Source: Sulfurovum sp. TSL1
Lineage (GTDB): Bacteria; Campylobacterota; Campylobacteria; Campylobacterales; Sulfurovaceae
NCBI RefSeq assembly: GCF_019972135.1
Contig: NZ_BPFI01000001.1
Coordinates: 1,223,106-1,287,105 of the forward strand
Length of the DNA stretch: 64,000 bases
Direction of reading: 5' to 3'
This document shows, piece by piece, positions 1-64,000 of the stretch (position 1 is its first letter; each line of letters opens with the position of its first letter). The notes below the pieces were generated by a model. That model had not been told where the DNA came from. It saw only the letters and a list, made by a program, of their open reading frames with translations, and searched no databases. The position numbers and the translations under genes were made by a program.

Positions 1-20
1 TTTGATAGATTGGGATATAT

Positions 21-43
21 GTTCCCACGCAAAGCATGGGAAC
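21..43 (-). terminator. Hairpin downstream of dnaK
   Basis: A 10-bp inverted repeat with a 3-nt loop lies 46 nt past the dnaK stop. Read on the minus strand all pairs form (one is a U-G wobble), while on the plus strand that position is a C-A mismatch, so the RNA is expected from the dnaK side. No clear U-tract follows, so it may stabilise the 3' end rather than terminate. Confidence 0.45.
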
Positions 44-88
44 AAGAAAAAGCCCCTTATGGATCGTATGGCTTATGGAAGCAGAGCC

Positions 89-1966
89 TTACTCTACTTC
101 AGCATCGATGACATCGTCATCGTCTGCTTTTTTTGCTTCCGGGTTTGCACCGCCTTGTTGTTCTTTAGCATACATCGCTTCCGCTAGCTTATGGCTTTTT
201 TCAGTCAATGCTTTTACTTTTTCATCTATCTGCTCTTTGGTTGCAGAGTCATCTTTAATGACAGCTTCAAGCTCTTCGATAGCCGATTCAATACTCGCTT
301 TTTCTGTCGCATCGAAGTTTTCACCTAGATCACTCAATGACTTTTTCGTCTGGTGCACCAATGCATCTGCCTGGTTTCTTGCTTCAACAACTGCTTTTCT
401 TTTCTCATCATCAGCTTTGTGCGCTTCAGCATCTTGAACCATTTTTTCGATCTCTTCATCTGAAAGTCCTGACGAACCAGTGATCTTGATCTCTTGAGAT
501 TTACCCGTACCTTTATCTTGTGCAGATACAGTCAAGATACCATTCGCATCGATATCAAATGTTACTTCGATCTGAGGTACACCTCTTGGAGCTGCCGGAA
601 TATCTCTAAGTTCGAACATACCAAGTGATTTGTTGTCTTTAGAGAACTCTCTTTCACCTTGAAGTACATGGATGCTTACCGCTGGCTGGTTATCTTCCGC
701 TGTTGAGAACACTTGTGACTTCTTCGCTGGGATCGTTGTTCCTTTTTCGATCACTTTCGTTGTCACGCCACCTAGTGTCTCGATACCAAGAGAAAGTGGT
801 GTAACATCAAGAAGTAGTACATCTTTCACATCACCTGCAAGTACCCCACCCTGGATAGCTGCACCAAGCGCAACCACTTCATCCGGGTTCACGGATTTGT
901 TAAGGTCTTTACCAAAGAATTTTTTCATCTCCTCTTGTACCAAAGGAACTCTTGTAGAACCACCGACCATGACGATCTCGTTGATATCTGACTTACTAAG
1001 ACCTGCATCTTTCAATACACTTTCCACAGTCTTGATCGTGCCTGCGACCAGGTCACCGATAAGCGACTCAAATTTTGCTCTAGTGATCTTTGTTACCAAG
1101 TGTTTTGGTCCTGATGCATCCGCTGTAATGAACGGAAGGTTTATTTCCGTTTCAGTGGATGAAGAGAGCTCTTTTTTTGCTGTTTCAGCTGCATCTTTAA
1201 CTCTTTGAAGCGCCATCACATCCGCTTTCACATCGATACCAGTGTCTGATTTAAATTGCTCAGCGACATAATCGATGATCTTGTTATCAAAGTCATCACC
1301 ACCGAGGAATGCATCTCCGCCTGTTGCCATAACTTCAACCACACCGTCACCCGTCTCAAGTGCAGTTACGTCAAATGTACCACCACCTAGGTCGTAAACC
1401 ACGATCTGCTCTGATTCTTTTTTATCAAGACCATAAGCCAATGCAGCTGATGTCGGTTCGTTGATGATACGAAGTACATTGAGTCCTGCGATCGTTCCGG
1501 CTTCTTTTGTTGCTTTTCTTTGTGCATCATTGAAGTATGCCGGTACTGTAATAACTGCATCTGTTACCGTCTCACCAAGATATGCTTCTGCATCCTCTTT
1601 CATTTTCATCAATACTTTTGCAGAGATCTCTTGCGGTGTATATGTTTTACCTGCCACTTCGATCGCACATGCACCAGATCTGTCTATGATATGGTAAGGA
1701 AGCTTCTCTTGTGCTTCTTTAGCCTTATCTTCACTCATCATCAGACCCATAATTCTTTTAATAGAGTAGATCGTTTTCTCAGGGTTTGTGATCGCCTGTC
1801 TTTTAGCAGACTCACCTACAAGTACTTCACCTTTATCGGTAAATGCTACGATAGAAGGTGTCGTATTTTTACCCTCTTTGTTTGCAATGATCTTTGCTTC
1901 ACCGTTATCATACACTGCCATAGCAGAGTTTGTTGTCCCTAAATCTATTCCTAATACTTTTGCCAT
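89..1966 (-). CDS. dnaK: Molecular chaperone DnaK (Hsp70)
   Basis: ATP-dependent cytoplasmic Hsp70 that binds unfolded peptides and works with DnaJ and GrpE. The 625-residue protein is the usual length and opens with the phosphate-binding loop GIDLGTTNS. It carries the second phosphate loop [10 protein letters not shown] near residue 195, the linker [16 protein letters not shown], the substrate-binding domain, the helical lid, and an acidic tail ending [10 protein letters not shown]. It lies 31 bp downstream of grpE and is probably transcribed from the grpE promoter. In many relatives hrcA precedes grpE; here it does not. dnaJ is encoded separately about 7 kb away on the other strand. Confidence 0.99.
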
Positions 1967-1997
1967 ATTAAATCCTTGCTTATTCTATATTTATTTT

Positions 1998-2543
1998 TTA
2001 TTTACAGGTTGAAACCATCGCTGGTCTCAGTACACGGTCTTTGATCGTATACCCTTTTTGCATCACTTGAACGATATCACCGGTTTCATGTGCATCACTT
2101 TCCACTTGCATGATCGCTTGATGTACTTCAGGATCAAATTCACCCTCACAGGACACCTCTTTGATATGATTTTTTTCTAAAATCTTTTTAAGTTGTTCAT
2201 GCGTAAGGTTCACACCTTCTTTCATCTTTTCAAGTACTTCTGAAGCATTCTCTTCATCTGCACTTTCCATAGATGCCAATGCGTTTTCAAAAGAGTCCAT
2301 GACTGCCAGAATGTCCTTTGCAAAACTTTCATTTGCATAGGAGACAGCATTCATTTTATCTTTCTCTAGACGTTTTTTAGTGTTTTCAAAGTCAGCATGG
2401 GCTCTGAGATATTTATCTTTATAGTCGGCAGCTTCTGCAAGCGCAGCTTCCAGAGGATCAACTTCCGCAGTCTCCTCTACTTCCGTTTGCCCTTCGACCT
2501 CTTCAGCCTGAGACTCTTCAAGATTTTCATTCTCTTGACTCAT
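1998..2543 (-). CDS. grpE: Nucleotide exchange factor GrpE
   Basis: GrpE releases ADP from DnaK. The 181-residue protein has an acidic, disordered N-terminus (residues 1-35, rich in Glu), a long helical coiled coil (about 35-110, including DKYLRAHADFENTKKR) and the C-terminal beta domain with the family signature ending GYTIKDRVLRPAMV. An AGGAGG-type ribosome site lies just before the ATG. It is the first gene of the grpE-dnaK operon, and a near-perfect sigma-70 promoter with an overlapping HAIR-like repeat lies 56-86 bp upstream. Confidence 0.98.
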   Translation of the reverse strand: MSQENENLEESQAEEVEGQTEVEETAEVDPLEAALAEAADYKDKYLRAHADFENTKKRLEKDKMNAVSYANESFAKDILAVMDSFENALASMESADEENASEVLEKMKEGVNLTHEQLKKILEKNHIKEVSCEGEFDPEVHQAIMQVESDAHETGDIVQVMQKGYTIKDRVLRPAMVSTCK

Positions 2544-2598
2544 ATAGAGACCTCCTTGTGTTCTAAATATTGCATCTTCATATTTAATGCTTGCGGCA

Positions 2599-2628
2599 AT
2601 TATACAACATTGAGTGTACCTTTGTCAA
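2599..2628 (-). promoter_or_regulatory. Sigma-70 promoter of grpE-dnaK
   Basis: On the minus strand a perfect -35 TTGACA (2623-2628) and a perfect -10 TATAAT (2599-2604) are separated by 18 bp. Predicted start is near 2592, giving a leader of about 50 nt before grpE. It is the strongest promoter I noticed in the window, as expected for a chaperone operon held in check by a repressor. Confidence 0.85.
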
Positions 2629-2629
2629 G
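2609..2629 (-). promoter_or_regulatory. HAIR-like HspR operator overlapping the grpE promoter
   Basis: The inverted repeat ATTGAGT-N7-TGTCAAG matches the HspR-associated HAIR consensus CTTGAGT-N7-ACTCAAG at 11 of 14 positions with exactly the right 7-nt spacing. It covers the -35 box and most of the spacer of the grpE promoter, an ideal position for repression. HspR control of chaperone operons is established in Helicobacter and Campylobacter; its use here is inferred. No CIRCE (HrcA) element is visible. Confidence 0.55.
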
Positions 2630-2687
2630 TACTAGTTGAGTTGATATGACTAAACTTAGTAAAAAGTGCCAAAATGTCTATTTGTAG

Positions 2688-2708
2688 GTTAACACATTGA
2701 TGTGTAAC
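2688..2708. other. Near-perfect palindrome upstream of grpE
   Basis: GTTAACACAT and ATGTGTAAC form a 9-bp dyad with one bulged A and almost no spacer, about 60 bp upstream of the grpE -35 box and downstream of rpsO. The tight symmetry suits a protein-binding site better than an RNA hairpin. No known operator is recognised. Confidence 0.3.
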
Positions 2709-2776
2709 TTGCGTGTAAAATAAGAATGTTTGGAGAATTGAATGGAAAAAGTTATGTATATAATAGGTGTGTAGAA

Positions 2777-2800
2777 CTTATCAGCCCAAAAGCTGATAAG
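2777..2800 (-). terminator. Hairpin downstream of rpsO
   Basis: A perfect 9-bp stem CTTATCAGC/GCTGATAAG with a 6-nt loop lies 14 nt past the rpsO stop. No T-run follows in either direction, so this is probably a 3'-end-protecting stem or weak terminator separating rpsO from the grpE promoter region. Confidence 0.5.
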
Positions 2801-2813
2801 AGATGTGAAGATA

Positions 2814-3083
2814 TTAGTTTCTAATACCAAGATCTGCTTTGATCGTGTTCCATCTAGCAAGATCTGTATTTTTAAGATATCTCATAAGTCTTCTTCTTTG
2901 ACCTACCAGTTTAAGTAGTCCAAGTCTTGAAGAGTGATCTTTTTTATTTGTCTTAAGGTGCTCAGTCAAATATTTAATTCTCTCTGTAATAAGAGCTACT
3001 TGTACTTCTGTTGAACCTGTATCGCCGTTTCCTCTAGCATATTTAGCAATAATGTCTGCTTTTTTCGCCTGATCTAAAGCCAT
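2814..3083 (-). CDS. rpsO: 30S ribosomal protein S15
   Basis: S15 is a primary 16S rRNA-binding protein of the small-subunit platform. The 89-residue product has the family hallmarks TGSTEVQVALIT and HSSRLGLLKLVGQRRRLMRYL. An upstream in-frame start exists, but the ATG at 3083 gives the standard S15 N-terminus (MALDQAKK) and has an AGGAGG site 5 nt away, so it was chosen. No pnp gene follows as it does in E. coli; pnp is 20 kb away. Confidence 0.98.
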   Translation of the reverse strand: MALDQAKKADIIAKYARGNGDTGSTEVQVALITERIKYLTEHLKTNKKDHSSRLGLLKLVGQRRRLMRYLKNTDLARWNTIKADLGIRN

Positions 3084-3203
3084 AATGACCTCCTGATTGG
3101 TATTTAATTTCCAAAATTCTATTTGGGAACGCAATCATAGCATAATAAGCTTAGACGAATATTGAGAGATACTATGCGTACATTAATGTTATTTTTTAAT
3201 GTT

Positions 3204-3227
3204 AATTAGAGTAAAATACTCCTAATT
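3204..3227. promoter_or_regulatory. Palindromic operator candidate in front of the Rrf2 gene
   Basis: Left arm AATTAGAGTA and right arm TACTCCTAATT are complementary apart from one unpaired base, around a 3-nt centre. The site ends 17 bp before the Rrf2 start and contains a possible -10 box (TAAAAT). Rrf2 regulators commonly repress themselves from such AT-rich dyads; autoregulation is inferred. Confidence 0.45.
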
Positions 3228-3244
3228 ATGAAAAAGGTTTTATT

Positions 3245-3643
3245 ATGCTATTGACCCGTGCAAGTGAATATGCTCTACTTTCTTTGGATGCTATACGAAA
3301 ATCTGACACGCCTATCGGTGCAGAACAGTTGGCCAATGAACTGTGTATCCCTAAAAGTTTTCTTGCAAAGATTTTACAAAGTCTCGCAAAAAAAGGTATC
3401 CTTGAATCACGTAAAGGTGCGCATGGTGGATTTATCTTGGCTAAAGACGTGAATGAGATCAGTGTGAATGATATCATTTTTGCTGCTGAAGGTAAATCGC
3501 CTGCTGTGTTTGACTGTACCAGCTATACAAGTACCTGTCCAAACGGGACTATAGGAAGTTGTGCTATTTCACCTTTTCTGATCAATTTCCAAACGAAGAT
3601 AGATGACTTTTTAAATGGTTTGACCCTGGGCGACATACTTTAA
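3245..3643 (+). CDS. Rrf2 family transcriptional regulator
   Basis: A 132-residue winged-helix regulator of the Rrf2 (IscR/NsrR/CymR) family: N-terminal MLLTRASEYALLSLDAI, recognition region SFLAKILQSLAKKGILES, wing RKGAHGGFILAK, then the dimerisation helix. Three cysteines, C91, C98 and C106, form a C-X6-C-X7-C cluster where iron-sulfur members bind their cluster. The spacing is not that of IscR (X5, X5 as I recall), so the ligand and signal (Fe-S status, NO, redox) cannot be assigned. It is transcribed alone, with a dyad in front that may be its own operator. Confidence 0.93.
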   Translation: MLLTRASEYALLSLDAIRKSDTPIGAEQLANELCIPKSFLAKILQSLAKKGILESRKGAHGGFILAKDVNEISVNDIIFAAEGKSPAVFDCTSYTSTCPNGTIGSCAISPFLINFQTKIDDFLNGLTLGDIL

Positions 3644-3700
3644 GCCACGCTGATCACTTTTCTTCAGGGTCTACTCTATAGACCTACAAGTACTTCATTG

Positions 3701-3706
3701 TATAAT
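3701..3706 (+). promoter_or_regulatory. -10 box for the DHH phosphoesterase gene
   Basis: A perfect TATAAT 35 bp before the DHH gene start. No good -35 box is seen, which is common in this phylum. Confidence 0.5.
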
Positions 3707-3741
3707 ACACTCATATTTAAACCTCAAAAAGGCATATTTTA

Positions 3742-4785
3742 ATGAAACAACATGTTTACCACCTCTCCCATATTGATCTCGATGGCTATGGATGTCAATA
3801 TCTCTCAGAACAATGTTTCGACACTATCGACTGCTATAATGCGAACTATGGTCCGGAAGTCACAGCAAGACTGGCGGAGATCGTGAAAAAGATCGAACAG
3901 GATAAATTTCTACACGGAGATGAGATCGAAGCACTCATTCTTATCACTGACCTCAATCTTACCACCAAAGAGGGTAACTGGATAGAAAACGAAGCTGTAC
4001 GTATCGGTGCGAAGCTTCAACTGCTTGATCACCATGCTACAGGTGCAAGTACTGCAGAACGCTTTGCCTGGTATACACTTGACACGACACGTTGTGCTAC
4101 GCTTATTACCTACGACTGGCTGCGACAACATTATCACTTTGATAAGCACAGTCACTTGGCCACCATCGTAAAAGCGATCAATGCCATCGATATTTGGCTC
4201 AGTGATGATACGCTGTTCGAATATGGAAAAGTCATGCTTGGTATGATCTCCGGGGCAAGAGAGGTCAACCGTATTTTATTTCCCGCAGAGGACAGGACCT
4301 TTAAACTCTCTCTTATAGAAGCGGCAAAACAAAGGGTCGATAGTCAAGATGCCCCGATACAATTGGATGATGATCTGCATCAGATCAAAAAATCTTTTTT
4401 CAGACAGGGTGAAAACAACACCAAAGACAACCTGGTTGCCTCTTATGTCACAGACCTGCTTACCAAAGACAAACAACGCCTTACCATCCACTACAAAGGC
4501 TACAAGGGTATACTTGGCTACAATGTAGGCAATACCTCCATCATAGGAAATGCCTGTATGGTAGCAAATGATGACTATGACTTCTATATGGATGTGAACT
4601 TCAGGGGACACTTTTCACTCAGAAGTAACAATAAACTGGATGTTTCTGCCATGGCCGCCCACATTGGAAATGGTGGAGGACACCCCAATGCAAGCGGCGG
4701 AAAGATAGACGGGTACAAAGATTCTTTTGTCTATGCCGATGTACGTAAATTTGTGCAGGAGTATATCGATAAGAAATGCGAATAG
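3742..4785 (+). CDS. DHH/DHHA1 family phosphoesterase
   Basis: A 347-residue cytoplasmic metal-dependent phosphoesterase. The N-terminal DHH domain shows HLSHIDLDGYG (D12, D14), a further metal-binding region LILITDLN, and the name-giving LLDHHATG motif near residue 95. The C-terminal DHHA1 domain has GNGGGHPNASGG near residue 315. The closest characterised relatives are nanoRNase/pAp phosphatases (NrnA-type) and other small-nucleotide phosphodiesterases; the substrate cannot be read from sequence. Whether it degrades pGpG, the product of EAL enzymes such as the neighbouring 5.1 kb gene, is speculative. It is a single gene with its own -10 box. Confidence 0.9.
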   Translation: MKQHVYHLSHIDLDGYGCQYLSEQCFDTIDCYNANYGPEVTARLAEIVKKIEQDKFLHGDEIEALILITDLNLTTKEGNWIENEAVRIGAKLQLLDHHATGASTAERFAWYTLDTTRCATLITYDWLRQHYHFDKHSHLATIVKAINAIDIWLSDDTLFEYGKVMLGMISGAREVNRILFPAEDRTFKLSLIEAAKQRVDSQDAPIQLDDDLHQIKKSFFRQGENNTKDNLVASYVTDLLTKDKQRLTIHYKGYKGILGYNVGNTSIIGNACMVANDDYDFYMDVNFRGHFSLRSNNKLDVSAMAAHIGNGGGHPNASGGKIDGYKDSFVYADVRKFVQEYIDKKCE

Positions 4786-5002
4786 ACTGAAGAACTTCAA
4801 TCTGAATCAGTACTGTCAGTGGGACTGTATCTTAGATGATCTTCATGTTGCAGCAGCAGGTGCATATATTGGGCAAAGTAAAATGATGCAGCATATGCCA
4901 GAAATGAAAACAATGATCGATACAGAACTTAAAAAATGGATGAGAGTAAGAAAAAATAGCACAGGAACACCCCTTGGGTCTAAACCGACGAACGGGAGTT
5001 AA
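4786..5002 (+). other. Possible decayed ORF between the DHH and GGDEF/EAL genes
   Basis: One frame stays open from inside the DHH gene to a stop at 5002 and encodes protein-like sequence (CILDDLHVAAAGAYIGQSKM, then ELKKWMRVRKNSTGTP). It has no ribosome site or sensible start; the first internal ATG (4884) would give a 39-residue peptide. I do not recognise a family. It may be the 3' remnant of a lost gene or chance reading. The rest of the 304-bp gap (5003-5089) holds only the promoter region of the next gene. Confidence 0.25.
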
Positions 5003-5089
5003 ACATTATGAACAATGGTTAACTCTGGAATGAATTTATTTTACTTTGAGTATAATACTATACACTGAGATCATCAAAAAAAGGCATGC

Positions 5090-8000
5090 ATGTTAAGAGA
5101 GATCATATCCTATAAATACTTTCGAAAATATTTTTATACGCATCAAGTCATTTCAGTTATCATCCTCTTTTTCTCTATATTCATTGCCATATTTATTTGG
5201 TCTTTATCAAAAGACTACTATGACAATCTGATACAAGAACATTTTGAAAGCCATGTACATGAGACGTTAAGCAGCATCGAAAAACAAATATCCAGTTATG
5301 AGCACGCTTTACAGGGCGGTATCGCACTCTTTCATTCAAATAACACTATTAACCGAGGAGAATGGCATCGTTATATAAAAGCACTCCAACCGGAAAAAAA
5401 TTATCCCGGTGTTCAAGGAATCGGATTTTCACTGATGCTAAAACCTGAAGAGGTTACCCCACTCATAAAAAAGATACGTACCCACGACTATCCGACTTTT
5501 ACGCTTACCCCTGCAGGGGAACGAGAACAATATAGTACTATTCTCTATCTCGAGCCGATGGACAAACGTAATCTTCAGGCAATCGGATACGATATGTTTT
5601 CCAATCCTACCCGCAGAGAAGCAATGGAAAGAGCAAGAGACACAGGTCTTCCATCTGTTTCAGGAAAGGTCACACTGGTTCAGGAGATCGATTCGGATAT
5701 TCAATCCGGGTTTCTCATGTATCTACCATTATACAAGACCATAAAAAAACCGAAAACGGTACAAGCACGACGCGATTCACTCCTTGGTTTTGTCTACAGC
5801 CCTTTTCGGATGAACGATCTTATAAATGTCCTTATTAAAGACTCCTCAATGCTCAATTTTGAAATCTACGATAATGAAGAACCTCATAAAGGACACCTGC
5901 TCTATAGTTCCCTTACGTCATCTTCTTATACTCCTCAACATCACAGTAAAGAAATCTTTCAAATAGGTGGAAGAGAATGGTCTATCCACTTTTCAAGTAC
6001 ACGTGAATTTGATACAAATATAGACAACAGCTATCCCCTGTTTTTAACAATAGGAGGCTTACTGGTTTACTTCTCTCTGCTGTTCATTACCATAGCACTA
6101 TTTTATAACCGGGAAAAACTGAAAGAGAAGAGTAAAGAACTTGAATCAAGCAGTGCATGGCTCAACACACTGATCCAATCCTCAATCGATGGTATTCATT
6201 TGATGGATAGAGATGGTAAACTCGTCGAATTCAGTCCCTCTTTTCTAAAGATGCTTGGCTACACTAAAGAGGAAGCGCGTCATCTGAACATACAGAATTG
6301 GGATGCAAAATTCTCAAAAGAAGTGATTTATCAACGCTTACATTCTATATCCGATACACCTATAACTATCGAAACGATTCATCGCCGTAAAGATGGTACG
6401 CTGCTTGATGTTGAGATCACAACAAAATCGATCATATTGGGTGGAGAACACTATATCTATGCCTCATCCAGAGATATTACCAAACGTAAAAAAAATGAAC
6501 ATGAGTTAAAAAAACTTTCACAAGCCCTTGAACAAAGCCCCAATACCGTAGTGATCACTGACTTAAAAGGGAATATTGAATATGTCAATACCGCTTTTAC
6601 CACAATTACCGGATATAAATTTGAAGAGGCCATCGGGAAAAATGCGCGTCTTCTCCAATCAGGTAAAACACCTCTCAGTGCCTATAATGCCATGTGGTTA
6701 CAATTGAACAAAGGAAAGAATTGGGTTGGTGAATTTATAAATCGACGCAAAGACCAAACAGAATATATCGAATCGATCAAAGCTTCCCCAATCGTGAATT
6801 CTGATGGGGTCATAACCAATTTTATGGCGATTAAAGAAGATATTACTGAACAAAAGAGGAATGAAGCGCGCATACATCACCTTGCTAATTTTGATGCACT
6901 TACCGCACTTCCAAACAGAAATAAACTAAAAGAACAAACCAAATATGCTATTAGCATTGCCAAACGGCAACATGGAAAGGTGGGGCTTCTCTTCCTTGAT
7001 ATTGATCACTTTAAAAACATCAATGATACCCTTGGTCATACTATCGGAGATGCTTTACTCGTTACACTGGCCAAACGTTTTCTTTTAGCCATTCGTGAGG
7101 AGGATATCGTATCACGTCTGGGAGGAGATGAATTTATCTTTATGCTACCCAACACGAATGAAAAAGGCATTGCTTCTGTTGCAAGAAAAATATTGGATCT
7201 TGTTTCCAAACCTGTTGTCATTAAAAAAAATGAGCTCATTGTTACCGCTTCTGTAGGTATAGCCATCTATCCAAATGATGGTACTGATTATGAAACCCTA
7301 TCCAAGAATGCTGATATTGCTATGTACCGTGCGAAGCATGAAGGTCGAAACAATTACTGTTTCTTTACTGAAGCAATGCAGGAACACTCAGCACGTAATT
7401 TAGAATTGATCAATGCATTACACCATGCACTCGAACGAAATGAATTATCTCTAGTCTATCAACCCCAAATCTCATTAAAGCATAATCGCATTATCGGAGT
7501 AGAAGCTTTATTGCGATGGGATCATCCAGAATATGGAAATATTGTACCTAGTGAATTTATTACACTTGCAGAAGATAGTGGATTGATTTTGCCAATTGGA
7601 GAATGGGTGCTACGTACTGCGTTGAAGCAGGCAAAAAGTTGGATAGACCATGGTCTGTCTCCGATGACTATCGCTGTTAATTTATCGGCCGTACAATTCC
7701 GCCATAATCGTTTAACAGCTTTGATCACAAGTATACTTGACGACATTGGTTTACCACCAAAGTATTTGGAACTTGAATTAACTGAAGCCGTTACTATGAG
7801 TGACCCTGAAAGTGCCTATAAGGTGATAGACAATCTACATGCATGTGGTATCAATATGTCAATTGATGATTTTGGAACAGGTTATTCCAGTTTGAATTAT
7901 CTTAAAAAATTCAAAGTTTCTAAACTTAAAATTGACCAGTCATTTATTCATGATATCCATAGAGAAAAGGAAGACAGAGCTATCGTAAATGCTATTATCA

Positions 8001-8197
8001 GTATGGCGCACAGTCTTGGCCTGAAGACAATTGCCGAAGGAGTAGAAACAGCTGAGCAACTCCATTATCTTCAGGAACAAGGATGTGATGAGATACAAGG
8101 ATATTACTATAGCGAACCACTATCGGCTGAAGCATTGGAACTGTTTGTTAAGAATAACATAAAATCAAACTTCATGCAATATGACCATGCTGTCTAA
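5090..8197 (+). CDS. Membrane CHASE-PAS-PAS-GGDEF-EAL c-di-GMP enzyme
   Basis: A 1035-residue inner-membrane protein likely to make and/or break cyclic di-GMP. Order: membrane helix (about 17-40), periplasmic CHASE-type sensor (about 45-315), second helix (about 320-343), two PAS domains (about 350-465 and 475-590), GGDEF domain (about 600-765) and EAL domain (about 780-1025). The active-site GGDEF is intact at 678-682, and RxxD (REED) sits five residues before it, the spacing of the product-inhibition I-site. The EAL motif (805-807), DDFGTGYSSL and AEGVET are intact too, so both activities are possible. It is a single gene and could supply the signal for the c-di-GMP-linked operons at 15, 44 and 53 kb; that link is inferred. 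Confidence 0.96.
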   Translation: MLREIISYKYFRKYFYTHQVISVIILFFSIFIAIFIWSLSKDYYDNLIQEHFESHVHETLSSIEKQISSYEHALQGGIALFHSNNTINRGEWHRYIKALQPEKNYPGVQGIGFSLMLKPEEVTPLIKKIRTHDYPTFTLTPAGEREQYSTILYLEPMDKRNLQAIGYDMFSNPTRREAMERARDTGLPSVSGKVTLVQEIDSDIQSGFLMYLPLYKTIKKPKTVQARRDSLLGFVYSPFRMNDLINVLIKDSSMLNFEIYDNEEPHKGHLLYSSLTSSSYTPQHHSKEIFQIGGREWSIHFSSTREFDTNIDNSYPLFLTIGGLLVYFSLLFITIALFYNREKLKEKSKELESSSAWLNTLIQSSIDGIHLMDRDGKLVEFSPSFLKMLGYTKEEARHLNIQNWDAKFSKEVIYQRLHSISDTPITIETIHRRKDGTLLDVEITTKSIILGGEHYIYASSRDITKRKKNEHELKKLSQALEQSPNTVVITDLKGNIEYVNTAFTTITGYKFEEAIGKNARLLQSGKTPLSAYNAMWLQLNKGKNWVGEFINRRKDQTEYIESIKASPIVNSDGVITNFMAIKEDITEQKRNEARIHHLANFDALTALPNRNKLKEQTKYAISIAKRQHGKVGLLFLDIDHFKNINDTLGHTIGDALLVTLAKRFLLAIREEDIVSRLGGDEFIFMLPNTNEKGIASVARKILDLVSKPVVIKKNELIVTASVGIAIYPNDGTDYETLSKNADIAMYRAKHEGRNNYCFFTEAMQEHSARNLELINALHHALERNELSLVYQPQISLKHNRIIGVEALLRWDHPEYGNIVPSEFITLAEDSGLILPIGEWVLRTALKQAKSWIDHGLSPMTIAVNLSAVQFRHNRLTALITSILDDIGLPPKYLELELTEAVTMSDPESAYKVIDNLHACGINMSIDDFGTGYSSLNYLKKFKVSKLKIDQSFIHDIHREKEDRAIVNAIISMAHSLGLKTIAEGVETAEQLHYLQEQGCDEIQGYYYSEPLSAEALELFVKNNIKSNFMQYDHAV

Positions 8198-8246
8198 AAT
8201 TGATTGAAATATAAAATCATGGAACTATGTACAGCTCTTTTTTTAA

Positions 8247-8816
8247 TCATATCTTCACTCTCGCTTCCAGTGCACGTGAGAGTGACATCACGTCTATATT
8301 ATCCAATTCTACACCGGTAGGTACACCTTGAGCAATCTTCGTAAAATTTATCTCAAGCCCTTTTAGCTTATCTTCTATGTAAAGTATCATCGTATCTGTA
8401 GCAATGCTCGGAGGAAAAGCAAAGATGATCTCATCTACACCTCCAACTGCATAAAACAGATGTGCATCATCTAGATCATGTACCTCAGTCACCACATAAT
8501 ATACACCATCGAACTGTCTGCTCTCTTCTATGGTCAAAATGTCTTTGGCACTTTGCACAATACAGAGCTTTGTATTGTCACGATAAGGGTCAGAACAGAT
8601 CGTACAAAGCTCATCTTCACTCATATTGTGGCACTTGCTGCATTTTTGGATCGTATTGACACCCGTTTCCAGGGCATGTGCCAGTTTCATCGCAGAAAAT
8701 CCGTCTTCCATGACTGCATGATAGGCTAAACGGATCGCTGTTTTTTTACCGATGGAAGGCAAAGAACCAAATGCCTCCACCAGGTTTTCAAAGGCTTCTA
8801 TCTTGTAGTGTTTCAT
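8247..8816 (-). CDS. recR: Recombination protein RecR
   Basis: RecR acts with RecF/RecO to load RecA on gapped DNA. The 189-residue product has the N-terminal helix-hairpin-helix (FGSLPSIGKKTAIRLAYH), a four-cysteine zinc finger (CSKCHNMSEDELCTIC) and the Toprim domain (LCIVQSAKDILTIEESRQFD through GVPTGVELDNIDVMSL). An in-frame GTG start 13 codons upstream is possible, but the ATG at 8816 gives the conserved N-terminus and has a purine-rich site (AAGGCGG) at suitable spacing. It converges with the GGDEF/EAL gene. Confidence 0.96.
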   Translation of the reverse strand: MKHYKIEAFENLVEAFGSLPSIGKKTAIRLAYHAVMEDGFSAMKLAHALETGVNTIQKCSKCHNMSEDELCTICSDPYRDNTKLCIVQSAKDILTIEESRQFDGVYYVVTEVHDLDDAHLFYAVGGVDEIIFAFPPSIATDTMILYIEDKLKGLEINFTKIAQGVPTGVELDNIDVMSLSRALEARVKI

Positions 8817-8896
8817 TCGCACGCCGCCTTCATGGCTACACTTTGTTGCGAACACTTCGGTTCAAAAGCTAAAATCATGAAACTATTCATCATTTC

Positions 8897-9190
8897 TTAA
8901 TGTTTCTCATAATCTACAACTTTAGAGTATTCCACTACAGTTTTGATAAAGTCGACCACTTTGAGATGTTCAGGATGCATCGCATAGGCATCCAACCCTT
9001 CTTTGCTTTCAAATACTGTAATGATACTCAGGTCCATAGCGCGTTCTTCCGTAGAAAAATTCACGCCGACATCTATACTTCGAAGTGTCGGCACCGCCCC
9101 CATAAGATTTTCCAGCATCTGTTTTGCCTGTATGATATTGGCCTTTTTATTTTCTTCTTTAAATTTAAAAGTAACGATATGTACAACCAT
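8897..9190 (-). CDS. Dabb family (stress-responsive A/B barrel) protein
   Basis: A 97-residue single-domain protein of the dimeric alpha/beta-barrel (Dabb) family: it opens MVVHIVTFKFKEENK and contains the strand-helix pattern IDVGVNFSTEERAMDLSIIT and the end-of-domain motif AYAMHPEHLKVVDFIK. Members are small homodimers, mostly of unknown function. It is divergent from dnaJ with a shared control region of 89 bp; a perfect -10 box lies about 30 bp upstream of its start. Confidence 0.88.
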   Translation of the reverse strand: MVVHIVTFKFKEENKKANIIQAKQMLENLMGAVPTLRSIDVGVNFSTEERAMDLSIITVFESKEGLDAYAMHPEHLKVVDFIKTVVEYSKVVDYEKH

Positions 9191-9219
9191 AATAAACTAC
9201 CTATCTTTGTATTTTTGTG

Positions 9220-9243
9220 ATTATAACCAAATTATGGTAGAAT
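9220..9243. promoter_or_regulatory. Divergent promoter region, Dabb gene and dnaJ
   Basis: The minus-strand -10 TATAAT (9220-9225) points to the Dabb gene, and the plus-strand TAGAAT (9238-9243) points to dnaJ. The two boxes are only 12 bp apart, so polymerases would compete. No HAIR or CIRCE element is seen, unlike the grpE promoter. Confidence 0.5.
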
Positions 9244-9279
9244 TCGCCCAAATCATTCCCTATCTATGGAGATATATCA

Positions 9280-10416
9280 ATGACAGATTTAGATTATTAT
9301 GAAGTACTTGAAGTAAGTAAAGACTGTTCAGGTGCTGAACTTAAAAAATCATACAGAAAACTTGCAATGAAATACCATCCAGACAGAAATCCGGATGACA
9401 AAGAAGCTGAAGATCAGTTCAAAATAGTCAACGAAGCCTACCAGGTACTCAGCGACGAAGAAAAAAGAGCGATCTATGACCGGTATGGAAAAGCCGGTCT
9501 AGAAGGCCAAGGCGGCATGGGCGGCGGATTCGGCGGTGCTAACATGGATGATATCATGGATATCTTTAACTCTATGTTCGGAGGCTCTGGCGGTGGATTC
9601 GGCGGTTTTGGCCGAGCGCGAAGAGACCCGGGTCAGAAATATGCACTGGACTTTGAGATAGAAGTGCCTTTAAAATTTCATGAAGCAGTCTTTGGCTGTG
9701 AAAAGAAGATAGACATCCGTTACAAAGCACCTTGTGGTGACTGTGAAGGTACGGGTGCCAAGGATGCAAAACTAGAGACATGTGACTACTGTCAAGGACA
9801 AGGTCAGGTATTGATGAGACAAGGGCCTATGCAGTTTGCCCAAACATGTCCAAAATGCCATGGTCAGGGACAAAGCATTAAAGAAGAGTGTAAAAGCTGT
9901 CAGGGTAAAGGCTACCATGAAAAAGAGGATACAGTTACCATAAATATCCCTGCGGGAGTAGATTCCGGTAACCGTTTAAGGGCACAAGGGTATGGGAACG
10001 AAGCTAAAAATGGGCAGCGCGGTGACCTCTACCTTACATTCCATGTAGAAGAAGATGAAAACTTCATCCGTAATGGAAACGATATCTATATAGAAGTACC
10101 TGTGTTCTTCACACAAGCCATACTCGGTGAAACTATCTCCATCCCGGCACTCGACGGTGAATTGGAACTGGAACTTAAACAAAGCACCAAAGACAAAGAA
10201 CAATTCGTCTTCGATGGTGAGGGTGTGGCTGATGTCCATAGCGGAAGAAGAGGACGACTTATTGCACAAGTGCGTATGGTACTCCCTAAAAAGATCAATG
10301 ATGAACAAAAAGAGCTCCTCGAAAAACTTCAGGAGACCTATGGTGTGGAAAGCAGACCACACAAAAGTACTTTCGAATCTGCATTTGACAGAGTGAAAAG
10401 CTGGTTTGGCAACTAA
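9280..10416 (+). CDS. dnaJ: Chaperone protein DnaJ (Hsp40)
   Basis: A 378-residue type I J-protein that delivers clients to DnaK and stimulates its ATPase. J-domain at residues 1-70 with HPDRN; Gly/Phe-rich linker with repeated GGGFGG (about 75-115); four zinc-binding CxxCxGxG-type repeats between about 146 and 210 ([32 protein letters not shown]); two C-terminal beta domains and a dimerisation tail. Start ATG follows GGAGATATATCA. It stands alone rather than with dnaK and converges, 3 bp apart, with the next gene. Confidence 0.99.
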
Positions 10417-10419
10417 CGT

Positions 10420-11109
10420 TTAGCCTTTTTTGTCTTCCAATAAAAGAACGGGGTCTTCTCCCTGTTCTTTGAGTAGTTTCACCAACTCTTTTTTAACATT
10501 TTTATCTGTCTTCACATCCACTACGATCTCTAACATTTTTGTGATCTTTTCATGATGCTGCTGACTTGCCTGCATATACTCCTCGTGTCTTAAAGACTCT
10601 TTCTGCATCTTTGCTTCATGGGCTTTATTCTTTTTATGTATCCATAGCAGAAGCAGCAAAATAAGCAATACAAGCAATGTACTTACAATGAGCACGATCT
10701 GATACAGTCTATTTTGTTCACCCTGGTTCGATAGAAGCCGTTTTTCCTGAAGTAAAACAAGTTCTTTTTCCTGGGCAAGTTTCATTCCCTGCAGCTCTTT
10801 TTCATACGCCAATTTACTTTCCTGTAATTTAGATGTCTCTTGCGCTTGCAGTTTGATTTGCTCCAGTTCCAATATTTTAAGCTGCTGAAGTTTTTCTGCT
10901 TCAATTTTTGCTAAAGTGACCTGGTTGGCCCCTACCAGCTTTTGAAGTTCCAAAGTTTCATTCACTTCTTTATAGGTCTTCTGATCCGATGCTGCTGCCT
11001 CCTGTTTTTTCTTTGTCTCTTCCATCAAACGGGCTTTAGACACCTTACCCTGCTCACATCCATACAACATTACCAATACCACTGCTAGGAAAAAATATCT
11101 TATTTTCAA
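10420..11109 (-). CDS. Putative lipoprotein with coiled coil and membrane helix
   Basis: A 229-residue protein of unrecognised family. The N-terminus has a signal sequence ending in a lipobox (MLYGC, Cys18). It continues as a long Glu/Lys/Gln-rich helix (about 25-130, repeats of the type KLAYEKELQGMKLAQEKEL) that should form a coiled coil. Then come a very hydrophobic membrane span (about 140-160, many Leu) and a basic, again helical tail. A lipobox together with an internal transmembrane helix is unusual; the first hydrophobic segment may be an anchor instead. No function can be given. It lies tail-to-tail with dnaJ. Confidence 0.8.
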   Translation of the reverse strand: MKIRYFFLAVVLVMLYGCEQGKVSKARLMEETKKKQEAAASDQKTYKEVNETLELQKLVGANQVTLAKIEAEKLQQLKILELEQIKLQAQETSKLQESKLAYEKELQGMKLAQEKELVLLQEKRLLSNQGEQNRLYQIVLIVSTLLVLLILLLLLWIHKKNKAHEAKMQKESLRHEEYMQASQQHHEKITKMLEIVVDVKTDKNVKKELVKLLKEQGEDPVLLLEDKKG

Positions 11110-11250
11110 ATTCTGCCTCTCTATCTCGTTTCAGTATTTTAGCCAATTTTTTGTTAGGCCATAAAAAAAGCACTATTTCTCTTTAAGTTTAATAGCGTTA
11201 CAATGAACAAAGGATAATTTTTTTCCTTAATAGCTTTGAAAGGATCTAGT

Positions 11251-11766
11251 ATGGCAAAAAGAGGTAATTCGATTATCAAAGGGTTGGAGATCAATGAGAT
11301 TATTGCAATGCTCAATAAAGCATATGCGGACGAATGGCTGGCTTATTATCAATATTTCATTGAAGCCAAAGTCATCAAGGGTATTATGAAAGATGCAGCT
11401 ATTGCTGAACTGACACAGCATGCGGCAGATGAACTCAGACATGCGAATATGCTGGCAGACAGGATCATTCAACTGGGCGGAACGCCTATCTTGCATCCAC
11501 AAGAGTGGTTTACCCATGCGAACTGTGGATATGAAGAACCAAAAGATTTTGATGTCGTGAGCATACTTGAAGATTCGATCAAAGGGGAACAGTGTGCGAT
11601 CTCAGTCTATTCGAAGCTTGCAGATATGACACAGCATAAAGATATCGTTACCTACGACATTATCTCTGAAATACTTGCAGATGAAGTAGAACACGAAGAA
11701 GATCTTCAGGCACTGCATGATGATATCACTGAATTTATAAGCGATCTCAAAAAAAGTATGCACTGA
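11251..11766 (+). CDS. Ferritin-like diiron protein (Dps-like/thioferritin type)
   Basis: A 171-residue four-helix ferritin-like protein. Metal ligands fit the two-site pattern: Glu in ADEWLAYYQYF on helix A, ExxH as ELRH on helix B, Glu in KGEQC on helix C and ExxH as EVEH on helix D. Two cysteines near the centre (NCGYEE and GEQCAI) recall the thioferritin motif of Dps-like (DPSL) proteins, which detoxify peroxide with iron; this subfamily is inferred. The ATG at 11251 has AAAGGA 6 nt upstream and was preferred to an in-frame TTG five codons earlier. A ZIP-type metal transporter follows 93 bp downstream. Confidence 0.85.
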   Translation: MAKRGNSIIKGLEINEIIAMLNKAYADEWLAYYQYFIEAKVIKGIMKDAAIAELTQHAADELRHANMLADRIIQLGGTPILHPQEWFTHANCGYEEPKDFDVVSILEDSIKGEQCAISVYSKLADMTQHKDIVTYDIISEILADEVEHEEDLQALHDDITEFISDLKKSMH

Positions 11767-11859
11767 AAAAGTGATGATCGAAGCTTAGGGTGGCAGAAGG
11801 AGAGTATTTTACAGTATAAAGTCATCATTTGAAATGACAGAAAAGTGTGGGGTAGAAAG

Positions 11860-12696
11860 ATGCAAGCATTTACCATGGCAGAAATGTTACCTGCATTTTT
11901 GTTAACCCTGTTTGCAGGTCTTTCTACTGCCCTTGGTGCGCTCTTTGCTTTTTGGGGTGGTGTCAAAAACACGAAGTTTTTATCCGTAGGTCTAGGCTTT
12001 TCTGCAGGCGTCATGGTCTATGTCTCATTTGCAGAGATCCTTGTCAAATCCCAAGATGCATTTACGTTAAAATATGGAGAGCTTGTAGGTGAAAGTTTAG
12101 GTCTTGTTGCTTTTTTTGTCGGTATTGCACTCTCATTTGTTATTGATCAGTTAATTCCTGATAATATCAATCCCCACCATACACTTGATATTGAAAACAG
12201 TATCGATAACGATGATACACAAACTATCCAAAACCATAGGGCACCACTGGCACGTATGGGTTTTTTTACAGCTATTGCCATTGCCTTACATAACTTTCCG
12301 GAGGGATTTGCTACCTTTGTCTCAGCTTTAAATAATATGACTACCGGGGTATCCATTGCACTGGCAATAGCACTCCACAACATACCAGAGGGCTTGGCAG
12401 TGGCACTTCCCGTATATCATGCAACAGGAGATCGCACAAAAGCCTTTCTCTATGCCTTGGGCTCTGGACTGGCAGAGCCCGTAGGTGCGATCATTGGATT
12501 CCTTATTTTAGTGCCTCTCATGGGAGATCTGACATTAGGGATCACATTTGGCCTGGTCGCCGGTATCATGGTCTATATCTCATTTGACGAACTCTTACCT
12601 TCTGCCAGGGTCTATGGTAATGACCACACCACCATCTTTGGTCTTGTGATCGGCATGCTTGTGATGTCAGTAAGCTTGATACTTTTTAAACTATGA
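11860..12696 (+). CDS. zupT: ZIP family divalent metal transporter (ZupT type)
   Basis: A 278-residue inner-membrane ZIP transporter that probably imports Zn2+ or Fe2+. It has about eight membrane helices and both metal-site motifs of the family, HNFPEG (helix IV) and HNIPEG (helix V). A charged, His-containing loop (HHTLDIENSIDNDDTQT) sits between helices III and IV. The ATG at 11860 is taken as start; an in-frame GTG five codons earlier cannot be excluded. It overlaps the 3' end of the convergent DUF5718 gene by 6 bp. Confidence 0.92.
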   Translation: MQAFTMAEMLPAFLLTLFAGLSTALGALFAFWGGVKNTKFLSVGLGFSAGVMVYVSFAEILVKSQDAFTLKYGELVGESLGLVAFFVGIALSFVIDQLIPDNINPHHTLDIENSIDNDDTQTIQNHRAPLARMGFFTAIAIALHNFPEGFATFVSALNNMTTGVSIALAIALHNIPEGLAVALPVYHATGDRTKAFLYALGSGLAEPVGAIIGFLILVPLMGDLTLGITFGLVAGIMVYISFDELLPSARVYGNDHTTIFGLVIGMLVMSVSLILFKL

Positions 12697-13491
12697 GCTT
12701 ACTTTTTGGTGTAATATCACCTTATGCGCTGATGGTTCTATACTTGAATCCTCTGTACGATGGTCATATGCGATGACATAGATTTCATCTCCCTTCTTGA
12801 GATAATTCTTCTCACCAAACTCTGCATACGCGGTTGCCCCTATAGAGATGAGGGCTTGTTTGGGATACCCTGCTGCCTGAAGATGGGCTGCGATATCTTC
12901 AAGAGGACCAAAATCCTCTTGGGTGTTCATTTTGTCTATCAGCCATGTTTTGAGCTTTGTATAGAAGTATGAGTACCCCAGAAGTGGAGCATCCACACCA
13001 TAGGGATGCAACACACCTTCACGTTTCACAAAAGAGCATAAATGGTAATGGTCCATCACCCCACCCTCTTCAAACCTGTCAATAGGTATCCATTTGTCAC
13101 CGATACCTTTGGAATTAGGCCCCCAGGACTTTTTCTCTGAGATCTTTTTTGCCCCTTCTTTACGAATAGTGCAGTCATTAAATGTAGTAAACTTCTGAGC
13201 AATGAGGTCAATCACCTTTTTTTGATCATCATACACAATATCAAACAGTACTGCGATCTCCGGTTCGACTTGTGCATTTGCTTCATACTCTGGAAGTGTA
13301 AGTCTGTCTGTGCCTATGGAGTACACGCCTAAAAAAGAGTCTGAGCCAGGAAGATAAAAAGGGAATATACCTTTAGGTGCATCAGGTTCAGCAGTCATGA
13401 CATTTTCAAAGTCTTTGAGTTCACCTGCTTGTTCTAAATGGTGTGCAAAGTTTCCTGCCACACCTAAACCTATTGTATTTTGTAATTGCAT
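12691..13491 (-). CDS. DUF5718 family protein (FAH-like fold)
   Basis: A 266-residue cytoplasmic protein opening NTIGLGVAGNFAHHLEQAG, which I recognise as the DUF5718 family. The QVEPEIAVLFDIVY segment resembles the metal-binding EPE region of fumarylacetoacetate hydrolase-type enzymes, as does the central GGVMDHYHLCSFVKREG region, so an FAH-like fold is plausible. Substrate unknown. It is a single gene convergent with the zinc transporter. Confidence 0.8.
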   Translation of the reverse strand: MQLQNTIGLGVAGNFAHHLEQAGELKDFENVMTAEPDAPKGIFPFYLPGSDSFLGVYSIGTDRLTLPEYEANAQVEPEIAVLFDIVYDDQKKVIDLIAQKFTTFNDCTIRKEGAKKISEKKSWGPNSKGIGDKWIPIDRFEEGGVMDHYHLCSFVKREGVLHPYGVDAPLLGYSYFYTKLKTWLIDKMNTQEDFGPLEDIAAHLQAAGYPKQALISIGATAYAEFGEKNYLKKGDEIYVIAYDHRTEDSSIEPSAHKVILHQKVSS

Positions 13492-13581
13492 AAATATCCT
13501 TAGAGAAAATATTAACGTAGTATATCTCAGGGACGGTTATAGGGTGTTGTAAAAGATTTTGGATGAAATAAAAGTGAAGAG

Positions 13582-13607
13582 TATCTACTACCCGAAAGTA
13601 GTAGATA
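13582..13607 (-). terminator. Rho-independent terminator of hup
   Basis: A perfect 10-bp stem TATCTACTAC/GTAGTAGATA with a 6-nt loop lies 11 nt past the HU stop; a T-rich stretch (CTCTTCACTTTTATTTC) follows on the minus strand. Confidence 0.7.
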
Positions 13608-13618
13608 TAAGGGTGAAC

Positions 13619-13900
13619 TTAGTTACCTGCTACAGCGTCTTTAAGTGTTTTACCCATTTTGAATTTAGGTGCTGTGTGTGCTGGCTTTGTATACGTTTTA
13701 TTAGTTCCTGGAACTGTACCGCTTTTTTCTGCTACATCTACTGTAGAGAATGTTCCGAAACCTACCAATGATACAGTTTCTTTTTTTACTAATGCTTCAG
13801 TTACTGAAGTGGTAAATGCTTTTACCGCTCTCTCTGCTGCTGCTTTACTTTCAAACTCACCGTTTTTCTGTACCAATTCTACGAAATCTGCTTTTGTCAT
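13619..13900 (-). CDS. hup: HU family DNA-binding protein
   Basis: A 93-residue histone-like protein that bends and compacts DNA as a dimer. It has the N-terminal helices (MTKADFVELVQKNG), the conserved VSLVGFGTFSTV strand, the DNA-binding beta-arm and the C-terminal PKFKMGKTLKDAV. The arm lacks the usual GRNP sequence and has GTVPGTNKTYTKPA instead, which may change its intercalating proline geometry. It has its own promoter and terminator. Confidence 0.96.
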   Translation of the reverse strand: MTKADFVELVQKNGEFESKAAAERAVKAFTTSVTEALVKKETVSLVGFGTFSTVDVAEKSGTVPGTNKTYTKPAHTAPKFKMGKTLKDAVAGN

Positions 13901-13928
13901 TCTACTTCCTTGTTTTTAAGATGGAATC

Positions 13929-13934
13929 ATTATA
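13929..13934 (-). promoter_or_regulatory. -10 box of hup
   Basis: A perfect TATAAT on the minus strand 28 bp upstream of the HU start; no clear -35 box. Confidence 0.55.
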
Positions 13935-14362
13935 TCACAACTAATTCTTAAAAAAAGATAAAAATATGATAAAAAGCCCTATTTTACGGCATTTAATACA
14001 CTTTTGTTAAAAAAAAGACTAAATATTATATTTAGTTATTTGTATAAATAATAGTTAATATATCTGTAAATTATATTGTATGGCCGTGAGAAAGTCCATA
14101 TCATGTTCATCTAGTCTTTAAATGACGCTGTGAGCGTCATTACATTCATATGAAATCATCCTTAAAAATCAAGCTGTTCACATTTTGAGAGTCAAATCAG
14201 CACTCTAAATAAACACTACACACTTCAAAATCTGATCCAATATTTAAAAATAGTATTGGAATAGCAGAGAAATAAAAAATAGTTCTAGCCGCAGTTTTTA
14301 TAGGGGTATCATTACAGTAAGAATATATTAGTGAAGTATACCTATCTAAAGGTTTAAGAAGA
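13935..14362. other. AT-rich 430-bp gap with a 9-bp palindrome
   Basis: No protein gene is supported here. The only notable structure is a perfect stem AATGACGCT-GTG-AGCGTCATT at 14121-14141, a 9-bp hairpin with a 3-nt loop. On the minus strand it lies about 220 nt downstream of tRNA-Leu and could end a transcript from there (TTTAAAG follows). A small RNA gene is possible but not shown. Confidence 0.35.
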
Positions 14363-14447
14363 TGGTGCGTCAGAGAGGATTTGAACCTCCACACCCGTAG
14401 GGCACTACCCCCTCAAGGTAGCGTGTCTACCGTTCCACCACTGACGC
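14363..14447 (-). tRNA. tRNA-Leu (anticodon GAG)
   Basis: An 85-nt tRNA with the 3' CCA encoded. Acceptor GCGTCAG pairs with CTGACGC. The anticodon stem CTACC/GGTAG encloses loop TTGAGGG with anticodon GAG, which reads CUC and CUU. There is a long variable arm (GCCCTACGGGTG) as in class II leucine tRNAs, and a T-arm with TTCAAAT. It sits just downstream of the atpE terminator on the same strand. Confidence 0.97.
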
Positions 14448-14483
14448 ACATAGACTTGTAGTTTAAAAGTACTACTGAACTTT

Positions 14484-14536
14484 AAAAAAATGAGGGGTTG
14501 AAAAGTTGTGACGGATTATATCCATCACAACCTTTC
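14484..14536 (-). terminator. Strong terminator of atpE
   Basis: On the minus strand a 16-bp stem (14521-14536 with 14500-14515, two G-U pairs) with a 5-nt loop is followed after a short spacer by seven T residues (14484-14490). It starts 13 nt past the atpE stop. Confidence 0.85.
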
Positions 14537-14549
14537 AGTGTCTTTAAAA

Positions 14550-14861
14550 TTAACCGATAAATGGGTTAGCATAAAGAGCGATAAGCGCAATTACCAATGT
14601 ATAGATAACTTGTGCTTCGATCATTGCAAGAGCGATGAACATTGTAGTCATTAGTTTACCACCAAGACCTGGGTTTCTAGCAGTACCAGCGATAGTCGCA
14701 GCAGCAGTGTTACCCATACCAACAGCTCCACCAAGTGCAGCAAGACCAAGACCGATACCAGCAGCAACTACTGAGTATGCTTTGATCATAGATTCACCAT
14801 CTGCTTCAGCAGCAAATGCAACAGCACCAAGTGCTAAGAAAAGTAAGAAAAACTTTTTCAT
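14550..14861 (-). CDS. atpE: ATP synthase F0 subunit c
   Basis: The proteolipid that forms the rotating c-ring of the F-type ATP synthase. The 103-residue protein has an N-terminal signal-like stretch (MKKFFLLFLALGAVAFA), then two membrane helices: GIGLGLAALGGAVGMGNTA, with the glycine-rich packing face, and a second carrying the ion-binding carboxylate in MIEAQVIYTLV. The loop has RNPG, the usual subunit contact. A c subunit encoded away from the other F1F0 genes and with a long N-terminus is what I expect in this phylum. No ion-specificity claim is made. Confidence 0.96.
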   Translation of the reverse strand: MKKFFLLFLALGAVAFAAEADGESMIKAYSVVAAGIGLGLAALGGAVGMGNTAAATIAGTARNPGLGGKLMTTMFIALAMIEAQVIYTLVIALIALYANPFIG

Positions 14862-15103
14862 TTTATATCCTTTAAATTAATAGAGTTTAAGTCTCTTCGA
14901 CTGTTCTAGAAGTCTGTTCGGATAGCGTAAACGATACTAAATGATCGCCAACATAGACATAAATGCCTACATTTCCCTACTGATCACTTCAAATAACGTC
15001 AAAATTATATCTAAAATATATTTAAAAAATACATTGTTTATCGGTACAAAAATATTCCATGTGATTTATTTAATTTAAACTTAAATAATATAATAAATTA
15101 TGA

Positions 15104-15156
15104 TAGAATAAAATAAGGGATGTAGGTAACAATGTTTGTAGATTTGTTGCTACCTA
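15104..15156 (+). promoter_or_regulatory. Promoter and leader hairpin of the exopolysaccharide operon
   Basis: In the 318-bp gap between atpE and the glycosyltransferase gene, a -10-like TAGAAT (about 15104-15109) precedes a leader of about 65 nt. The leader contains an imperfect hairpin: TAGGTA (15123-15128) pairs with TACCTA (15151-15156), and ACAA pairs with TTGT after a 3-nt bulge. The start codon follows AGGGAAAAAGGG. No GEMM aptamer is present. The rest of the gap is AT-rich leader sequence of atpE. Confidence 0.4.
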
Positions 15157-15179
15157 ATTAAAAGACAAGGGAAAAAGGG

Positions 15180-17225
15180 ATGGAGTTTATTGATTATTTT
15201 GCAGCCTATTGGCTGATCATAAAATATTTAGTATTATTTGCAGCGTTGATCATTTTGCTTAGTAGTATAGATGATTTTTTTATAGATTGTTACTATTGGA
15301 TCCGTCGTATTTGGCGAAAATTCACCGTTTACAGAAAACATAAACCTTTTAATGTGAATGAACTTTATAAAAATACAGAAAAACCGATTGCAATTATGGT
15401 ACCGGCATGGCATGAGAAAGGTGTCATAGCCGATATGGCTGCTTTGGCTGCTTCAAGTTTTGAATATTACAACTATCACATTTTTATCGGAACCTATCCG
15501 AATGATCCTGAAACCCAGCATGATGTTGATATTGTTGCGGAACATTATCGTAACATTCACAAGGTAGTCACACGAACTCCCGGGCCAACCAATAAATCTG
15601 ATTGTTTAAATAATATTATCGAACATATTTTTATATTTGAAAAGTCACACAATATCACATTTGATATTTTTGTTTTACACGATGCAGAGGATGTGATACA
15701 TCCTCTGGAATTAAAGCTTTTCAATCATCTTATCGCACATAACGACTTGATACAGATTCCTGTATTTCCATTTCAAAGAAAATGGTATGACCTCACAGCG
15801 GGTCACTACGAGGATGAATTTGCAGAAAATCACGGTAAAGATCTCATTGTCAGAGAGAGTATTTTGGGATTCGTTCCGAGTGCTGGCGTAGGGACTGCAT
15901 TAAGTCGAAAAGCGATAGAAAGACTTCGGGAAATTCATGAAGGTGAAGTTTTTTCTGTAGATACGCTCACAGAGGATTATAGCCTGGGATATGAACTGTT
16001 TAAAGAAAAAATGAAACTTATTTTTGTAAGAGTACCTGCAGAAATAGAATATAGAGCCAATAATCGGTATGGTCAGGCTGTTCCAGGGAAAAAACAGGAA
16101 CTGATCACCGTCAGAGAATTCTTCCCTTCCACATTTAGAAAAGCGGTGAATCAAAAATCAAGATGGCTTACGGGTATTGCACTTCAGGGATGGCAGAAGA
16201 TAGGCTGGACCGACAGCTTCAAAACAAACTATATACTCTTTAGGGATAGAAAGGCGATACTCACCAATTTAGCGAATATCTTAGCCTACATTTTGGTTGT
16301 CAATGTTCTTTTTATGACCTTATACTCAAAATTGACTACCGATACATGGTGGTTTCCGCCTATTGTGAAAGAAGACACATTGCTATGGACTTTACTTATC
16401 ATCAATGCTTTTTTCCTGCTCAACCGGGTTCTACAAAGAATGTACTTCACCTATAAGGTCTATGGAATAAAAGGTGCACTACTGAGTTTTCCAAGAATTG
16501 TATGGGGGAATATTATTAATTTCTTTGCAATGTTTAAAGCAATAAGACAATTTTTCAAAAACAAAAAAGAAGGAAGCATACTGACATGGGATAAAACAAC
16601 ACATGATTTTCCCATAAATATAAAATTCCATACAATGCTGGGTGATATTCTTATAGAAAAGAACTTGATCGATCAAACAACACTCAATGAAGCATTAGAA
16701 TTACAAAAGAGTGTCAATAAACCATTAGGACAACTGTTGGTTGAACAAGATATTTTAAGCGAAGAAGAATTGACAAAAGCAATGGCATTACAAGGGAATT
16801 TAGAATATATTGATATTACCATAGATCAAATAGATCGTTCCCTTATCAAAGAAATGGATAGATATGCTATGCTCGAACATGATATCCTGATCCTTAAAGA
16901 AAAAGAAGGGCTACAACCCATAGTCTCATCTCATCAATTGGTAGATGTGATCATTGATGATTATAAAAAAATCATATCAAAAGACACTAAACTATTTATC
17001 GCAAACGAAAGTACCATTCAGACGATTCAAAAAGAAATTTTGTTCCCGGACCTTACTGAAAATGAATACTTACATCTTCGAACTGTTGTGAAACAAAAAA
17101 TGATCCCTAGAAATATGGTATCCCAGATTTTAGCATATAGAGCAGAACACAATATCACTTTTATAGCAAGCTGTCAGCATTTTGGCTTTTTACCTGAAGA
17201 TCAATTAAAAAGGATCGGACTATGA
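15180..17225 (+). CDS. nfrB: NfrB-like membrane glycosyltransferase with C-terminal MshEN domain
   Basis: A 681-residue inner-membrane protein resembling NfrB, the E. coli phage N4 adsorption protein that makes the N4 glycan receptor. An N-terminal helix (about 11-31) is followed by a GT2 domain. Its motifs include AIMVPAWHE, DxD-type DAED (168-171), TEDY near residue 264 and QKSRW (325-329), as in processive synthases. Two or three further membrane helices lie at about 360-480. A MshEN module (487-540) has two 24-residue half-motifs separated by five residues, the arrangement that binds c-di-GMP in MshE and NfrB. The first residue of each half, normally Arg, is Met and Pro here. A further C-terminal domain follows. 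The stop overlaps the next gene (ATGA). Confidence 0.88.
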   Translation: MEFIDYFAAYWLIIKYLVLFAALIILLSSIDDFFIDCYYWIRRIWRKFTVYRKHKPFNVNELYKNTEKPIAIMVPAWHEKGVIADMAALAASSFEYYNYHIFIGTYPNDPETQHDVDIVAEHYRNIHKVVTRTPGPTNKSDCLNNIIEHIFIFEKSHNITFDIFVLHDAEDVIHPLELKLFNHLIAHNDLIQIPVFPFQRKWYDLTAGHYEDEFAENHGKDLIVRESILGFVPSAGVGTALSRKAIERLREIHEGEVFSVDTLTEDYSLGYELFKEKMKLIFVRVPAEIEYRANNRYGQAVPGKKQELITVREFFPSTFRKAVNQKSRWLTGIALQGWQKIGWTDSFKTNYILFRDRKAILTNLANILAYILVVNVLFMTLYSKLTTDTWWFPPIVKEDTLLWTLLIINAFFLLNRVLQRMYFTYKVYGIKGALLSFPRIVWGNIINFFAMFKAIRQFFKNKKEGSILTWDKTTHDFPINIKFHTMLGDILIEKNLIDQTTLNEALELQKSVNKPLGQLLVEQDILSEEELTKAMALQGNLEYIDITIDQIDRSLIKEMDRYAMLEHDILILKEKEGLQPIVSSHQLVDVIIDDYKKIISKDTKLFIANESTIQTIQKEILFPDLTENEYLHLRTVVKQKMIPRNMVSQILAYRAEHNITFIASCQHFGFLPEDQLKRIGL

Positions 17226-19648
17226 AACGATTACTCATTTTGCCATTGTACTGTGTAACACTTCTCAGTGCAAATATTGTGACTGATTCGGTCGATCATG
17301 TCACAAATGAATTAACCGAATATAGAATCTATCCCCGGTTGAAAAAAGCCGATCTCTACATCTCTCAGGGAAATACTACAGCAGCAAAAGAACTTCTCTT
17401 GAAGGTTTTGGAGATCGATCCTAAGAATACGCAAGCAGCCAACAGGGTCGTTGTACTCTGTATGCAAGATAAAGATTTTGAATGTGCCAATAAATATGTT
17501 GCACTTGTAGAACCCGCTGTGTATGCCAAATACTATAAAGGGTATATCTCTTTCCACTTAAAAGATTATGCCCAGGCACTAAAAACGGCTTCTTCTATAG
17601 AAGATACTTCTGTACTCAAAAAGAATGAACAGGCATTTAATGATCACATCCTATTGAGATCAGCGATATTCACTGACAATACGAAAGCGACCCAGACCTA
17701 TGTAGAGGAGATCCTGCATCCTAAATTCAACATTTCCTCTTGTCCCTCTGAATATTTGGATATCATCTCTTTGTTATTTGAACACAAGATGTTTGATACA
17801 GCAGTCAAAGAGATAGACCTTTACTTAGATCACTGTAAATCTCAAAAGATATCGGATGAAAAACTGGCTGTGTGGGCAGATCTTTTAAGAAAAGAAAACC
17901 ACTTTGATCAAGCCGAACGTATGATCGCCCATATAAATCAAACCAATCTGAAAAATGAACAGTTGCTGCTTCTGTTTTTACAAACTAATCATGAAGCAAA
18001 AGCCATTGAAACAATGGAAACCATCTATCAGGCCAGCCCTACTGAAGAAAATCAAGTTCGACTTGCCTATCTTTATGAAAAATCCGATAGGCAAGATAAA
18101 ATAACTTCTCTTTATTCCGATGTATACGAAGGTAAGAAAAACCCAAAAGATCTAAAAACACTGCTTTATCTCAAAAAGGACCCTCAACAGCAGTATCAAC
18201 TATTAGAGAAATACTACCCCTATGCAGGGCTTACGGATGAAGAAAAATTTAACTTTTCAGTCTCTCTGATCAAGTTTTACAAAGAAGAGAACAAAGTCAC
18301 TAAAATACTGCCTATAGTTGATGATCTCACACACCTTGAAAACTTGACAGACAAGCAAAAACTCTATTTGAGCCATCAGTATAGTGAAAATCATCAAGAC
18401 CAAAAAGCGATAGCACTTATGGAAGCACTCTATCAAGGTGACCCGCTTCCTGAGTATAAAGAGAGACTGGTATATCTACGCAATAAAAATACCATTCCTA
18501 AGAAATCAAAACCTAAAGTAGTACAAAAGAAACCACAGATCAAACCATTACCTACACGAGAAGATAAACTAAGGTCTGAAACACAGATGGCGTATGACCT
18601 CATCCATCAAAAAAAGTATGATGAAGCGGTCATCCACCTGAACAATGTACTCAAATATGAACCGAACAACCCGGTAAGATATGAACAGCTCGGACAAGCA
18701 TACTATGCGCAGGAAAAGTATGCACCTGCAGCAAAAGCTTTTGGCAAGGCAGCTTCTCTTGATCCACAATCAGGCTATTATGAATCATTGGGCTACTGCC
18801 ACATAAAGTTAAAAGACAAAAAAAGCGCTATAGAAAATTTTAAAAAAAGTATCGATATCGTGAAGCAGGAAGAGCCTGAAAACATTGACAAGCTCTATCA
18901 ATTAAAATACAGTGTAGCGGAATTGGACCGAAATTTCTTTGGTTATTTGACCTATGGTATGCGGCTTGACTCCTACAATAATACCGGCGGTATATCTCCC
19001 ATACTTTCTGCCAACTATGGCGGGTTTTCTGCATTAGAACTTCATTATAAACCAGAAATTTTCAAGGGCTATGCTACCGTCTATGCAAAAGTACTGGCTG
19101 GCGTACGAGACCAGAGTTTGGCAATCAGATCAGAGACATGGCAGCCATCCATAGGACTGCGTTTCCAACCATTAGAAGAGGAAAGACTCTACTTCTTCGT
19201 AGAAAAATTCTTCAAAGGTGGGGATGAGAGTCGTGACGATACCATGCTTAGAGCATCATGGGAACTCTTTGATGGCTATGACTTTTACCCTACTACAACA
19301 GAGTACCCGTGGAAACACCTGTATATGGACAGTGTCTACTACCTGGACAATGGCACCTACAGTCTCTATGCAAACTATGAACACGGATATGTATGGAAAA
19401 GCGGATACCAGGATGCCTGGATGCCGTATCTTTGTACTTCTGCAGGATACACTAACGATAACGGTCCAAAAGAGACGCTCAAAAGATTTGATGTAGGTGC
19501 AGGGATCTCCTATTTTTTCTGGCGCAATGAACGTGAATATAAATCCCATCAATATACAGGAAGAACCAGACTGGAATACCGTCATCAATATGCGGGTGAC
19601 CCTGAAGACGACCATGCACTAAGACTCATGCTTGAATTTTTCTTTTAA
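17222..19648 (+). CDS. nfrA: NfrA-like TPR/outer-membrane exopolysaccharide exporter
   Basis: An 808-residue exported protein with a signal peptide (cleavage near residue 18, LLSA). Residues about 35-560 are helical TPR-type repeats (for example KKADLYISQGNTTAAKELLL and NPVRYEQLGQAYYAQEKYAP). The last 240 residues change to a beta-rich, aromatic, barrel-like domain ending LRLMLEFFF, an outer-membrane C-terminus. This matches NfrA, whose TPR part and barrel export the N4 glycan. It overlaps the NfrB-like gene by 4 bp, so coupled translation is likely. PgaA, PelB and AlgE/K exporters have the same layout and are the alternatives. Confidence 0.85.
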   Translation: MKRLLILPLYCVTLLSANIVTDSVDHVTNELTEYRIYPRLKKADLYISQGNTTAAKELLLKVLEIDPKNTQAANRVVVLCMQDKDFECANKYVALVEPAVYAKYYKGYISFHLKDYAQALKTASSIEDTSVLKKNEQAFNDHILLRSAIFTDNTKATQTYVEEILHPKFNISSCPSEYLDIISLLFEHKMFDTAVKEIDLYLDHCKSQKISDEKLAVWADLLRKENHFDQAERMIAHINQTNLKNEQLLLLFLQTNHEAKAIETMETIYQASPTEENQVRLAYLYEKSDRQDKITSLYSDVYEGKKNPKDLKTLLYLKKDPQQQYQLLEKYYPYAGLTDEEKFNFSVSLIKFYKEENKVTKILPIVDDLTHLENLTDKQKLYLSHQYSENHQDQKAIALMEALYQGDPLPEYKERLVYLRNKNTIPKKSKPKVVQKKPQIKPLPTREDKLRSETQMAYDLIHQKKYDEAVIHLNNVLKYEPNNPVRYEQLGQAYYAQEKYAPAAKAFGKAASLDPQSGYYESLGYCHIKLKDKKSAIENFKKSIDIVKQEEPENIDKLYQLKYSVAELDRNFFGYLTYGMRLDSYNNTGGISPILSANYGGFSALELHYKPEIFKGYATVYAKVLAGVRDQSLAIRSETWQPSIGLRFQPLEEERLYFFVEKFFKGGDESRDDTMLRASWELFDGYDFYPTTTEYPWKHLYMDSVYYLDNGTYSLYANYEHGYVWKSGYQDAWMPYLCTSAGYTNDNGPKETLKRFDVGAGISYFFWRNEREYKSHQYTGRTRLEYRHQYAGDPEDDHALRLMLEFFF

Positions 19649-19705
19649 GGCATTCAATGCGCTAAAGAACCATTTGTGAAGTAATCATAAGAAAGGAGGC
19701 TAACA

Positions 19706-21448
19706 ATGAAAAGCGTGTTTAAATTTGGTACATTGCTGATGTATCTTCTGTTTTTCGTTTCTTGCGGAGGTGGCGGAGGCGGCAGTGGTGTTACAACACC
19801 ACCTGCTGATCCTGAGCCTGAACCTATCGTTCTTCCTTTACCAAGTAATAATCCTCCCCTGCAAAATGTCTTGATATTGTATGATAGTGCCGGTCCTTAT
19901 GGAGATCAGGGAAAAACCAATGCACTCTTGCTTGAAAATCTCCTGGGGCACTTTGATCTCAACATTACCTCCAAACCTGCTAATGCATATATAGCAAATG
20001 AAATGGTTGATGAGAATATTACGACTGTGTTCTATCTTGGTACCACCTTTGATGTATTGAGTTACTATCAAGGTGACCCTAATGGGCATAGCAGTTATAT
20101 GAATTTTTATCATGATATAGCAACACAAAATAAAATGGTTGTATGGATCAACTATAACCTTGACCTATTAGAAACAGAATGGGATGCAAACTCAAATAAT
20201 TGGGGAGTGAATACATTTGTAGATACAACTGGCTTTACCAACTCCGGCACAGATACAAATTATACTCGTGTATGGTATAAGGACACAGAACTCTATAAGG
20301 GTGTCATACCTTTTGCAACGCCCGATGCAAACACAACAGCTTGCTATGAAGAAAGCAACATTACCTATGCTTGTTCATTAGAACTTAACACCATCGGAAT
20401 CATTGATGATACTAAAGCAACTAGACTTGCTACAGCATCTTCAACATTTGATTTAACTAAATCTATAGAGCCCTATGTAACGAGGGGTGGAAATTTCTGG
20501 TTTGTTGGGGATCTCCCTTTTTCTTATATGTCGGAAGAGGACAGGTATCTTGCATTCGCAGACCTCCTGCATGATATGCTTGGTATAGACCACAATGAAT
20601 CACACAAGGCGATCATGCGGCTGGAAGATGTCAATGCAGAAACAAATCCTTCTGATCTAATAGCTATAACAGAGTATATGCAAAGCCAGAATATTCCTTT
20701 CAATGTTGCTACCATCCCACAATATGAGAATCCATTGGGTGAATATGGTTATCCAGTCGGTACCTCCATCCCAATTTCTGAATCAGATATCGGTACACTA
20801 CTACAAGCTTACTATAATGAAAGACTTATAGATATTGTACAGCATGGATTTAGCCATCAATATGACAGTGTCAAAAACCCATACAATGGGGTCACTGCGG
20901 ATGATTTTGAATTCATGATAGTAACAGATATTAACAATGATGGCAATTATACCTATGTAGGACCTTCAGAAGATGATAATGGAACCTGGGCGAAGAATAG
21001 AATACTGGAAGGAAAAGCGATTTTAAATGAAGTCAGTATACAGGCATTTGCCTGGGAGGCTCCACACTATATGGCAGGTCCGAGCCATTACCGGGCTATC
21101 CAAGAAGTCTATCCGATACAATATTCAAGACTGATCTACTATCCAGATGAGACCGATAAATCTAAATTTATCGGACAATTCTACCCGTATGTCATCCGAA
21201 AAGATACCTATGGATACTATATCATCCCTGAAAATATATACAATATTGTCAAAGATCCAAATCAGGGCTATAGAGCAATAAATGCTGAAGATATCATCCG
21301 TTTTGCACAGAAACTGAAAGTAGTACGTGATGGTGTTGCCAGTTTCTTTTACCATCCATATCTTGGTACAAGTGACCTTTCTGTTATTATTTCAGGACTA
21401 CAAAATGAAGGATATACTTTTGTAAGGGCTACATCATTAGTAGAATAG
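19706..21448 (+). CDS. DUF2334 polysaccharide deacetylase-like lipoprotein
   Basis: A 580-residue lipoprotein: signal sequence and lipobox FVSC, then a Gly/Ser and Pro/Glu-rich linker (about 20-45). The N-terminal half (50-300) has a Rossmann-like opening (NVLILYDSAGPYGDQGKTN). The C-terminal half is a DUF2334-type NodB-like barrel with the metal Asp in RLEDV (D308) and the HxxxH pair in HGFSH (380-384), followed by FAWEAPHY. By family it should remove acetyl groups from a sugar polymer in the periplasm or at the cell surface. It follows the NfrA-like gene by 57 bp with an AAAGGAGG ribosome site and precedes the GH26 gene by 5 bp. Confidence 0.85.
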   Translation: MKSVFKFGTLLMYLLFFVSCGGGGGGSGVTTPPADPEPEPIVLPLPSNNPPLQNVLILYDSAGPYGDQGKTNALLLENLLGHFDLNITSKPANAYIANEMVDENITTVFYLGTTFDVLSYYQGDPNGHSSYMNFYHDIATQNKMVVWINYNLDLLETEWDANSNNWGVNTFVDTTGFTNSGTDTNYTRVWYKDTELYKGVIPFATPDANTTACYEESNITYACSLELNTIGIIDDTKATRLATASSTFDLTKSIEPYVTRGGNFWFVGDLPFSYMSEEDRYLAFADLLHDMLGIDHNESHKAIMRLEDVNAETNPSDLIAITEYMQSQNIPFNVATIPQYENPLGEYGYPVGTSIPISESDIGTLLQAYYNERLIDIVQHGFSHQYDSVKNPYNGVTADDFEFMIVTDINNDGNYTYVGPSEDDNGTWAKNRILEGKAILNEVSIQAFAWEAPHYMAGPSHYRAIQEVYPIQYSRLIYYPDETDKSKFIGQFYPYVIRKDTYGYYIIPENIYNIVKDPNQGYRAINAEDIIRFAQKLKVVRDGVASFFYHPYLGTSDLSVIISGLQNEGYTFVRATSLVE

Positions 21449-21453
21449 ATCAA

Positions 21454-22515
21454 ATGTCTTTGTTCCAAATCATGAAACTACCAGCTACAGTTTTCTATCT
21501 GATAGTTATTAACACCATGGGATATAGCAGTGACCTATCAAAACATACAAAAGCGGAGTGGATCACTGAAGCACTCTCTTCGCTTGCCGATAGCCGATAC
21601 CCTCATGTCAAAGCAATCGCATGGTGGAACTCAAACTTTGATGATACAAGGCTGAGGATAGACTCTTCGCAAAAAAGCCTGAAGGCATATCAAAAAGGTA
21701 TTGACCTGCCAATATTCACATCTAAAGCTCTTATCAGTTACAAAAAGCTCTATCCGTCATCTAATGGTACTATCTACCATGCTGCATACCCAGACTTTGG
21801 TGGTACTGAAGATAATGTCACCTCCGTCAGTATCAAAACATTTGAAACGCTTGCACAAAAACAGCTTGTATGGGCATACTTCTCAAACAATTGGTTCGAT
21901 CAGATCAAATTTCCTCTATCCCAAGTGAATACCATCCATAAGAATGGGAAAATACCTTTTATCCGCTTGATGCCTAGAAGTGATTTTAGAAAAGGTGGTC
22001 CTGACCCGCTTTACACCATGCAAAAGATCATCGATGGAAAATTCGATAAAGCACTGAGTGAGTGGGCTTTGGATGCCAAAAAGACAGAAATACCTTTACT
22101 TGTGGAGTTTGGAACAGAGGTCAATGGAGATTGGTTTCCATGGAACGGAAGCTATAATGGAGGAGGGATCAAACATCTTTATGGTGACAAAAACAAAGCA
22201 GATGGGCCAGAACGTTTTCGTGATGCTTATAGACATATTATAGATCTCTTTCGTAGTCATGGAGTCGATAACATTACATGGTTTTTTCATGTAGATACAT
22301 TTGGAGAACCGAAAAAGAGCTGGAATAGCATCGAAAAATACTACCCTGGTGACAAATATATAGATTGGATAGGGATAAGTGTCTATGGACCACAACTAAA
22401 AGATGAGCCCTACCGCTCTTTTGTTGAAATAATGGATACCATATATCCTGCTGTTCTAAAGATATCGGATAAACCCATTGCGATCTTGGAATTAGGTATC
22501 ACAGAGTTAGAGTAA
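21454..22515 (+). CDS. GH26-like glycoside hydrolase with permuted domain order
   Basis: A 353-residue exported protein (hydrophobic segment about 9-24). Residues about 100-353 follow a GH26 (mannanase-type) domain from its usual beginning (YHAAYPDFGGTED, YFSNNW) through the acid/base region VEFGTEVNGDWFPW (E222) to the nucleophile strand ILELG (E346), and stop seven residues later. The segment that normally follows the nucleophile, a KAxWI helix then YPxVKAIxWxN and RIDSS, is instead at the N-terminus (33-80). So the domain appears circularly permuted, or is a slice of a former tandem protein. It probably trims the exopolysaccharide made by the upstream genes. Last gene of the operon. Confidence 0.82.
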   Translation: MSLFQIMKLPATVFYLIVINTMGYSSDLSKHTKAEWITEALSSLADSRYPHVKAIAWWNSNFDDTRLRIDSSQKSLKAYQKGIDLPIFTSKALISYKKLYPSSNGTIYHAAYPDFGGTEDNVTSVSIKTFETLAQKQLVWAYFSNNWFDQIKFPLSQVNTIHKNGKIPFIRLMPRSDFRKGGPDPLYTMQKIIDGKFDKALSEWALDAKKTEIPLLVEFGTEVNGDWFPWNGSYNGGGIKHLYGDKNKADGPERFRDAYRHIIDLFRSHGVDNITWFFHVDTFGEPKKSWNSIEKYYPGDKYIDWIGISVYGPQLKDEPYRSFVEIMDTIYPAVLKISDKPIAILELGITELE

Positions 22516-22628
22516 AAGAAGAGAAGGATCAACAAATTTTATAGGATATGCAGCAAAGTATATAGTATACACAGGGAACAAACCCTCTGTACTTTATGCA
22601 TAAATGGACAAAGTATAGAAGAAAAAAT

Positions 22629-24761
22629 TTAGGCTAAAAACTCTGGAGTTGCCAACTCGACTTTTTTACCTTTTTGTTCCATGACCACCACAGTGATCGT
22701 ATCACCTTCACTGTATCTTTCTGAAAGATTATTGACACGTTCTTTGGCTACTTTTGAAATGTGGAGCAGTGCATCAAAGCCATCTGGCATTTCAACAAAA
22801 ATTCCGAAATCTACGATCTTTTTCACTTTACCCTCATAGCTCTCACCGACCTTATATTCCATCTGCTTTTTCACAGGGGATGAAGCGATCTCTTCTATAT
22901 GGGCTTTTGCGTCCGCTACTTTTGCTTTGTCTTCGCCTGAAATTTTTACGCCGCCTACATCACGGTCAAGATCAACGGAGACTTCGAACTTCTCAATGAT
23001 CTCACGGATCGTAGCACCCGCTTTCCCGATAATATCCACTATCTTGCTTGGATGTACTGTAAAATGTTCTGTACTAGGAAGTGCTTCACTTGTAACAATG
23101 TTTGTTTCTGCTTCTTCCATCAATCCAAGAATATGGTTTTTACCCTGGCTGGCTTTTTGCAAAGCATCTCTCAGGATTTCTAGATCGATACCTCCTAGTT
23201 TAATATCCATTTGAAGTGCGGTGATACCTTTTGCAGTACCTGCTATTTTAAAGTCCATATCACCATCATGGTCTTCCAGCCCCATAATATCTGTCAATAC
23301 AGCATACTTGTCGCCTTCACTTACCAGTCCCATAGCAATACCTGCTACAAGTGCTGTAGTATTCACCTCAGCTGCACGCAGAGCCAAAGCACCACCACAG
23401 ATCGTAGCCATAGAGGAAGAACCATTGCTCTCTAAAATTTCAGAAACCAGACGGATACTGCCGTCAAAGTTGAGATCCAAAGAAGGTTCCAGTGCTCTTT
23501 TTGCCAGGTTACCATGTCCAAGTTCTCTTCTACCCGGTGCACCGATAAATTTAGCTTCACCCACAGAGTAACCCGGAAAATTGTAATGCACCATAAAATT
23601 CTCTGACTGTGCATTTTTATCGGTAATAAGTTCGTACATCTGTGCATCTTTTTTATCACCCAGTGTCGCCGTGACAAGTGCCTGAGTCTGGCCACGTGTA
23701 AAAAGACATGACCCGTGTACAGAAGGTAAAAGATTTGTCTCGATACTGATAGGTCTTACTTCATCGAGTGTTCTGCCGTCTGCACGAATATTTTTATCCA
23801 GGATCATCGCTCTAACCACTGTTTTTTTGTAGCGTTCCAGTACTTTGGATACCAGTTCTTTATCTGCCTCTTGACCGTCCGCTTCTAGAGCTTCCATGAT
23901 CTTCGTGCGTACTTTTTTAAGTTCAGTGGAACGCTCGCTTTTGGCCATATGTGAGATCGCTTTTTCGACATCCTCAGCATATTTCTTTTCGATCATTTCA
24001 TACAGTGATTCATCTACTTTGTCTTCAGCCAATGGCAGGTCCAGCGCTTCCCGTACCATAGGAGTAAAGGCGTCTGCATAAGCCGATGTTGCGGTATCTA
24101 TAGCCTCTGATGCCATCGCGATCACATCGACCAGTGCTGACTCATCAAACTCATTGGCATTTTGTCCCTCTTCATTTTCAGTGGCGAGTGTACGCATCTC
24201 TATCATCACTACATCTTTACCTGAACCAACAACCAAAAGATCCAGTTCACTCTCCGCCTGTTGTGTAAGCGTCGGATTGATAACGATATCATCTCCGACT
24301 GTACCAACTCTGACCGCAGCAATACTTGTGGTCACCGGGATATCCGAAACATACAGTGCTGCATTTGCCGCATGTAAGGCAGCTACCTGCATATCAACCT
24401 CTGAATCTGAACTTACCACCATCACTGTGATCGTTAGAGGATAGTGAAACCCTTTAGGGAATAATGGACGTAAAGAGCGGTCAATGATACGAGATGTCAG
24501 TGTTTCAAAGTCACCAGGCTTTGTCTCTCTCTTGATGAAACCGCCAGGGATCTTGGCTGCAGCATAAGATTTTTCCATATACTGCACAGTCAAAGGAAGA
24601 AAATCCTCATCCACTGCTTTTTCATCGACTGCAACAGCTGCTATCAGTACCGCTTTTCCCTGTCGGTACATCACTGCACCACTTGCCTGCTTTGCTATTT
24701 TATTAAATTCATATTTTTCTTCGAGACTGTTTACATTGATCTCTATGGTTTGTTCTTTCAT
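22629..24761 (-). CDS. pnp: Polyribonucleotide nucleotidyltransferase (PNPase)
   Basis: A 710-residue 3'-to-5' phosphorolytic exoribonuclease of the RNA degradosome. Two RNase PH domains flank an all-helical linker (FIKRETKPGDFETLTSRIIDRS in the first half; APGRRELGHGNLAKRALEP and MGLEDHDGDMDFKIAGT in the second). They are followed by KH (IDIIGKAGATIREIIEKF) and S1 (GESYEGKVKKIVDFGIFVEM) domains at the C-terminus. It is the last of a run of minus-strand genes with lptD and purD, starting 76 bp after the PRTase gene. Confidence 0.98.
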   Translation of the reverse strand: MKEQTIEINVNSLEEKYEFNKIAKQASGAVMYRQGKAVLIAAVAVDEKAVDEDFLPLTVQYMEKSYAAAKIPGGFIKRETKPGDFETLTSRIIDRSLRPLFPKGFHYPLTITVMVVSSDSEVDMQVAALHAANAALYVSDIPVTTSIAAVRVGTVGDDIVINPTLTQQAESELDLLVVGSGKDVVMIEMRTLATENEEGQNANEFDESALVDVIAMASEAIDTATSAYADAFTPMVREALDLPLAEDKVDESLYEMIEKKYAEDVEKAISHMAKSERSTELKKVRTKIMEALEADGQEADKELVSKVLERYKKTVVRAMILDKNIRADGRTLDEVRPISIETNLLPSVHGSCLFTRGQTQALVTATLGDKKDAQMYELITDKNAQSENFMVHYNFPGYSVGEAKFIGAPGRRELGHGNLAKRALEPSLDLNFDGSIRLVSEILESNGSSSMATICGGALALRAAEVNTTALVAGIAMGLVSEGDKYAVLTDIMGLEDHDGDMDFKIAGTAKGITALQMDIKLGGIDLEILRDALQKASQGKNHILGLMEEAETNIVTSEALPSTEHFTVHPSKIVDIIGKAGATIREIIEKFEVSVDLDRDVGGVKISGEDKAKVADAKAHIEEIASSPVKKQMEYKVGESYEGKVKKIVDFGIFVEMPDGFDALLHISKVAKERVNNLSERYSEGDTITVVVMEQKGKKVELATPEFLA

Positions 24762-24837
24762 TCGTTTCTCTTTCCTTTTAACTGTTAAATACTTTCATAC
24801 GATGCTGTTTTGCATGTTTATTTTCATAAAAATATAT

Positions 24838-25524
24838 TTATTCTACTTCTTTTGGTTTTACTTCTTGATCATGGACCATGGAGGTTATCTCTTCAAAATT
24901 CAATCTTTCAAAATGTTTGTAATAGTATTCTATCGAAATATAGTCTTGTATCTTATGAGGGCAAAATACACCATCACACACCGTAAGCAGATTTTGATAG
25001 ACACCTTTATCCAATATGGGCGTTGCAATAAAAATATTTTTAGCCCCTCTTGCGATGACCGACTTCAGTGCAACCATCATGGTCAGTCCGGTCTCTATGC
25101 ACTCATCAGCCAAGATAACATATTTCCCCTTGAGAGAGATCAAATCCTTTCCTTTTCGATATTTATAGACGTAAGAGAGTACTTCCTCTTCATACTTTCT
25201 GTGGGCTTCGCCATAGACATAATCTTCATTGATCTCGAACGCATCGACAAGTGCTTTATGTATCACCACTTCTTCTGTTTCAGAGACCATTGCAATAGCC
25301 ACTTCATGGTTATTCGGTGCCAATATAGGTTCTGCGAGTAAAATATCCATCTGTGCATTGATAGCCTTGGATATCTTATCTGCAAAATAAACGCCTCCTT
25401 CACTGACACCTATCACTACCGTTTCATTTTTTGAAAACAACTCTATAGGCAGTGTTTCAATCAACTGTTTTGAAGCGTCTTCTCTATCTTCAAAATACGC
25501 GTTAGGGTTTGAATCGCTGGGCAT
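24838..25524 (-). CDS. Phosphoribosyltransferase-domain protein
   Basis: A 228-residue type I PRTase-fold protein. TVVIGVSEGGVYFADKI near the N-terminus and YVILADECIETGLTMMVAL (the PRPP loop position, with the acidic pair altered to DEC) mark the domain. The nearest families are comF/gph-like PRTases of unknown substrate. The ATG at 25524 has AGGAG 7 nt upstream and was preferred to a start 14 codons earlier. It overlaps the J-domain gene by 23 bp. Conservation next to lptD and pnp in this phylum is my recollection. Confidence 0.85.
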   Translation of the reverse strand: MPSDSNPNAYFEDREDASKQLIETLPIELFSKNETVVIGVSEGGVYFADKISKAINAQMDILLAEPILAPNNHEVAIAMVSETEEVVIHKALVDAFEINEDYVYGEAHRKYEEEVLSYVYKYRKGKDLISLKGKYVILADECIETGLTMMVALKSVIARGAKNIFIATPILDKGVYQNLLTVCDGVFCPHKIQDYISIEYYYKHFERLNFEEITSMVHDQEVKPKEVE

Positions 25525-25774
25525 AATCTGCTCCTGGGAATTGTTTAGAAATTTCTTCATCATCAAAAGTATAACGAAACTCTTCTATATACTTCATCAA
25601 TAATTTATACGCGTGATTTAGCTGTTCCATGTTTTCAACATCCCCTCCTAGGTCAGGGTGATTCTTTTTAGCCAGATAATGGTACTGTTTTTTGATATCC
25701 GCTTTGCTGATCAATTTGGGCAGATGTAATATCTCTAACGCTTTTTCGATCTCATCTTTAGGATTGATATTCAT
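25502..25774 (-). CDS. Small J-domain protein
   Basis: A 90-residue protein that is almost only a J-domain: ALEILHLPKLISKADIKKQY, HPD within KKNHPDLGGD, and HAYKLLMKYIEEFRYTF. It should stimulate a DnaK ATPase; no client domain is present. Its ATG overlaps the lptD stop (TAATG) and its 3' end overlaps the PRTase gene, so it is part of the operon. A longer reading frame upstream lies inside lptD and is rejected. Confidence 0.85.
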   Translation of the reverse strand: MNINPKDEIEKALEILHLPKLISKADIKKQYHYLAKKNHPDLGGDVENMEQLNHAYKLLMKYIEEFRYTFDDEEISKQFPGADYAQRFKP

Positions 25775-27855
25775 TATTCGGTCCCTACTGCACCAAAAGG
25801 AATAAAGTTTAACTGCAAATAAAATGTAGTATCTAGCGTAAAGCCTGTTGGTCTGGGAACGATATCTTGTCGGACGGATGCCGTAGCATTCCAGCAATCA
25901 CGGTGATAGCTTCCCCCCAATCTCCACTGCTTACTTGATGCATCATCCACATCATACGTTAAACCGCCATTCACCTTGATCTGTTCATTGAATGCATATC
26001 CAAAATAAAAATAGATTTCATTGGCATTGAGATTACCGGTAACATAGGTCGGCACATCAGGTAATATCTTTTTATAGGTATGCCCCAGACTAAAATGGTA
26101 ATCTTGTTCATTTAAGGTAACTCGGCTGGCTGACTCACGTATTTTACCATACTCATGTGAATAGGTCACATTATTATACAAACTCCATCTGTTCCAATTG
26201 TACTGCATTTCATTATTCAGATCAGCAAATTCATAGTTTCTATCAAGGTAATAGGTTTGCGTCAATCTTTGAAAAAATTTTAAGTTCATCATTTCATCAT
26301 AAAAGTATTGGCTTAAATTCAGTGCATAGTGCTCTTCAGGTAACCCAACCGTGAACAATGCTGTTTGGTTCACATCCAGTGCAGACAACGAAGGGGACTT
26401 GTGTTCATTCCCCGGTCTAATGTACGCAAAAGAGGGTTGCAGAACATGTATAAATCCACCATACTTTTTCGTTAGATCCGTAAAAAATTTTACTTTATGT
26501 ATATTACTGTAATACTCAAAATCATCATAAAGATACGTTCCATTATCAAAAAAGAATTTACTGTAATACAGCTCTTCTCCCAAAGAGAGATTCAAATAAT
26601 CATCAAAAAATGATGTGGTAAATTCCACTGGTACCTTGAGCTCCGCCTGACGGAGGGTAGTACCTTTTTCTCTATCAAAATTATTGATGCGGAGATCTGT
26701 GCTATAGGTGAGGTTATCCCATATAAAATGACTTAAGTATTTATGTAATTGCAGGGCAGGCAGTATCTGTAATGTATCACTGTTATCCTCTTTTCTTGTA
26801 TCGATGAAATATTTGGCATTTAACCCTGTGTAGTAGTCATTGTTATAAAGAAAATAATTCACTCTGGATTCTTGTAGAGGAATAAGTCCAAAATGTCTCA
26901 AATGGCTTTGCTGTAAATTCAGATAATCGATATCATTAAGATAGGTTATGTTGGTATAGAGACCATCTGTAAATCCACTGGGTAATTTATGAGACAGTAC
27001 TTTGGAAGATTCATAGTTGAACTCTACCCCATAGTGACTATCGTTTGGGAGATAGTTGTCGTCTATATACTCCGTTTTATCTTTGAAATACCCTACCCTC
27101 AACTTTCCGGATGAATGCGATGAATCAACAAAACGAAAGGTACTGTACATCCCTATGCTCCTTGATGTACGGATCTGTGGGTTAAACTCTAAATCCATAC
27201 TTGGAGAAATAGCCCAATAGATAGGTTGTTCGTAGAGAAACCCCTCAGTGGATGAATACCCAAAAGCAGGAAAGAGAAGCCCTGAACTTCTTTCTCTATC
27301 AGTTGAAAAAGCCAAATAAGGTGTATAAAACATAGGAATATCCCATAAATATACCTTGGCGCCATAGAGCTTTATATAGTTTGCATCACTATCGTATAAA
27401 GCGTCCGAGAAAGACATTTTCCATAAAGGATCTTCAATATCGCAACTTGAAATCAGAGAGGCTCCCAAAGTATAATTGCCTTCATCTTTATGTGCATCAT
27501 CTGAAAAGATCCACACATCATTTTTCCCGATCAGAAAGAGTTCATCGAACGTCACCTCTTTTGTATCGGTATGAATTTCAATATGATTGGTATGAACTTT
27601 ACTTCCATTGTAGCCCAGCATTTCGATCTCTCCATCAAGAACAAGTACTTTGGTACTTTTGTCAAAATCTGCAGAAGCTGCTTTAATGATACTGTCTTCA
27701 TAATATACCACCACCTGATCTCTGGCTTTGACTGTATTGCCTGCAGCATCCACATGTTTTGCTGTTATCTCGATTTTACTTTTATCTGAGGCAGCAGACA
27801 CTATTTGTATGCCCGCTATCATAGATACAAGAAAAAAAACGAGCTTTTTAGTCAT
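25774..27855 (-). CDS. lptD: LPS-assembly protein LptD
   Basis: A 693-residue outer-membrane protein that, with LptE, inserts lipopolysaccharide into the outer leaflet. Signal peptide (1-21, IVSA), N-terminal OstA jellyroll (KIEITAKHVDAAGNTVKARD, VVVYYEDSIIKAASADFD, ending near 130), then a large beta barrel with the family motif YDSDANYIKLYGAKVYLWDIPMF and many Tyr/Phe-rich strands up to QLNFIPFG. It overlaps the upstream RDD gene by 8 bp and the downstream J-protein gene by 1 bp. Confidence 0.95.
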   Translation of the reverse strand: MTKKLVFFLVSMIAGIQIVSAASDKSKIEITAKHVDAAGNTVKARDQVVVYYEDSIIKAASADFDKSTKVLVLDGEIEMLGYNGSKVHTNHIEIHTDTKEVTFDELFLIGKNDVWIFSDDAHKDEGNYTLGASLISSCDIEDPLWKMSFSDALYDSDANYIKLYGAKVYLWDIPMFYTPYLAFSTDRERSSGLLFPAFGYSSTEGFLYEQPIYWAISPSMDLEFNPQIRTSRSIGMYSTFRFVDSSHSSGKLRVGYFKDKTEYIDDNYLPNDSHYGVEFNYESSKVLSHKLPSGFTDGLYTNITYLNDIDYLNLQQSHLRHFGLIPLQESRVNYFLYNNDYYTGLNAKYFIDTRKEDNSDTLQILPALQLHKYLSHFIWDNLTYSTDLRINNFDREKGTTLRQAELKVPVEFTTSFFDDYLNLSLGEELYYSKFFFDNGTYLYDDFEYYSNIHKVKFFTDLTKKYGGFIHVLQPSFAYIRPGNEHKSPSLSALDVNQTALFTVGLPEEHYALNLSQYFYDEMMNLKFFQRLTQTYYLDRNYEFADLNNEMQYNWNRWSLYNNVTYSHEYGKIRESASRVTLNEQDYHFSLGHTYKKILPDVPTYVTGNLNANEIYFYFGYAFNEQIKVNGGLTYDVDDASSKQWRLGGSYHRDCWNATASVRQDIVPRPTGFTLDTTFYLQLNFIPFGAVGTE

Positions 27856-28303
27856 TCACAACTACGCAGTTAGAAAGTTTATCATGCAGTGTTTGTCTCA
27901 GTGGTACAAAGAATGCCATAAGAAAGCCCAGATAGAACAGTACTTCACTTGGGATCCTCACGGAAGCACGTAAAAATGCCTTTTGAAAACCAGGGGTATC
28001 TCCTGTTTCCAAATCTATCACTTTGATCTTCATAAAATACTTACCCAGCGTCATACCGTTTTGCCACACTAAAACAGTGTGATAGAGAAGTTTTATAGAG
28101 AGCACAACCAAAAGATTTTGAGCGATGAAGCTATTGACAGTTTCAAGTGCTGCTTCATCTAGCACTGTGATATTTGACAAAACTGCAGAGAATTGATCAT
28201 AAAAAATAATGATAAAAAACAGGGTGATAACCATATCATCTATGACAAAAGCAGTGATTCTTTTTTGAAGACTTGCAAGGGGCAAGGATAGAGATTCAGA
28301 CAT
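27848..28303 (-). CDS. RDD family membrane protein
   Basis: A 151-residue inner-membrane protein with three or four helices and the family signature near residue 17-22 (FVIDDMVI, a variant of the RDD motif) and LGKYFMKIKVIDLETGDTPGF. RDD proteins are mostly uncharacterised; some are Na+/H+ antiporters or maturation helpers. It lies between purD (9 bp gap) and lptD (8 bp overlap) in the same operon. Confidence 0.88.
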   Translation of the reverse strand: MSESLSLPLASLQKRITAFVIDDMVITLFFIIIFYDQFSAVLSNITVLDEAALETVNSFIAQNLLVVLSIKLLYHTVLVWQNGMTLGKYFMKIKVIDLETGDTPGFQKAFLRASVRIPSEVLFYLGFLMAFFVPLRQTLHDKLSNCVVVND

Positions 28304-28312
28304 CCCTGCTTC

Positions 28313-29581
28313 CTAGAGTGCCTGATAGGCAATGTCTGTACGACACTGTTTGCCTGCAAAATGCACCTGCCCTACCAACATATAGGCACGCCTTTGTGCC
28401 TCTTTGATACTATCACCGATACCTACACAGACCAGTACCCTGCCGCCTGTTGCATAGAGTTTTCCGTCTTCACCCCGTGTCACTCCCGCATACGAGATAT
28501 GTGCATTTTCCCTTACCTCTTCATGGTAGATATCATCTACGATGATCTCTGCAGGCGATGAACTTTTATAAGGATAGTCTTTACTTGCCATAACGACACC
28601 CACCGCATATTTGTCATGAAACTCTATCTTGGCATTTTTCAGATCACCTGTTGCTGCCTTATAGAAGAGTTCAGAAGCCGGAGACTTAAGCAGCGGCATC
28701 AACTCTTCACATTCAGGATCACCAAAACGTACATTATACTCAAGAATGATAGGCTCACCTTTGACCACCATCACACCGATAAAAAGTACCCCCGTGAACG
28801 GCATACCTTCAGCTTCCATACCCTTTAGTGTAGGTTCTATCACTCTCTCGTTCAACTTACGATAGATCTCATCATTGACCAGAGGTGTAGGGGCATAGGC
28901 ACCCATACCGCCAGTGTTTGGACCTTCATCATTATTGAGGAGTCTTTTATGATCCTGTGCCGCAGGCAAGACCACATAATCTTTTCCATCACAGATAGCA
29001 AATACAGAAAGCTCATAGCCATCCAGGAATTCTTCCACAACAATACTTGTACCCGCATCACCAAATGCGTTACCTGAAAGCATTTCACCTGCAGCTTTTT
29101 TTGCTTCGTCATGGCTTTGGGCGATGATCACACCCTTACCAGCACAAAGTCCGTCTGCTTTCACTACGATCGGGGCATCCAGTGTCATGATAAAATCATA
29201 TGCATCCTGCAATGAATCCGTTTCAATGTACTTGGCAGTAGGCACATTGTGACGGGCGAGAAAGTTCTTCATAAAGATCTTGGAACCTTCAAGTTGTGCC
29301 GCTTGGGCTGTGGGTCCAAAGATCGTAAGACCTCTGGCTTTAAAGACATCCACAATACCGCCTACCAATGGTGCTTCCGGACCCACAATGGTCAGTTCGA
29401 TACCATTGGCTTCTACAAAATCAGCCAATGCAGAAAAATCACTGATCTCAAGGTTCTCACCCAATGTGTCTGTGGCTCCGTTACCCGGTGCAAAATAGAT
29501 CTTCTCTACATTCTCATCTTTTGTCAATGCCAAGCCAATAGAGTATTCTCTACCGCCGGCACCTATTATCAATACGTTCAT
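28313..29581 (-). CDS. purD: Phosphoribosylamine-glycine ligase
   Basis: A 422-residue ATP-grasp enzyme, step 2 of purine synthesis (5-phosphoribosylamine + glycine to GAR). N-terminal VLIIGAGGREYSIG, ATP-grasp core with VVKADGLCAGKGVIIA, the metal-site strand ILEYNVRFGDPECEELMPLL, and C-terminal GGRVLVCVGIG. It heads the purD-RDD-lptD-J-protein-PRTase series. Its leader holds a structured element and, further upstream, the 6S RNA gene. Confidence 0.98.
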   Translation of the reverse strand: MNVLIIGAGGREYSIGLALTKDENVEKIYFAPGNGATDTLGENLEISDFSALADFVEANGIELTIVGPEAPLVGGIVDVFKARGLTIFGPTAQAAQLEGSKIFMKNFLARHNVPTAKYIETDSLQDAYDFIMTLDAPIVVKADGLCAGKGVIIAQSHDEAKKAAGEMLSGNAFGDAGTSIVVEEFLDGYELSVFAICDGKDYVVLPAAQDHKRLLNNDEGPNTGGMGAYAPTPLVNDEIYRKLNERVIEPTLKGMEAEGMPFTGVLFIGVMVVKGEPIILEYNVRFGDPECEELMPLLKSPASELFYKAATGDLKNAKIEFHDKYAVGVVMASKDYPYKSSSPAEIIVDDIYHEEVRENAHISYAGVTRGEDGKLYATGGRVLVCVGIGDSIKEAQRRAYMLVGQVHFAGKQCRTDIAYQAL

Positions 29582-29649
29582 TTAAAATTCTCCGAAAAAG
29601 TTTAATTCTCACCATAATATGCGGTTAGTCCAGTAGGGATGACCATTGT

Positions 29650-29720
29650 GCGTAGAGGGTTTTGGAAAGGTTTGAAGGAGAACTTCCTTGTTCATCAATG
29701 ACCTTTCCAAAGTCCTATGC
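29650..29720. other. Long structured element in the purD leader
   Basis: TTTGGAAAGGT (29661-29671) and ACCTTTCCAAA (29701-29711) pair perfectly over 11 bp. Inside is a 5-bp hairpin AAGGA/TCCTT (29675-29679 with 29685-29689); outside, GCGTAG (29650-29655) pairs with CTATGC (29715-29720). On the plus strand the outer stem needs a G-U pair that becomes a C-A mismatch on the minus strand, hinting that the functional RNA may be antisense to the purD leader. A plus-strand -10-like CATAAT lies near 29612. Not assigned to a known family. Confidence 0.45.
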
Positions 29721-29724
29721 GTCC

Positions 29725-29932
29725 AAAAAATCGTCACTGATAAGACCCGGGTGAGCGTTCTGTGTCAAGTCGGCCCTATATAGCCAACGGTGTAGGAGAG
29801 AGTCTCTCTTTAGGGGATGATCTCTCGCCGACCATGTCAAGCTCAAACGAAAACATCCACACACCAAGAGACCACATGTCCCACTAACAATAAATGTTGG
29901 ACCCCAAATACAGTCGTCGCATCACCTAGGCT
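29725..29932 (-). ncRNA. ssrS: Probable 6S RNA
   Basis: A transcript of about 200 nt is bounded by a perfect -10 box and a T6 run (29725-29730). Its ends pair in a long closing stem (29918-29930 with 29746-29757, one bulge, one mismatch), then CTGT/ACAG. Inside are unpaired stretches and further stems (GTCC-AACA with TGTT-GGAC; GTCGGC with GCCGAC). This rod with a central bubble, about 200 nt long and next to purD, fits 6S RNA, which sequesters the housekeeping RNA polymerase. I recall the Helicobacter 6S gene beside purD. The identity rests on size, shape and position, not on a conserved sequence. Confidence 0.55.
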
Positions 29933-29938
29933 AAATAT

Positions 29939-29944
29939 ATTATA
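29939..29944 (-). promoter_or_regulatory. -10 box of the probable 6S RNA
   Basis: A perfect TATAAT on the minus strand, 7 nt before the predicted 5' end near 29932. It overlaps the last codons of the upstream hemD gene by region, so the RNA has its own promoter at the end of hemD. Confidence 0.6.
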
Positions 29945-29946
29945 AC

Positions 29947-30612
29947 CTATTTGGAGTTAGAAGTGAGTAAAATCTGCTTTGCTTTTAGTATGCAGGCATC
30001 TATCGTTGGCCTATCTGCTACTTCATAGCATACTTTGGCAGGTAAATGTACTTTTGTCGCTTCACCTATCACCACGGCGGTATAACTTTCATCCCATGCA
30101 AAGTTTTTCAAAAAACAGTGAATCGTCGAGGGAGATGTGAAGATAATAATGGCATTTTTGCCTGGTTTCTCTTTTTTTTCATAGCGGATACAAGCAGTCT
30201 CATAGATGACCTGTTCCTGAAGTGCTATACCCGCCTTGGCTAAAAACGTTTTTGCATCAAAAGAGACCTCTTTAGGGCGTAAGTATAAGATCTTTTTATC
30301 TTGAAATTGCGTGATGATATCTTGACTGAGCGTTTGGGCATAAAATGATTTGGGTCGGTACATCACTTTTCCGCCCAGGGATTCTATCTCTTTTGCCGTG
30401 GCTGCCCCTATGGCCAGACAAGGATACTTTTTCCATTCGGGATTTAATGCTTCTGCGCTCTTGACGGCCTGCTTGGAGGTAAACAGCAGTGTATCGCATG
30501 TTGAAAGATCTATCGTGGAGGAGAGAGATGAAAAACGTATCATCGGCAGATGTCTCGTTCCTTCCCTGGGCAGAGGGGATAAAAGATAGATCATACCATC
30601 AGTTTGCGTCAT
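29947..30612 (-). CDS. hemD: Uroporphyrinogen-III synthase
   Basis: A 221-residue enzyme that closes hydroxymethylbilane to uroporphyrinogen III, the branch point to haem, sirohaem and cobalamin. The family is weakly conserved. Support comes from the two-domain pattern with DTLLFTSKQAVKSAEAL, PCLAIGAATAKEIESLGG, KKILYLRPKEV, IIIFTSPSTIHCFLKNF and YTAVVIGEATKVHLP. Its ATG overlaps the stop of the CDF transporter gene (ATGA). Confidence 0.9.
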   Translation of the reverse strand: MTQTDGMIYLLSPLPREGTRHLPMIRFSSLSSTIDLSTCDTLLFTSKQAVKSAEALNPEWKKYPCLAIGAATAKEIESLGGKVMYRPKSFYAQTLSQDIITQFQDKKILYLRPKEVSFDAKTFLAKAGIALQEQVIYETACIRYEKKEKPGKNAIIIFTSPSTIHCFLKNFAWDESYTAVVIGEATKVHLPAKVCYEVADRPTIDACILKAKQILLTSNSK

Positions 30613-31553
30613 GATGATTTTTTCGCTACTCTGGATAAATGCTCACCATTCAGCATTGCCACATTCATACGTTCGTCATCATAAGGATCAAAGTGCGGTG
30701 TAATGACCCAGTTTTTATTGGTATCGAGTAAAAAGATCTGATCTTCTACTTGATCGGCGATACGGTGTGCTTCAAGCAGCAGTATATTCGGGTGCAAGAC
30801 CATATGAAATTCTACAAAGTTGATGGAACCGTCCGTACGTGTCTTAAGCCAATGGTAACTTGTTATCTCAGGATGACTTGAGAGGATCTTTGCAATGTTT
30901 TCCACCATATCTGCATCCAGTGCACGGTCTAAAAGTATCTCTATACCTTCCCGAACGATCTCGTAGGCAGAGTAGATGATATAAAGTCCTATCCCTAGAC
31001 CAAAGACCGCATCGATCGCATCAATGCCTGTCAGATATACCAATCCCAGCGCCAGCAAAACAGCAGCATTGCTCCATAGGTCTGTAGTATAATGCAACGC
31101 ATCTGCTTTGATCACAAGATTGTCCGTCACTCTGGCGATTTTTAAGAGATACCTGGACAAAAGATAGGTAATGATGATGGAAAGCGTCATGGCTACGATT
31201 GAAGGGGTAAGCAGTGTGGTCACAGATCCGCTGCTTATCTTTTTAAACGCCTCATAAATGATGTAGAGACCTGACATGGTAATGATCGTTCCCTCTATGA
31301 CAGCAGCAATAGCTTGGATCTTACCTTTACCGTAATGGTATTCATCATCCGGATGTTCTTCTGACTTTTTGATCGCATAAAAGTTGAAAACGGACACCAA
31401 CATATCTAAAAGAGAGTCGATCGCAGAAGCAAGGACCGCCACTGATCCGCTTGCTATTCCCAAGACCAATTTTAAGATCACCAAAAGTGTTGCAACGGAA
31501 CTTGACACAAGTGTGGCACGTTTCTGTGGTGACATTTTCAACTCCTTGCTCAT
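30609..31553 (-). CDS. Cation diffusion facilitator (FieF/CDF type)
   Basis: A 314-residue inner-membrane exporter of divalent metals. Six helices, with the helix II site as ASAIDSLLDM and the helix V site as KADALHYTTDLWSN (the DxxxD / HxxxD pattern of Zn/Fe/Cd transporters). A cytoplasmic C-terminal domain has HMVLHPNILLLEAHRIADQVE. The ATG at 31553 has GAGGAG upstream and overlaps the preceding stop (ATGA); a start 31 codons earlier lies in the upstream gene and is rejected. Confidence 0.93.
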   Translation of the reverse strand: MSKELKMSPQKRATLVSSSVATLLVILKLVLGIASGSVAVLASAIDSLLDMLVSVFNFYAIKKSEEHPDDEYHYGKGKIQAIAAVIEGTIITMSGLYIIYEAFKKISSGSVTTLLTPSIVAMTLSIIITYLLSRYLLKIARVTDNLVIKADALHYTTDLWSNAAVLLALGLVYLTGIDAIDAVFGLGIGLYIIYSAYEIVREGIEILLDRALDADMVENIAKILSSHPEITSYHWLKTRTDGSINFVEFHMVLHPNILLLEAHRIADQVEDQIFLLDTNKNWVITPHFDPYDDERMNVAMLNGEHLSRVAKKSS

Positions 31554-32209
31554 GATAATGCTCCTCTTTTTTCTTTTATCATTGTCAACCCATTGACGGC
31601 CAATAATCCCACAGAGACTGTAAGATACATTATAAGAAGCATCCATAATCCGCGGCTTGCCACATCCAAAAAAGGGAAGAAAAGTGTGATACGATACAGT
31701 ATACCTAGTAAGACTGTATATTTCACCATGTTGTGTAGACGTGTATAGAGTTTAACAATAGTTATCTCACGACAATGGTCACATCGGTTTTCAATCGCTC
31801 TTTGCTCATTTTTAGATAAAAATGCATAGACGAACTTTAACACATAACGCGACAAAGTAATGATCACAGCTATTCTAATGATAACAAAAAATGCCTCTAA
31901 CCAAAAGCCCTCCGGTATCTTGGTCCACAGTTCCAAAAGCAGTGCTTTGAGACTCATCCCTTCCGAAAGATAATAGAGCCCAAACATAAACATACCTGTG
32001 AGCCCCAGCCATAACAATACTTTCAGTACCCAAAAGAGATACTCTTTTGCTTTCTCTATTTTAGCCTTATGTTTTTCATATGAAGAGGTATTTCTCATCA
32101 GCCCAAAAGCAAACCGGTAATGCCATATAAGCATGAAATAGAGTGCTACCACAGAAAAAAGAAGTATTCCAAATGCAATCACTTCTTCGTAGAAATTTGA
32201 GATATCCAT
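31550..32209 (-). CDS. Integral membrane protein of unknown function
   Basis: A 219-residue protein with about five membrane helices (around 10-32, 60-82, 105-130, 160-180, 190-207). Between helices 3 and 4 it has a cytoplasmic stretch with a CDHC pair (ENRCDHCREITIVKLYTRLH). I do not recognise the family; the overall shape is faintly like the N-terminal part of MscS-type channels. The start at 32209 (GAGG upstream) is preferred because the longer frame would run through the strong htpG-distal hairpin at 32263-32290. Translationally coupled to the CDF exporter. Confidence 0.75.
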   Translation of the reverse strand: MDISNFYEEVIAFGILLFSVVALYFMLIWHYRFAFGLMRNTSSYEKHKAKIEKAKEYLFWVLKVLLWLGLTGMFMFGLYYLSEGMSLKALLLELWTKIPEGFWLEAFFVIIRIAVIITLSRYVLKFVYAFLSKNEQRAIENRCDHCREITIVKLYTRLHNMVKYTVLLGILYRITLFFPFLDVASRGLWMLLIMYLTVSVGLLAVNGLTMIKEKRGALS

Positions 32210-32262
32210 ATTTGACGGCCTCACAGTTGAATGAAAAGTGATTTTAGCATAGTTAGATTTAA

Positions 32263-32290
32263 AGGGCACGGGAAAGTTTGCCCGTGCCCT
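32263..32290 (-). terminator. GC-rich terminator after htpG
   Basis: A perfect 10-bp stem AGGGCACGGG/CCCGTGCCCT with an 8-nt loop lies 15 nt past the htpG stop; TTTAAATC follows on the minus strand. The high GC stands out in an AT-rich gap. Confidence 0.7.
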
Positions 32291-32305
32291 GAAATATAGA
32301 GAAAA

Positions 32306-34168
32306 TTAGAGTGCTTTGGTCGCTAATGAAGCTACGCGTTGGGCAAAGGCTCCCTTATCTTTAGGTTCGAGTCCTTCAGAAAGTTTCGCAGAATCCAAAA
32401 GTATCCATGAGAGATCAGCAAAGAGAGATTCATCTTCAAGCGTATCCAGCTTCTTGATCATTTCATGGTCAGGGTTGATCTCCAGGATCAAAGGTATTTC
32501 CGGCATTTCCTGTCCCATTTGGGCAAACATCGCTGCCATACTTGCCATAGGATCAGAACTGTCTTTCAGTACACATGAGGGACTGGATGTCAGTCTCGTA
32601 GAAGTTTTTACCTCCTTGACCTCTTCACCCAACACCTCTTTGATCTTATCTGTAAGAGATTTGAACTCTTTAGAGATCTCTTCTTTCTCTTCTTCGGTCT
32701 TGGAATCCGGTGCTTCAATCGTTGTGATATCTTTAAGGTTCCACTCTTTATAGGCACCTATCATCGGCGTAACGATACTGTCCACCTCTTTATCATCCAT
32801 GATAAGTACTTCGATATTTGCCTTTTTATAGGCTTCGAGCAGAGGAGAGTTTCTCAATACCTTTTCATCATCACCTACGATATAGTAGATCTCTTTTTTC
32901 TCAGAATCACAACGGCTCGTATACTCTTCAAGCGATACAAGACCTTCTTCCGTTGAACTCTTGTATTTGACGATATCAAGCAACAACTCTTTGTTCACAT
33001 GGTCTGTGTAGATACCCTCTTTTATCACTCTATTGTATTGTGCAATAAATGTATCCGCATCTTCGCCACTGAGCTTTTTAATGGCCTGGAGTATCTTCTT
33101 TGTAGAATTTTGTTTGATATTTGCCAAGATCCTGTTTTCCTGAAGTAACTCACGGGAAACATTCAGCGGCAGATCTTCAGAATCGATGATCCCTTTTACA
33201 AAACGAAGATACGGTGGCAATAACTCTTTGTTGTCATCGGTGATAAACACACGCTTCACATAGAGTTTAACCCCTGCTTCATAATCTGCTCTGTACATAT
33301 CCATAGGGGCGGTTTTAGGGATATAGAAAAGTGTGGTAAATTCATTGGCACCCTCTACTCTGTTGTGCAGATAGCTCAGTGGTTCATTATCACCATGTGC
33401 CAATGTTTTATAGAACTCTACATAATCCTCTTTTTTCAATTCAGATTTTGGAAGTGTCCAGAGTGCTGTAGCCGCATTGATCTGTTCTGATTTCTGGACC
33501 ATTTTAGTCGTTGCTTCATCCCCTTCACCTTCTCTCTCCTCTTCAGAGTAGTTCAACATAATAGGGTATGCAATGTGGTTGGAGTACTTTTTGACCACTT
33601 CTTGTACTCTCCACTTGTCCAGGAACTCTTTCTCATCCTCTTTAAGCTTGATGTAGATGATCGTTCCATGCGCTTCCTTCGTCACAGGCTTCACTTCGTA
33701 CTCACCTGTACCATCCGTACTGAACATGTAAGCCTGCTCTTCACCCGCCTTTTTAGAGATCACATCCACTTTGTCTGCTACCATGAACACAGAATAGAAC
33801 CCTACCCCGAACTGACCGATAAGATTTGAATCTTTTTTCGCATCACCGGTAAGATTTTCCATGAATGCTTTTGTACCGGACTTGGCAATCGTACCTAAAT
33901 GGTCCATTAGATCGGATTCATTCATCCCTACACCATTATCACCGATGGTTAGAGAGTTATCGTCTTTATCTAATTTGATGAACACTTTTCCGGACCAATC
34001 ATCTTTCTTGAACTTTTCATCTGTAAGAGAAAGATAATTAAATTTATCTAACGCATCACTCGCATTTGAAACGAGTTCACGTATAAATATCTCTTTGTTT
34101 GAATAAAGAGAGTGAGTCATCAGTTTTAAGAGTTGACCAATCTCTGTTTGAAATTGATGTTTTGCCAT
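32306..34168 (-). CDS. htpG: Chaperone HtpG (Hsp90)
   Basis: A 620-residue cytosolic Hsp90. The N-terminal GHKL ATPase begins FQTEIGQLLKLMTHSLYSNKEIFIRELVSNASDAL and has the DNGVGM and GQFGVGFYS motifs. Middle domain with GIIDSEDLPLNVSRELLQ and a C-terminal dimerisation domain. The ATG at 34168 has AGGAG upstream; a longer frame of 41 residues is in AT-rich leader and rejected. It is divergent from sixA. Confidence 0.98.
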   Translation of the reverse strand: MAKHQFQTEIGQLLKLMTHSLYSNKEIFIRELVSNASDALDKFNYLSLTDEKFKKDDWSGKVFIKLDKDDNSLTIGDNGVGMNESDLMDHLGTIAKSGTKAFMENLTGDAKKDSNLIGQFGVGFYSVFMVADKVDVISKKAGEEQAYMFSTDGTGEYEVKPVTKEAHGTIIYIKLKEDEKEFLDKWRVQEVVKKYSNHIAYPIMLNYSEEEREGEGDEATTKMVQKSEQINAATALWTLPKSELKKEDYVEFYKTLAHGDNEPLSYLHNRVEGANEFTTLFYIPKTAPMDMYRADYEAGVKLYVKRVFITDDNKELLPPYLRFVKGIIDSEDLPLNVSRELLQENRILANIKQNSTKKILQAIKKLSGEDADTFIAQYNRVIKEGIYTDHVNKELLLDIVKYKSSTEEGLVSLEEYTSRCDSEKKEIYYIVGDDEKVLRNSPLLEAYKKANIEVLIMDDKEVDSIVTPMIGAYKEWNLKDITTIEAPDSKTEEEKEEISKEFKSLTDKIKEVLGEEVKEVKTSTRLTSSPSCVLKDSSDPMASMAAMFAQMGQEMPEIPLILEINPDHEMIKKLDTLEDESLFADLSWILLDSAKLSEGLEPKDKGAFAQRVASLATKAL

Positions 34169-34299
34169 ACTATTTCTCCTATAGTGTATTACTTTGGTGA
34201 GATTATAATATATTTTTCTAAATATTACAAGTTTTTTGAAGGAAAGTTTAGTGATATTGACTAAAGTATTTATATTTTTAAAATATCCCATTATCTTGC

Positions 34300-34305
34300 T
34301 ATAAT
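34300..34305 (+). promoter_or_regulatory. -10 box 6 nt before the sixA start
   Basis: A perfect TATAAT ends 6 nt before the sixA ATG, which would place transcription start at the ATG itself (a leaderless mRNA). No Shine-Dalgarno sequence is seen. A competing promoter, TTGACT (34257-34262) with TAAAAT (34279-34284), would give a leader of about 20 nt. Confidence 0.5.
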
Positions 34306-34311
34306 AGAGAT

Positions 34312-34803
34312 ATGAAAAATTTATATTTAATCAGACATGCAAAATCAGATTGGAGCGATGAGAGTCAAAGCGACTTCGACAGGGGCCTCAATAAAAGAGG
34401 TGAAAAAGCGATCCTTACCATGGCAAATGCACTCAAAGAGAAAAAAGTCATGCCGGATCTTATACTCTCCAGTTCTGCCAAAAGAGCACGACTTACAGCC
34501 AAAGGTTTAGCCAAAGAGATAGGCTATGAGGAAAAGATCAAATACATCGATGCTCTTTATATGGCAGCACCTCTGGATGTCATTTCCATTATTAAAGAGA
34601 TCAAAGACAAATACGATGATGTATGGATCGTCGGGCACAATCCCGAAACAACTGAATTAACAGACCTGATGCTGGATGACTACATCGACAATGTACCCAC
34701 GCTGGGTATCGTCGCCTTAAAACTTCCGATCAAGCATTGGAAGAAAATGAAACCCGAAAAAGCAAAACTAAACTTTTTTATTTACCCTAAAATGTATACA
34801 TAA
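34312..34803 (+). CDS. sixA: SixA-type phosphohistidine phosphatase
   Basis: A 163-residue histidine-phosphatase-superfamily enzyme: LYLIRHAKSDWSD at residues 4-16 (catalytic RHG-like RHA, His9), LILSSSAKRARLTAKGL and the second His in VWIVGHNPET. SixA of E. coli dephosphorylates phosphohistidine in Hpt domains or phosphotransfer proteins. A target could be the Hpt protein at 44.7 kb, but that is only suggestive. The start is fixed by the motif lying at the very N-terminus, and it may be leaderless. Confidence 0.9.
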   Translation: MKNLYLIRHAKSDWSDESQSDFDRGLNKRGEKAILTMANALKEKKVMPDLILSSSAKRARLTAKGLAKEIGYEEKIKYIDALYMAAPLDVISIIKEIKDKYDDVWIVGHNPETTELTDLMLDDYIDNVPTLGIVALKLPIKHWKKMKPEKAKLNFFIYPKMYT

Positions 34804-34806
34804 GTT

Positions 34807-35409
34807 TTACTCTTTCCACTCCAGATGCTCTATAGAAAGTTTGTCGTTTGAAAATGGCTCAATGATGACATCTAACTCATCGAGCCTATAGTGCAAAGGG
34901 AAACCTATATTTGAATTTCTGGCCGTACTTTCGAGGATAAAGTATTTCTTTCCATTGACCCAGAGCCCTTTTGTCTTATCCAATCGCTTATCCTCTATGG
35001 CTGTAATGACAAAAATGTGTTTGGGTACCAGGACAAAATAGGCTTCTGATCCTAATACATGCAGCATAGAAATGAGTAGATTGCTCTTGTCATCACAATC
35101 TCCAAAATTCTGCTGTATGGTTTTTTGTGCAGAATACTGTTGAAAAGTGTTGGTCTTATAGGGGATATTGGTCACAAAATCCAATAAGGATTGTACTTTA
35201 CAAAGTGCATCGGAGCAATGTGCTGTTAATGCAAATGCTTTCTCTTGTATCTCTTGGGAAGTCGTGACATAAGATCTATAGATGCCATTGGATGTACCTA
35301 CATGTGTTCTATCTACGATAGCCATCGCCTTGATCGTACCGTAGATAAAAGCAATAAAAGAAATCGCTATAATAAGAAGAGATAGATTTTTTTTACTTTC
35401 GCTTTTCAT
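34807..35409 (-). CDS. Transglutaminase-like membrane-anchored protein
   Basis: A 200-residue protein with an N-terminal membrane helix (about 9-30) and a transglutaminase-like core facing the periplasm. The catalytic Cys lies in FGDCDDKSNLL, the His in VPKHIFVITAIED, and the Asp position fits ILESTARN. Bacterial members are usually cysteine proteases or peptide-modifying enzymes. It lies 31 bp after the four-repeat lipoprotein gene and is probably co-transcribed with it. Confidence 0.8.
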   Translation of the reverse strand: MKSESKKNLSLLIIAISFIAFIYGTIKAMAIVDRTHVGTSNGIYRSYVTTSQEIQEKAFALTAHCSDALCKVQSLLDFVTNIPYKTNTFQQYSAQKTIQQNFGDCDDKSNLLISMLHVLGSEAYFVLVPKHIFVITAIEDKRLDKTKGLWVNGKKYFILESTARNSNIGFPLHYRLDELDVIIEPFSNDKLSIEHLEWKE

Positions 35410-35440
35410 ACAAAGCTACACCCTATCAAAACATATTCTT

Positions 35441-36607
35441 TTATTCTTTTTTGCCTGTTTCACAACCCTGTTTTTGACGCTCTGCTAAAAGTTCTACACG
35501 TTTTTTCTCTGCATCTTTTAACATTTTCTTTTTGTTATTGCTCACTGTGAACCCTGGTGACGGTAATGCACTGGCTTTTTCTTGTAAATGGAAAGCACTG
35601 GTAGTATTTACCATGATCGTAAATTCATACAGTTCGATCAGCTCTTGATCAAGAGCATCATATACATCAGACTTACGACTCACTCTCTTTTCGTCAGCTA
35701 TTTGAGCACTCTCTACCGTCATAAGGGATTCAGCACTCTCTTTTTGATGCTCTGCTGAATGTTCTGTATCTTTTTTCGTTTCATCTCTGACCACTGGTAC
35801 GTTATTCTTTTTCACCGTGATCCCGGCTACCGGCACTGCTGCAACCTTTTCTTCAACATCCACACTACTGCCATGGTTTATCTTGGTCGTCAATGCGTCT
35901 GGTTTAACCATTTTTTCATCCCTGTCAGTAGATGGTTCTGATACTGGCACAGGTTTATTGACCACTTCCTTTTTATCTGCCAGGTCAACACTGCGTACAG
36001 GTATAGACGTTTTGCAACTATATTTTTGACGCTCTGCCGTATACTCTGCATATTTCTTCTTTGCATCTTTTAGCATCTGTTTTCTATTATTGCTGACCGT
36101 GATACCAGGTACCGACAGTGCTGCAGCTTTTTCTTCCAAATGAAAAGCACTGGTATGGTTTACCATGGCAATAAATTCATCCAGTTTCATCAGTTTGTTA
36201 TCAATAGTATCACATGGCTCAGATAACAGAGCAGCTTTACTTACCACTGCCATTTGTGCCGTACTTGTATGTATAGGAGATTCGCAACCGTATTTTTGAT
36301 GCTCTGCAGCATACTCTGCATATTTCTTCTCTGCATCTTCTAACATCTGTTTTCTATTATTGCTGACCGTGATCCCCGGTACCGTCAGTGCTGTAGCTTT
36401 TTCTTCCAAATGAAAAGCACTGGTGTTTTGTACCACTTGGGTAAATCTATCCAATCTTAGCACTTTTGCATCGATCGCAGCACAGGGATCAGAAGACAAA
36501 GAAGGGGTACTTACTACAGCCATTTTATCAGTCATTTGACCACTGCAGGCAGTCATAAAGGTTACAACAGCAAGAGACGAGAGTGAGTAAAGCAGTATTT
36601 TTTTCAT
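35441..36607 (-). CDS. Four-repeat lipoprotein of unknown function
   Basis: A 388-residue lipoprotein with lipobox MTACS (Cys21). It consists of four tandem units of about 90 residues (starting near 41, 128, 220 and 315). Each has a Cys-X3-D opening, the core TSAFHLEEKAxALxVPGITV, the basic helix SNNRKQMLKDAEKKYAE and an HQK..C end. Units 1 and 2 are nearly identical. Unit 3 has lost both cysteines and most core residues (SSVDVEEKVAAVPVAGITV). Unit 4 keeps the core but lacks the first Cys. The paired cysteines suggest one disulfide per unit. Family not recognised. Confidence 0.85.
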   Translation of the reverse strand: MKKILLYSLSSLAVVTFMTACSGQMTDKMAVVSTPSLSSDPCAAIDAKVLRLDRFTQVVQNTSAFHLEEKATALTVPGITVSNNRKQMLEDAEKKYAEYAAEHQKYGCESPIHTSTAQMAVVSKAALLSEPCDTIDNKLMKLDEFIAMVNHTSAFHLEEKAAALSVPGITVSNNRKQMLKDAKKKYAEYTAERQKYSCKTSIPVRSVDLADKKEVVNKPVPVSEPSTDRDEKMVKPDALTTKINHGSSVDVEEKVAAVPVAGITVKKNNVPVVRDETKKDTEHSAEHQKESAESLMTVESAQIADEKRVSRKSDVYDALDQELIELYEFTIMVNTTSAFHLQEKASALPSPGFTVSNNKKKMLKDAEKKRVELLAERQKQGCETGKKE

Positions 36608-36675
36608 AAGAGATTCCTTTAAAAAAGATTATAGCCGAAGTAGCTCAAATAAACGCGAGGGTCTATGTATATACA

Positions 36676-36963
36676 TTACTGCAAACGCTTTTGGGTCACT
36701 TCATCCGGTTCAACTTCACATAACATCGTATCTTGTCCGCAATGACGGCAGGTTGTTCTCACAGTAAAGATATACCAGCCATTTTTATCTTTCAGTAGGG
36801 AATTACCACACTTAGGACAGGTGATACGGCTCTGAAGTATAGCAAAGAACATTGCCACACCTAGCTGAAGTGTACTATGCGTATAAAATATGGATAAGAT
36901 GACAAAAAGACCGACCATCACACCTAGGATCATATACTTAACAAATGATGGAATACATTTCAT
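36676..36963 (-). CDS. Small membrane protein with zinc-ribbon cysteines
   Basis: A 95-residue protein: two close membrane helices (about 8-45) followed by a treble-clef or ribbon-like module with CPKCG (near 49) and CRHCG (near 72), which should bind one zinc ion on the cytoplasmic side. Function unknown. The start is ATG after a GGAAATAG site; the same 13 bp around it recur at 37032-37044. Confidence 0.75.
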   Translation of the reverse strand: MKCIPSFVKYMILGVMVGLFVILSIFYTHSTLQLGVAMFFAILQSRITCPKCGNSLLKDKNGWYIFTVRTTCRHCGQDTMLCEVEPDEVTQKRLQ

Positions 36964-37032
36964 GATTCTATTTCCTTTTTATTTGTAAAAAATATTTTAA
37001 CACAATGGACTTCATCTGTAATGATATTAGTA

Positions 37033-37145
37033 TGATTCTATTTCTTTCTCATGGGTATTAGATTCGAAGGTTGTTGAGAAGGGGGTTTCATGTCAAGTAA
37101 GTGACTGAACAACCCTACCCTCGAAGATAAGATCAAATAGAATCA
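37033..37145. repeat. 113-bp element with 11-bp terminal inverted repeats
   Basis: TGATTCTATTT (37033-37043) and AAATAGAATCA (37135-37145) are perfect inverted repeats around an internally structured core. The core includes GGTTGTT with AACAACC, TTCGA with TCGAA, and GTCA with TGAC. A third copy, ATGATTCTATTTC, lies at 36962-36974 over the start of the downstream gene. It directly follows the guaA stop. It may be a structured 3' UTR or small RNA, or a miniature transposable element; no SRP, tmRNA or riboswitch signature is seen. Confidence 0.5.
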
Positions 37146-37147
37146 AA

Positions 37148-38686
37148 CTATTCCCACTCAATGGTTGCAGGAGGCTTAGAGCTGATATCATATACGACTC
37201 TGTTGATCCCGTCAATCTCATTAATGATCCTTCTACTCATACCTTCAAGCACATCATGCGGGATGTGTGCAAAAGTAGCCGTCATACCATCTACGGATTC
37301 AACCATACGGATACAGACCGTATTGTCATAGGTACGGTTGTCCCCCATCACACCCACGGATTGTACATTCAGCAGTACCGTGAATGCCTGCCATACTTTA
37401 TCATAGTATCCTGTTGCTTTAAGCTCTTCTTGCATAATGGCATCTGATTCACGAAGTAGTCTCAATGCCTCTTCATTGACGTCTCCCATGACTCTTATGG
37501 CAAGACCTGGCCCAGGGAAAGGATGTCTTCCTATCATATGCTTTGGAAGTCCCAGTTCAAGACCGAGTTTTCTTACTTCATCTTTAAATATCTCTCTAAG
37601 AGGTTCCACCAGCTCAAAGGTCATCCAATCCGGGAGACCGCCCACATTATGGTGAGATTTGATCGTTTTTGATGGTCCTTTTACTGAAACAGATTCGATC
37701 ACATCCGTATAGAGAGTCCCTTGTGCAAGAAAACTTACATCCGTATGCTTCTTGGCTTCTTTATCAAATACTTCAATGAACTTTTCACCGATAGCTTTTC
37801 TTTTGGCTTCAGGATCTGTCACACCTGCAAGTGCTTCCATAAACTCTTTTTTTGCATCGAGAGTGATCAATGGAATACCTACAAGTTTGAACATATCCTG
37901 TACCTGTTCTGCTTCATCCTTACGAAGCAGTCCCTGATCCACAAACACACAGATGAGCTGTTCTTTTGGCAAGGCTTCATTCAGCATAGCAGCCACAACA
38001 GAAGAGTCTACTCCGCCGCTTACGCCACAAAGGACTTTTCTGTCACCCACTTGTGCTCTGATAGCAGCGATCTTCTCTTTCGCAAAACTTCCCATGTTCC
38101 AAGTGCTGTCACAACCACAGATGTGCTTAGCAAAGTTCTTCAACATTGCTGTACCTTCTACCGAGTGATGTACTTCCGGGTGAAACTGGAATGCATAGAT
38201 GTTTTTACTCTCATTGGCTATGGCTGCAAATGGAGAGTTTTCACTTGTACCTATGACCTCAAAACCTTCAGGTATACGTTCTGCTTTATCTCCATGGCTC
38301 ATCCATACGATAGAGTCATTTGGGATATTGTTGAAGATACCGCCATTGTTTTCTATGTGAAGTTTTGCTTTCCCGTATTCATGATGATCCGCGGCGATCA
38401 CGCTTCCGCCAAAGTGCTGTGTGATAAGCTGCATACCATAACAGATACCCAAAATAGGCAATCCAAGATCCCACACGCCATCATCTGGCTTATATGCATC
38501 TTCTGCATACACAGAAGCCGGGCCGCCAGAAAGTATAATACCTTGCGGTTTTCTGGCCTTAATATCTTCAATACTCTCACGATACGGTACTACTTCCGTA
38601 TAGACACCACTTTCTCTCAGTTTTCTAGCGATAAGCTGTGTATATTGTGATCCGAAGTCTAAGACTAATATAGGTACTTGTTTCAT
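37148..38686 (-). CDS. guaA: GMP synthase (glutamine-hydrolysing)
   Basis: A 512-residue enzyme converting XMP to GMP. The N-terminal class I amidotransferase domain has the nucleophile in LGICYGMQL and His/Glu in FQFHPEVHH. The ATP-pyrophosphatase domain has the P-loop [13 protein letters not shown]. The C-terminal dimerisation domain has [16 protein letters not shown] and ends KPPATIEWE. Two ATGs are adjacent; the second (38686) has the better spacing from AAGGA and gives the standard N-terminus [14 protein letters not shown]. Confidence 0.98.
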
Positions 38687-38750
38687 CATCTTTCCTTGTA
38701 TATGTATGGTTAAATCTTTCAAAAAAAACTTAACTATAAAAATACTTTTT

Positions 38751-38780
38751 CGGTATTCCTGAGCATCCTCAGAAATACCG
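38751..38780 (-). terminator. Terminator of nhaD
   Basis: A 13-bp stem (38751-38763 with 38768-38780) with a 4-nt loop begins 28 nt past the nhaD stop. On the minus strand it is fully paired through one U-G; TATTTTT follows after AAAAAG. Confidence 0.6.
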
Positions 38781-38807
38781 ATCTTGCAAACCTAACCTAA
38801 GATAGGA

Positions 38808-40154
38808 TTATGCACCTATACCCAGTATCAGAAACTGTACATACCAGACAGAGACTGACACGATATAACCTACAAGTACGGTCCAAGCTAATTTTAGATG
38901 TGAACCAAATGTATAAATTCCGTGAAGTTTACCCATGACACCCACACCTGCGGCAGAACCGAATGAGATCAGTGATCCACCCACACCGGCCGTAAGTGTT
39001 ACAAGCATCCACTGTGCATGTGCAGATGCACCCATATCCGGGCTTGACTTCAGTACTGCTGACATGACAGGTACGTTATCCACGATCGCAGAAAGGAATC
39101 CTACTCCGATATTCACGGTAGTCGCACCAAACTGGGAATAGAGAGCCGTGAAGTACTCCAAGAAACCTAAAAAGTGAAGTCCGCCGACCGCAGCTAAAAT
39201 ACCAAAGAAGAAAAGCAGTGTATCATTTTCAATTTTAGCGATGAATGAGAAAACGTTGACCGGAGGACATACGATACCCTCACTGTCGTATCTTACTTCT
39301 CTGCTCATTCTATAAATATAGAGTTTCAGCACAGCCAAACCGAACATCATTCCCCACATTGCAGGTAAATGAAGGACCTGGTGCGAGAGAACCGCTGAAG
39401 CGATCGTCAAAGCAAAAAGCCCTATGATCACTTTCCCGCCTGCAGCGATATAGACCTTTTTTTCATCTGCCGCAAATGGCGGTGTATCGTGTGGTACAAA
39501 ACGGCTTAAAAGGAATGCCGTCACAAACCAACCTAAAATCGATGCAGGGAAAAGATAAAGGAAATCAACAAAAGCCCCCTTGCCGTCAACCCATACCATC
39601 AACGTTGTGATATCACCAAATGGTGACCAGGCACCCCCGGCGTTCGCCGCAACAACGATATTGATCGCCGAAGGCACGATAAATGCTTTGTTCGTTTTAT
39701 CAATGGTGATCAATACCGTTGAAAGGATCAGTGCTGTTGTAAGGTTATCTGCAACAGGAGAGATGAAGAAAGCCAGAAGACCTGTGATCCAGAAAAGTTT
39801 TTTATAGCTGTACCCTTTGGAGACAAGGTTATAACGTAAAGCAGAAAATACATTCCTGTCGATCATCGCCTCGATATAGGTCATTGCCACATAGAGGAAG
39901 AAGAAGATCCCTGCGATCTCATAAATAAGCAACTCTATTTCATGGTGCAGATGTGCACCGTCCAAACCGTTCATAGCATAATAGACACCGATCAACATGA
40001 AGATCATTGTCCCTGCAAAAAGTGCCGGTTTTGCTTTGTTTATAAGGTATTTATCTTCCGCTGCGATAAAGTAGTATCCTACGACAAATATGATAAGTGA
40101 AACGATCCCCACCCATGTCGTTGTCAAATCTGTGTGCAATATTTCCGTGGTCAT
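38808..40154 (-). CDS. nhaD: NhaD-type Na+/H+ antiporter
   Basis: A 448-residue inner-membrane ion-transporter-superfamily protein with about 12-13 helices. Conserved blocks are FISPVADNLTTALILSTV, NIVVAANAGGAWSPFGDITTLMVW and FLSAIVDNVPVMSAVL, the paired DN motifs of the NhaD/ArsB fold. It should export Na+ for H+, suiting a marine organism. The ATG at 40154 has AGGAG 10 nt upstream and is preferred to a start 15 codons earlier. nadB lies immediately upstream on the same strand. Confidence 0.95.
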   Translation of the reverse strand: MTTEILHTDLTTTWVGIVSLIIFVVGYYFIAAEDKYLINKAKPALFAGTMIFMLIGVYYAMNGLDGAHLHHEIELLIYEIAGIFFFLYVAMTYIEAMIDRNVFSALRYNLVSKGYSYKKLFWITGLLAFFISPVADNLTTALILSTVLITIDKTNKAFIVPSAINIVVAANAGGAWSPFGDITTLMVWVDGKGAFVDFLYLFPASILGWFVTAFLLSRFVPHDTPPFAADEKKVYIAAGGKVIIGLFALTIASAVLSHQVLHLPAMWGMMFGLAVLKLYIYRMSREVRYDSEGIVCPPVNVFSFIAKIENDTLLFFFGILAAVGGLHFLGFLEYFTALYSQFGATTVNIGVGFLSAIVDNVPVMSAVLKSSPDMGASAHAQWMLVTLTAGVGGSLISFGSAAGVGVMGKLHGIYTFGSHLKLAWTVLVGYIVSVSVWYVQFLILGIGA

Positions 40155-40204
40155 TAATTGTTCTCCTAATTCTTTGGTATGCCATATCTGCCCATACATT
40201 TACG

Positions 40205-41656
40205 CTAGACTGACTCTATATAGTGTGAGCCCAAAGACTCTTTTCTCGCAAGTGCTGCATCTACGATGGCAGAAGCAGTATTTAGTCTCAGTTTCAGTAA
40301 TCTGCCGATCTCTTTATTTTTCATATCATAAATGAGATTTTTCGCTTCATGCAAGCCTTTGGTTGTCCTGATAATCCCTATATCATCCCACATCACTTGA
40401 CGTAATTTTTGTTTATAGATTTTATCGTTTTCCTTGTGCAGAATATTACCGTAATCTTTCTCAAATATAGGTGTTTTTATCGCTTTATGCTCTTTGGAAA
40501 GCAGATGTTCCACTGCACGTTTTGCAAAGACCACACCTTCAAGTAATGAATTGGATGCAAGACGATTTGCCCCATGCACGCCTGTTCTTGCTGCTTCACC
40601 TATCACATAAAGACCTTCCATACCCTCTATGGAGCCATTGGTATCGCATTTTATACCACCGTTAGAGTAGTGAAATGCCGGAGAGATAGCGATCTTGTCT
40701 TTGGGGAATTTATAGCCAAGTCTGGCAAAGGTATGTGTGATATTGGGGAAACGATGTTCAAACCATTTCTCTTCGAACATGGAAAAATCCAGATAAGCCT
40801 TTTGTCCCGTTTTTCGTTTATGGGTGAAGATACCGCGAGCCACGATATCCCGGCTTGCCAACTCTCCTCTCTCATCATAATCGAACAAGAATCGTCTTCC
40901 CTCTTCATCCACGACATGCGCACCCTCACCCCTCAATGCTTCGGTCAGTAACAGTTTTCTTGCAAAAGGGGTATCAACAAATACGGTAGGATGAAACTGC
41001 ATGAATTCCATATCGGAAAGCTCTATACCTTTTTCAACACAGATACCATGAATGTCGGCGCTGACGGTACGAGAATTAGTATTGTATGCATACAAAGAGC
41101 CTATACCTCCAGAGGCGATGATTACATCATCTGCATAGATGGTCGTAGGTTCATAATTGACCGTTGCTTTGACCCCAAAACATCTGCCGTTATCTATAAG
41201 CAGATCATACACCAGTGTATTTTTCTGAAGCTGGTGTTTGTTCTGCACCATCATAAAATAATGCATATAACGTCCCGTAGCATCTCCTCCGGCATGTATG
41301 ATACGCTCTACGGAGTGTGCAGCCTCTTTCGTATATAAAAGATTCCCCGCTTCATCGGTATCAAACTCCATCCCTCTGGAGATGATATCAGGCGTGGTTT
41401 CCAGTGAGGTACGGGAGAGAATCTCCACAGCTTCTTTGTTATTATGATACGAACCCGCAGCCATGGTATCTTCGACATGAAGAGGGATATCCGCTTCATT
41501 CAAGGCGGTGGTCATACCTCCCTGGGCATAAAACGTATTGCACTCCCAGGGGATATCTTTACATACCACCAAGACCTTTTTACTTGCAGGCAGCTGCATG
41601 GCTGCATAAAGCCCTGCGATACCGGCACCTATGATCAGTACATCATACTTCTGCAT
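40205..41656 (-). CDS. nadB: L-aspartate oxidase
   Basis: A 483-residue flavoenzyme oxidising L-aspartate to iminoaspartate, the first step of NAD synthesis; it can use fumarate as acceptor. FAD-binding GAGIAGLYAAM at the N-terminus, TFYAQGGMTTAL, HxxGDATGRYMHYFM, the active-site region LTEALRGEGAHVVD, GIKCDTNG and VIGEAARTGVHGANRLASNSLLE are all present. It is transcribed divergently from dciA. Confidence 0.97.
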   Translation of the reverse strand: MQKYDVLIIGAGIAGLYAAMQLPASKKVLVVCKDIPWECNTFYAQGGMTTALNEADIPLHVEDTMAAGSYHNNKEAVEILSRTSLETTPDIISRGMEFDTDEAGNLLYTKEAAHSVERIIHAGGDATGRYMHYFMMVQNKHQLQKNTLVYDLLIDNGRCFGVKATVNYEPTTIYADDVIIASGGIGSLYAYNTNSRTVSADIHGICVEKGIELSDMEFMQFHPTVFVDTPFARKLLLTEALRGEGAHVVDEEGRRFLFDYDERGELASRDIVARGIFTHKRKTGQKAYLDFSMFEEKWFEHRFPNITHTFARLGYKFPKDKIAISPAFHYSNGGIKCDTNGSIEGMEGLYVIGEAARTGVHGANRLASNSLLEGVVFAKRAVEHLLSKEHKAIKTPIFEKDYGNILHKENDKIYKQKLRQVMWDDIGIIRTTKGLHEAKNLIYDMKNKEIGRLLKLRLNTASAIVDAALARKESLGSHYIESV

Positions 41657-41763
41657 CTTTAACCTTCTGTCTTCATACTTGTATTGTGCTCTACACTCTC
41701 TTCTACATACACCGGGTCGGTTTTATAACCGCACCCTGTCAAGATGATACAGCAAAGTGATGT

Positions 41764-41769
41764 TATAAT
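41764..41769 (+). promoter_or_regulatory. -10 box 6 nt before the dciA start
   Basis: A perfect TATAAT ends 6 nt before the dciA ATG, the same geometry as at sixA. Transcription would start at or next to the ATG; no Shine-Dalgarno is visible. Confidence 0.55.
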
Positions 41770-41775
41770 CGCTTT

Positions 41776-42219
41776 ATGAAAAAAGCCAGTATGATTTTGT
41801 CTCATTTATCTTCTCAACCTCAGTTTAAATCATTAAAACGGCAGGAGTGTTACCAAAAGTTTATCGATCTTCTTAGTCCCAAATGGCAAAAGGCCGTTGC
41901 CTTTGTCTATATCAAAGATGCGACACTCTTTATAGCGGTCACACACCCCGGTTTTAAAATGGAACTTAATTATAATAGAGATTTATTAAAAAGCCTATTA
42001 ACAGAGCTGAACAAGCACGATGAAGCGTGTAAGATGATGCAGGCTGAAAAGGTTGTCGTCTTTCACAGCAAATATTATGCGATGCCTCAGGAAAAAGTCT
42101 CTTATGTGAGTGTACCCCATTATCATGAACGTGCCAAGGGAAATTTTGAAACACCTTCAGACAGAGAACTCAAAGAAAAATTCGAACGTATCAAAGCCAT
42201 AGTCACATGCAATCAGTAA
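41776..42219 (+). CDS. dciA: DciA-like protein (DUF721)
   Basis: A 147-residue protein with the DUF721/DciA pattern: an N-terminal helix, then FIDLLSPKWQKAVAFVYIKDATLFIAVTHPGFKMEL, the family KH-like beta-alpha core, and a basic tail. DciA loads the replicative helicase in bacteria lacking DnaC; the short form here is diverged, so the role is by homology. It overlaps uvrC by 13 bp and may be translated from a leaderless message. Confidence 0.75.
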   Translation: MKKASMILSHLSSQPQFKSLKRQECYQKFIDLLSPKWQKAVAFVYIKDATLFIAVTHPGFKMELNYNRDLLKSLLTELNKHDEACKMMQAEKVVVFHSKYYAMPQEKVSYVSVPHYHERAKGNFETPSDRELKEKFERIKAIVTCNQ

Positions 42220-43997
42220 TCCAAGATCTCCCTTCCTGTGCAGGCGTGTACCAGTATTTTGACGCAAACGGCAAACTGCTCTATGTAGGAAAGGCCAAAA
42301 ACCTGAAAAACAGGGTCAAAAGCTATTGGCGTTTTTCTCCTGAATTCAAACCCAACCCTGCACAAAGTTCGCGCATCATCAAAATGCTCTATGAAGCAAG
42401 CAGAATTGAGTATATCGTCGTAGAGACGGAAGACGATGCCCTCATCTTGGAAAACTCGCTGATCAAACAGCTCAAACCCAAATACAACATTTTGCTTCGT
42501 GATGATAAAACTTACCCCTACATCTATATCGATGAATCTGTAGCCTACCCAAGGTTTGAGATCACCCGAAAGGTCATCAAAGGCAAGCAAATCACCTATT
42601 ACGGCCCTTTTCCTACCGGAGGGAAAGCCCTACTTGATGCACTCTATGAAGTCTATCCGCTGGTACAGAAGAAGTCTTGTTTAAAAGAAGGAAAAGCCTG
42701 TCTCTTCTATCAGATCAAAAAATGTCTGGCCCCTTGTGAAGGGAAAGTGTCACCTGAAGCCTATGGTGAGATCGTCACCCAAGCCAAAACATCCATCGTC
42801 AAACGTAAAGATCTACTCTCCACCCTTGAAGAGAAGATGACAAACCTTGCCATCCAGGAACGTTATGAAGAAGCCGCTGCTATACGCGACAGCATCAATG
42901 CCATCTCTTCGCTCACGATCTCATCAAACATTGATTTTGCCAATGCCATGGACCTGGATATCTTTGCCATACTCAATGGGGATGAAAGAGGTGTGATCGT
43001 CAAGCTCTTTATGCGGGGAGGTAAGATCATCTCATCCGCATACTCTTACTTCAGGCATACCCATATTTTTGACGAAAATGAAGCGTATAAACAGGCCTTA
43101 TTGGAATTCTATACCATCGACACCCCCCATACCGGTAAACAGATTCTTACGGCCCATATGTTTGAAGACTCGGCACAGGTGGCACATAGCCTTTCTGCCC
43201 GTTTTGACAAAAAAATAGAGATCCTTACCCCTCAGCGCGGTCCCAAAGCCAAACTGATCTCTTTGGCCCTGCAAAACTGCGAAGAGTTATTGCGTAAAAC
43301 GCAGAGTGATACACTCATGGAACAAAAAATAGCAGATCTCTTTGACCTTTCTGTCATTCCTTACCGTATAGAAACTTTCGACAACTCTCATCTTATGGGA
43401 GCTGCTACAGTGGGCGGTATGGTGGTGTGGGATGAAGATAAATGGGATAAATCCGCATACCGACGGTATACACTGCATGAACGTGATGAGTATGGGCAGA
43501 TGAAAGAGATGCTCTCCAGACGTATAGAGAACTTTAAAGAAGAACCTGCTCCGGACCTCTGGATACTTGATGGAGGACAGGCCAACCTCAATCTTGCAAA
43601 AGCCCTTCTCAAAGAAGCCCATGTCAATCTTGATGTCATAGCCATAGCTAAAGAAAAGCTCGATGCCAAGGCACACCGCGCGAAAGGTGCAGCCAAAGAT
43701 ATCCTCTATACCGCTCATGGCGTTCTTGAACTCAAAGCAAATGACAAACGTCTACACTGGATACAGCGCCAAAGAGATGAAGCACATCGTTATGCCATTA
43801 CCTACCATCAGAACAAAAAACGTAAAGAAGATACACAAATTTCACTTCTCAATAAAAAAGGCATAGGCAAAGCAACAGTGAAAAAGTTGATCGATTATTT
43901 CGGGACATTTGAAGCCATAGAAAATGCATCTCATGAAGAAATAGAAAAAGTTACAAATAAGAAAATCTCTAACATTATTAAAAATTATAATCCATAA
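42207..43997 (+). CDS. uvrC: Excinuclease ABC subunit C
   Basis: A 596-residue dual-incision nuclease of nucleotide excision repair. N-terminal GIY-YIG domain (CAGVYQYFDANGKLLYVGKAKNLKNRV), central UVR motif (QERYEEAAAIRDSINAI), RNase H-like domain with ETFDNSHLMG and LWILDGGQANLN, and a C-terminal helix-hairpin-helix region (LLNKKGIGKATVKKLIDYFG). It overlaps dciA by 13 bp, implying coupled translation. Confidence 0.98.
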   Translation: MQSVIQDLPSCAGVYQYFDANGKLLYVGKAKNLKNRVKSYWRFSPEFKPNPAQSSRIIKMLYEASRIEYIVVETEDDALILENSLIKQLKPKYNILLRDDKTYPYIYIDESVAYPRFEITRKVIKGKQITYYGPFPTGGKALLDALYEVYPLVQKKSCLKEGKACLFYQIKKCLAPCEGKVSPEAYGEIVTQAKTSIVKRKDLLSTLEEKMTNLAIQERYEEAAAIRDSINAISSLTISSNIDFANAMDLDIFAILNGDERGVIVKLFMRGGKIISSAYSYFRHTHIFDENEAYKQALLEFYTIDTPHTGKQILTAHMFEDSAQVAHSLSARFDKKIEILTPQRGPKAKLISLALQNCEELLRKTQSDTLMEQKIADLFDLSVIPYRIETFDNSHLMGAATVGGMVVWDEDKWDKSAYRRYTLHERDEYGQMKEMLSRRIENFKEEPAPDLWILDGGQANLNLAKALLKEAHVNLDVIAIAKEKLDAKAHRAKGAAKDILYTAHGVLELKANDKRLHWIQRQRDEAHRYAITYHQNKKRKEDTQISLLNKKGIGKATVKKLIDYFGTFEAIENASHEEIEKVTNKKISNIIKNYNP

Positions 43998-44126
43998 ACA
44001 GACATTATTTAATATTTTTTACTAAAAAACTTCTTAATTCAATCTATTTTTAGTTTAGTTGTTATAGAGTTTTAGCAGCGGGTTATGTTTGCAGTATTGT
44101 TAGCCATAAGATTCTAGTGCATCTTA

Positions 44127-44132
44127 TATGAT
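44127..44132 (+). promoter_or_regulatory. -10 box of the riboswitch/phosphorelay operon
   Basis: TATGAT about 13 bp before the first base of the c-di-GMP aptamer, so transcription should start just ahead of it (near 44139). The upstream gap from uvrC (43998-44126) is AT-rich without other structure. Confidence 0.45.
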
Positions 44133-44144
44133 ACATAACGCTAA

Positions 44145-44218
44145 GTTAACAAGCTAAACTCATTGTGAAGTGAGGACAGAAAGCCATGGGTCTCATGAAG
44201 ATTGCCAGGCTGCGAACA
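44145..44218 (+). promoter_or_regulatory. Cyclic di-GMP-I (GEMM-I) riboswitch aptamer
   Basis: Matches the GEMM-I class: G-C-U-AAAC (44153-44159), a perfect 6-bp stem CTCATT/AGTGAG capped by GNRA loop GTGA, then GGACAGAAAGCC, the P3 stem with receptor sequence CATGGGTCTC..GATTGCCAGG, and the closing GGCTGC (C at 44213). The base at the position I equate with G20 is G (44153), which favours c-di-GMP over cGAMP. It sits about 80 nt before a PAS-Hpt-kinase-receiver operon. A longer frame read through this region is rejected. Confidence 0.88.
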
Positions 44219-44245
44219 GTAGACTTCATGACTGTAAGTTTACTG
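44217..44245 (+). promoter_or_regulatory. Hairpin between aptamer and first gene (expression platform?)
   Basis: CAGTAGACTT (44217-44226) pairs with AAGTTTACTG (44236-44245), ten pairs with one G-U, right after the aptamer. No T-run follows, and the ribosome site GGGGGG(AG) is at 44279-44285, so control may act on translation or on RNA stability rather than by termination. Confidence 0.45.
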
Positions 44246-44295
44246 AAACTACACTTCTTACACGTCACACTACAAAAAGGGGGGAGAATAATACA

Positions 44296-44709
44296 ATGAA
44301 TAGACCTGATCCAATTGATGAAGAGTATATCTTTGAAAAAGGCTTGATCGTTAGTTCTACAGATCTTAAAGGGATCATTACATACGCTAACAGAAAATTC
44401 TGTGAAATATCAGGATATACCAAAGAGGAACTCGTAGGCAAAAATCATAATATCGTCAGACATCCGGATATGCCAAAAGCAGCATTTCAAGAACTTTGGG
44501 ACACGATACAGAGTGGCAAGGAGTGGACCGGTATCGTAAAAAATTTAAGAAAAGATGGCAGATATTATTGGGTTTATTCACATATTTCACCTATCATCCT
44601 TGATGGAGAGACCACCGGCTATACTGCAGCCAGAAGACCGGCATCGGAGACAGAGGTCACAGAAACCATTCCTATTTACAGGGATTTGTTAGAGAAAGAA
44701 AGTAAGTAA
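44296..44709 (+). CDS. Single PAS-domain sensor protein (Aer-like PAS)
   Basis: A 137-residue soluble PAS protein of the Aer type: SSTDLKGIITYANRKFCEISGYTKEELVGK, then NIVRHPDMPKAAFQELWDTI and a PAC-like GRYYWVYSHISPII. Aer PAS domains bind FAD and sense redox. The HPDMPK motif with a following Trp is typical; cofactor binding is not proven. There is no output domain, so it must act through partners, probably the Hpt and kinase proteins downstream (19-bp gap). First gene after the riboswitch. Confidence 0.88.
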   Translation: MNRPDPIDEEYIFEKGLIVSSTDLKGIITYANRKFCEISGYTKEELVGKNHNIVRHPDMPKAAFQELWDTIQSGKEWTGIVKNLRKDGRYYWVYSHISPIILDGETTGYTAARRPASETEVTETIPIYRDLLEKESK

Positions 44710-44728
44710 AAGAGGGGTTGTCAACAAA

Positions 44729-46126
44729 ATGTACTATATATTAAATGAAACAAATCAAATTATCGCTGCTGATAAGAATCTATTGGAATTATGCGGGTTG
44801 TCGCATATAGATGCATTATCATTAAACATTGCATTAGGCGATACAAAATTTGATTTATCTGAAACAAAAATCACGATCACTACAGATCAAAATGAAAAAA
44901 CGTTTCCTGTCTCCAAAACGTCTCTTTCAAGTATGCTTGGTCATATCACATTGGTTGAAATACAAGCAGAAGAAGAAAAAGCAGAAGAAAATGATCTATC
45001 GGTATTAACACTTGATGATACGGTAGAAAATATCGCTCCTCTTGATAGAGAGGAAACGGGTGAAGAAAAAGAAGTTGCTGTAGAAGACAGCGAACGCTTT
45101 GATCTTGTCATGGAAGAGGAAACAGAAAGTATCGCTCCTCTTGATACAGAGGAACCAAGCAAAGAACCTGAAGTTGCTATAGAAGACAACGAACTCTTTG
45201 ATCTTGTTATGGAAGAAGAAACACAGAGCAGCATTGAGACGGTGGAAGAACCGCTCGATATCATGACCGAAGATACAGATATCCTTGACTTGGGATTGTC
45301 CGATAGAGAAGATGAAGTCATAATGGAGAAACCTGAAGCAGAGGATACTGCTGAAATTCTAATAGATCTGGATAAAGTATGTCAACAGATCGGTGTTTCT
45401 CATGAAGATTACAATACATTTCTCAATGAATATATCGATACGGCATTGGAACTTGAAACGGATCTACAGAGTGAAGAGAGCGCAACACGTTCCAATGCTG
45501 TTGCAACACTTTCCCATCTTGGCGAAGTATTACAATTGCCGGTTATCGGAGACCTCCTAAAAAGAATTGATGCAGCGCCTGCAGGTGAACAAAAAGCAAC
45601 GGTCGAATCTTTTTACACAGCTCTCTCAAGAATCACTAAATCACCAAGCTCTCAAGCAGAACCTGAAATGGACCTCTTTGATACCCAAAAAGAGACTGAG
45701 CTAGACCTTTTTGATGTTGAAGAAAAAGAAAGTAAACCAGAAGTGATGATCAATGAAAAAGGCTTTGGTACTATTTCTCTTGAAGGTATTAAACCAATTC
45801 ACTTTGACTTTCAACTTGAAGAAGCAGCCAATGACCTCTCTTTACCTGTAGAACTTATTGAAGAATTTGTAAATGATTTTATCGAACAGTGTCATAGTGA
45901 AACCAAGAATATGCTAAAAGCCTATGAAGAGGGTGATCTGGATGCCATTCAGAAGATAGGACATCTTCTTAAAGGCGCTGCAAGTAACCTTCGTATCAAT
46001 CCATTAGCTGATACGCTCTATAAGATACAGTTTTGTGAAGACAGCAGTGATTTGGAAGCTTTGATCAAAGACTATTGGGGACACTTTTTGTCTTTCGAAA
46101 TTCAAATAAATGCGCTAGCAAAATAA
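44729..46126 (+). CDS. Hpt-domain phosphotransfer protein
   Basis: A 465-residue cytoplasmic protein. Residues 1-85 are a small PAS-like or unassigned fold (YILNETNQIIAADKNLLELC). Residues 90-205 are a very acidic linker with two direct repeats around ENIAPLDREE and LFDLVMEEET. Residues 210-310 are helical. The C-terminus is an Hpt domain with the phosphorylatable His412 in IGHLLKGAASNLRI. It should relay phosphate between the hybrid kinase and the CheY-like receiver encoded next to it. Confidence 0.85.
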   Translation: MYYILNETNQIIAADKNLLELCGLSHIDALSLNIALGDTKFDLSETKITITTDQNEKTFPVSKTSLSSMLGHITLVEIQAEEEKAEENDLSVLTLDDTVENIAPLDREETGEEKEVAVEDSERFDLVMEEETESIAPLDTEEPSKEPEVAIEDNELFDLVMEEETQSSIETVEEPLDIMTEDTDILDLGLSDREDEVIMEKPEAEDTAEILIDLDKVCQQIGVSHEDYNTFLNEYIDTALELETDLQSEESATRSNAVATLSHLGEVLQLPVIGDLLKRIDAAPAGEQKATVESFYTALSRITKSPSSQAEPEMDLFDTQKETELDLFDVEEKESKPEVMINEKGFGTISLEGIKPIHFDFQLEEAANDLSLPVELIEEFVNDFIEQCHSETKNMLKAYEEGDLDAIQKIGHLLKGAASNLRINPLADTLYKIQFCEDSSDLEALIKDYWGHFLSFEIQINALAK

Positions 46127-46139
46127 AAGGAAATAAACT

Positions 46140-49100
46140 ATGACTATACGTAATAGACTTAAACTCATTGGTCTTGTGCCAATTTCTCTACTCATTTTAC
46201 TTTCAAGTTATTTCTTTGTAACTTCATATGTAAACTATGAAAAGGCAAATGCACTCAAAACGACATTGATCAATAACGGTGCATTGGGCAAATCACTGAT
46301 CGAAATAGGTAAAGAGAGTGGATTAACGGCCTTATATCTAGGCAGTGATAAGGAAATGTATGCAGATGCACTTATCAAACAGCGAGAGAAGTTAGATGAA
46401 TCTTTTGAAAACCTAAAATATGAAGTTATCACAGACAAAAAAGTATATCTTCCTTTCCTGGTTACACTTTTGGAAGGAGAGAAAGCAAAACCATTAGACC
46501 CTTATACGCTGCTTGTGTCAAATATCGGTACACTTCCTGAAGAGAGGAAAAAGATAGATACTGCAAATATTGATTTCAAAACTGCCTTTTTTCAAACCTA
46601 TAGAAACGGTTTATCGACGCCAACACTTGACAAGGTCCTTACACTGAAGAATTATCCGCTTGATACAGATATTTCAGAACTGATCGATATACTTGCACAA
46701 ATTTATACAGCGACAGAGTACAGCGGACTTGAAAGAGGATTTATTTCATACTACATGACAAAAAAATCTTCTTTATCATTTGAGGAGATCGCTTTATGGG
46801 ATGAGTTTAAAACAAAAGCGCATATTTTTGATATAAAACAGGTAGACAATAGTGCATTGCGTCAACAACTTGAAAAAGTCCTCTATAATGAGCATGCAAA
46901 AGAAGTGATGAATGACCTGGCACTTACATCATCTGCGATTCAAACAGATATCGATAACGGTGACTATGCAGAATCGGTTATGGACTGGTTTGCACTTCAA
47001 ACACAGAAGATCGCTTTGCTTTCAAAAGCAGAACTTGTGGTTTCAAATGCTTTATGGAAAAAAAGTAACCTTTACCTTGATAAACAACTTTTACTTCTTG
47101 GTATCGCAGGTGCTATCTGGTTGCTGAGTTTTATTTTGGCATACCTCGGATACACAACTGCAAGAGATATTACTAGAAACATTAAAGAGCTTGAAGACGT
47201 ACTTAACAAAGCTGTTGAAGAGATGAAAGCCAGCGATCAATACCTTGCATCAGACTCACATGCGATTGAAAATATTGATCTTGATACCCACGAAGGTACA
47301 AAAGAAGCCTATAAGTTCCTTGAGGACCTCGTTGAAACAGCAAAAGATGATAAACTCATTGCCCTACAGGCCAATGAAGCAAAATCTCTTTTCCTGGCAA
47401 ACATGTCACATGAGATCCGTACACCGCTGAACGGTATTGTCGGTTTTACAGAAATATTACGTAGTACACACCTTACCGAAGAGCAAGAGGAATTCCTTGC
47501 AATCATTGATAAAAGTTCTGAAAACCTTCTGAGCATTATCAATAACATTCTTGACCTTTCAAAAATTGAAAGTAACAAGGTTGAGATTGAAAGTATCGTA
47601 TTTGATGCAGCTGAAGAGTTCGAAAGTGCAGTGGAAACCTATGCAGTTGCTGCAACAGAAAAAAATATCGATATGAACTATTATATGGATCCAACGATCT
47701 CTGCAAAACTCAAAGGGGATCCAACAAAGATCAAAGAGATCATTATCAACCTTCTTTCCAATGCCGTCAAATTTACAAGTTACGGTGGAGAGGTGAACCT
47801 TGATATCGTAAAAGAGACAGATGAAAATGGTGTGAACAGAGTTAAATTTACGGTAAGAGATAATGGTATCGGTATGACAAAAGACCAACAGTCACGTATT
47901 TTTGATGCATTCTCACAAGCGGATGTATCGGTGACAAGAAAATATGGTGGTACAGGTCTTGGTCTTACTATTTCCAGTCAATTCGTTGAACTGATGGGTG
48001 GAAAACTGGAGCTTGAAAGTGCGAAAGACCATGGTACATCATTCTTCTTCTCATTGCCGTTAGAAGAGGTTGCATCTACTGAAGTTAATTATGAAAATGC
48101 ATTTACCGATCTTGTTATAGGTAAATACGAGCAAGATATTCCGACAAAACTCGACACCAATCTGGAAAAATGGTTTGAATACTTTGGACCAACGGTTAAA
48201 CATTTTGAATCCATAGCTGAACTCAAAGAGCTTGATTATAATGATACGTGTAAGAACTACTGGATCGATATTGACAAAGCAAGACAGAACATACTGGATG
48301 CTATCCATAATATGGATAAATCAAAACTTATTGTTATTGCGAATGTCACAAGCCGTAATAAGGTTGAAGAGCTGGGTATTGATCAAAGTCGTGTTCTCTT
48401 TAAACCGGTTACACTCAGTAAACTCAAAACCGTCTTAAACAATACAGCGACTGTAGCACCTCAGCGTATTGAAGAAGCAGCAGCAACACAACAGACCAAG
48501 TTTGATGCCAAAGTATTGGTGACTGAAGACAATATCATTAACCAGAAACTTATTAGACGTATACTTGAAGAGCATGGTATCACAGTGGATATTGCAAACA
48601 ACGGTCTTGAATCATTTGAAAAACGTAGAAGTGGTGACTATGATCTTCTCTTTATGGATATTCAAATGCCTGTGATGGATGGTATTGAAGCAACACATGA
48701 GATCCTTGACTATGAAGAAGATGAAGAGTTAGCGCATATCCCGATCGTAGCCTTAACAGCCAATGCACTTAAAGGTGACAGAGAGAGGTTCTTAAGTGAG
48801 GGTATGGATGAGTATATCACCAAGCCAATTGAAACGACAGAGTTACTTTATATCCTTAACAAGTTCTTATCAGACAAGGCAAGTAACGAGACTGTAGAAT
48901 CTGTCAAGAGAGAAGAGGACGTTATAGAAGATGTGGTTGCAACACCTGAAGAAAGTATCACTCCAGTCGCTGAAATCTCTGATGAGCCAGAACTCACTCT
49001 CGAAGAGCCAATGGCAGACCTCACGGAGACACCAAAAGAGGCAAAGATCCTTATTGCTAAAAAATTCTTATTGACTCGTAGAGTTCTTGCAAAAGTCCTG

Positions 49101-49361
49101 GAAAATCTAGGGCACGACTATGATACATTGGATGATATGGATATGCTGGAAAGCAGATTGGCATCAGGTGACTATGATATACTCTTTACAGATACCGACC
49201 TGGTAACGGAGAGTATCAGCCGCTCTAATGGAAATGTAGCTATAATTTCATCAAGCAATACAAATGTCTCTCAAGAAGTAAGTGTACAAAAAGGTGAAAC
49301 CATCTCAAATACAGCTTCTAAAGAAGAGATAGAAAACATAATAACGAAGTATAGAGGATAA
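46140..49361 (+). CDS. Hybrid sensor histidine kinase with two receiver domains
   Basis: A 1073-residue inner-membrane kinase. Helix about 10-30; helical periplasmic sensor 31-320 resembling nitrate/nitrite-sensing (NIT) domains (GLTALYLGSDKE, YSGLERGFISYYM); second helix about 322-342. Then HisKA with His424 in ANMSHEIRTPLNGIVGF, and HATPase with N, G1 (DNGIGM) and G2 (GGTGLGLTI) boxes. A first receiver has Asp840 in LFMDIQMPVMDG and Lys in ITKPI. The second receiver (about 960-1070) is degenerate: DILFTDTDL remains but the usual Thr/Lys context is gone. Part of the riboswitch operon. Confidence 0.93.
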   Translation: MTIRNRLKLIGLVPISLLILLSSYFFVTSYVNYEKANALKTTLINNGALGKSLIEIGKESGLTALYLGSDKEMYADALIKQREKLDESFENLKYEVITDKKVYLPFLVTLLEGEKAKPLDPYTLLVSNIGTLPEERKKIDTANIDFKTAFFQTYRNGLSTPTLDKVLTLKNYPLDTDISELIDILAQIYTATEYSGLERGFISYYMTKKSSLSFEEIALWDEFKTKAHIFDIKQVDNSALRQQLEKVLYNEHAKEVMNDLALTSSAIQTDIDNGDYAESVMDWFALQTQKIALLSKAELVVSNALWKKSNLYLDKQLLLLGIAGAIWLLSFILAYLGYTTARDITRNIKELEDVLNKAVEEMKASDQYLASDSHAIENIDLDTHEGTKEAYKFLEDLVETAKDDKLIALQANEAKSLFLANMSHEIRTPLNGIVGFTEILRSTHLTEEQEEFLAIIDKSSENLLSIINNILDLSKIESNKVEIESIVFDAAEEFESAVETYAVAATEKNIDMNYYMDPTISAKLKGDPTKIKEIIINLLSNAVKFTSYGGEVNLDIVKETDENGVNRVKFTVRDNGIGMTKDQQSRIFDAFSQADVSVTRKYGGTGLGLTISSQFVELMGGKLELESAKDHGTSFFFSLPLEEVASTEVNYENAFTDLVIGKYEQDIPTKLDTNLEKWFEYFGPTVKHFESIAELKELDYNDTCKNYWIDIDKARQNILDAIHNMDKSKLIVIANVTSRNKVEELGIDQSRVLFKPVTLSKLKTVLNNTATVAPQRIEEAAATQQTKFDAKVLVTEDNIINQKLIRRILEEHGITVDIANNGLESFEKRRSGDYDLLFMDIQMPVMDGIEATHEILDYEEDEELAHIPIVALTANALKGDRERFLSEGMDEYITKPIETTELLYILNKFLSDKASNETVESVKREEDVIEDVVATPEESITPVAEISDEPELTLEEPMADLTETPKEAKILIAKKFLLTRRVLAKVLENLGHDYDTLDDMDMLESRLASGDYDILFTDTDLVTESISRSNGNVAIISSSNTNVSQEVSVQKGETISNTASKEEIENIITKYRG

Positions 49362-49366
49362 GAAAC

Positions 49367-49735
49367 ATGGCATTAAAAGTACTTGTTGTTGATGATGACT
49401 TCATCAACAGAAAGCTCCTACAGACTCTTTTAAAGAAGAATCCAAAAGTAATAGACATTATTGAGGCAGAAAACGGGTCTGACGCCTTAGATAAAATGAA
49501 AAAAGATCCTACTATCAATATCATACTGTTAGATATCATGATGCCTGTTGTGGATGGGATAGAATTTCTCAAGATCTTTAGATCTGATATGAATAATGCA
49601 CATGTGCCTGTCATTGTACTCTCTACGGATGATACACGTAAAACGGAAGTGTATGACAACGGCGCAAACGACTTCTTACGTAAACCCGTGATGCAAGACA
49701 ATCTCTATGAAAAATTAGACCAGTGGGCAGGCTAA
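49367..49735 (+). CDS. CheY-like single-domain response regulator
   Basis: A 122-residue stand-alone receiver: acidic pair in VLVVDDDFINRKLL, phospho-acceptor Asp in NIILLDIMMPVVDG, Ser/Thr in VIVLSTDD and Lys in FLRKPV are all intact. Without an output domain it should act by protein contact, as CheY does, or return phosphate through the Hpt protein. It starts 5 bp after the kinase gene and ends the operon. Confidence 0.93.
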   Translation: MALKVLVVDDDFINRKLLQTLLKKNPKVIDIIEAENGSDALDKMKKDPTINIILLDIMMPVVDGIEFLKIFRSDMNNAHVPVIVLSTDDTRKTEVYDNGANDFLRKPVMQDNLYEKLDQWAG

Positions 49736-49755
49736 CTGATCTCTTAAAACAATAA

Positions 49756-49781
49756 TTTGACCAGCCTTTCGGCCGGTCAAA
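49756..49781 (-). terminator. Terminator after lon, shared with the kinase operon
   Basis: An 11-bp stem (49756-49766 with 49771-49781). On the minus strand it is fully paired with a GAAA tetraloop and followed by TTATTGTTTT; on the plus strand one pair becomes A-C and no T-run follows. It lies 17 nt past lon and probably serves lon chiefly. Confidence 0.75.
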
Positions 49782-49798
49782 CTGTAGAAAAAAGCTTA

Positions 49799-52219
49799 CT
49801 ATTTTACAAATATTTCTTTCAATACTTCTTCAATACGAGAAACCCCAATGATTTTTACATTATGCTTTACTTCATCAGGAATATCCTCTAAGTCACGTTC
49901 ATAGTTCTTCATCGGAATGAGTGCCTTTTCAACCCCTGCTTTATATGCAGCGATCAATTTTTCTTTGAGCCCGCCTATAGGCAATACCTTTCCTGTCAGT
50001 GTAACTTCACCTGTCATTGCAACCTTATTGTCTATCTTTTGCTCGCTTAAAATAGAAGCGATGGCACTTACCATAGCAATACCGGCACTGGGACCATCTT
50101 TCGGAGTTGCTCCCTCAGGCACATGGATATGAAGGTCATAACGCTTATAGACTTCGCTTGCATCCACTGCGATACGCTCTTCTCTCTCTTTGGCACTGTG
50201 AGGAATGATGGAAGGAGAGATAGGAAGCTCTCCATTGTCTATCAGTATCTTCACCACAGAATGTGCGATACGGACAGACTCTTTCATCACATCGCCTAAA
50301 CTACCCGTTGGCTGTAAGGCACCCTTACCTTTGATCTTGATAGCTTCTATGGTTAAAACATCCCCTCCCACTGCCGTCCAAGCCAATCCGCTGACAACTC
50401 CGACTTGAGGCTTACTGTCTACCAAAGAGATCTCGAAGACTTTTTTATCTATAAATTTTTCCAAATTCTTTCTTGAGATCCTAATACTGTCTTTTGTTTT
50501 ATCTTCCAAAAGCTGTCTTGCACCTTTTCGCATTAATCCGGCTATTCTACGACGTAAATTTCGTACACCCGCTTCTCTGGTATATTCATCTATCAATGTT
50601 TTCAGTGCTTTATCCGTAATAGAAAATTCTCTACTTTTTAATGCATGCTTTTTAAGCTCCTGAGGTATGAGATAGCGCTTTGCGATCTCAAATTTCTCTT
50701 TAGGTGTATAAGAGTTCAATCCTATGAATTCCATCCTGTCACGCAACGGGGCAGGTATACGGCCAACTTCATTGGCTGTAGCGATAAAAATAGCTTTGCT
50801 CAGATCAATATTGAAATTGAGATAATAATCTCTATACTTGCTGTTCTGCTCCGGATCAAGTATCTCAAGCAGGGCAGCTGTCGGATCACCCCTCATACTG
50901 CGCCCTACTTTGTCTATCTCATCGAGTACAATGACAGGATCCATACTTTTGGCTTCTATGAGTCCCTGCACTAAACGTCCTGGCATTGCTCCCACATACG
51001 TTCTTCTGTGTCCTCGAAGCTCATTGACATCTTCAAGTCCACCCAGTGCCATACGTACAAGCGGTCTTCCCAATGCAGTGGCGATGGAGTTGGCAAGTGA
51101 GGTTTTCCCTACACCAGGAGGGCCTGCAAAACAGAGTATGACGCCTCCCGTCTCTTTTTGTTTGATCCCTCTAAGCTCTGCGAGTTCACGTACAGAGAAG
51201 AATTCAACGATGCGCTCTTTGGGTTTTTCCAAAGAATAATGGTCCTTGTCAAGCTCAAGAGAAACATCTTTCACACTCAGATTTTTCTTGGTCAACTTTC
51301 CAAATGGCACTTCGAGTACCCATTCCAGATAACTCTGAAGTACATTGGCATCTGCAGAATCAGGATGCATACGGGCGAAGCGGTCCAACTGTTTACTGAT
51401 CTCTTTAAACGCATCCTCTTGCATGTGAGGTTTGAGTTCCGCTATTTTTTCTCTAAAATTGGCGATCTCCTCTTCCCTTTGCGTATCCATGCCGAGCTCT
51501 TGCTGTATCTCTTTGAGCTGTTCTTTTAAGAAATACTCTTTGTTGGTCTGTTCTATCTTCGAATGTACTTTTGTACGTATCTCACGCTGCACTTTCGCAG
51601 ACTCTATCTGAGAAGTGACAATGTCAATAAGCCCCAAGAGACGTTTCTCGATATTCATCTCCACATAGAGGACATAAGCGACTTCTTTATCCAGTTTCAA
51701 CATAGACGAAACAAGGTCTGCGATACGGTTTGGCTCATCATTCTCTTCTATGGTACGTACAAGGTCTGCAGGGATCTGAGAGTTTAGCGCTGAGAGTTTT
51801 TTGACTTTATCTCTGAGAATATCCATCAACGCATCTGCTTTGAGCTTATTGTAACTCTCTAACGTGACCACATCGATCACGGCACGGTTAAAAGGTCCTT
51901 CTTGAGGTTCAATGATCTTTCCGCGGGCAAGTCCCTGGAAAAGTATCTTGACCCTTCCATCAGGTATATGTACTTTTCGCATGATCGAACCGATCACCCC
52001 AACTTTATACATGGAATCAAAATCATGTATGCCCTCTTTTCCTGGCATGGAAGACGTCACAAAGAGTAACGAATTGTTTTCCATCGCATCTGCTGCAGCA
52101 TCGATATCTTTTTGGTCTGTAAGAAAAATGGGACTGATCATAAAAGGGTAGAGGAAAAGCTCATCCTCGACCACTATCGGTAAGGTAGTGGGAAACGCAT
52201 CATAATCACTAAGTTGCAT
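49799..52219 (-). CDS. lon: ATP-dependent protease La (Lon)
   Basis: An 806-residue cytoplasmic AAA+ serine protease. N-terminal substrate-binding domain (FPTTLPIVVEDELFLYPFM), coiled coil, AAA+ module with Walker A GPPGVGKTS and VIVLDEIDKVG. The C-terminal protease has the catalytic Ser in KDGPSAGIAM and Lys in GGLKEKLIAA. Transcribed alone from an AT-rich leader 102 bp downstream of bamD. Confidence 0.98.
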   Translation of the reverse strand: MQLSDYDAFPTTLPIVVEDELFLYPFMISPIFLTDQKDIDAAADAMENNSLLFVTSSMPGKEGIHDFDSMYKVGVIGSIMRKVHIPDGRVKILFQGLARGKIIEPQEGPFNRAVIDVVTLESYNKLKADALMDILRDKVKKLSALNSQIPADLVRTIEENDEPNRIADLVSSMLKLDKEVAYVLYVEMNIEKRLLGLIDIVTSQIESAKVQREIRTKVHSKIEQTNKEYFLKEQLKEIQQELGMDTQREEEIANFREKIAELKPHMQEDAFKEISKQLDRFARMHPDSADANVLQSYLEWVLEVPFGKLTKKNLSVKDVSLELDKDHYSLEKPKERIVEFFSVRELAELRGIKQKETGGVILCFAGPPGVGKTSLANSIATALGRPLVRMALGGLEDVNELRGHRRTYVGAMPGRLVQGLIEAKSMDPVIVLDEIDKVGRSMRGDPTAALLEILDPEQNSKYRDYYLNFNIDLSKAIFIATANEVGRIPAPLRDRMEFIGLNSYTPKEKFEIAKRYLIPQELKKHALKSREFSITDKALKTLIDEYTREAGVRNLRRRIAGLMRKGARQLLEDKTKDSIRISRKNLEKFIDKKVFEISLVDSKPQVGVVSGLAWTAVGGDVLTIEAIKIKGKGALQPTGSLGDVMKESVRIAHSVVKILIDNGELPISPSIIPHSAKEREERIAVDASEVYKRYDLHIHVPEGATPKDGPSAGIAMVSAIASILSEQKIDNKVAMTGEVTLTGKVLPIGGLKEKLIAAYKAGVEKALIPMKNYERDLEDIPDEVKHNVKIIGVSRIEEVLKEIFVK

Positions 52220-52321
52220 AATGTTGCTCCTTTAAAAATATTTATTTTGTTTTATATATATGTAGTGTAGACACCGAAGCACCCTATCAAAAGTGCTTTT
52301 AGTCTCACCTTAATTCAAAGG

Positions 52322-52975
52322 TTAGTCAAAGACATAACCGATGATACCTTTTTCAGGCGGTGTGATATCGGTCATTTCAACCACAGAGCCTTTGTTTTTC
52401 TCTCTATAGATCTTTGCCGCCTCTTCCTTGCCCGTACGGTCATACAGTGCCGCGATATTCTCATTGAGCAGGTATTGACTCATATGTAATCTTATCAGCA
52501 TGGTATTAACAAGCGGTGCATAGGGAGAACCAGGATAACGATTGATATACACTTTAGCCGCAGCGATACTGTCTATGATCAATTTTTGGTCCTTATAGAC
52601 ATCTTTGATACCCAGAAATGACGCTTTGAGTTTCATGAAGTCTGTATACTCACGACTTTCATACTCACCAAAACGTTTGTTATACTCATCAAGATAATAG
52701 TTCGCAAGCAGGTACTCTTCAGCATTCATATGTGCATGAGCAAGCATCATCAAAGAGGTCGGCATCAACGGTGAACGCATATGTTCACTCTTAAGGGAGA
52801 TGTAGTACGCATCTGCCTTATCCAAATTTCCACTCGTAATACTGCCGGCTATTTTCTGATACCAATAGAGTGCCGGTTTATTAAACTCAGCCACTTCCTT
52901 CTCATCACCGCACCCCACAAATAATAATGACATCGCTGCAGCCATACCTACTAACACACTTCTCTTCAAGTTCAT
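52322..52975 (-). CDS. bamD: Outer-membrane assembly lipoprotein BamD
   Basis: A 217-residue lipoprotein (lipobox LFVGC, Cys22) with TPR repeats (NKPALYWYQKIAGSITSGNLDKADAYYISL, HMNAEEYLLANYYLDEYNKRFG, IDSIAAAKVYINRYPGSPYAPLVNTM). BamD is the essential partner of BamA in folding outer-membrane proteins. It precedes lon, a pairing I recall from Campylobacter. Confidence 0.92.
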   Translation of the reverse strand: MNLKRSVLVGMAAAMSLLFVGCGDEKEVAEFNKPALYWYQKIAGSITSGNLDKADAYYISLKSEHMRSPLMPTSLMMLAHAHMNAEEYLLANYYLDEYNKRFGEYESREYTDFMKLKASFLGIKDVYKDQKLIIDSIAAAKVYINRYPGSPYAPLVNTMLIRLHMSQYLLNENIAALYDRTGKEEAAKIYREKNKGSVVEMTDITPPEKGIIGYVFD

Positions 52976-53092
52976 ATCTTTCCCTAAATTAAAATCTAAT
53001 TACATATATAATAGCTCAAAGTATGTAAAAAGCGTATTAGGTTTGGTATAAATTGCTTCGTTTTATATAAGAATTAAGTTGTTTTATGTCAT

Positions 53093-53098
53093 TATAAT
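53093..53098 (+). promoter_or_regulatory. -10 box of the riboswitch/pilin operon
   Basis: A perfect TATAAT about 16 bp before the aptamer start; no clear -35. Upstream (52976-53092) is AT-rich intergenic sequence. Confidence 0.55.
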
Positions 53099-53113
53099 TA
53101 ATAATAATAAAAG

Positions 53114-53185
53114 AGTATGGCCAAACCTATTGTGAAGTAGGGACGGAAAGCCACGGGTCTCAAAAGAGATGGCTGGGTTGCAATT
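53114..53185 (+). promoter_or_regulatory. Cyclic di-GMP-I (GEMM-I) riboswitch aptamer
   Basis: A close match to GEMM-I: GGCCAAACC (G20 equivalent at 53120), stem CTATT/AGTAG with GNRA loop GTGA, GGGACGGAAAGCC, then the P3 stem GCCACGGGTCTC-AAAA-GAGATGGC with its tetraloop-receptor sequence, and the closing GGGTTGC (C at 53181). The G at the specificity position favours c-di-GMP over cGAMP. It lies about 115 nt before a surface-protein and prepilin operon. Confidence 0.93.
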
Positions 53186-53205
53186 TGACTAAAGACAGTC
53201 ATTGC
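53180..53205 (+). promoter_or_regulatory. Expression-platform hairpin sharing bases with the aptamer
   Basis: GCAAT (53180-53184) pairs with ATTGC (53201-53205), and GACT with AGTC, around a 6-nt loop. The first two bases (GC) are the conserved end of the GEMM aptamer, so this hairpin and the ligand-bound fold should exclude each other. Only a weak T stretch (CTATTTTC) follows. If it terminates, c-di-GMP would turn the operon on. Confidence 0.5.
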
Positions 53206-53300
53206 TCTAACTATTTTCTGCATATACCTCTCTTTTATAGCTGTATATTATGCTTTTATAGTATAATTAATCATTACTTGAACGATATGTAGGATATAAG

Positions 53301-56288
53301 ATGAAAAAAAATTTACTTAATGCTTCAGTACAAAATGTAGTCCGTTTAAAATACATTCTCATATTCATACTCTCTTTTTTCTTTTCCATTCAGGCGTTGG
53401 GAGCACCATCATGTAGTAGTTATCACAGTACAAGTGAGTGTAATGCTGTCTCAACATGTACATGGGACGATGCTAGTAGTGTTTGTGTTGCAAGTGATGC
53501 AGATATAGATCTTCTTATAGCCAAAACCCCGTCAAGCAGGGTAGTTGACCTAAATGATACTATTACATACGTACTGACTGTAGCAAATGAGGCAAAAGAC
53601 GATGCTGAAGTCGATAATCATGTAACGGTGATAGATACCCTTCCTCCTGTAACAGGTCTTACAGATTTTCAAATGATTGATGATGCTGGTTTTAACTGTA
53701 CCATTGACGGTTCAGCCATTACACCAGGAATGCCACTTACTGATTCCAGTGTGTTGACCTGTATTGACGGGGAAATTGATGGAAGAACAGGGAATAGTGG
53801 AGTTCCGGGTCTCATTGAAATTTGGTACAGTTTTCGGGCTCCAGATTATAATACAGAACTCAACAACACGGTTGAAGTCAGTGCTCTCAATGATACTACA
53901 AATAATACTAAATCATCGTATGCTACAGTATATGTCTATGATGGTAATCTCATTCTTAATCCTCCACCACCGGAACATGCAGATGTTATTGATACTTTTA
54001 CCACTCAAGCAGCATACAATGACGGAACATCAAAGGTAATAAAAACAAAAATTGCTGCAAAAACATTCACACCTATAACAGGTGTACATCTTAATGGGGA
54101 TAATGTAGCCGTACCCTATCAGCATACTGATCCAGATATGTCTTTTATTGTCATTCCCTATCTAAGTGATAACAGTTGTATTACACAAAAAACAATTATC
54201 GATAGTGACACAGGGCTTCCAATGGTATTTAACATCACTGATGGAATGACTGCTGTAGAGGCGAATATGACGGTAGATAGCTCAGCTAGTCGTGCTTCTC
54301 GTATTCTGGTCAGCTATATTGATCTTGGGGCGATCCTTGACAATACTGGTGTAAAATGTGTATATACCAGTTCAACGCAAGGTAACCTTGCAGGACTTGG
54401 GCAATGTGTCAACAGTGCAAATAACTATTATGATGCCTTTGGCCTTTCAGCTTATGAACGCTGTAATGTCTTAAATGGTCAACCATGTACCCCGTCAAAT
54501 GGTGGATATAGTTGTGGTCCAAATGATACAAGCTGTACTGGATACAATCCACTCTATGACAATGAAGTTGGATGTTTAATGTGTACACTAAATGCTTTTC
54601 CAGAGTGTTCTACAGACAATTTTGCCATTCGTCCTGAAAGATTTGATATCAATGCAACACATCAGAATTTTCCACATCTTCTCCGTGCGGGGGAAGATTA
54701 TCCGATTGCATTAACTGCGCGTGATGCTGTAGGTTCAGCAACCGACCAATACACTATTTCAGATTATCCTTTCAACGATGACATCAATGCTTCTGCAATC
54801 AAATATTTTAATGATAATTATACTACCCTAGCTACAGACGATCTAATGTTTGGTAATCTTACTATGAATGATTCTTACCTTTTCTATTCTATTAACGGCC
54901 TATCAAGTTCAAGTGCTTCTATAGAACCCGCAACCGCAGAAGAATCGATACATATAGCCTATGATGATGTAGGCGATATTACACTTCATGTTCAAGACCA
55001 AAATTGGTCAGCAGTAGATAATGATGATACACCTATGAACTGTGATGAGAACGGTACTTATATCTGTGGAGATAGAAATATCACATTCATTCCTCATCAC
55101 TTTAAATTTGCAGAACTTAACATTACCAACCATGCCGGTCCGGACAGTAATTTTACCTATATTGCAGATAATAGAGGCATGCCAAGTACAAATCCGCCTA
55201 CAAGAAGTCCAATGGCAGCTCGAATAAAGACACGTATAGAAGCATTAAACAAAGACGGTAATATTACAAGAAACTTTAGAACTGGGGCACTCTATTATGA
55301 AAATAATATCACTGTCACTCCTACTGTTATCGTTCCTACATATGGAAACCCTAATGGATATCTTTTCCCTGATGCAAATGAATCGAATATCAGTAATCAA
55401 CTGGTAGGATTTGGTCGTCCAGGAACTGAGGATGAAAATGGGACACGTTATATTGACTGGAATGAAAGCACCTATCCACTTGACTTCAATTTCCGTAGAG
55501 AGATCAATCAACCTGCTAATCCTTTTGATGTCAACGGTTCTTATCTTTCCATCTCTATGCTTTCACAGTATGTTGACCCTGAGGATGGTGATACAGCAGA
55601 TATCAACGGAAGCCGCATCGGTGATCAAAATACTTCAACAACCTGTGCAGCAGATCCGGGCTGTGTAGAAGAAAATGCCGAGAACAATGCTACTTTCTAT
55701 TATGGAAGAGCCCGTCCGTCCCTATACATTTATGATGACATCATTACTTCTAGCGTAAATACACCTATAGCAATTGATGTGTATTGTGATCTTCTTTTTA
55801 CGGAATGCTCTGACAAAGGTATAGATACAGACAATGCACAGATCAATGAAGCTGATTGGTGGTTATCCTTAAATCACACTGAGGACAGTACGCGTCATGA
55901 TGGAAATGTTACACTGCAAACAGGTATCATCACACCTTCAGGTACTGCGTCTATCTCCTCTACTATCTCTACTGACCCAGCAGCAGTACGAATTACCTCA
56001 GGGGGGATAGATCCAGATGTCACAGTAACCGCAACCTCATCAGATAGACCAATGACAGTGCCTATAGAGTTGGTTCACAATATACTTCCATTGACCTTGC
56101 CTTACTATACTGCGACACCTCCTTATACAAATAGTTGGTTAATCTATAATGAAGACTCTTTAAATCTTCCAAGTCCATTCTATAAAGTACGTTTTATTGG
56201 TAGTTCTGATTGGGCAGGACATGGAGATACTGGTCATGTTGTTGACAGCAATGTCAGTACAAAGAAAAACAGACGGTTGGAATGGTAA
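53301..56288 (+). CDS. Large exported DUF11/MshQ-like surface protein
   Basis: A 995-residue protein with a long signal peptide (cleavage near residue 35, QALG). A short cysteine-rich knot (36-66) is followed by a DUF11-type adhesin repeat (about 70-215: DIDLLIAKTPSSRVVDLNDTI). A long middle region ends in a MshQ/DUF6701-like part with AIRPERFDINATH, PSLYIYDDIITSSVNTPIAI and a C-terminal WxGxGDTGHVVDS. MshQ-like proteins accompany MSHA-type pili and are thought to be tip or surface adhesins. It is the first gene after the c-di-GMP aptamer and ends directly at the start of the first prepilin gene. Confidence 0.85.
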   Translation: MKKNLLNASVQNVVRLKYILIFILSFFFSIQALGAPSCSSYHSTSECNAVSTCTWDDASSVCVASDADIDLLIAKTPSSRVVDLNDTITYVLTVANEAKDDAEVDNHVTVIDTLPPVTGLTDFQMIDDAGFNCTIDGSAITPGMPLTDSSVLTCIDGEIDGRTGNSGVPGLIEIWYSFRAPDYNTELNNTVEVSALNDTTNNTKSSYATVYVYDGNLILNPPPPEHADVIDTFTTQAAYNDGTSKVIKTKIAAKTFTPITGVHLNGDNVAVPYQHTDPDMSFIVIPYLSDNSCITQKTIIDSDTGLPMVFNITDGMTAVEANMTVDSSASRASRILVSYIDLGAILDNTGVKCVYTSSTQGNLAGLGQCVNSANNYYDAFGLSAYERCNVLNGQPCTPSNGGYSCGPNDTSCTGYNPLYDNEVGCLMCTLNAFPECSTDNFAIRPERFDINATHQNFPHLLRAGEDYPIALTARDAVGSATDQYTISDYPFNDDINASAIKYFNDNYTTLATDDLMFGNLTMNDSYLFYSINGLSSSSASIEPATAEESIHIAYDDVGDITLHVQDQNWSAVDNDDTPMNCDENGTYICGDRNITFIPHHFKFAELNITNHAGPDSNFTYIADNRGMPSTNPPTRSPMAARIKTRIEALNKDGNITRNFRTGALYYENNITVTPTVIVPTYGNPNGYLFPDANESNISNQLVGFGRPGTEDENGTRYIDWNESTYPLDFNFRREINQPANPFDVNGSYLSISMLSQYVDPEDGDTADINGSRIGDQNTSTTCAADPGCVEENAENNATFYYGRARPSLYIYDDIITSSVNTPIAIDVYCDLLFTECSDKGIDTDNAQINEADWWLSLNHTEDSTRHDGNVTLQTGIITPSGTASISSTISTDPAAVRITSGGIDPDVTVTATSSDRPMTVPIELVHNILPLTLPYYTATPPYTNSWLIYNEDSLNLPSPFYKVRFIGSSDWAGHGDTGHVVDSNVSTKKNRRLEW

Positions 56289-56993
56289 ATGATGTTAAAA
56301 ACTAAAATAATGCGTCCAGCAATCGCAATGCTAGAATTGATATTTGCTATAGTTATTATGGGTATCATACTGATGTCTGCCCCGCAACTCATCAGTACAG
56401 CTGCTAAAAGTGGTTATGTTGCTATCCAGCAGGAAGCGATTAATGAAGCTGCAGCACAAGTGAATATGATCATGGGATACCATTGGGATGAAAATGATGT
56501 GAGTGATGAGTATATAGATCCTATACTCATTGTATCAAATGGTGATAGTGCCCTAGATGAAGATGGTACTACCGGACGCCGTCTTGGTACACCTAAAGAG
56601 AGTTATCGTTCTTTTATACGTGCTGATGGTAGAGATGATCTCAATGCCTCATCTTTGGGTAGTGATGGAACGGAAACTGAGGAGGACGATATTGATGATT
56701 TCACGGGAGTCAGGAACCTAAGAGAAGTTGAAACTTCCATAGCAGATACTGTGGAGACAAACACTATTGATATTGATAGGGAGGTCGTCTACAGTAGTGA
56801 CAGTGCCAACTACAATCAAACAACTATCACATTTGCCCCTTCCTTTACAGATGATGGAGCTACTACAAATATAAAATCTATTATTGTAAAGGTAACAAGT
56901 AGCAGTGGCACTGATGAGCTTGACAAAGAGATTATCTTACGTGGCTTTAGCTGCAACATAGGTGGATACAGACTTGAAGATAAGGAATTCTAG
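56289..56993 (+). CDS. Prepilin-like protein 1 (PilV/MshC-like)
   Basis: A 234-residue type IV prepilin-like protein. After a short basic leader it has RPA/IAMLELIFAIVIMG with Ala at -1 and Glu at +5, then the hydrophobic helix, and an Asp-rich, mostly beta C-terminal domain with one Cys near the end. It is likely a minor pilin or pseudopilin processed by a PilD-type peptidase. Immediately follows the surface-protein gene and is followed after 1 bp by the next prepilin. Confidence 0.85.
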   Translation: MMLKTKIMRPAIAMLELIFAIVIMGIILMSAPQLISTAAKSGYVAIQQEAINEAAAQVNMIMGYHWDENDVSDEYIDPILIVSNGDSALDEDGTTGRRLGTPKESYRSFIRADGRDDLNASSLGSDGTETEEDDIDDFTGVRNLREVETSIADTVETNTIDIDREVVYSSDSANYNQTTITFAPSFTDDGATTNIKSIIVKVTSSSGTDELDKEIILRGFSCNIGGYRLEDKEF

Positions 56994-56994
56994 T

Positions 56995-57804
56995 ATGAAA
57001 CAATATCGATTTAAACCTGCTTTCAGTATGCTTGAACTTGTCTTTGTCATCGTCATACTCGGCATCGTTGCTTCTATTGGTTCTGAAATGATCGTCAAAG
57101 TTTATGAAAGCTATATTGTTCAAAGAGCACAACATCGGGCTACACTTAAAACTGAATTAGCGGCTACACAAATAGCCAATAGACTTGCTTCTGCTATTCC
57201 AGGAACAGTGTTTCGTGTCAGAACGAATGATACTTATGAACCAATTGATTCTGATTTTCCTGCCGGTGTAGTAGGTGATGAGTATAAAGGATTACAGTGG
57301 GTGGGGAGTGACACAGAAAGTTTCAGTGCAACTAGTGTCCCCGGGTGGAGTGGATTTTGCGATATCAATATCAGTACACAAACTTCTATTGAAACTCCTG
57401 GTTCTGCATTAGCTGACACGACAACCATTATAAATAATCTCTTTCCCGGCTTTAGTAGACTTTCGCTCTATTTCCCTTATGATCCAACAGATTATAATGC
57501 TACTATTGTAGATGGTGATACTATAGCACTTACAGGTACCGGTGCATCACGCATTGTGGAACACTATAAACTAGCATGGAGTTCTTATGCTTTAATAGTA
57601 GAAAATGGAGACCTTTATCTCTATTATAATTTTGACCCTACACCAGCAACACCTGTGGGCAATACAAAATCTCTGTTGATGAAGAATGTCAGTACATTCA
57701 AATTCAAGGGAGCAGGACGTACGATAAGATTTAAGATCTGTAAAGAAGAACCTATCAGTGAAGATGTCAACATCACAGCTTGTAAAGAAAAGGCGGTATT
57801 CTAA
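56995..57804 (+). CDS. Prepilin-like protein 2
   Basis: A 269-residue prepilin-like protein: leader KQYRFKPA, cleavage before FSMLELVFVIVILG (Ala -1, Glu +5), amphipathic helix to about 50, then a globular domain with Cys pairs (FCDINIS, KICKEE, ITACKEK) and a conserved YKLAWSSYALIVENG segment resembling PilW/GspJ-like minor pilins. The start at 56995 is chosen because it is 1 bp after the previous stop and gives a proper short leader. Confidence 0.87.
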   Translation: MKQYRFKPAFSMLELVFVIVILGIVASIGSEMIVKVYESYIVQRAQHRATLKTELAATQIANRLASAIPGTVFRVRTNDTYEPIDSDFPAGVVGDEYKGLQWVGSDTESFSATSVPGWSGFCDINISTQTSIETPGSALADTTTIINNLFPGFSRLSLYFPYDPTDYNATIVDGDTIALTGTGASRIVEHYKLAWSSYALIVENGDLYLYYNFDPTPATPVGNTKSLLMKNVSTFKFKGAGRTIRFKICKEEPISEDVNITACKEKAVF

Positions 57805-58244
57805 TGAGAAAAGCATTTTCAATGTTAACGGCGATCTTTATCATTGTTTTGATGGCAACTGTAGCTGCCTTCATCGTGAACCTTTCAGGTAAAATGGTCA
57901 AAGAAACTACTGCACAATTCCAACGTGAACAAGCAATGCTCTTAGCTAAAAGTTATACTGAGTATGCGATTATGGCCGTTACTGCCAACGATCAAAATAC
58001 TACCTGTCTCAATACTATTAACGGAAGCTTTAATGATTACAATGTGAATGTTAATATATCCTATATAGGACATCATAATATACTGAATGGCGGCTGTACT
58101 AATATTTTGAATCCTGGAAATGACGTAATTACACCCAAGTCTCCACTTAATATCATAGTTGATGTCTTTGTTCGCTACCCTGACTACGACCATCCCGATG
58201 GTCTCAATATGACCTATCATAGAAGGAGCTTACAAAAAATATGA
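57804..58244 (+). CDS. Prepilin-like protein 3 lacking Glu+5 (PilX/GspK-like position)
   Basis: A 146-residue prepilin-like protein with leader MRKA and helix FSMLTAIFIIVLMATVAAFIVNL. The +5 position is Thr, not Glu, a change known in GspK-type tip pseudopilins that sit at the end of the fibre. The C-terminal domain is small with two cysteines. Start overlaps the previous stop (TAATG) and its end overlaps the next start (ATGA). Confidence 0.83.
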   Translation: MRKAFSMLTAIFIIVLMATVAAFIVNLSGKMVKETTAQFQREQAMLLAKSYTEYAIMAVTANDQNTTCLNTINGSFNDYNVNVNISYIGHHNILNGGCTNILNPGNDVITPKSPLNIIVDVFVRYPDYDHPDGLNMTYHRRSLQKI

Positions 58245-58873
58245 GAACTTTACATAAACACACAAAAGCCTTTACTATGTTGGAACTTGTCTTTGTTATC
58301 GTTGTATTAGGTATCCTTGCGTCGTTAGCACTTCCTAGAATGGACCGAGATCTCAGACAGGAAGCCAAGGACAATATCCTTGCTGCCATTCGTTATACAC
58401 AGCACTTGGCACTCAATGATGACAAAACCGATCCTACAGATCCAAATTGGCAGAAGAAGCTCTGGAAAATCACTTTCTCGATATCAGGTAACAATTTAGC
58501 TAACTTCTACACTATTTCATCCGATGATAACCAGAATGGTACTGTAGATAAAAATGAAACTGCCATTGATCCTCAAGATGGAAAATATATGTTTACTGAT
58601 GATAGCACTATTGATATTGATGAAAGCTCTAATATCTTCATAGGAAAAAAATATGGTGTCATAAATATGACCTTTAGTGGTGGATGTTCAAATACTGCCC
58701 CTGAAATTGCATTTGACCACCTCGGTAGAACATATAATGATATAGGAAGTGCTACAAATGACTACAGCAAATATATGTCTCTAGACTGTAATATCGTATT
58801 TAGCTTTGCAGATGGTTCGACACCCATTACTGTAATAATTGTTCCTGAGACAGGGTATGTCAGTGCGGATTAA
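58241..58873 (+). CDS. Prepilin-like protein 4 (GspH/FimT-like)
   Basis: A 210-residue prepilin-like protein: leader RTLHKHTKA, then FTMLELVFVIVVLGILASLALPRM (Ala -1, Glu +5) and an immunoglobulin-like beta domain with Cys in GGCSN and SLDCN. Its size and position fit GspH/FimT-like minor pilins. Last gene of the operon; the helix is the best conserved of the four. Confidence 0.88.
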   Translation: MRTLHKHTKAFTMLELVFVIVVLGILASLALPRMDRDLRQEAKDNILAAIRYTQHLALNDDKTDPTDPNWQKKLWKITFSISGNNLANFYTISSDDNQNGTVDKNETAIDPQDGKYMFTDDSTIDIDESSNIFIGKKYGVINMTFSGGCSNTAPEIAFDHLGRTYNDIGSATNDYSKYMSLDCNIVFSFADGSTPITVIIVPETGYVSAD

Positions 58874-58977
58874 TAAGAGATAAAAACCCTCTTCTATTTA
58901 CCTTTCATTAAGTATCTTAAGTTAAAATTAAGTATGGATATAGCGATATATCTATACTTTAATATTAAGGATATATT

Positions 58978-59511
58978 ATGAACAAAAGTATAACGGGAAG
59001 ACATTTCGAACTGACTGATCCTATAAAAGCATATGCTGAAGCAGCCATCGATGGTTTAGAAAAATATCATTTAGACATAATTTCTGCAAGCACTGTGATC
59101 TCAGCCAGTGAAAAGAATGGGAAAAAAGGCTTTGTCACAGAGTTCATTATTAACCTTAAAGATAAAAACACGATCGTTATCACCCAAGTAGATAAAGATG
59201 TGTATGCCGCTCTGGACCTGGCGATAGAAAGAGTGAAAAAATCACTTAGAAGACATGCAGATAAAATAAAAGATCATAAAATTATGAGTTTTAGAGATCT
59301 GGGAGAAGAGGCTGAAGCTGTCAGTGAATTGACCGCAGAGGAAGTAGAGATCGTTCCAATGGACTTAGAACTTCACAAACCGCTTGATTTTGATGAAGCG
59401 ATAGACGCATTGCAAGCCGAGAAAAAAAGACAATTTATCGTATTTAATGACAATGAGGGTTTGATGCGTGTCATGTATAAAAGAGCGGACGGTAAATTCG
59501 GACTTTATTAA
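58978..59511 (+). CDS. hpf: Ribosome hibernation promoting factor (long form)
   Basis: A 177-residue protein. The N-terminal S30AE fold (MNKSITGRHFELTDPIKAYAEAAIDGLEKYH, DLAIERVKKSLRRHADKIKDHK) binds the decoding site. The C-terminal dimerisation domain (DFDEAIDALQAEKKRQFIVFNDNEG, MRVMYKRADGKFGL) joins two 70S ribosomes into 100S dimers. It is a single gene with an AAGGAT ribosome site, convergent with recG. Confidence 0.96.
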   Translation: MNKSITGRHFELTDPIKAYAEAAIDGLEKYHLDIISASTVISASEKNGKKGFVTEFIINLKDKNTIVITQVDKDVYAALDLAIERVKKSLRRHADKIKDHKIMSFRDLGEEAEAVSELTAEEVEIVPMDLELHKPLDFDEAIDALQAEKKRQFIVFNDNEGLMRVMYKRADGKFGLY

Positions 59512-59529
59512 ATTCCTCTTTGGAAATTT

Positions 59530-59547
59530 CCTCGGGAGACCCCGAGG
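59530..59547. terminator. Bidirectional hairpin between hpf and recG
   Basis: A perfect 7-bp GC-rich stem CCTCGGG/CCCGAGG with a 4-nt loop lies between the two convergent stops. T-runs are weak on both strands (AAATTTCC on the minus strand). Confidence 0.5.
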
Positions 59548-59548
59548 A

Positions 59549-61357
59549 TCACACTCCTACACTTCCCAATCTATTTTTAGCCCTCATAATCACCTCTTCA
59601 TCCTCAGCCATATCCAGCCACTTAAACTTTTGACCGCTTTGTATCGTACCATCTAGAATATCACCACTGTCTCGAAACTTCAGATCCAGTTTTGCTATGT
59701 CAAAGCCATTGGTTGTTTGTGAAAACTGCTCAAGCCTGAAATTCTCTGTAGTGTTAGAGTAGAGATAACACCAGCTCTTTAAACCGTTACGTCCTACCCT
59801 ACCTCTGAGTTGATGCAGTGTGGCAAGTCCAAGCCGTTCTGCACCTACGACAACGATAAGCGTAAGCCTCGGTAAGGAGATACCCACTTCAACCACAGTT
59901 GTCGCTAAAAGTATGTTTCCTTTCTCTCTGAATTCAAGTAACACATCCTCTTTCTGTTTATCTTTACCGTGTGTGACATAGACATGCTCAAACTTCTTTT
60001 CCCAGAAGCCTCTGCTCTCTTCCAGAGACTGATAGGGTACCTCACTGCTCTCTTCTACCAAGGGGTAAATGATGAGTACTTGATGATCCTGTGCGATTTC
60101 CTCTTTGATATGTGTCAAAAGATTGGGAAAATCTTGTTTACTGATCGTCTGGGTCAATACTTCACGTTCAAAAGGCGTTGTCGTAATGAGACTGACATCA
60201 ATCAGTTCAGACTCCATCATCGCCTGTGTTCTAGGTATAGGGGTAGCAGAGAACTGTATGAAATGTGGTTTTTTATCTCCCTTGCTGACCAAAGCTTCCA
60301 GGCTCTGTCTCTGTTTGGTACCAAAGCGGTGCTGTTCATCTACCATCACCAAAGAGGCCTTAGGAAGGTCCTCTTTGAAAAGCAGTGCATGTGTACCGAT
60401 GATAAAATCTGCTTCTCTGTAATCTCCTTGATCTTTACCCTGCATGACCAATGCCACTTTGACGTGTTTGGGCAAATGCTTACATGCTTCTTCGTAAAGT
60501 TGCAGTGCAAGAAGTGAGGTCGGTGCCATCAATATACTCTTATGCGGCAGTGCCATCATCACAGAAGCCAGTATCACCATCGTTTTGCCTGAACCCACAT
60601 CGCCAACGACCATACGTTTGGCTGCTTTGTCTTCTCTTCCCAGATCTGATCGTATCTCTGCTATGACCGATTGCTGTTCTTGTGTCAGCGTAAAAGGCAA
60701 ATGATCCACAAAGTTTTCTATACTCCCCGTCAGTGCTCTGTGTGCAGGGAAATCTGCCCTTTTACCCCGTAATTTTTTGAGATGATTATACGCTTCAACA
60801 AACTTCAGTGCAGTGACAAAGTCAGGCTTGAATGTTGTACCCTCATATACCTCTTCCATACTTTTTGGGAAATGGATATGCATCAGCGTAGAGACCTCTT
60901 TACTGTCCAACCCTTCATTGTATAGATTCTGTTCATTGACATAACATGCTATCAGTGAAGAGATCTCACTCTCTTTGAGTACGGTTTTGTACTTGGGTGT
61001 GATTTTACCTATCGTTTTAATGGATTTGGGCTGTGACATTTGCAAATAGCCCTTATACTCCTCCAGCCTGCCTTGTATCACATGGCTGGACCCCACTTCA
61101 AAAAGTTTATGATGGTACGGTGTCACCCTGAAAAATGTAGAAGAGAGCCGCCTGCCTGATCGTGTGAGGTTGAAGGTGACACGCAGCTTACCTGAATAAA
61201 TACTCGAATCCACCACTTTGGCCTCAAGGGTATTGACCTTACCTAGTTCCAGGGTGGTTGAGAGTGTCGTATCGTTATAAGAAGTCGGGATGATCAGTGC
61301 GAGATCAAGTAGAGAGTGAATTTTGAGTTTTTTAAAAAGTTGTTTTGCTTCTTCCAT
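59549..61357 (-). CDS. recG: ATP-dependent DNA helicase RecG
   Basis: A 602-residue fork-reversal helicase, shorter than the E. coli enzyme (about 690) as I expect in this phylum. The N-terminal wedge (OB-fold) is reduced. Helicase motifs: VVGDVGSGKT (Walker A), VDEQHRFGTKQR (DEQH), QFSATPIPRTQAM, ILLATTVVEVGISLPRLTLIVV and QLRGRVGRNG, followed by the TRG region. Confidence 0.95.
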   Translation of the reverse strand: MEEAKQLFKKLKIHSLLDLALIIPTSYNDTTLSTTLELGKVNTLEAKVVDSSIYSGKLRVTFNLTRSGRRLSSTFFRVTPYHHKLFEVGSSHVIQGRLEEYKGYLQMSQPKSIKTIGKITPKYKTVLKESEISSLIACYVNEQNLYNEGLDSKEVSTLMHIHFPKSMEEVYEGTTFKPDFVTALKFVEAYNHLKKLRGKRADFPAHRALTGSIENFVDHLPFTLTQEQQSVIAEIRSDLGREDKAAKRMVVGDVGSGKTMVILASVMMALPHKSILMAPTSLLALQLYEEACKHLPKHVKVALVMQGKDQGDYREADFIIGTHALLFKEDLPKASLVMVDEQHRFGTKQRQSLEALVSKGDKKPHFIQFSATPIPRTQAMMESELIDVSLITTTPFEREVLTQTISKQDFPNLLTHIKEEIAQDHQVLIIYPLVEESSEVPYQSLEESRGFWEKKFEHVYVTHGKDKQKEDVLLEFREKGNILLATTVVEVGISLPRLTLIVVVGAERLGLATLHQLRGRVGRNGLKSWCYLYSNTTENFRLEQFSQTTNGFDIAKLDLKFRDSGDILDGTIQSGQKFKWLDMAEDEEVIMRAKNRLGSVGV

Positions 61358-61430
61358 CCCAATGCCCTTCTGTTTGTATGATTATACAAAAGTTTTAGAG
61401 ACAAAAGAAATAATATGTCAGATTGACATA

Positions 61431-62732
61431 TTATTTCTTAGGAGGATCTTCCTTTTTTGTGACAATGCTGAAAGTGATATCTGACAACTCAGTATGTGCT
61501 TTGATAAAAGCATTGACCTCATCCAGTGTGACAGACTCGATCTTTTTTAACTGCGCTTTACTAAAATCAAGTGGTCTGCCATAGTAATAGTCATTATAGG
61601 CTCTATGCAGTCTTTGTGAAAGTGTTTCTGTGCGCAGAGGCTCAGACCCAAGTAAGAACTTCTTAGTCTCATCAAGCTCTTTTTGGGTGATACCCTCTTT
61701 GACAAATGTGTCTACCACCTCTTGTATCAGATCTTTTGCCTCGTTCTGCGTACTGAGCTTGGTTTGCATATATCCGCTCAGATACGACACCGGTTTTGTA
61801 CGTCTGAATGAAGAGTAGACACCATAGGTAAGTCCGCGTTTTACACGTATCTCTTCCATGAGACGCGAACCAAAACCGGCACCTCCAAGAAGATACTCCG
61901 CGATCTTTGCCAGGTACTGATCTTTCTCTTTATAGCTATAGTTGAATGGCGCACCAAAATAGATATACGCCTGTTGCGTATCTTCATCGATCAGTACGAC
62001 TTCTTTTTTATCTGAAGCCTGAACACATTCCACTTCTTTCTCTTCAACTTTCGGCAACACTGCAAGCAGTTTTGTCAGATATCCTTCTGCTTCATCCAAT
62101 GTGATATCACCGCCCACAACCCCTATGGCATTGTTATACCCTAAATGTGTAGAGATAAATGTCTGGATATCTTCCAGCGACATACTCTCTATACTCTCGA
62201 TCGTACCGTCATAGGGTCTGGCTAACGCGCTCCCTTTAAAAAGAGTCGCTCTCAAAGAGGTACCTGCGATATAATCAAAATCACTCTTCTTTTGTGTCAG
62301 CCAGCCGATCTTTTGATGTTTAATCTGAGACAATGCCTCTTTGGTGTAGTTCGGATCCTTTAAAAGTTCCTCCAGACGCTCTACCGCATAGGGAAATTCA
62401 CTTTTTAATGAAGAGACCTCTATCACGAAACTCTCACGTCCCACATGTGCACCGATCTCTACAGCATGCGCATCAAGTTTTGTAGCAAACCCTACACTAC
62501 CCTCTTTAGAGGTACCTTCATTCATAAGTCTTGCAGACATATCGGCCAAACCATCTTTGGTATTGCTCAAATGTCCTGCATTTTTAAAGATCAGTTGGAT
62601 CGATACGATAGGAAGATACTTCTCTTGCTCAAATATAACAGGTACTTTGCTTCCTTTAACCTCGATCTCTTGAACGAATGCTGCCATCAATACTCCTTGT
62701 ACTGCTATCCATAATAAAATAATTTTCTTCAT
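61431..62732 (-). CDS. M16 family peptidase-like exported protein
   Basis: A 433-residue protein with a signal peptide (about 1-18, LMAA) and the two-domain fold of M16 (pitrilysin/processing-peptidase) proteins. In the first half the zinc motif HxxEH is replaced by HLSNTKDG..ARLMNEGT, so the metal site is absent. The second half keeps the characteristic IRVKRGLTYGVYSSFRRT loop. Inactive M16 subunits usually pair with an active partner; none is in the window. Periplasmic location is inferred. Confidence 0.9.
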   Translation of the reverse strand: MKKIILLWIAVQGVLMAAFVQEIEVKGSKVPVIFEQEKYLPIVSIQLIFKNAGHLSNTKDGLADMSARLMNEGTSKEGSVGFATKLDAHAVEIGAHVGRESFVIEVSSLKSEFPYAVERLEELLKDPNYTKEALSQIKHQKIGWLTQKKSDFDYIAGTSLRATLFKGSALARPYDGTIESIESMSLEDIQTFISTHLGYNNAIGVVGGDITLDEAEGYLTKLLAVLPKVEEKEVECVQASDKKEVVLIDEDTQQAYIYFGAPFNYSYKEKDQYLAKIAEYLLGGAGFGSRLMEEIRVKRGLTYGVYSSFRRTKPVSYLSGYMQTKLSTQNEAKDLIQEVVDTFVKEGITQKELDETKKFLLGSEPLRTETLSQRLHRAYNDYYYGRPLDFSKAQLKKIESVTLDEVNAFIKAHTELSDITFSIVTKKEDPPKK

Positions 62733-62893
62733 ATAAAACCTTTAGGTTTTTATTTACTCTAAAGTAAAAATAATTGTGACTGGTCACATGAATCAACTGC
62801 TAACAAATAACTACATTGCAGTGCGACCAGGGCACTAAATACCGAGTCGTAAGTTAACGTAATTCTTTTGAACTTTGCCTCAAAAACATCTAA

Positions 62894-63967
62894 TCAATAA
62901 TAACGTTCTAATATCTCATACGCAGTATTGCGTTTTGCAGGGTTTTCCCCCACATCTCTGATGAGCTTGATCATCTCTTCCTGGTTCATCTGGTTTTTCG
63001 CTCCTGCTGCAGAAACGACGTTTTCTTCCATCATCGTTGAACCCAGATCATTCGCACCGAAAAGCAGTGCCATTTGTCCTATGTAAGAGCCCTGTGTGAC
63101 CCATGAACTCTGAATGTTGGGTACATTGTCCAAAAAGAGTCTGGCTACAGCCAGATAACGGAGATAGAGATTTGAAGAGGTCTTAGTGATCGTCGGTAAC
63201 TCTCTTTTCAGCTGTGTATGGTCGCTTTGATAAGACCACATGATAAATGCTCTAAACCCTCCGGTTTCATCCTGAAGCTGACGTACATAATCCCAATGTT
63301 CTACGATCTCACGGGTTGTCTCTACCGTACCATACATCATTGTAGCCGTTGACTTGATGCCAAGTTTATGTGCCTGACGATGTACATCCAGCCATGTGTC
63401 TTTATCATGTTTTTTAGGTGCGATGATGTCACGTACCCTGTCTGAAAGTATCTCTGCACCTGCACCGGGAATTGAACTGAGCCCCTTTGCTTTCAATCTG
63501 CGCAGGACTTCGGAGATACTGATCTTTGAACGGTTGGCAATGTAATCTATCTCGATGGATGAAAAACCGTGTATCGTGACTTGCGGGTATTTCTTTGAGA
63601 TATGTTCCACCAGATCTTCATACCACTCTATCTGCAGTTTAGGGTGTACGCCTCCTTGAAAGAGTATCTGTGTTCCGCCTATGGCCAAAAGTTCATCTAT
63701 CTTCTGATCGATCTCATCAAATGTAAGAATGTACGCATCTTCTTTTTTCTCATGCGTATAAAAAGCGCAAAACTTACAATCCACCCAACAAATGTTCGTG
63801 TAGTTGATATTTCTGTCCACAACAAATGTCGTGACACCTTTGGGATGCATCTCTTTTTTACGTGCGAGTGCCATCTTCCCAAGGGTTTTCAGATCAGCGT
63901 TTTCAATAAGCTCTACTGCCTCATCAATACTCATACGTTGATGTGTGGAATTGGTACGAATCGTCAT
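62894..63967 (-). CDS. mqnC: Cyclic dehypoxanthinyl futalosine synthase (radical SAM)
   Basis: A 357-residue radical-SAM enzyme of the futalosine menaquinone pathway. The cluster motif is C60-X3-C64-X2-C67 (NICWVDCKFCAFY), followed by GGTQILFQGGVHP, SIPGAGAEIL and GANDLGSTMMEENVVSAAG, all typical of MqnC rather than MqnE. The start has GAGG 11 nt upstream. The 161-bp gap to the M16 gene holds no evident feature. Confidence 0.96.
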   Translation of the reverse strand: MTIRTNSTHQRMSIDEAVELIENADLKTLGKMALARKKEMHPKGVTTFVVDRNINYTNICWVDCKFCAFYTHEKKEDAYILTFDEIDQKIDELLAIGGTQILFQGGVHPKLQIEWYEDLVEHISKKYPQVTIHGFSSIEIDYIANRSKISISEVLRRLKAKGLSSIPGAGAEILSDRVRDIIAPKKHDKDTWLDVHRQAHKLGIKSTATMMYGTVETTREIVEHWDYVRQLQDETGGFRAFIMWSYQSDHTQLKRELPTITKTSSNLYLRYLAVARLFLDNVPNIQSSWVTQGSYIGQMALLFGANDLGSTMMEENVVSAAGAKNQMNQEEMIKLIRDVGENPAKRNTAYEILERYY

Positions 63968-64000
63968 TTAGTGCCTCACTCAGATTGCGTTTTAACGCTT

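Follow-up and report, generated by a model that had tools for sequence, protein, structure and literature searches.

The closest described counterpart of the locus reported here is the nfrBA-ybcH operon of E. coli, which makes NGR, the receptor glycan of phage N4 (PMC8669469; PMC8669472). NGR requires WecB (PMC8669472; PMC8669469), and residues D169, D267, W330, L490 and G491 were mutated in a study of the E. coli NfrB protein (PMC8669469). The third product, YbcH, is dispensable for N4 infection; it has been viewed as a putative scaffold and proposed to hand the chain over to NfrA (PMC8669469). N4-like phages have tailspikes that deacetylate glycans (PMC8669472). In the 2021 papers, neither the structure of NGR nor the role of YbcH was settled. 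In Listeria, the Pss system makes a beta-1,4-ManNAc polymer and has a deacetylase, PssB, and a hydrolase, PssZ (PMC6307706; PMC4817252; PMC5933820).

We analyzed a 64,000-nucleotide stretch of DNA from Sulfurovum sp. TSL1 (the window) and observed four closely spaced genes, all on the forward strand. Gene 1 (nfrB-like; 15180..17225; 681 aa) encodes a predicted inner-membrane GT2 polysaccharide synthase with a C-terminal MshEN c-di-GMP module. It is followed by gene 2 (nfrA-like; 17222..19648; 808 aa) for a predicted periplasmic TPR scaffold with an outer-membrane beta-barrel exporter, gene 3 (19706..21448; 580 aa) for a DUF2334 lipoprotein and putative polysaccharide deacetylase, and gene 4 (21454..22515; 353 aa) for an exported, circularly permuted GH26 glycosidase. 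Genes 1 and 2 overlap by 4 bp, and gaps of 57 bp and 5 bp separate genes 2 and 3 and genes 3 and 4, respectively. A first-pass annotation made from the sequence alone had proposed these genes, coordinates and spacing, and the open reading frames bear them out; the GT2 and MshEN, TPR and NfrA_C, DUF2334, and Glyco_hydro_26 domains each scored above their own Pfam cut-offs. On the whole, we consider it fairly likely that the locus is an Nfr-type, c-di-GMP-regulated, synthase-dependent exopolysaccharide operon, a known kind of system in a variant form, one component of which is structurally unusual. With it, this Campylobacterota bacterium would probably build and export a surface sugar polymer resembling the one that phage N4 uses on E. 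coli.

Gene 1 matched the GT2 model Glyco_tranf_2_3 (Pfam, 4.2e-34) and shared 41% identity with E. coli K-12 NfrB (locus L097). The GT2 motifs were present (DxD as HDAED, TED as LTED and QxxRW as QKSRW), and D169, D267 and W330 of E. coli NfrB correspond to D168, D266 and W329 in gene 1. The MshEN c-di-GMP-binding module (16638..17045, forward strand, aa 487-622) scored 23.4 bits against a cut-off of 23.1 for Pfam PF05157 (5.9e-05) and 54.7 bits against a cut-off of 38 for the c-di-GMP-binding motif model NF053729; L490 and G491 of the E. coli protein are conserved, and L537 is replaced by Met. Gene 1 matched the NfrB equivalog model NF008411 over its full length at 722 bits, below the cut-off of 1170, and passed the broader NfrB-family model NF012033 (650 bits; cut-off 537), so we call it NfrB-type and make no claim of an E. 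coli equivalog. Gene 2 contains TPRs and an NfrA_C domain (19133..19603, forward strand, aa 638-794; 71.6 bits against a Pfam cut-off of 25, 7.5e-20). It is 24.6% identical to E. coli NfrA and scored 56.5 with the PRK09782 equivalog, below its cut-off of 1223. The PgaA and BcsC models scored 26 and 13, far under their cut-offs of 367 and 858, and membership in a PNAG or cellulose system was therefore rejected. The first-pass annotation had likened the pair to NfrBA, with a place among cellulose, Pel or PNAG systems as the competing outcome; the NCBIfam and Pfam matches agree with it, and the cellulose, PNAG and Pel models either fell far short of their cut-offs or gave no score.

To follow conservation, 175 genomes from the bacterial family of the window were searched, and 18 contained NfrB. 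Three congeners (G090, G097 and G138) have the four genes in this order, with the same flanking genes and chromosomal position. A member of a second genus (G053, the MAG Epsilonproteobacteria SZUA-451) keeps the order but has the genes at a different chromosomal position. Both of the last two genes are thus kept in relatives. They had been judged not to be part of the Nfr system, and they are indeed extra compared with E. coli; however, DUF2334 accompanied NfrBA in all 18 NfrB genomes.

The GH26 gene seems to take the place of ybcH, which comes third in the E. coli operon, and not to be a pure addition as first supposed. YbcH of E. coli belongs to DUF4434 (1.5e-69), and in sister operons a gene for a DUF4434 protein lies directly after nfrA. 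This arrangement, with no permuted GH26, was found in 12 of the 18 NfrB genomes; five others had the permuted GH26 and DUF4434 nowhere in the genome, and one (G162, in which nfrB is cut by a contig end) had neither. No DUF4434 was found in the genome of the window itself. On the NfrB tree the swap maps to a single event (97/100), so the mutual exclusion is suggestive and does not represent many independent observations. GH26 probably replaced YbcH, and did so once. We also observed a 313-aa protein whose motifs look clan-A-like (P0001) after DUF2334 in G162, G157 and G161. It had no profile or PDB match and coexists with DUF4434 in the latter two genomes; as a further replacing hydrolase it is at most a lead.

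Gene 3 matched DUF2334 in Pfam (1e-41) through a CE4/NodB-like domain (20606..21397, forward strand, aa 301-564), and carries a lipobox, FVSC, at aa 17-20. Residues D308, H380, H384, E451 and H550 were invariant across 15 homologues; an Asp-His-His set is expected of a CE4-like metal deacetylase. The profile and these metal-site residues mark gene 3 as a putative CE4-like deacetylase. An AlphaFold2 model of the protein, built from two sequences only, had a pLDDT of 33, and a literature search for DUF2334 with exopolysaccharide returned nothing relevant.

Gene 4 matched Glyco_hydro_26 at 48.3 bits against a Pfam cut-off of 20.2 (1.2e-12). The earlier label of GH26-like was correct as to the profile but understated the case, having missed that the enzyme is circularly permuted. 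A phmmer comparison with the PDB split the alignment of gene 4 to CtLic26A, a lichenase of family GH26, into two blocks of swapped order: query residues 124-351 with chain residues 21-227, and query residues 32-83 with chain residues 231-280. Its N-terminal block is C-terminal in the ordinary-order GH26 proteins of the same bacterial family, of which there were 19 close (L007-L025) and one distant (L026). Rotation of gene 4 raised the alignment score against all 19 close proteins (mean +69), and in all 19 comparisons the gain was above that of all 50 block-shuffled controls. The alpha7-beta8-alpha8 block (21535..21729, forward strand, aa 28-92) has moved to the N-terminus, ahead of beta1-beta7 of the barrel (21766..22512, forward strand, aa 105-353). 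An AlphaFold2 model of gene 4, built with 51 permuted sequences (pLDDT 92.5), showed a complete barrel of eight strands in which the first strand (52-58) is beta8 and the last (342-348) is beta7, with the chain ending five residues after this nucleophile strand.

The putative acid/base Glu222 (GTEVNGDWFPW; 22117..22119, forward strand) aligns with HEANGDWYPW of CtLic26A, and the putative nucleophile Glu346 (AILELGITE; 22489..22491, forward strand) aligns with the Glu of IIIAEFASAE in that enzyme. Both were invariant in 51 permuted homologues, whose alignment has a mean column identity of 52%, and in the model they lie after beta4 and in beta7, respectively, as a GH26 (beta/alpha)8 barrel demands. 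VIA-align placed gene 4 residues 105-353 on CtLic26A residues 7-229 (Z 22.6, rmsd 1.9); it was used without superposition across the permutation, which it cannot cross, so the structural evidence consists of the covered part and the strand order. By profile and modeled fold, though not by chain order, gene 4 is a member of GH26. A PDB search matched no chain in the permuted order, and we found no report of circular permutation with GH26 or mannanase in the literature searched. The nearest solved GH26 is the lichenase, a beta-1,3-1,4-glucanase, and the permuted subfamily has Thr/Val at the site of the His that precedes the acid/base Glu in CtLic26A, so the specificity cannot be read from this match and any substrate is a predicted one.

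In a scan of genome contigs, 74 of the 80 best relatives of gene 4 were permuted. Their hosts are mostly Bacteroidota MAGs, with a few Campylobacterota, Chlorobiota, Sedimenticola, Spirochaetaceae and Phycisphaerae. The relatives are largely lipoproteins whose neighbors are not conserved, and NfrB was absent from 49 of the 50 genomes examined, nearly all of them holding permuted GH26; on both counts we rejected permuted GH26 as a general nfr marker. Since the relatives mostly occur without NfrB, the link to the polymer would be recent and could be incidental. In the GH26 tree, the five nfr-linked proteins formed one group (97/39, or 95/91 when the long-branched L173 is included), which nests inside a Bacteroidota-dominated clade. 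The 20 ordinary-order proteins of the family formed a separate group (100/99), and an origin from them was rejected. Taken as it stands, this tree would need three permutation changes, of which the starred branches force at least two, the long rows being of unsure place. The simplest reading is that an already permuted GH26 was acquired once by the operon, probably from a pool of lone lipoprotein enzymes in which Bacteroidota dominate. Some of the nfr genomes in genus g11 also hold a GH26 of ordinary order that is not linked to nfr.

We considered whether the permutation could be artefactual, with a truncated gene fused to what is left of a tandem GH26 copy upstream, and the product not an enzyme in use. 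Ordinary-order tandems do exist, as in locus L165 (8648-10261 and 10265-11377), and offer a route by which the permutation could arise. However, the same order with intact frames recurs in the 74 permuted relatives across several phyla, the alignment is well conserved with invariant catalytic residues, and the predicted barrel is complete, so we give the artefact practically no weight; a truncated or misassembled GH26 is ruled out by the intact frames of 78 distinct permuted proteins. A genuine enzyme could still be an unrelated secreted scavenging glucanase or mannanase, co-transcribed by chance, with DUF2334 alone modifying the polymer and no hydrolase needed. The prevalence of lone lipoproteins in genomes without NfrB fits such a scavenger, as does a lichenase as the best fold match. 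We nonetheless think it rather unlikely, given the 5-bp gap, a fourth position kept in five genomes at two genomic sites in two genera, and the lack of YbcH/DUF4434 exactly where GH26 is present; the single tree group, too, fits a lone acquisition that the operon has since retained.

Because GH26 fills the YbcH (DUF4434) slot, we predict that YbcH is a glycosidase of the same polymer, not a scaffold, and both proteins probably trim the chain. Consistent with this prediction, DUF4434 proteins with 24-29% identity to YbcH have two invariant Glu, E144 and E245. The opposite possibility, that GH26 and DUF4434 are non-catalytic glycan-binding scaffolds handing the chain to NfrA, draws on the published view of YbcH as a putative scaffold that N4 infection does not need. 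Yet Glu222 and Glu346 are invariant across the permuted homologues and DUF4434 retains its own pair down to such low identity; the C-terminal domain of PgaB was likewise presumed at first to be a binder and was later proven to be a hydrolase (PMC5933820). We therefore regard two scaffolds as quite improbable. Literature searched for DUF4434 contained nothing relevant. As to the chain itself, the need of E. coli NGR for WecB makes the polymer probably ManNAc, and a deacetylase in every operon suggests that it is partly deacetylated. Epimerase genes of the wecB type adjoin nfr genes in three sister genomes (G035, G150 and G155), and the genome of the window has four elsewhere and none in the operon. 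The synthase might accordingly make another beta-glycan, with the four epimerase genes serving other surface glycans. This is somewhat unlikely in our judgment, against the adjacency in the sister genomes, the N-acetylated (or O-acetylated) chain that a putative deacetylase in every operon implies, and the WecB requirement in E. coli (PMC8669472).

A Chlorobi utilization locus lends independent support to a partly deacetylated amino-sugar chain. Away from any nfr operon, L165 combines its two ordinary-order GH26 genes with DUF4434 (3.2e-62), SusC/SusD, a GH2 protein whose nearest solved relative is an exo-beta-D-glucosaminidase (2.7e-67), a kinase of the ROK family that is close to glucokinases and to the kinases of ManNAc and GlcNAc, an SIS protein resembling GlmS, and an MFS transporter with matches among sugar permeases, NagP being one of them. 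L165 appears to be a site where an amino-sugar polymer with free amines is eaten, and the company that GH26 and DUF4434 keep with an exo-glucosaminidase and hexosamine catabolism genes indicates such a polymer. More speculatively, and with odds somewhat below even, a GH26 subfamily that takes in the widespread permuted clade may cleave deacetylated amino-sugar (mannosamine-type) beta-glycans and replace YbcH in nfr operons. On this view YbcH/DUF4434 would form a new glycoside hydrolase family with NGR as its target, and deacetylation by the host DUF2334 would set up cleavage and could hide the acetyls targeted by N4-like deacetylase tailspikes.

In the pathway that we predict from sequence, binding of c-di-GMP to MshEN would switch on polymerization of UDP-ManNAc or another UDP-HexNAc by NfrB, which would make and extrude the chain. 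In the periplasm, DUF2334 would then strip some of the N-acetyl groups, GH26 would cut the partly deacetylated beta-linked chain or clear stalled polymer, and NfrA would export the product. A phage-receptor role for the glycan is an idea taken by analogy from E. coli; since N4-like tailspikes deacetylate, such phages might find a host less suitable, not more, if it already deacetylates the polymer itself. The swap of YbcH for a recognizable glycosidase gives a direct, testable prediction in E. coli, namely that YbcH is a hydrolase with E144/E245 as catalytic residues. The permuted barrel, which has ordinary-order relatives at ~45-50% identity, should be useful for barrel-rewiring studies, and GH26 and DUF4434 beside an exo-glucosaminidase are enzymes on offer to degrade such biofilm polymers.

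Compared with nfrBA-ybcH of E. coli, the operon in the window shares an NfrB with GT2 and MshEN and conserved catalytic and c-di-GMP residues, an NfrA with TPRs and an NfrA_C barrel, the nfrB-nfrA overlap, and a periplasmic third component. It differs in lacking ybcH (DUF4434), in having the DUF2334 deacetylase and the permuted GH26, and in its NfrA, which is shorter and only 25% identical. The sister Campylobacterota operons (G099, G107, G035 and genus g11) conserve NfrB, NfrA and DUF2334, but have DUF4434 after nfrA and, in some, wecB; the NfrB of g11 is without MshEN. PgaABCD (PNAG) and Pel resemble the operon in having a synthase, a TPR-barrel porin, and a periplasmic deacetylase and glycosidase (PMC5933820), whereas their synthase, deacetylase (CE4 in PgaB) and hydrolase (GH153 in PgaB) are of other families. 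Listeria Pss is alike in that a ManNAc polymer depends on c-di-GMP and is paired with both a deacetylase and a hydrolase, but there is no outer membrane and no NfrA, and PssZ is not a GH26. Gene 4 itself shares its barrel and two catalytic Glu with CtLic26A and the GH26 mannanases, and differs from them in being permuted and in lacking the His before the acid/base Glu. The GH70 glucansucrases, too, have a glycosidase barrel that is naturally circularly permuted, relative to GH13, although in another clan, with another reaction and another breakpoint.

Within the window, an AT-rich gap of 318 bp (14862-15179) separates the atpE-like gene from nfrB, and a search of this gap for a promoter signal found none exceeding chance. 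In the nfr operons of genus g11 (L082, L083, and L086), NfrB is ~490 aa long and terminates ahead of the MshEN module; the synthase would therefore escape MshEN c-di-GMP control.

In some nfr operons, DUF2334 is adjoined by a 313-aa lipoprotein (L088 1147-2085, minus strand), homologues of which are present in G157, G161, G149, G144, and G036. We observed no match of the L088 protein to any family or PDB entry; its sequence contains clan-A-like motifs (WEIGNEVNG, GFGEVG, and FWWY), and it is perhaps an undescribed hydrolase. In G053, a MAG with the same four-gene order, the GH26 gene is followed, in the same orientation, by one encoding a CotH kinase-domain lipoprotein (L076 7001-8743, minus strand).

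A distant GH26-like protein from the same genus (L026; G096:C94) has repeat sequence (ILWRK.., perhaps FG-GAP-like) ahead of it. Ordinary-order GH26 genes form tandem pairs in two Chlorobi loci, L165 (8648-10261 and 10265-11377) and L170 (8645-10261 and 10242-11378), with ends nearly abutting or overlapping. L165 1920-20096, which encodes a DeoR regulator, SIS, a ROK kinase, a GH2 exo-glucosaminidase-like protein, two GH26, DUF4434, SusC/SusD, and MFS, is a putative polysaccharide utilisation locus targeting an amino-sugar polymer. Such a tandem GH26 layout could be a source of a circular permutation, via duplication and end loss.
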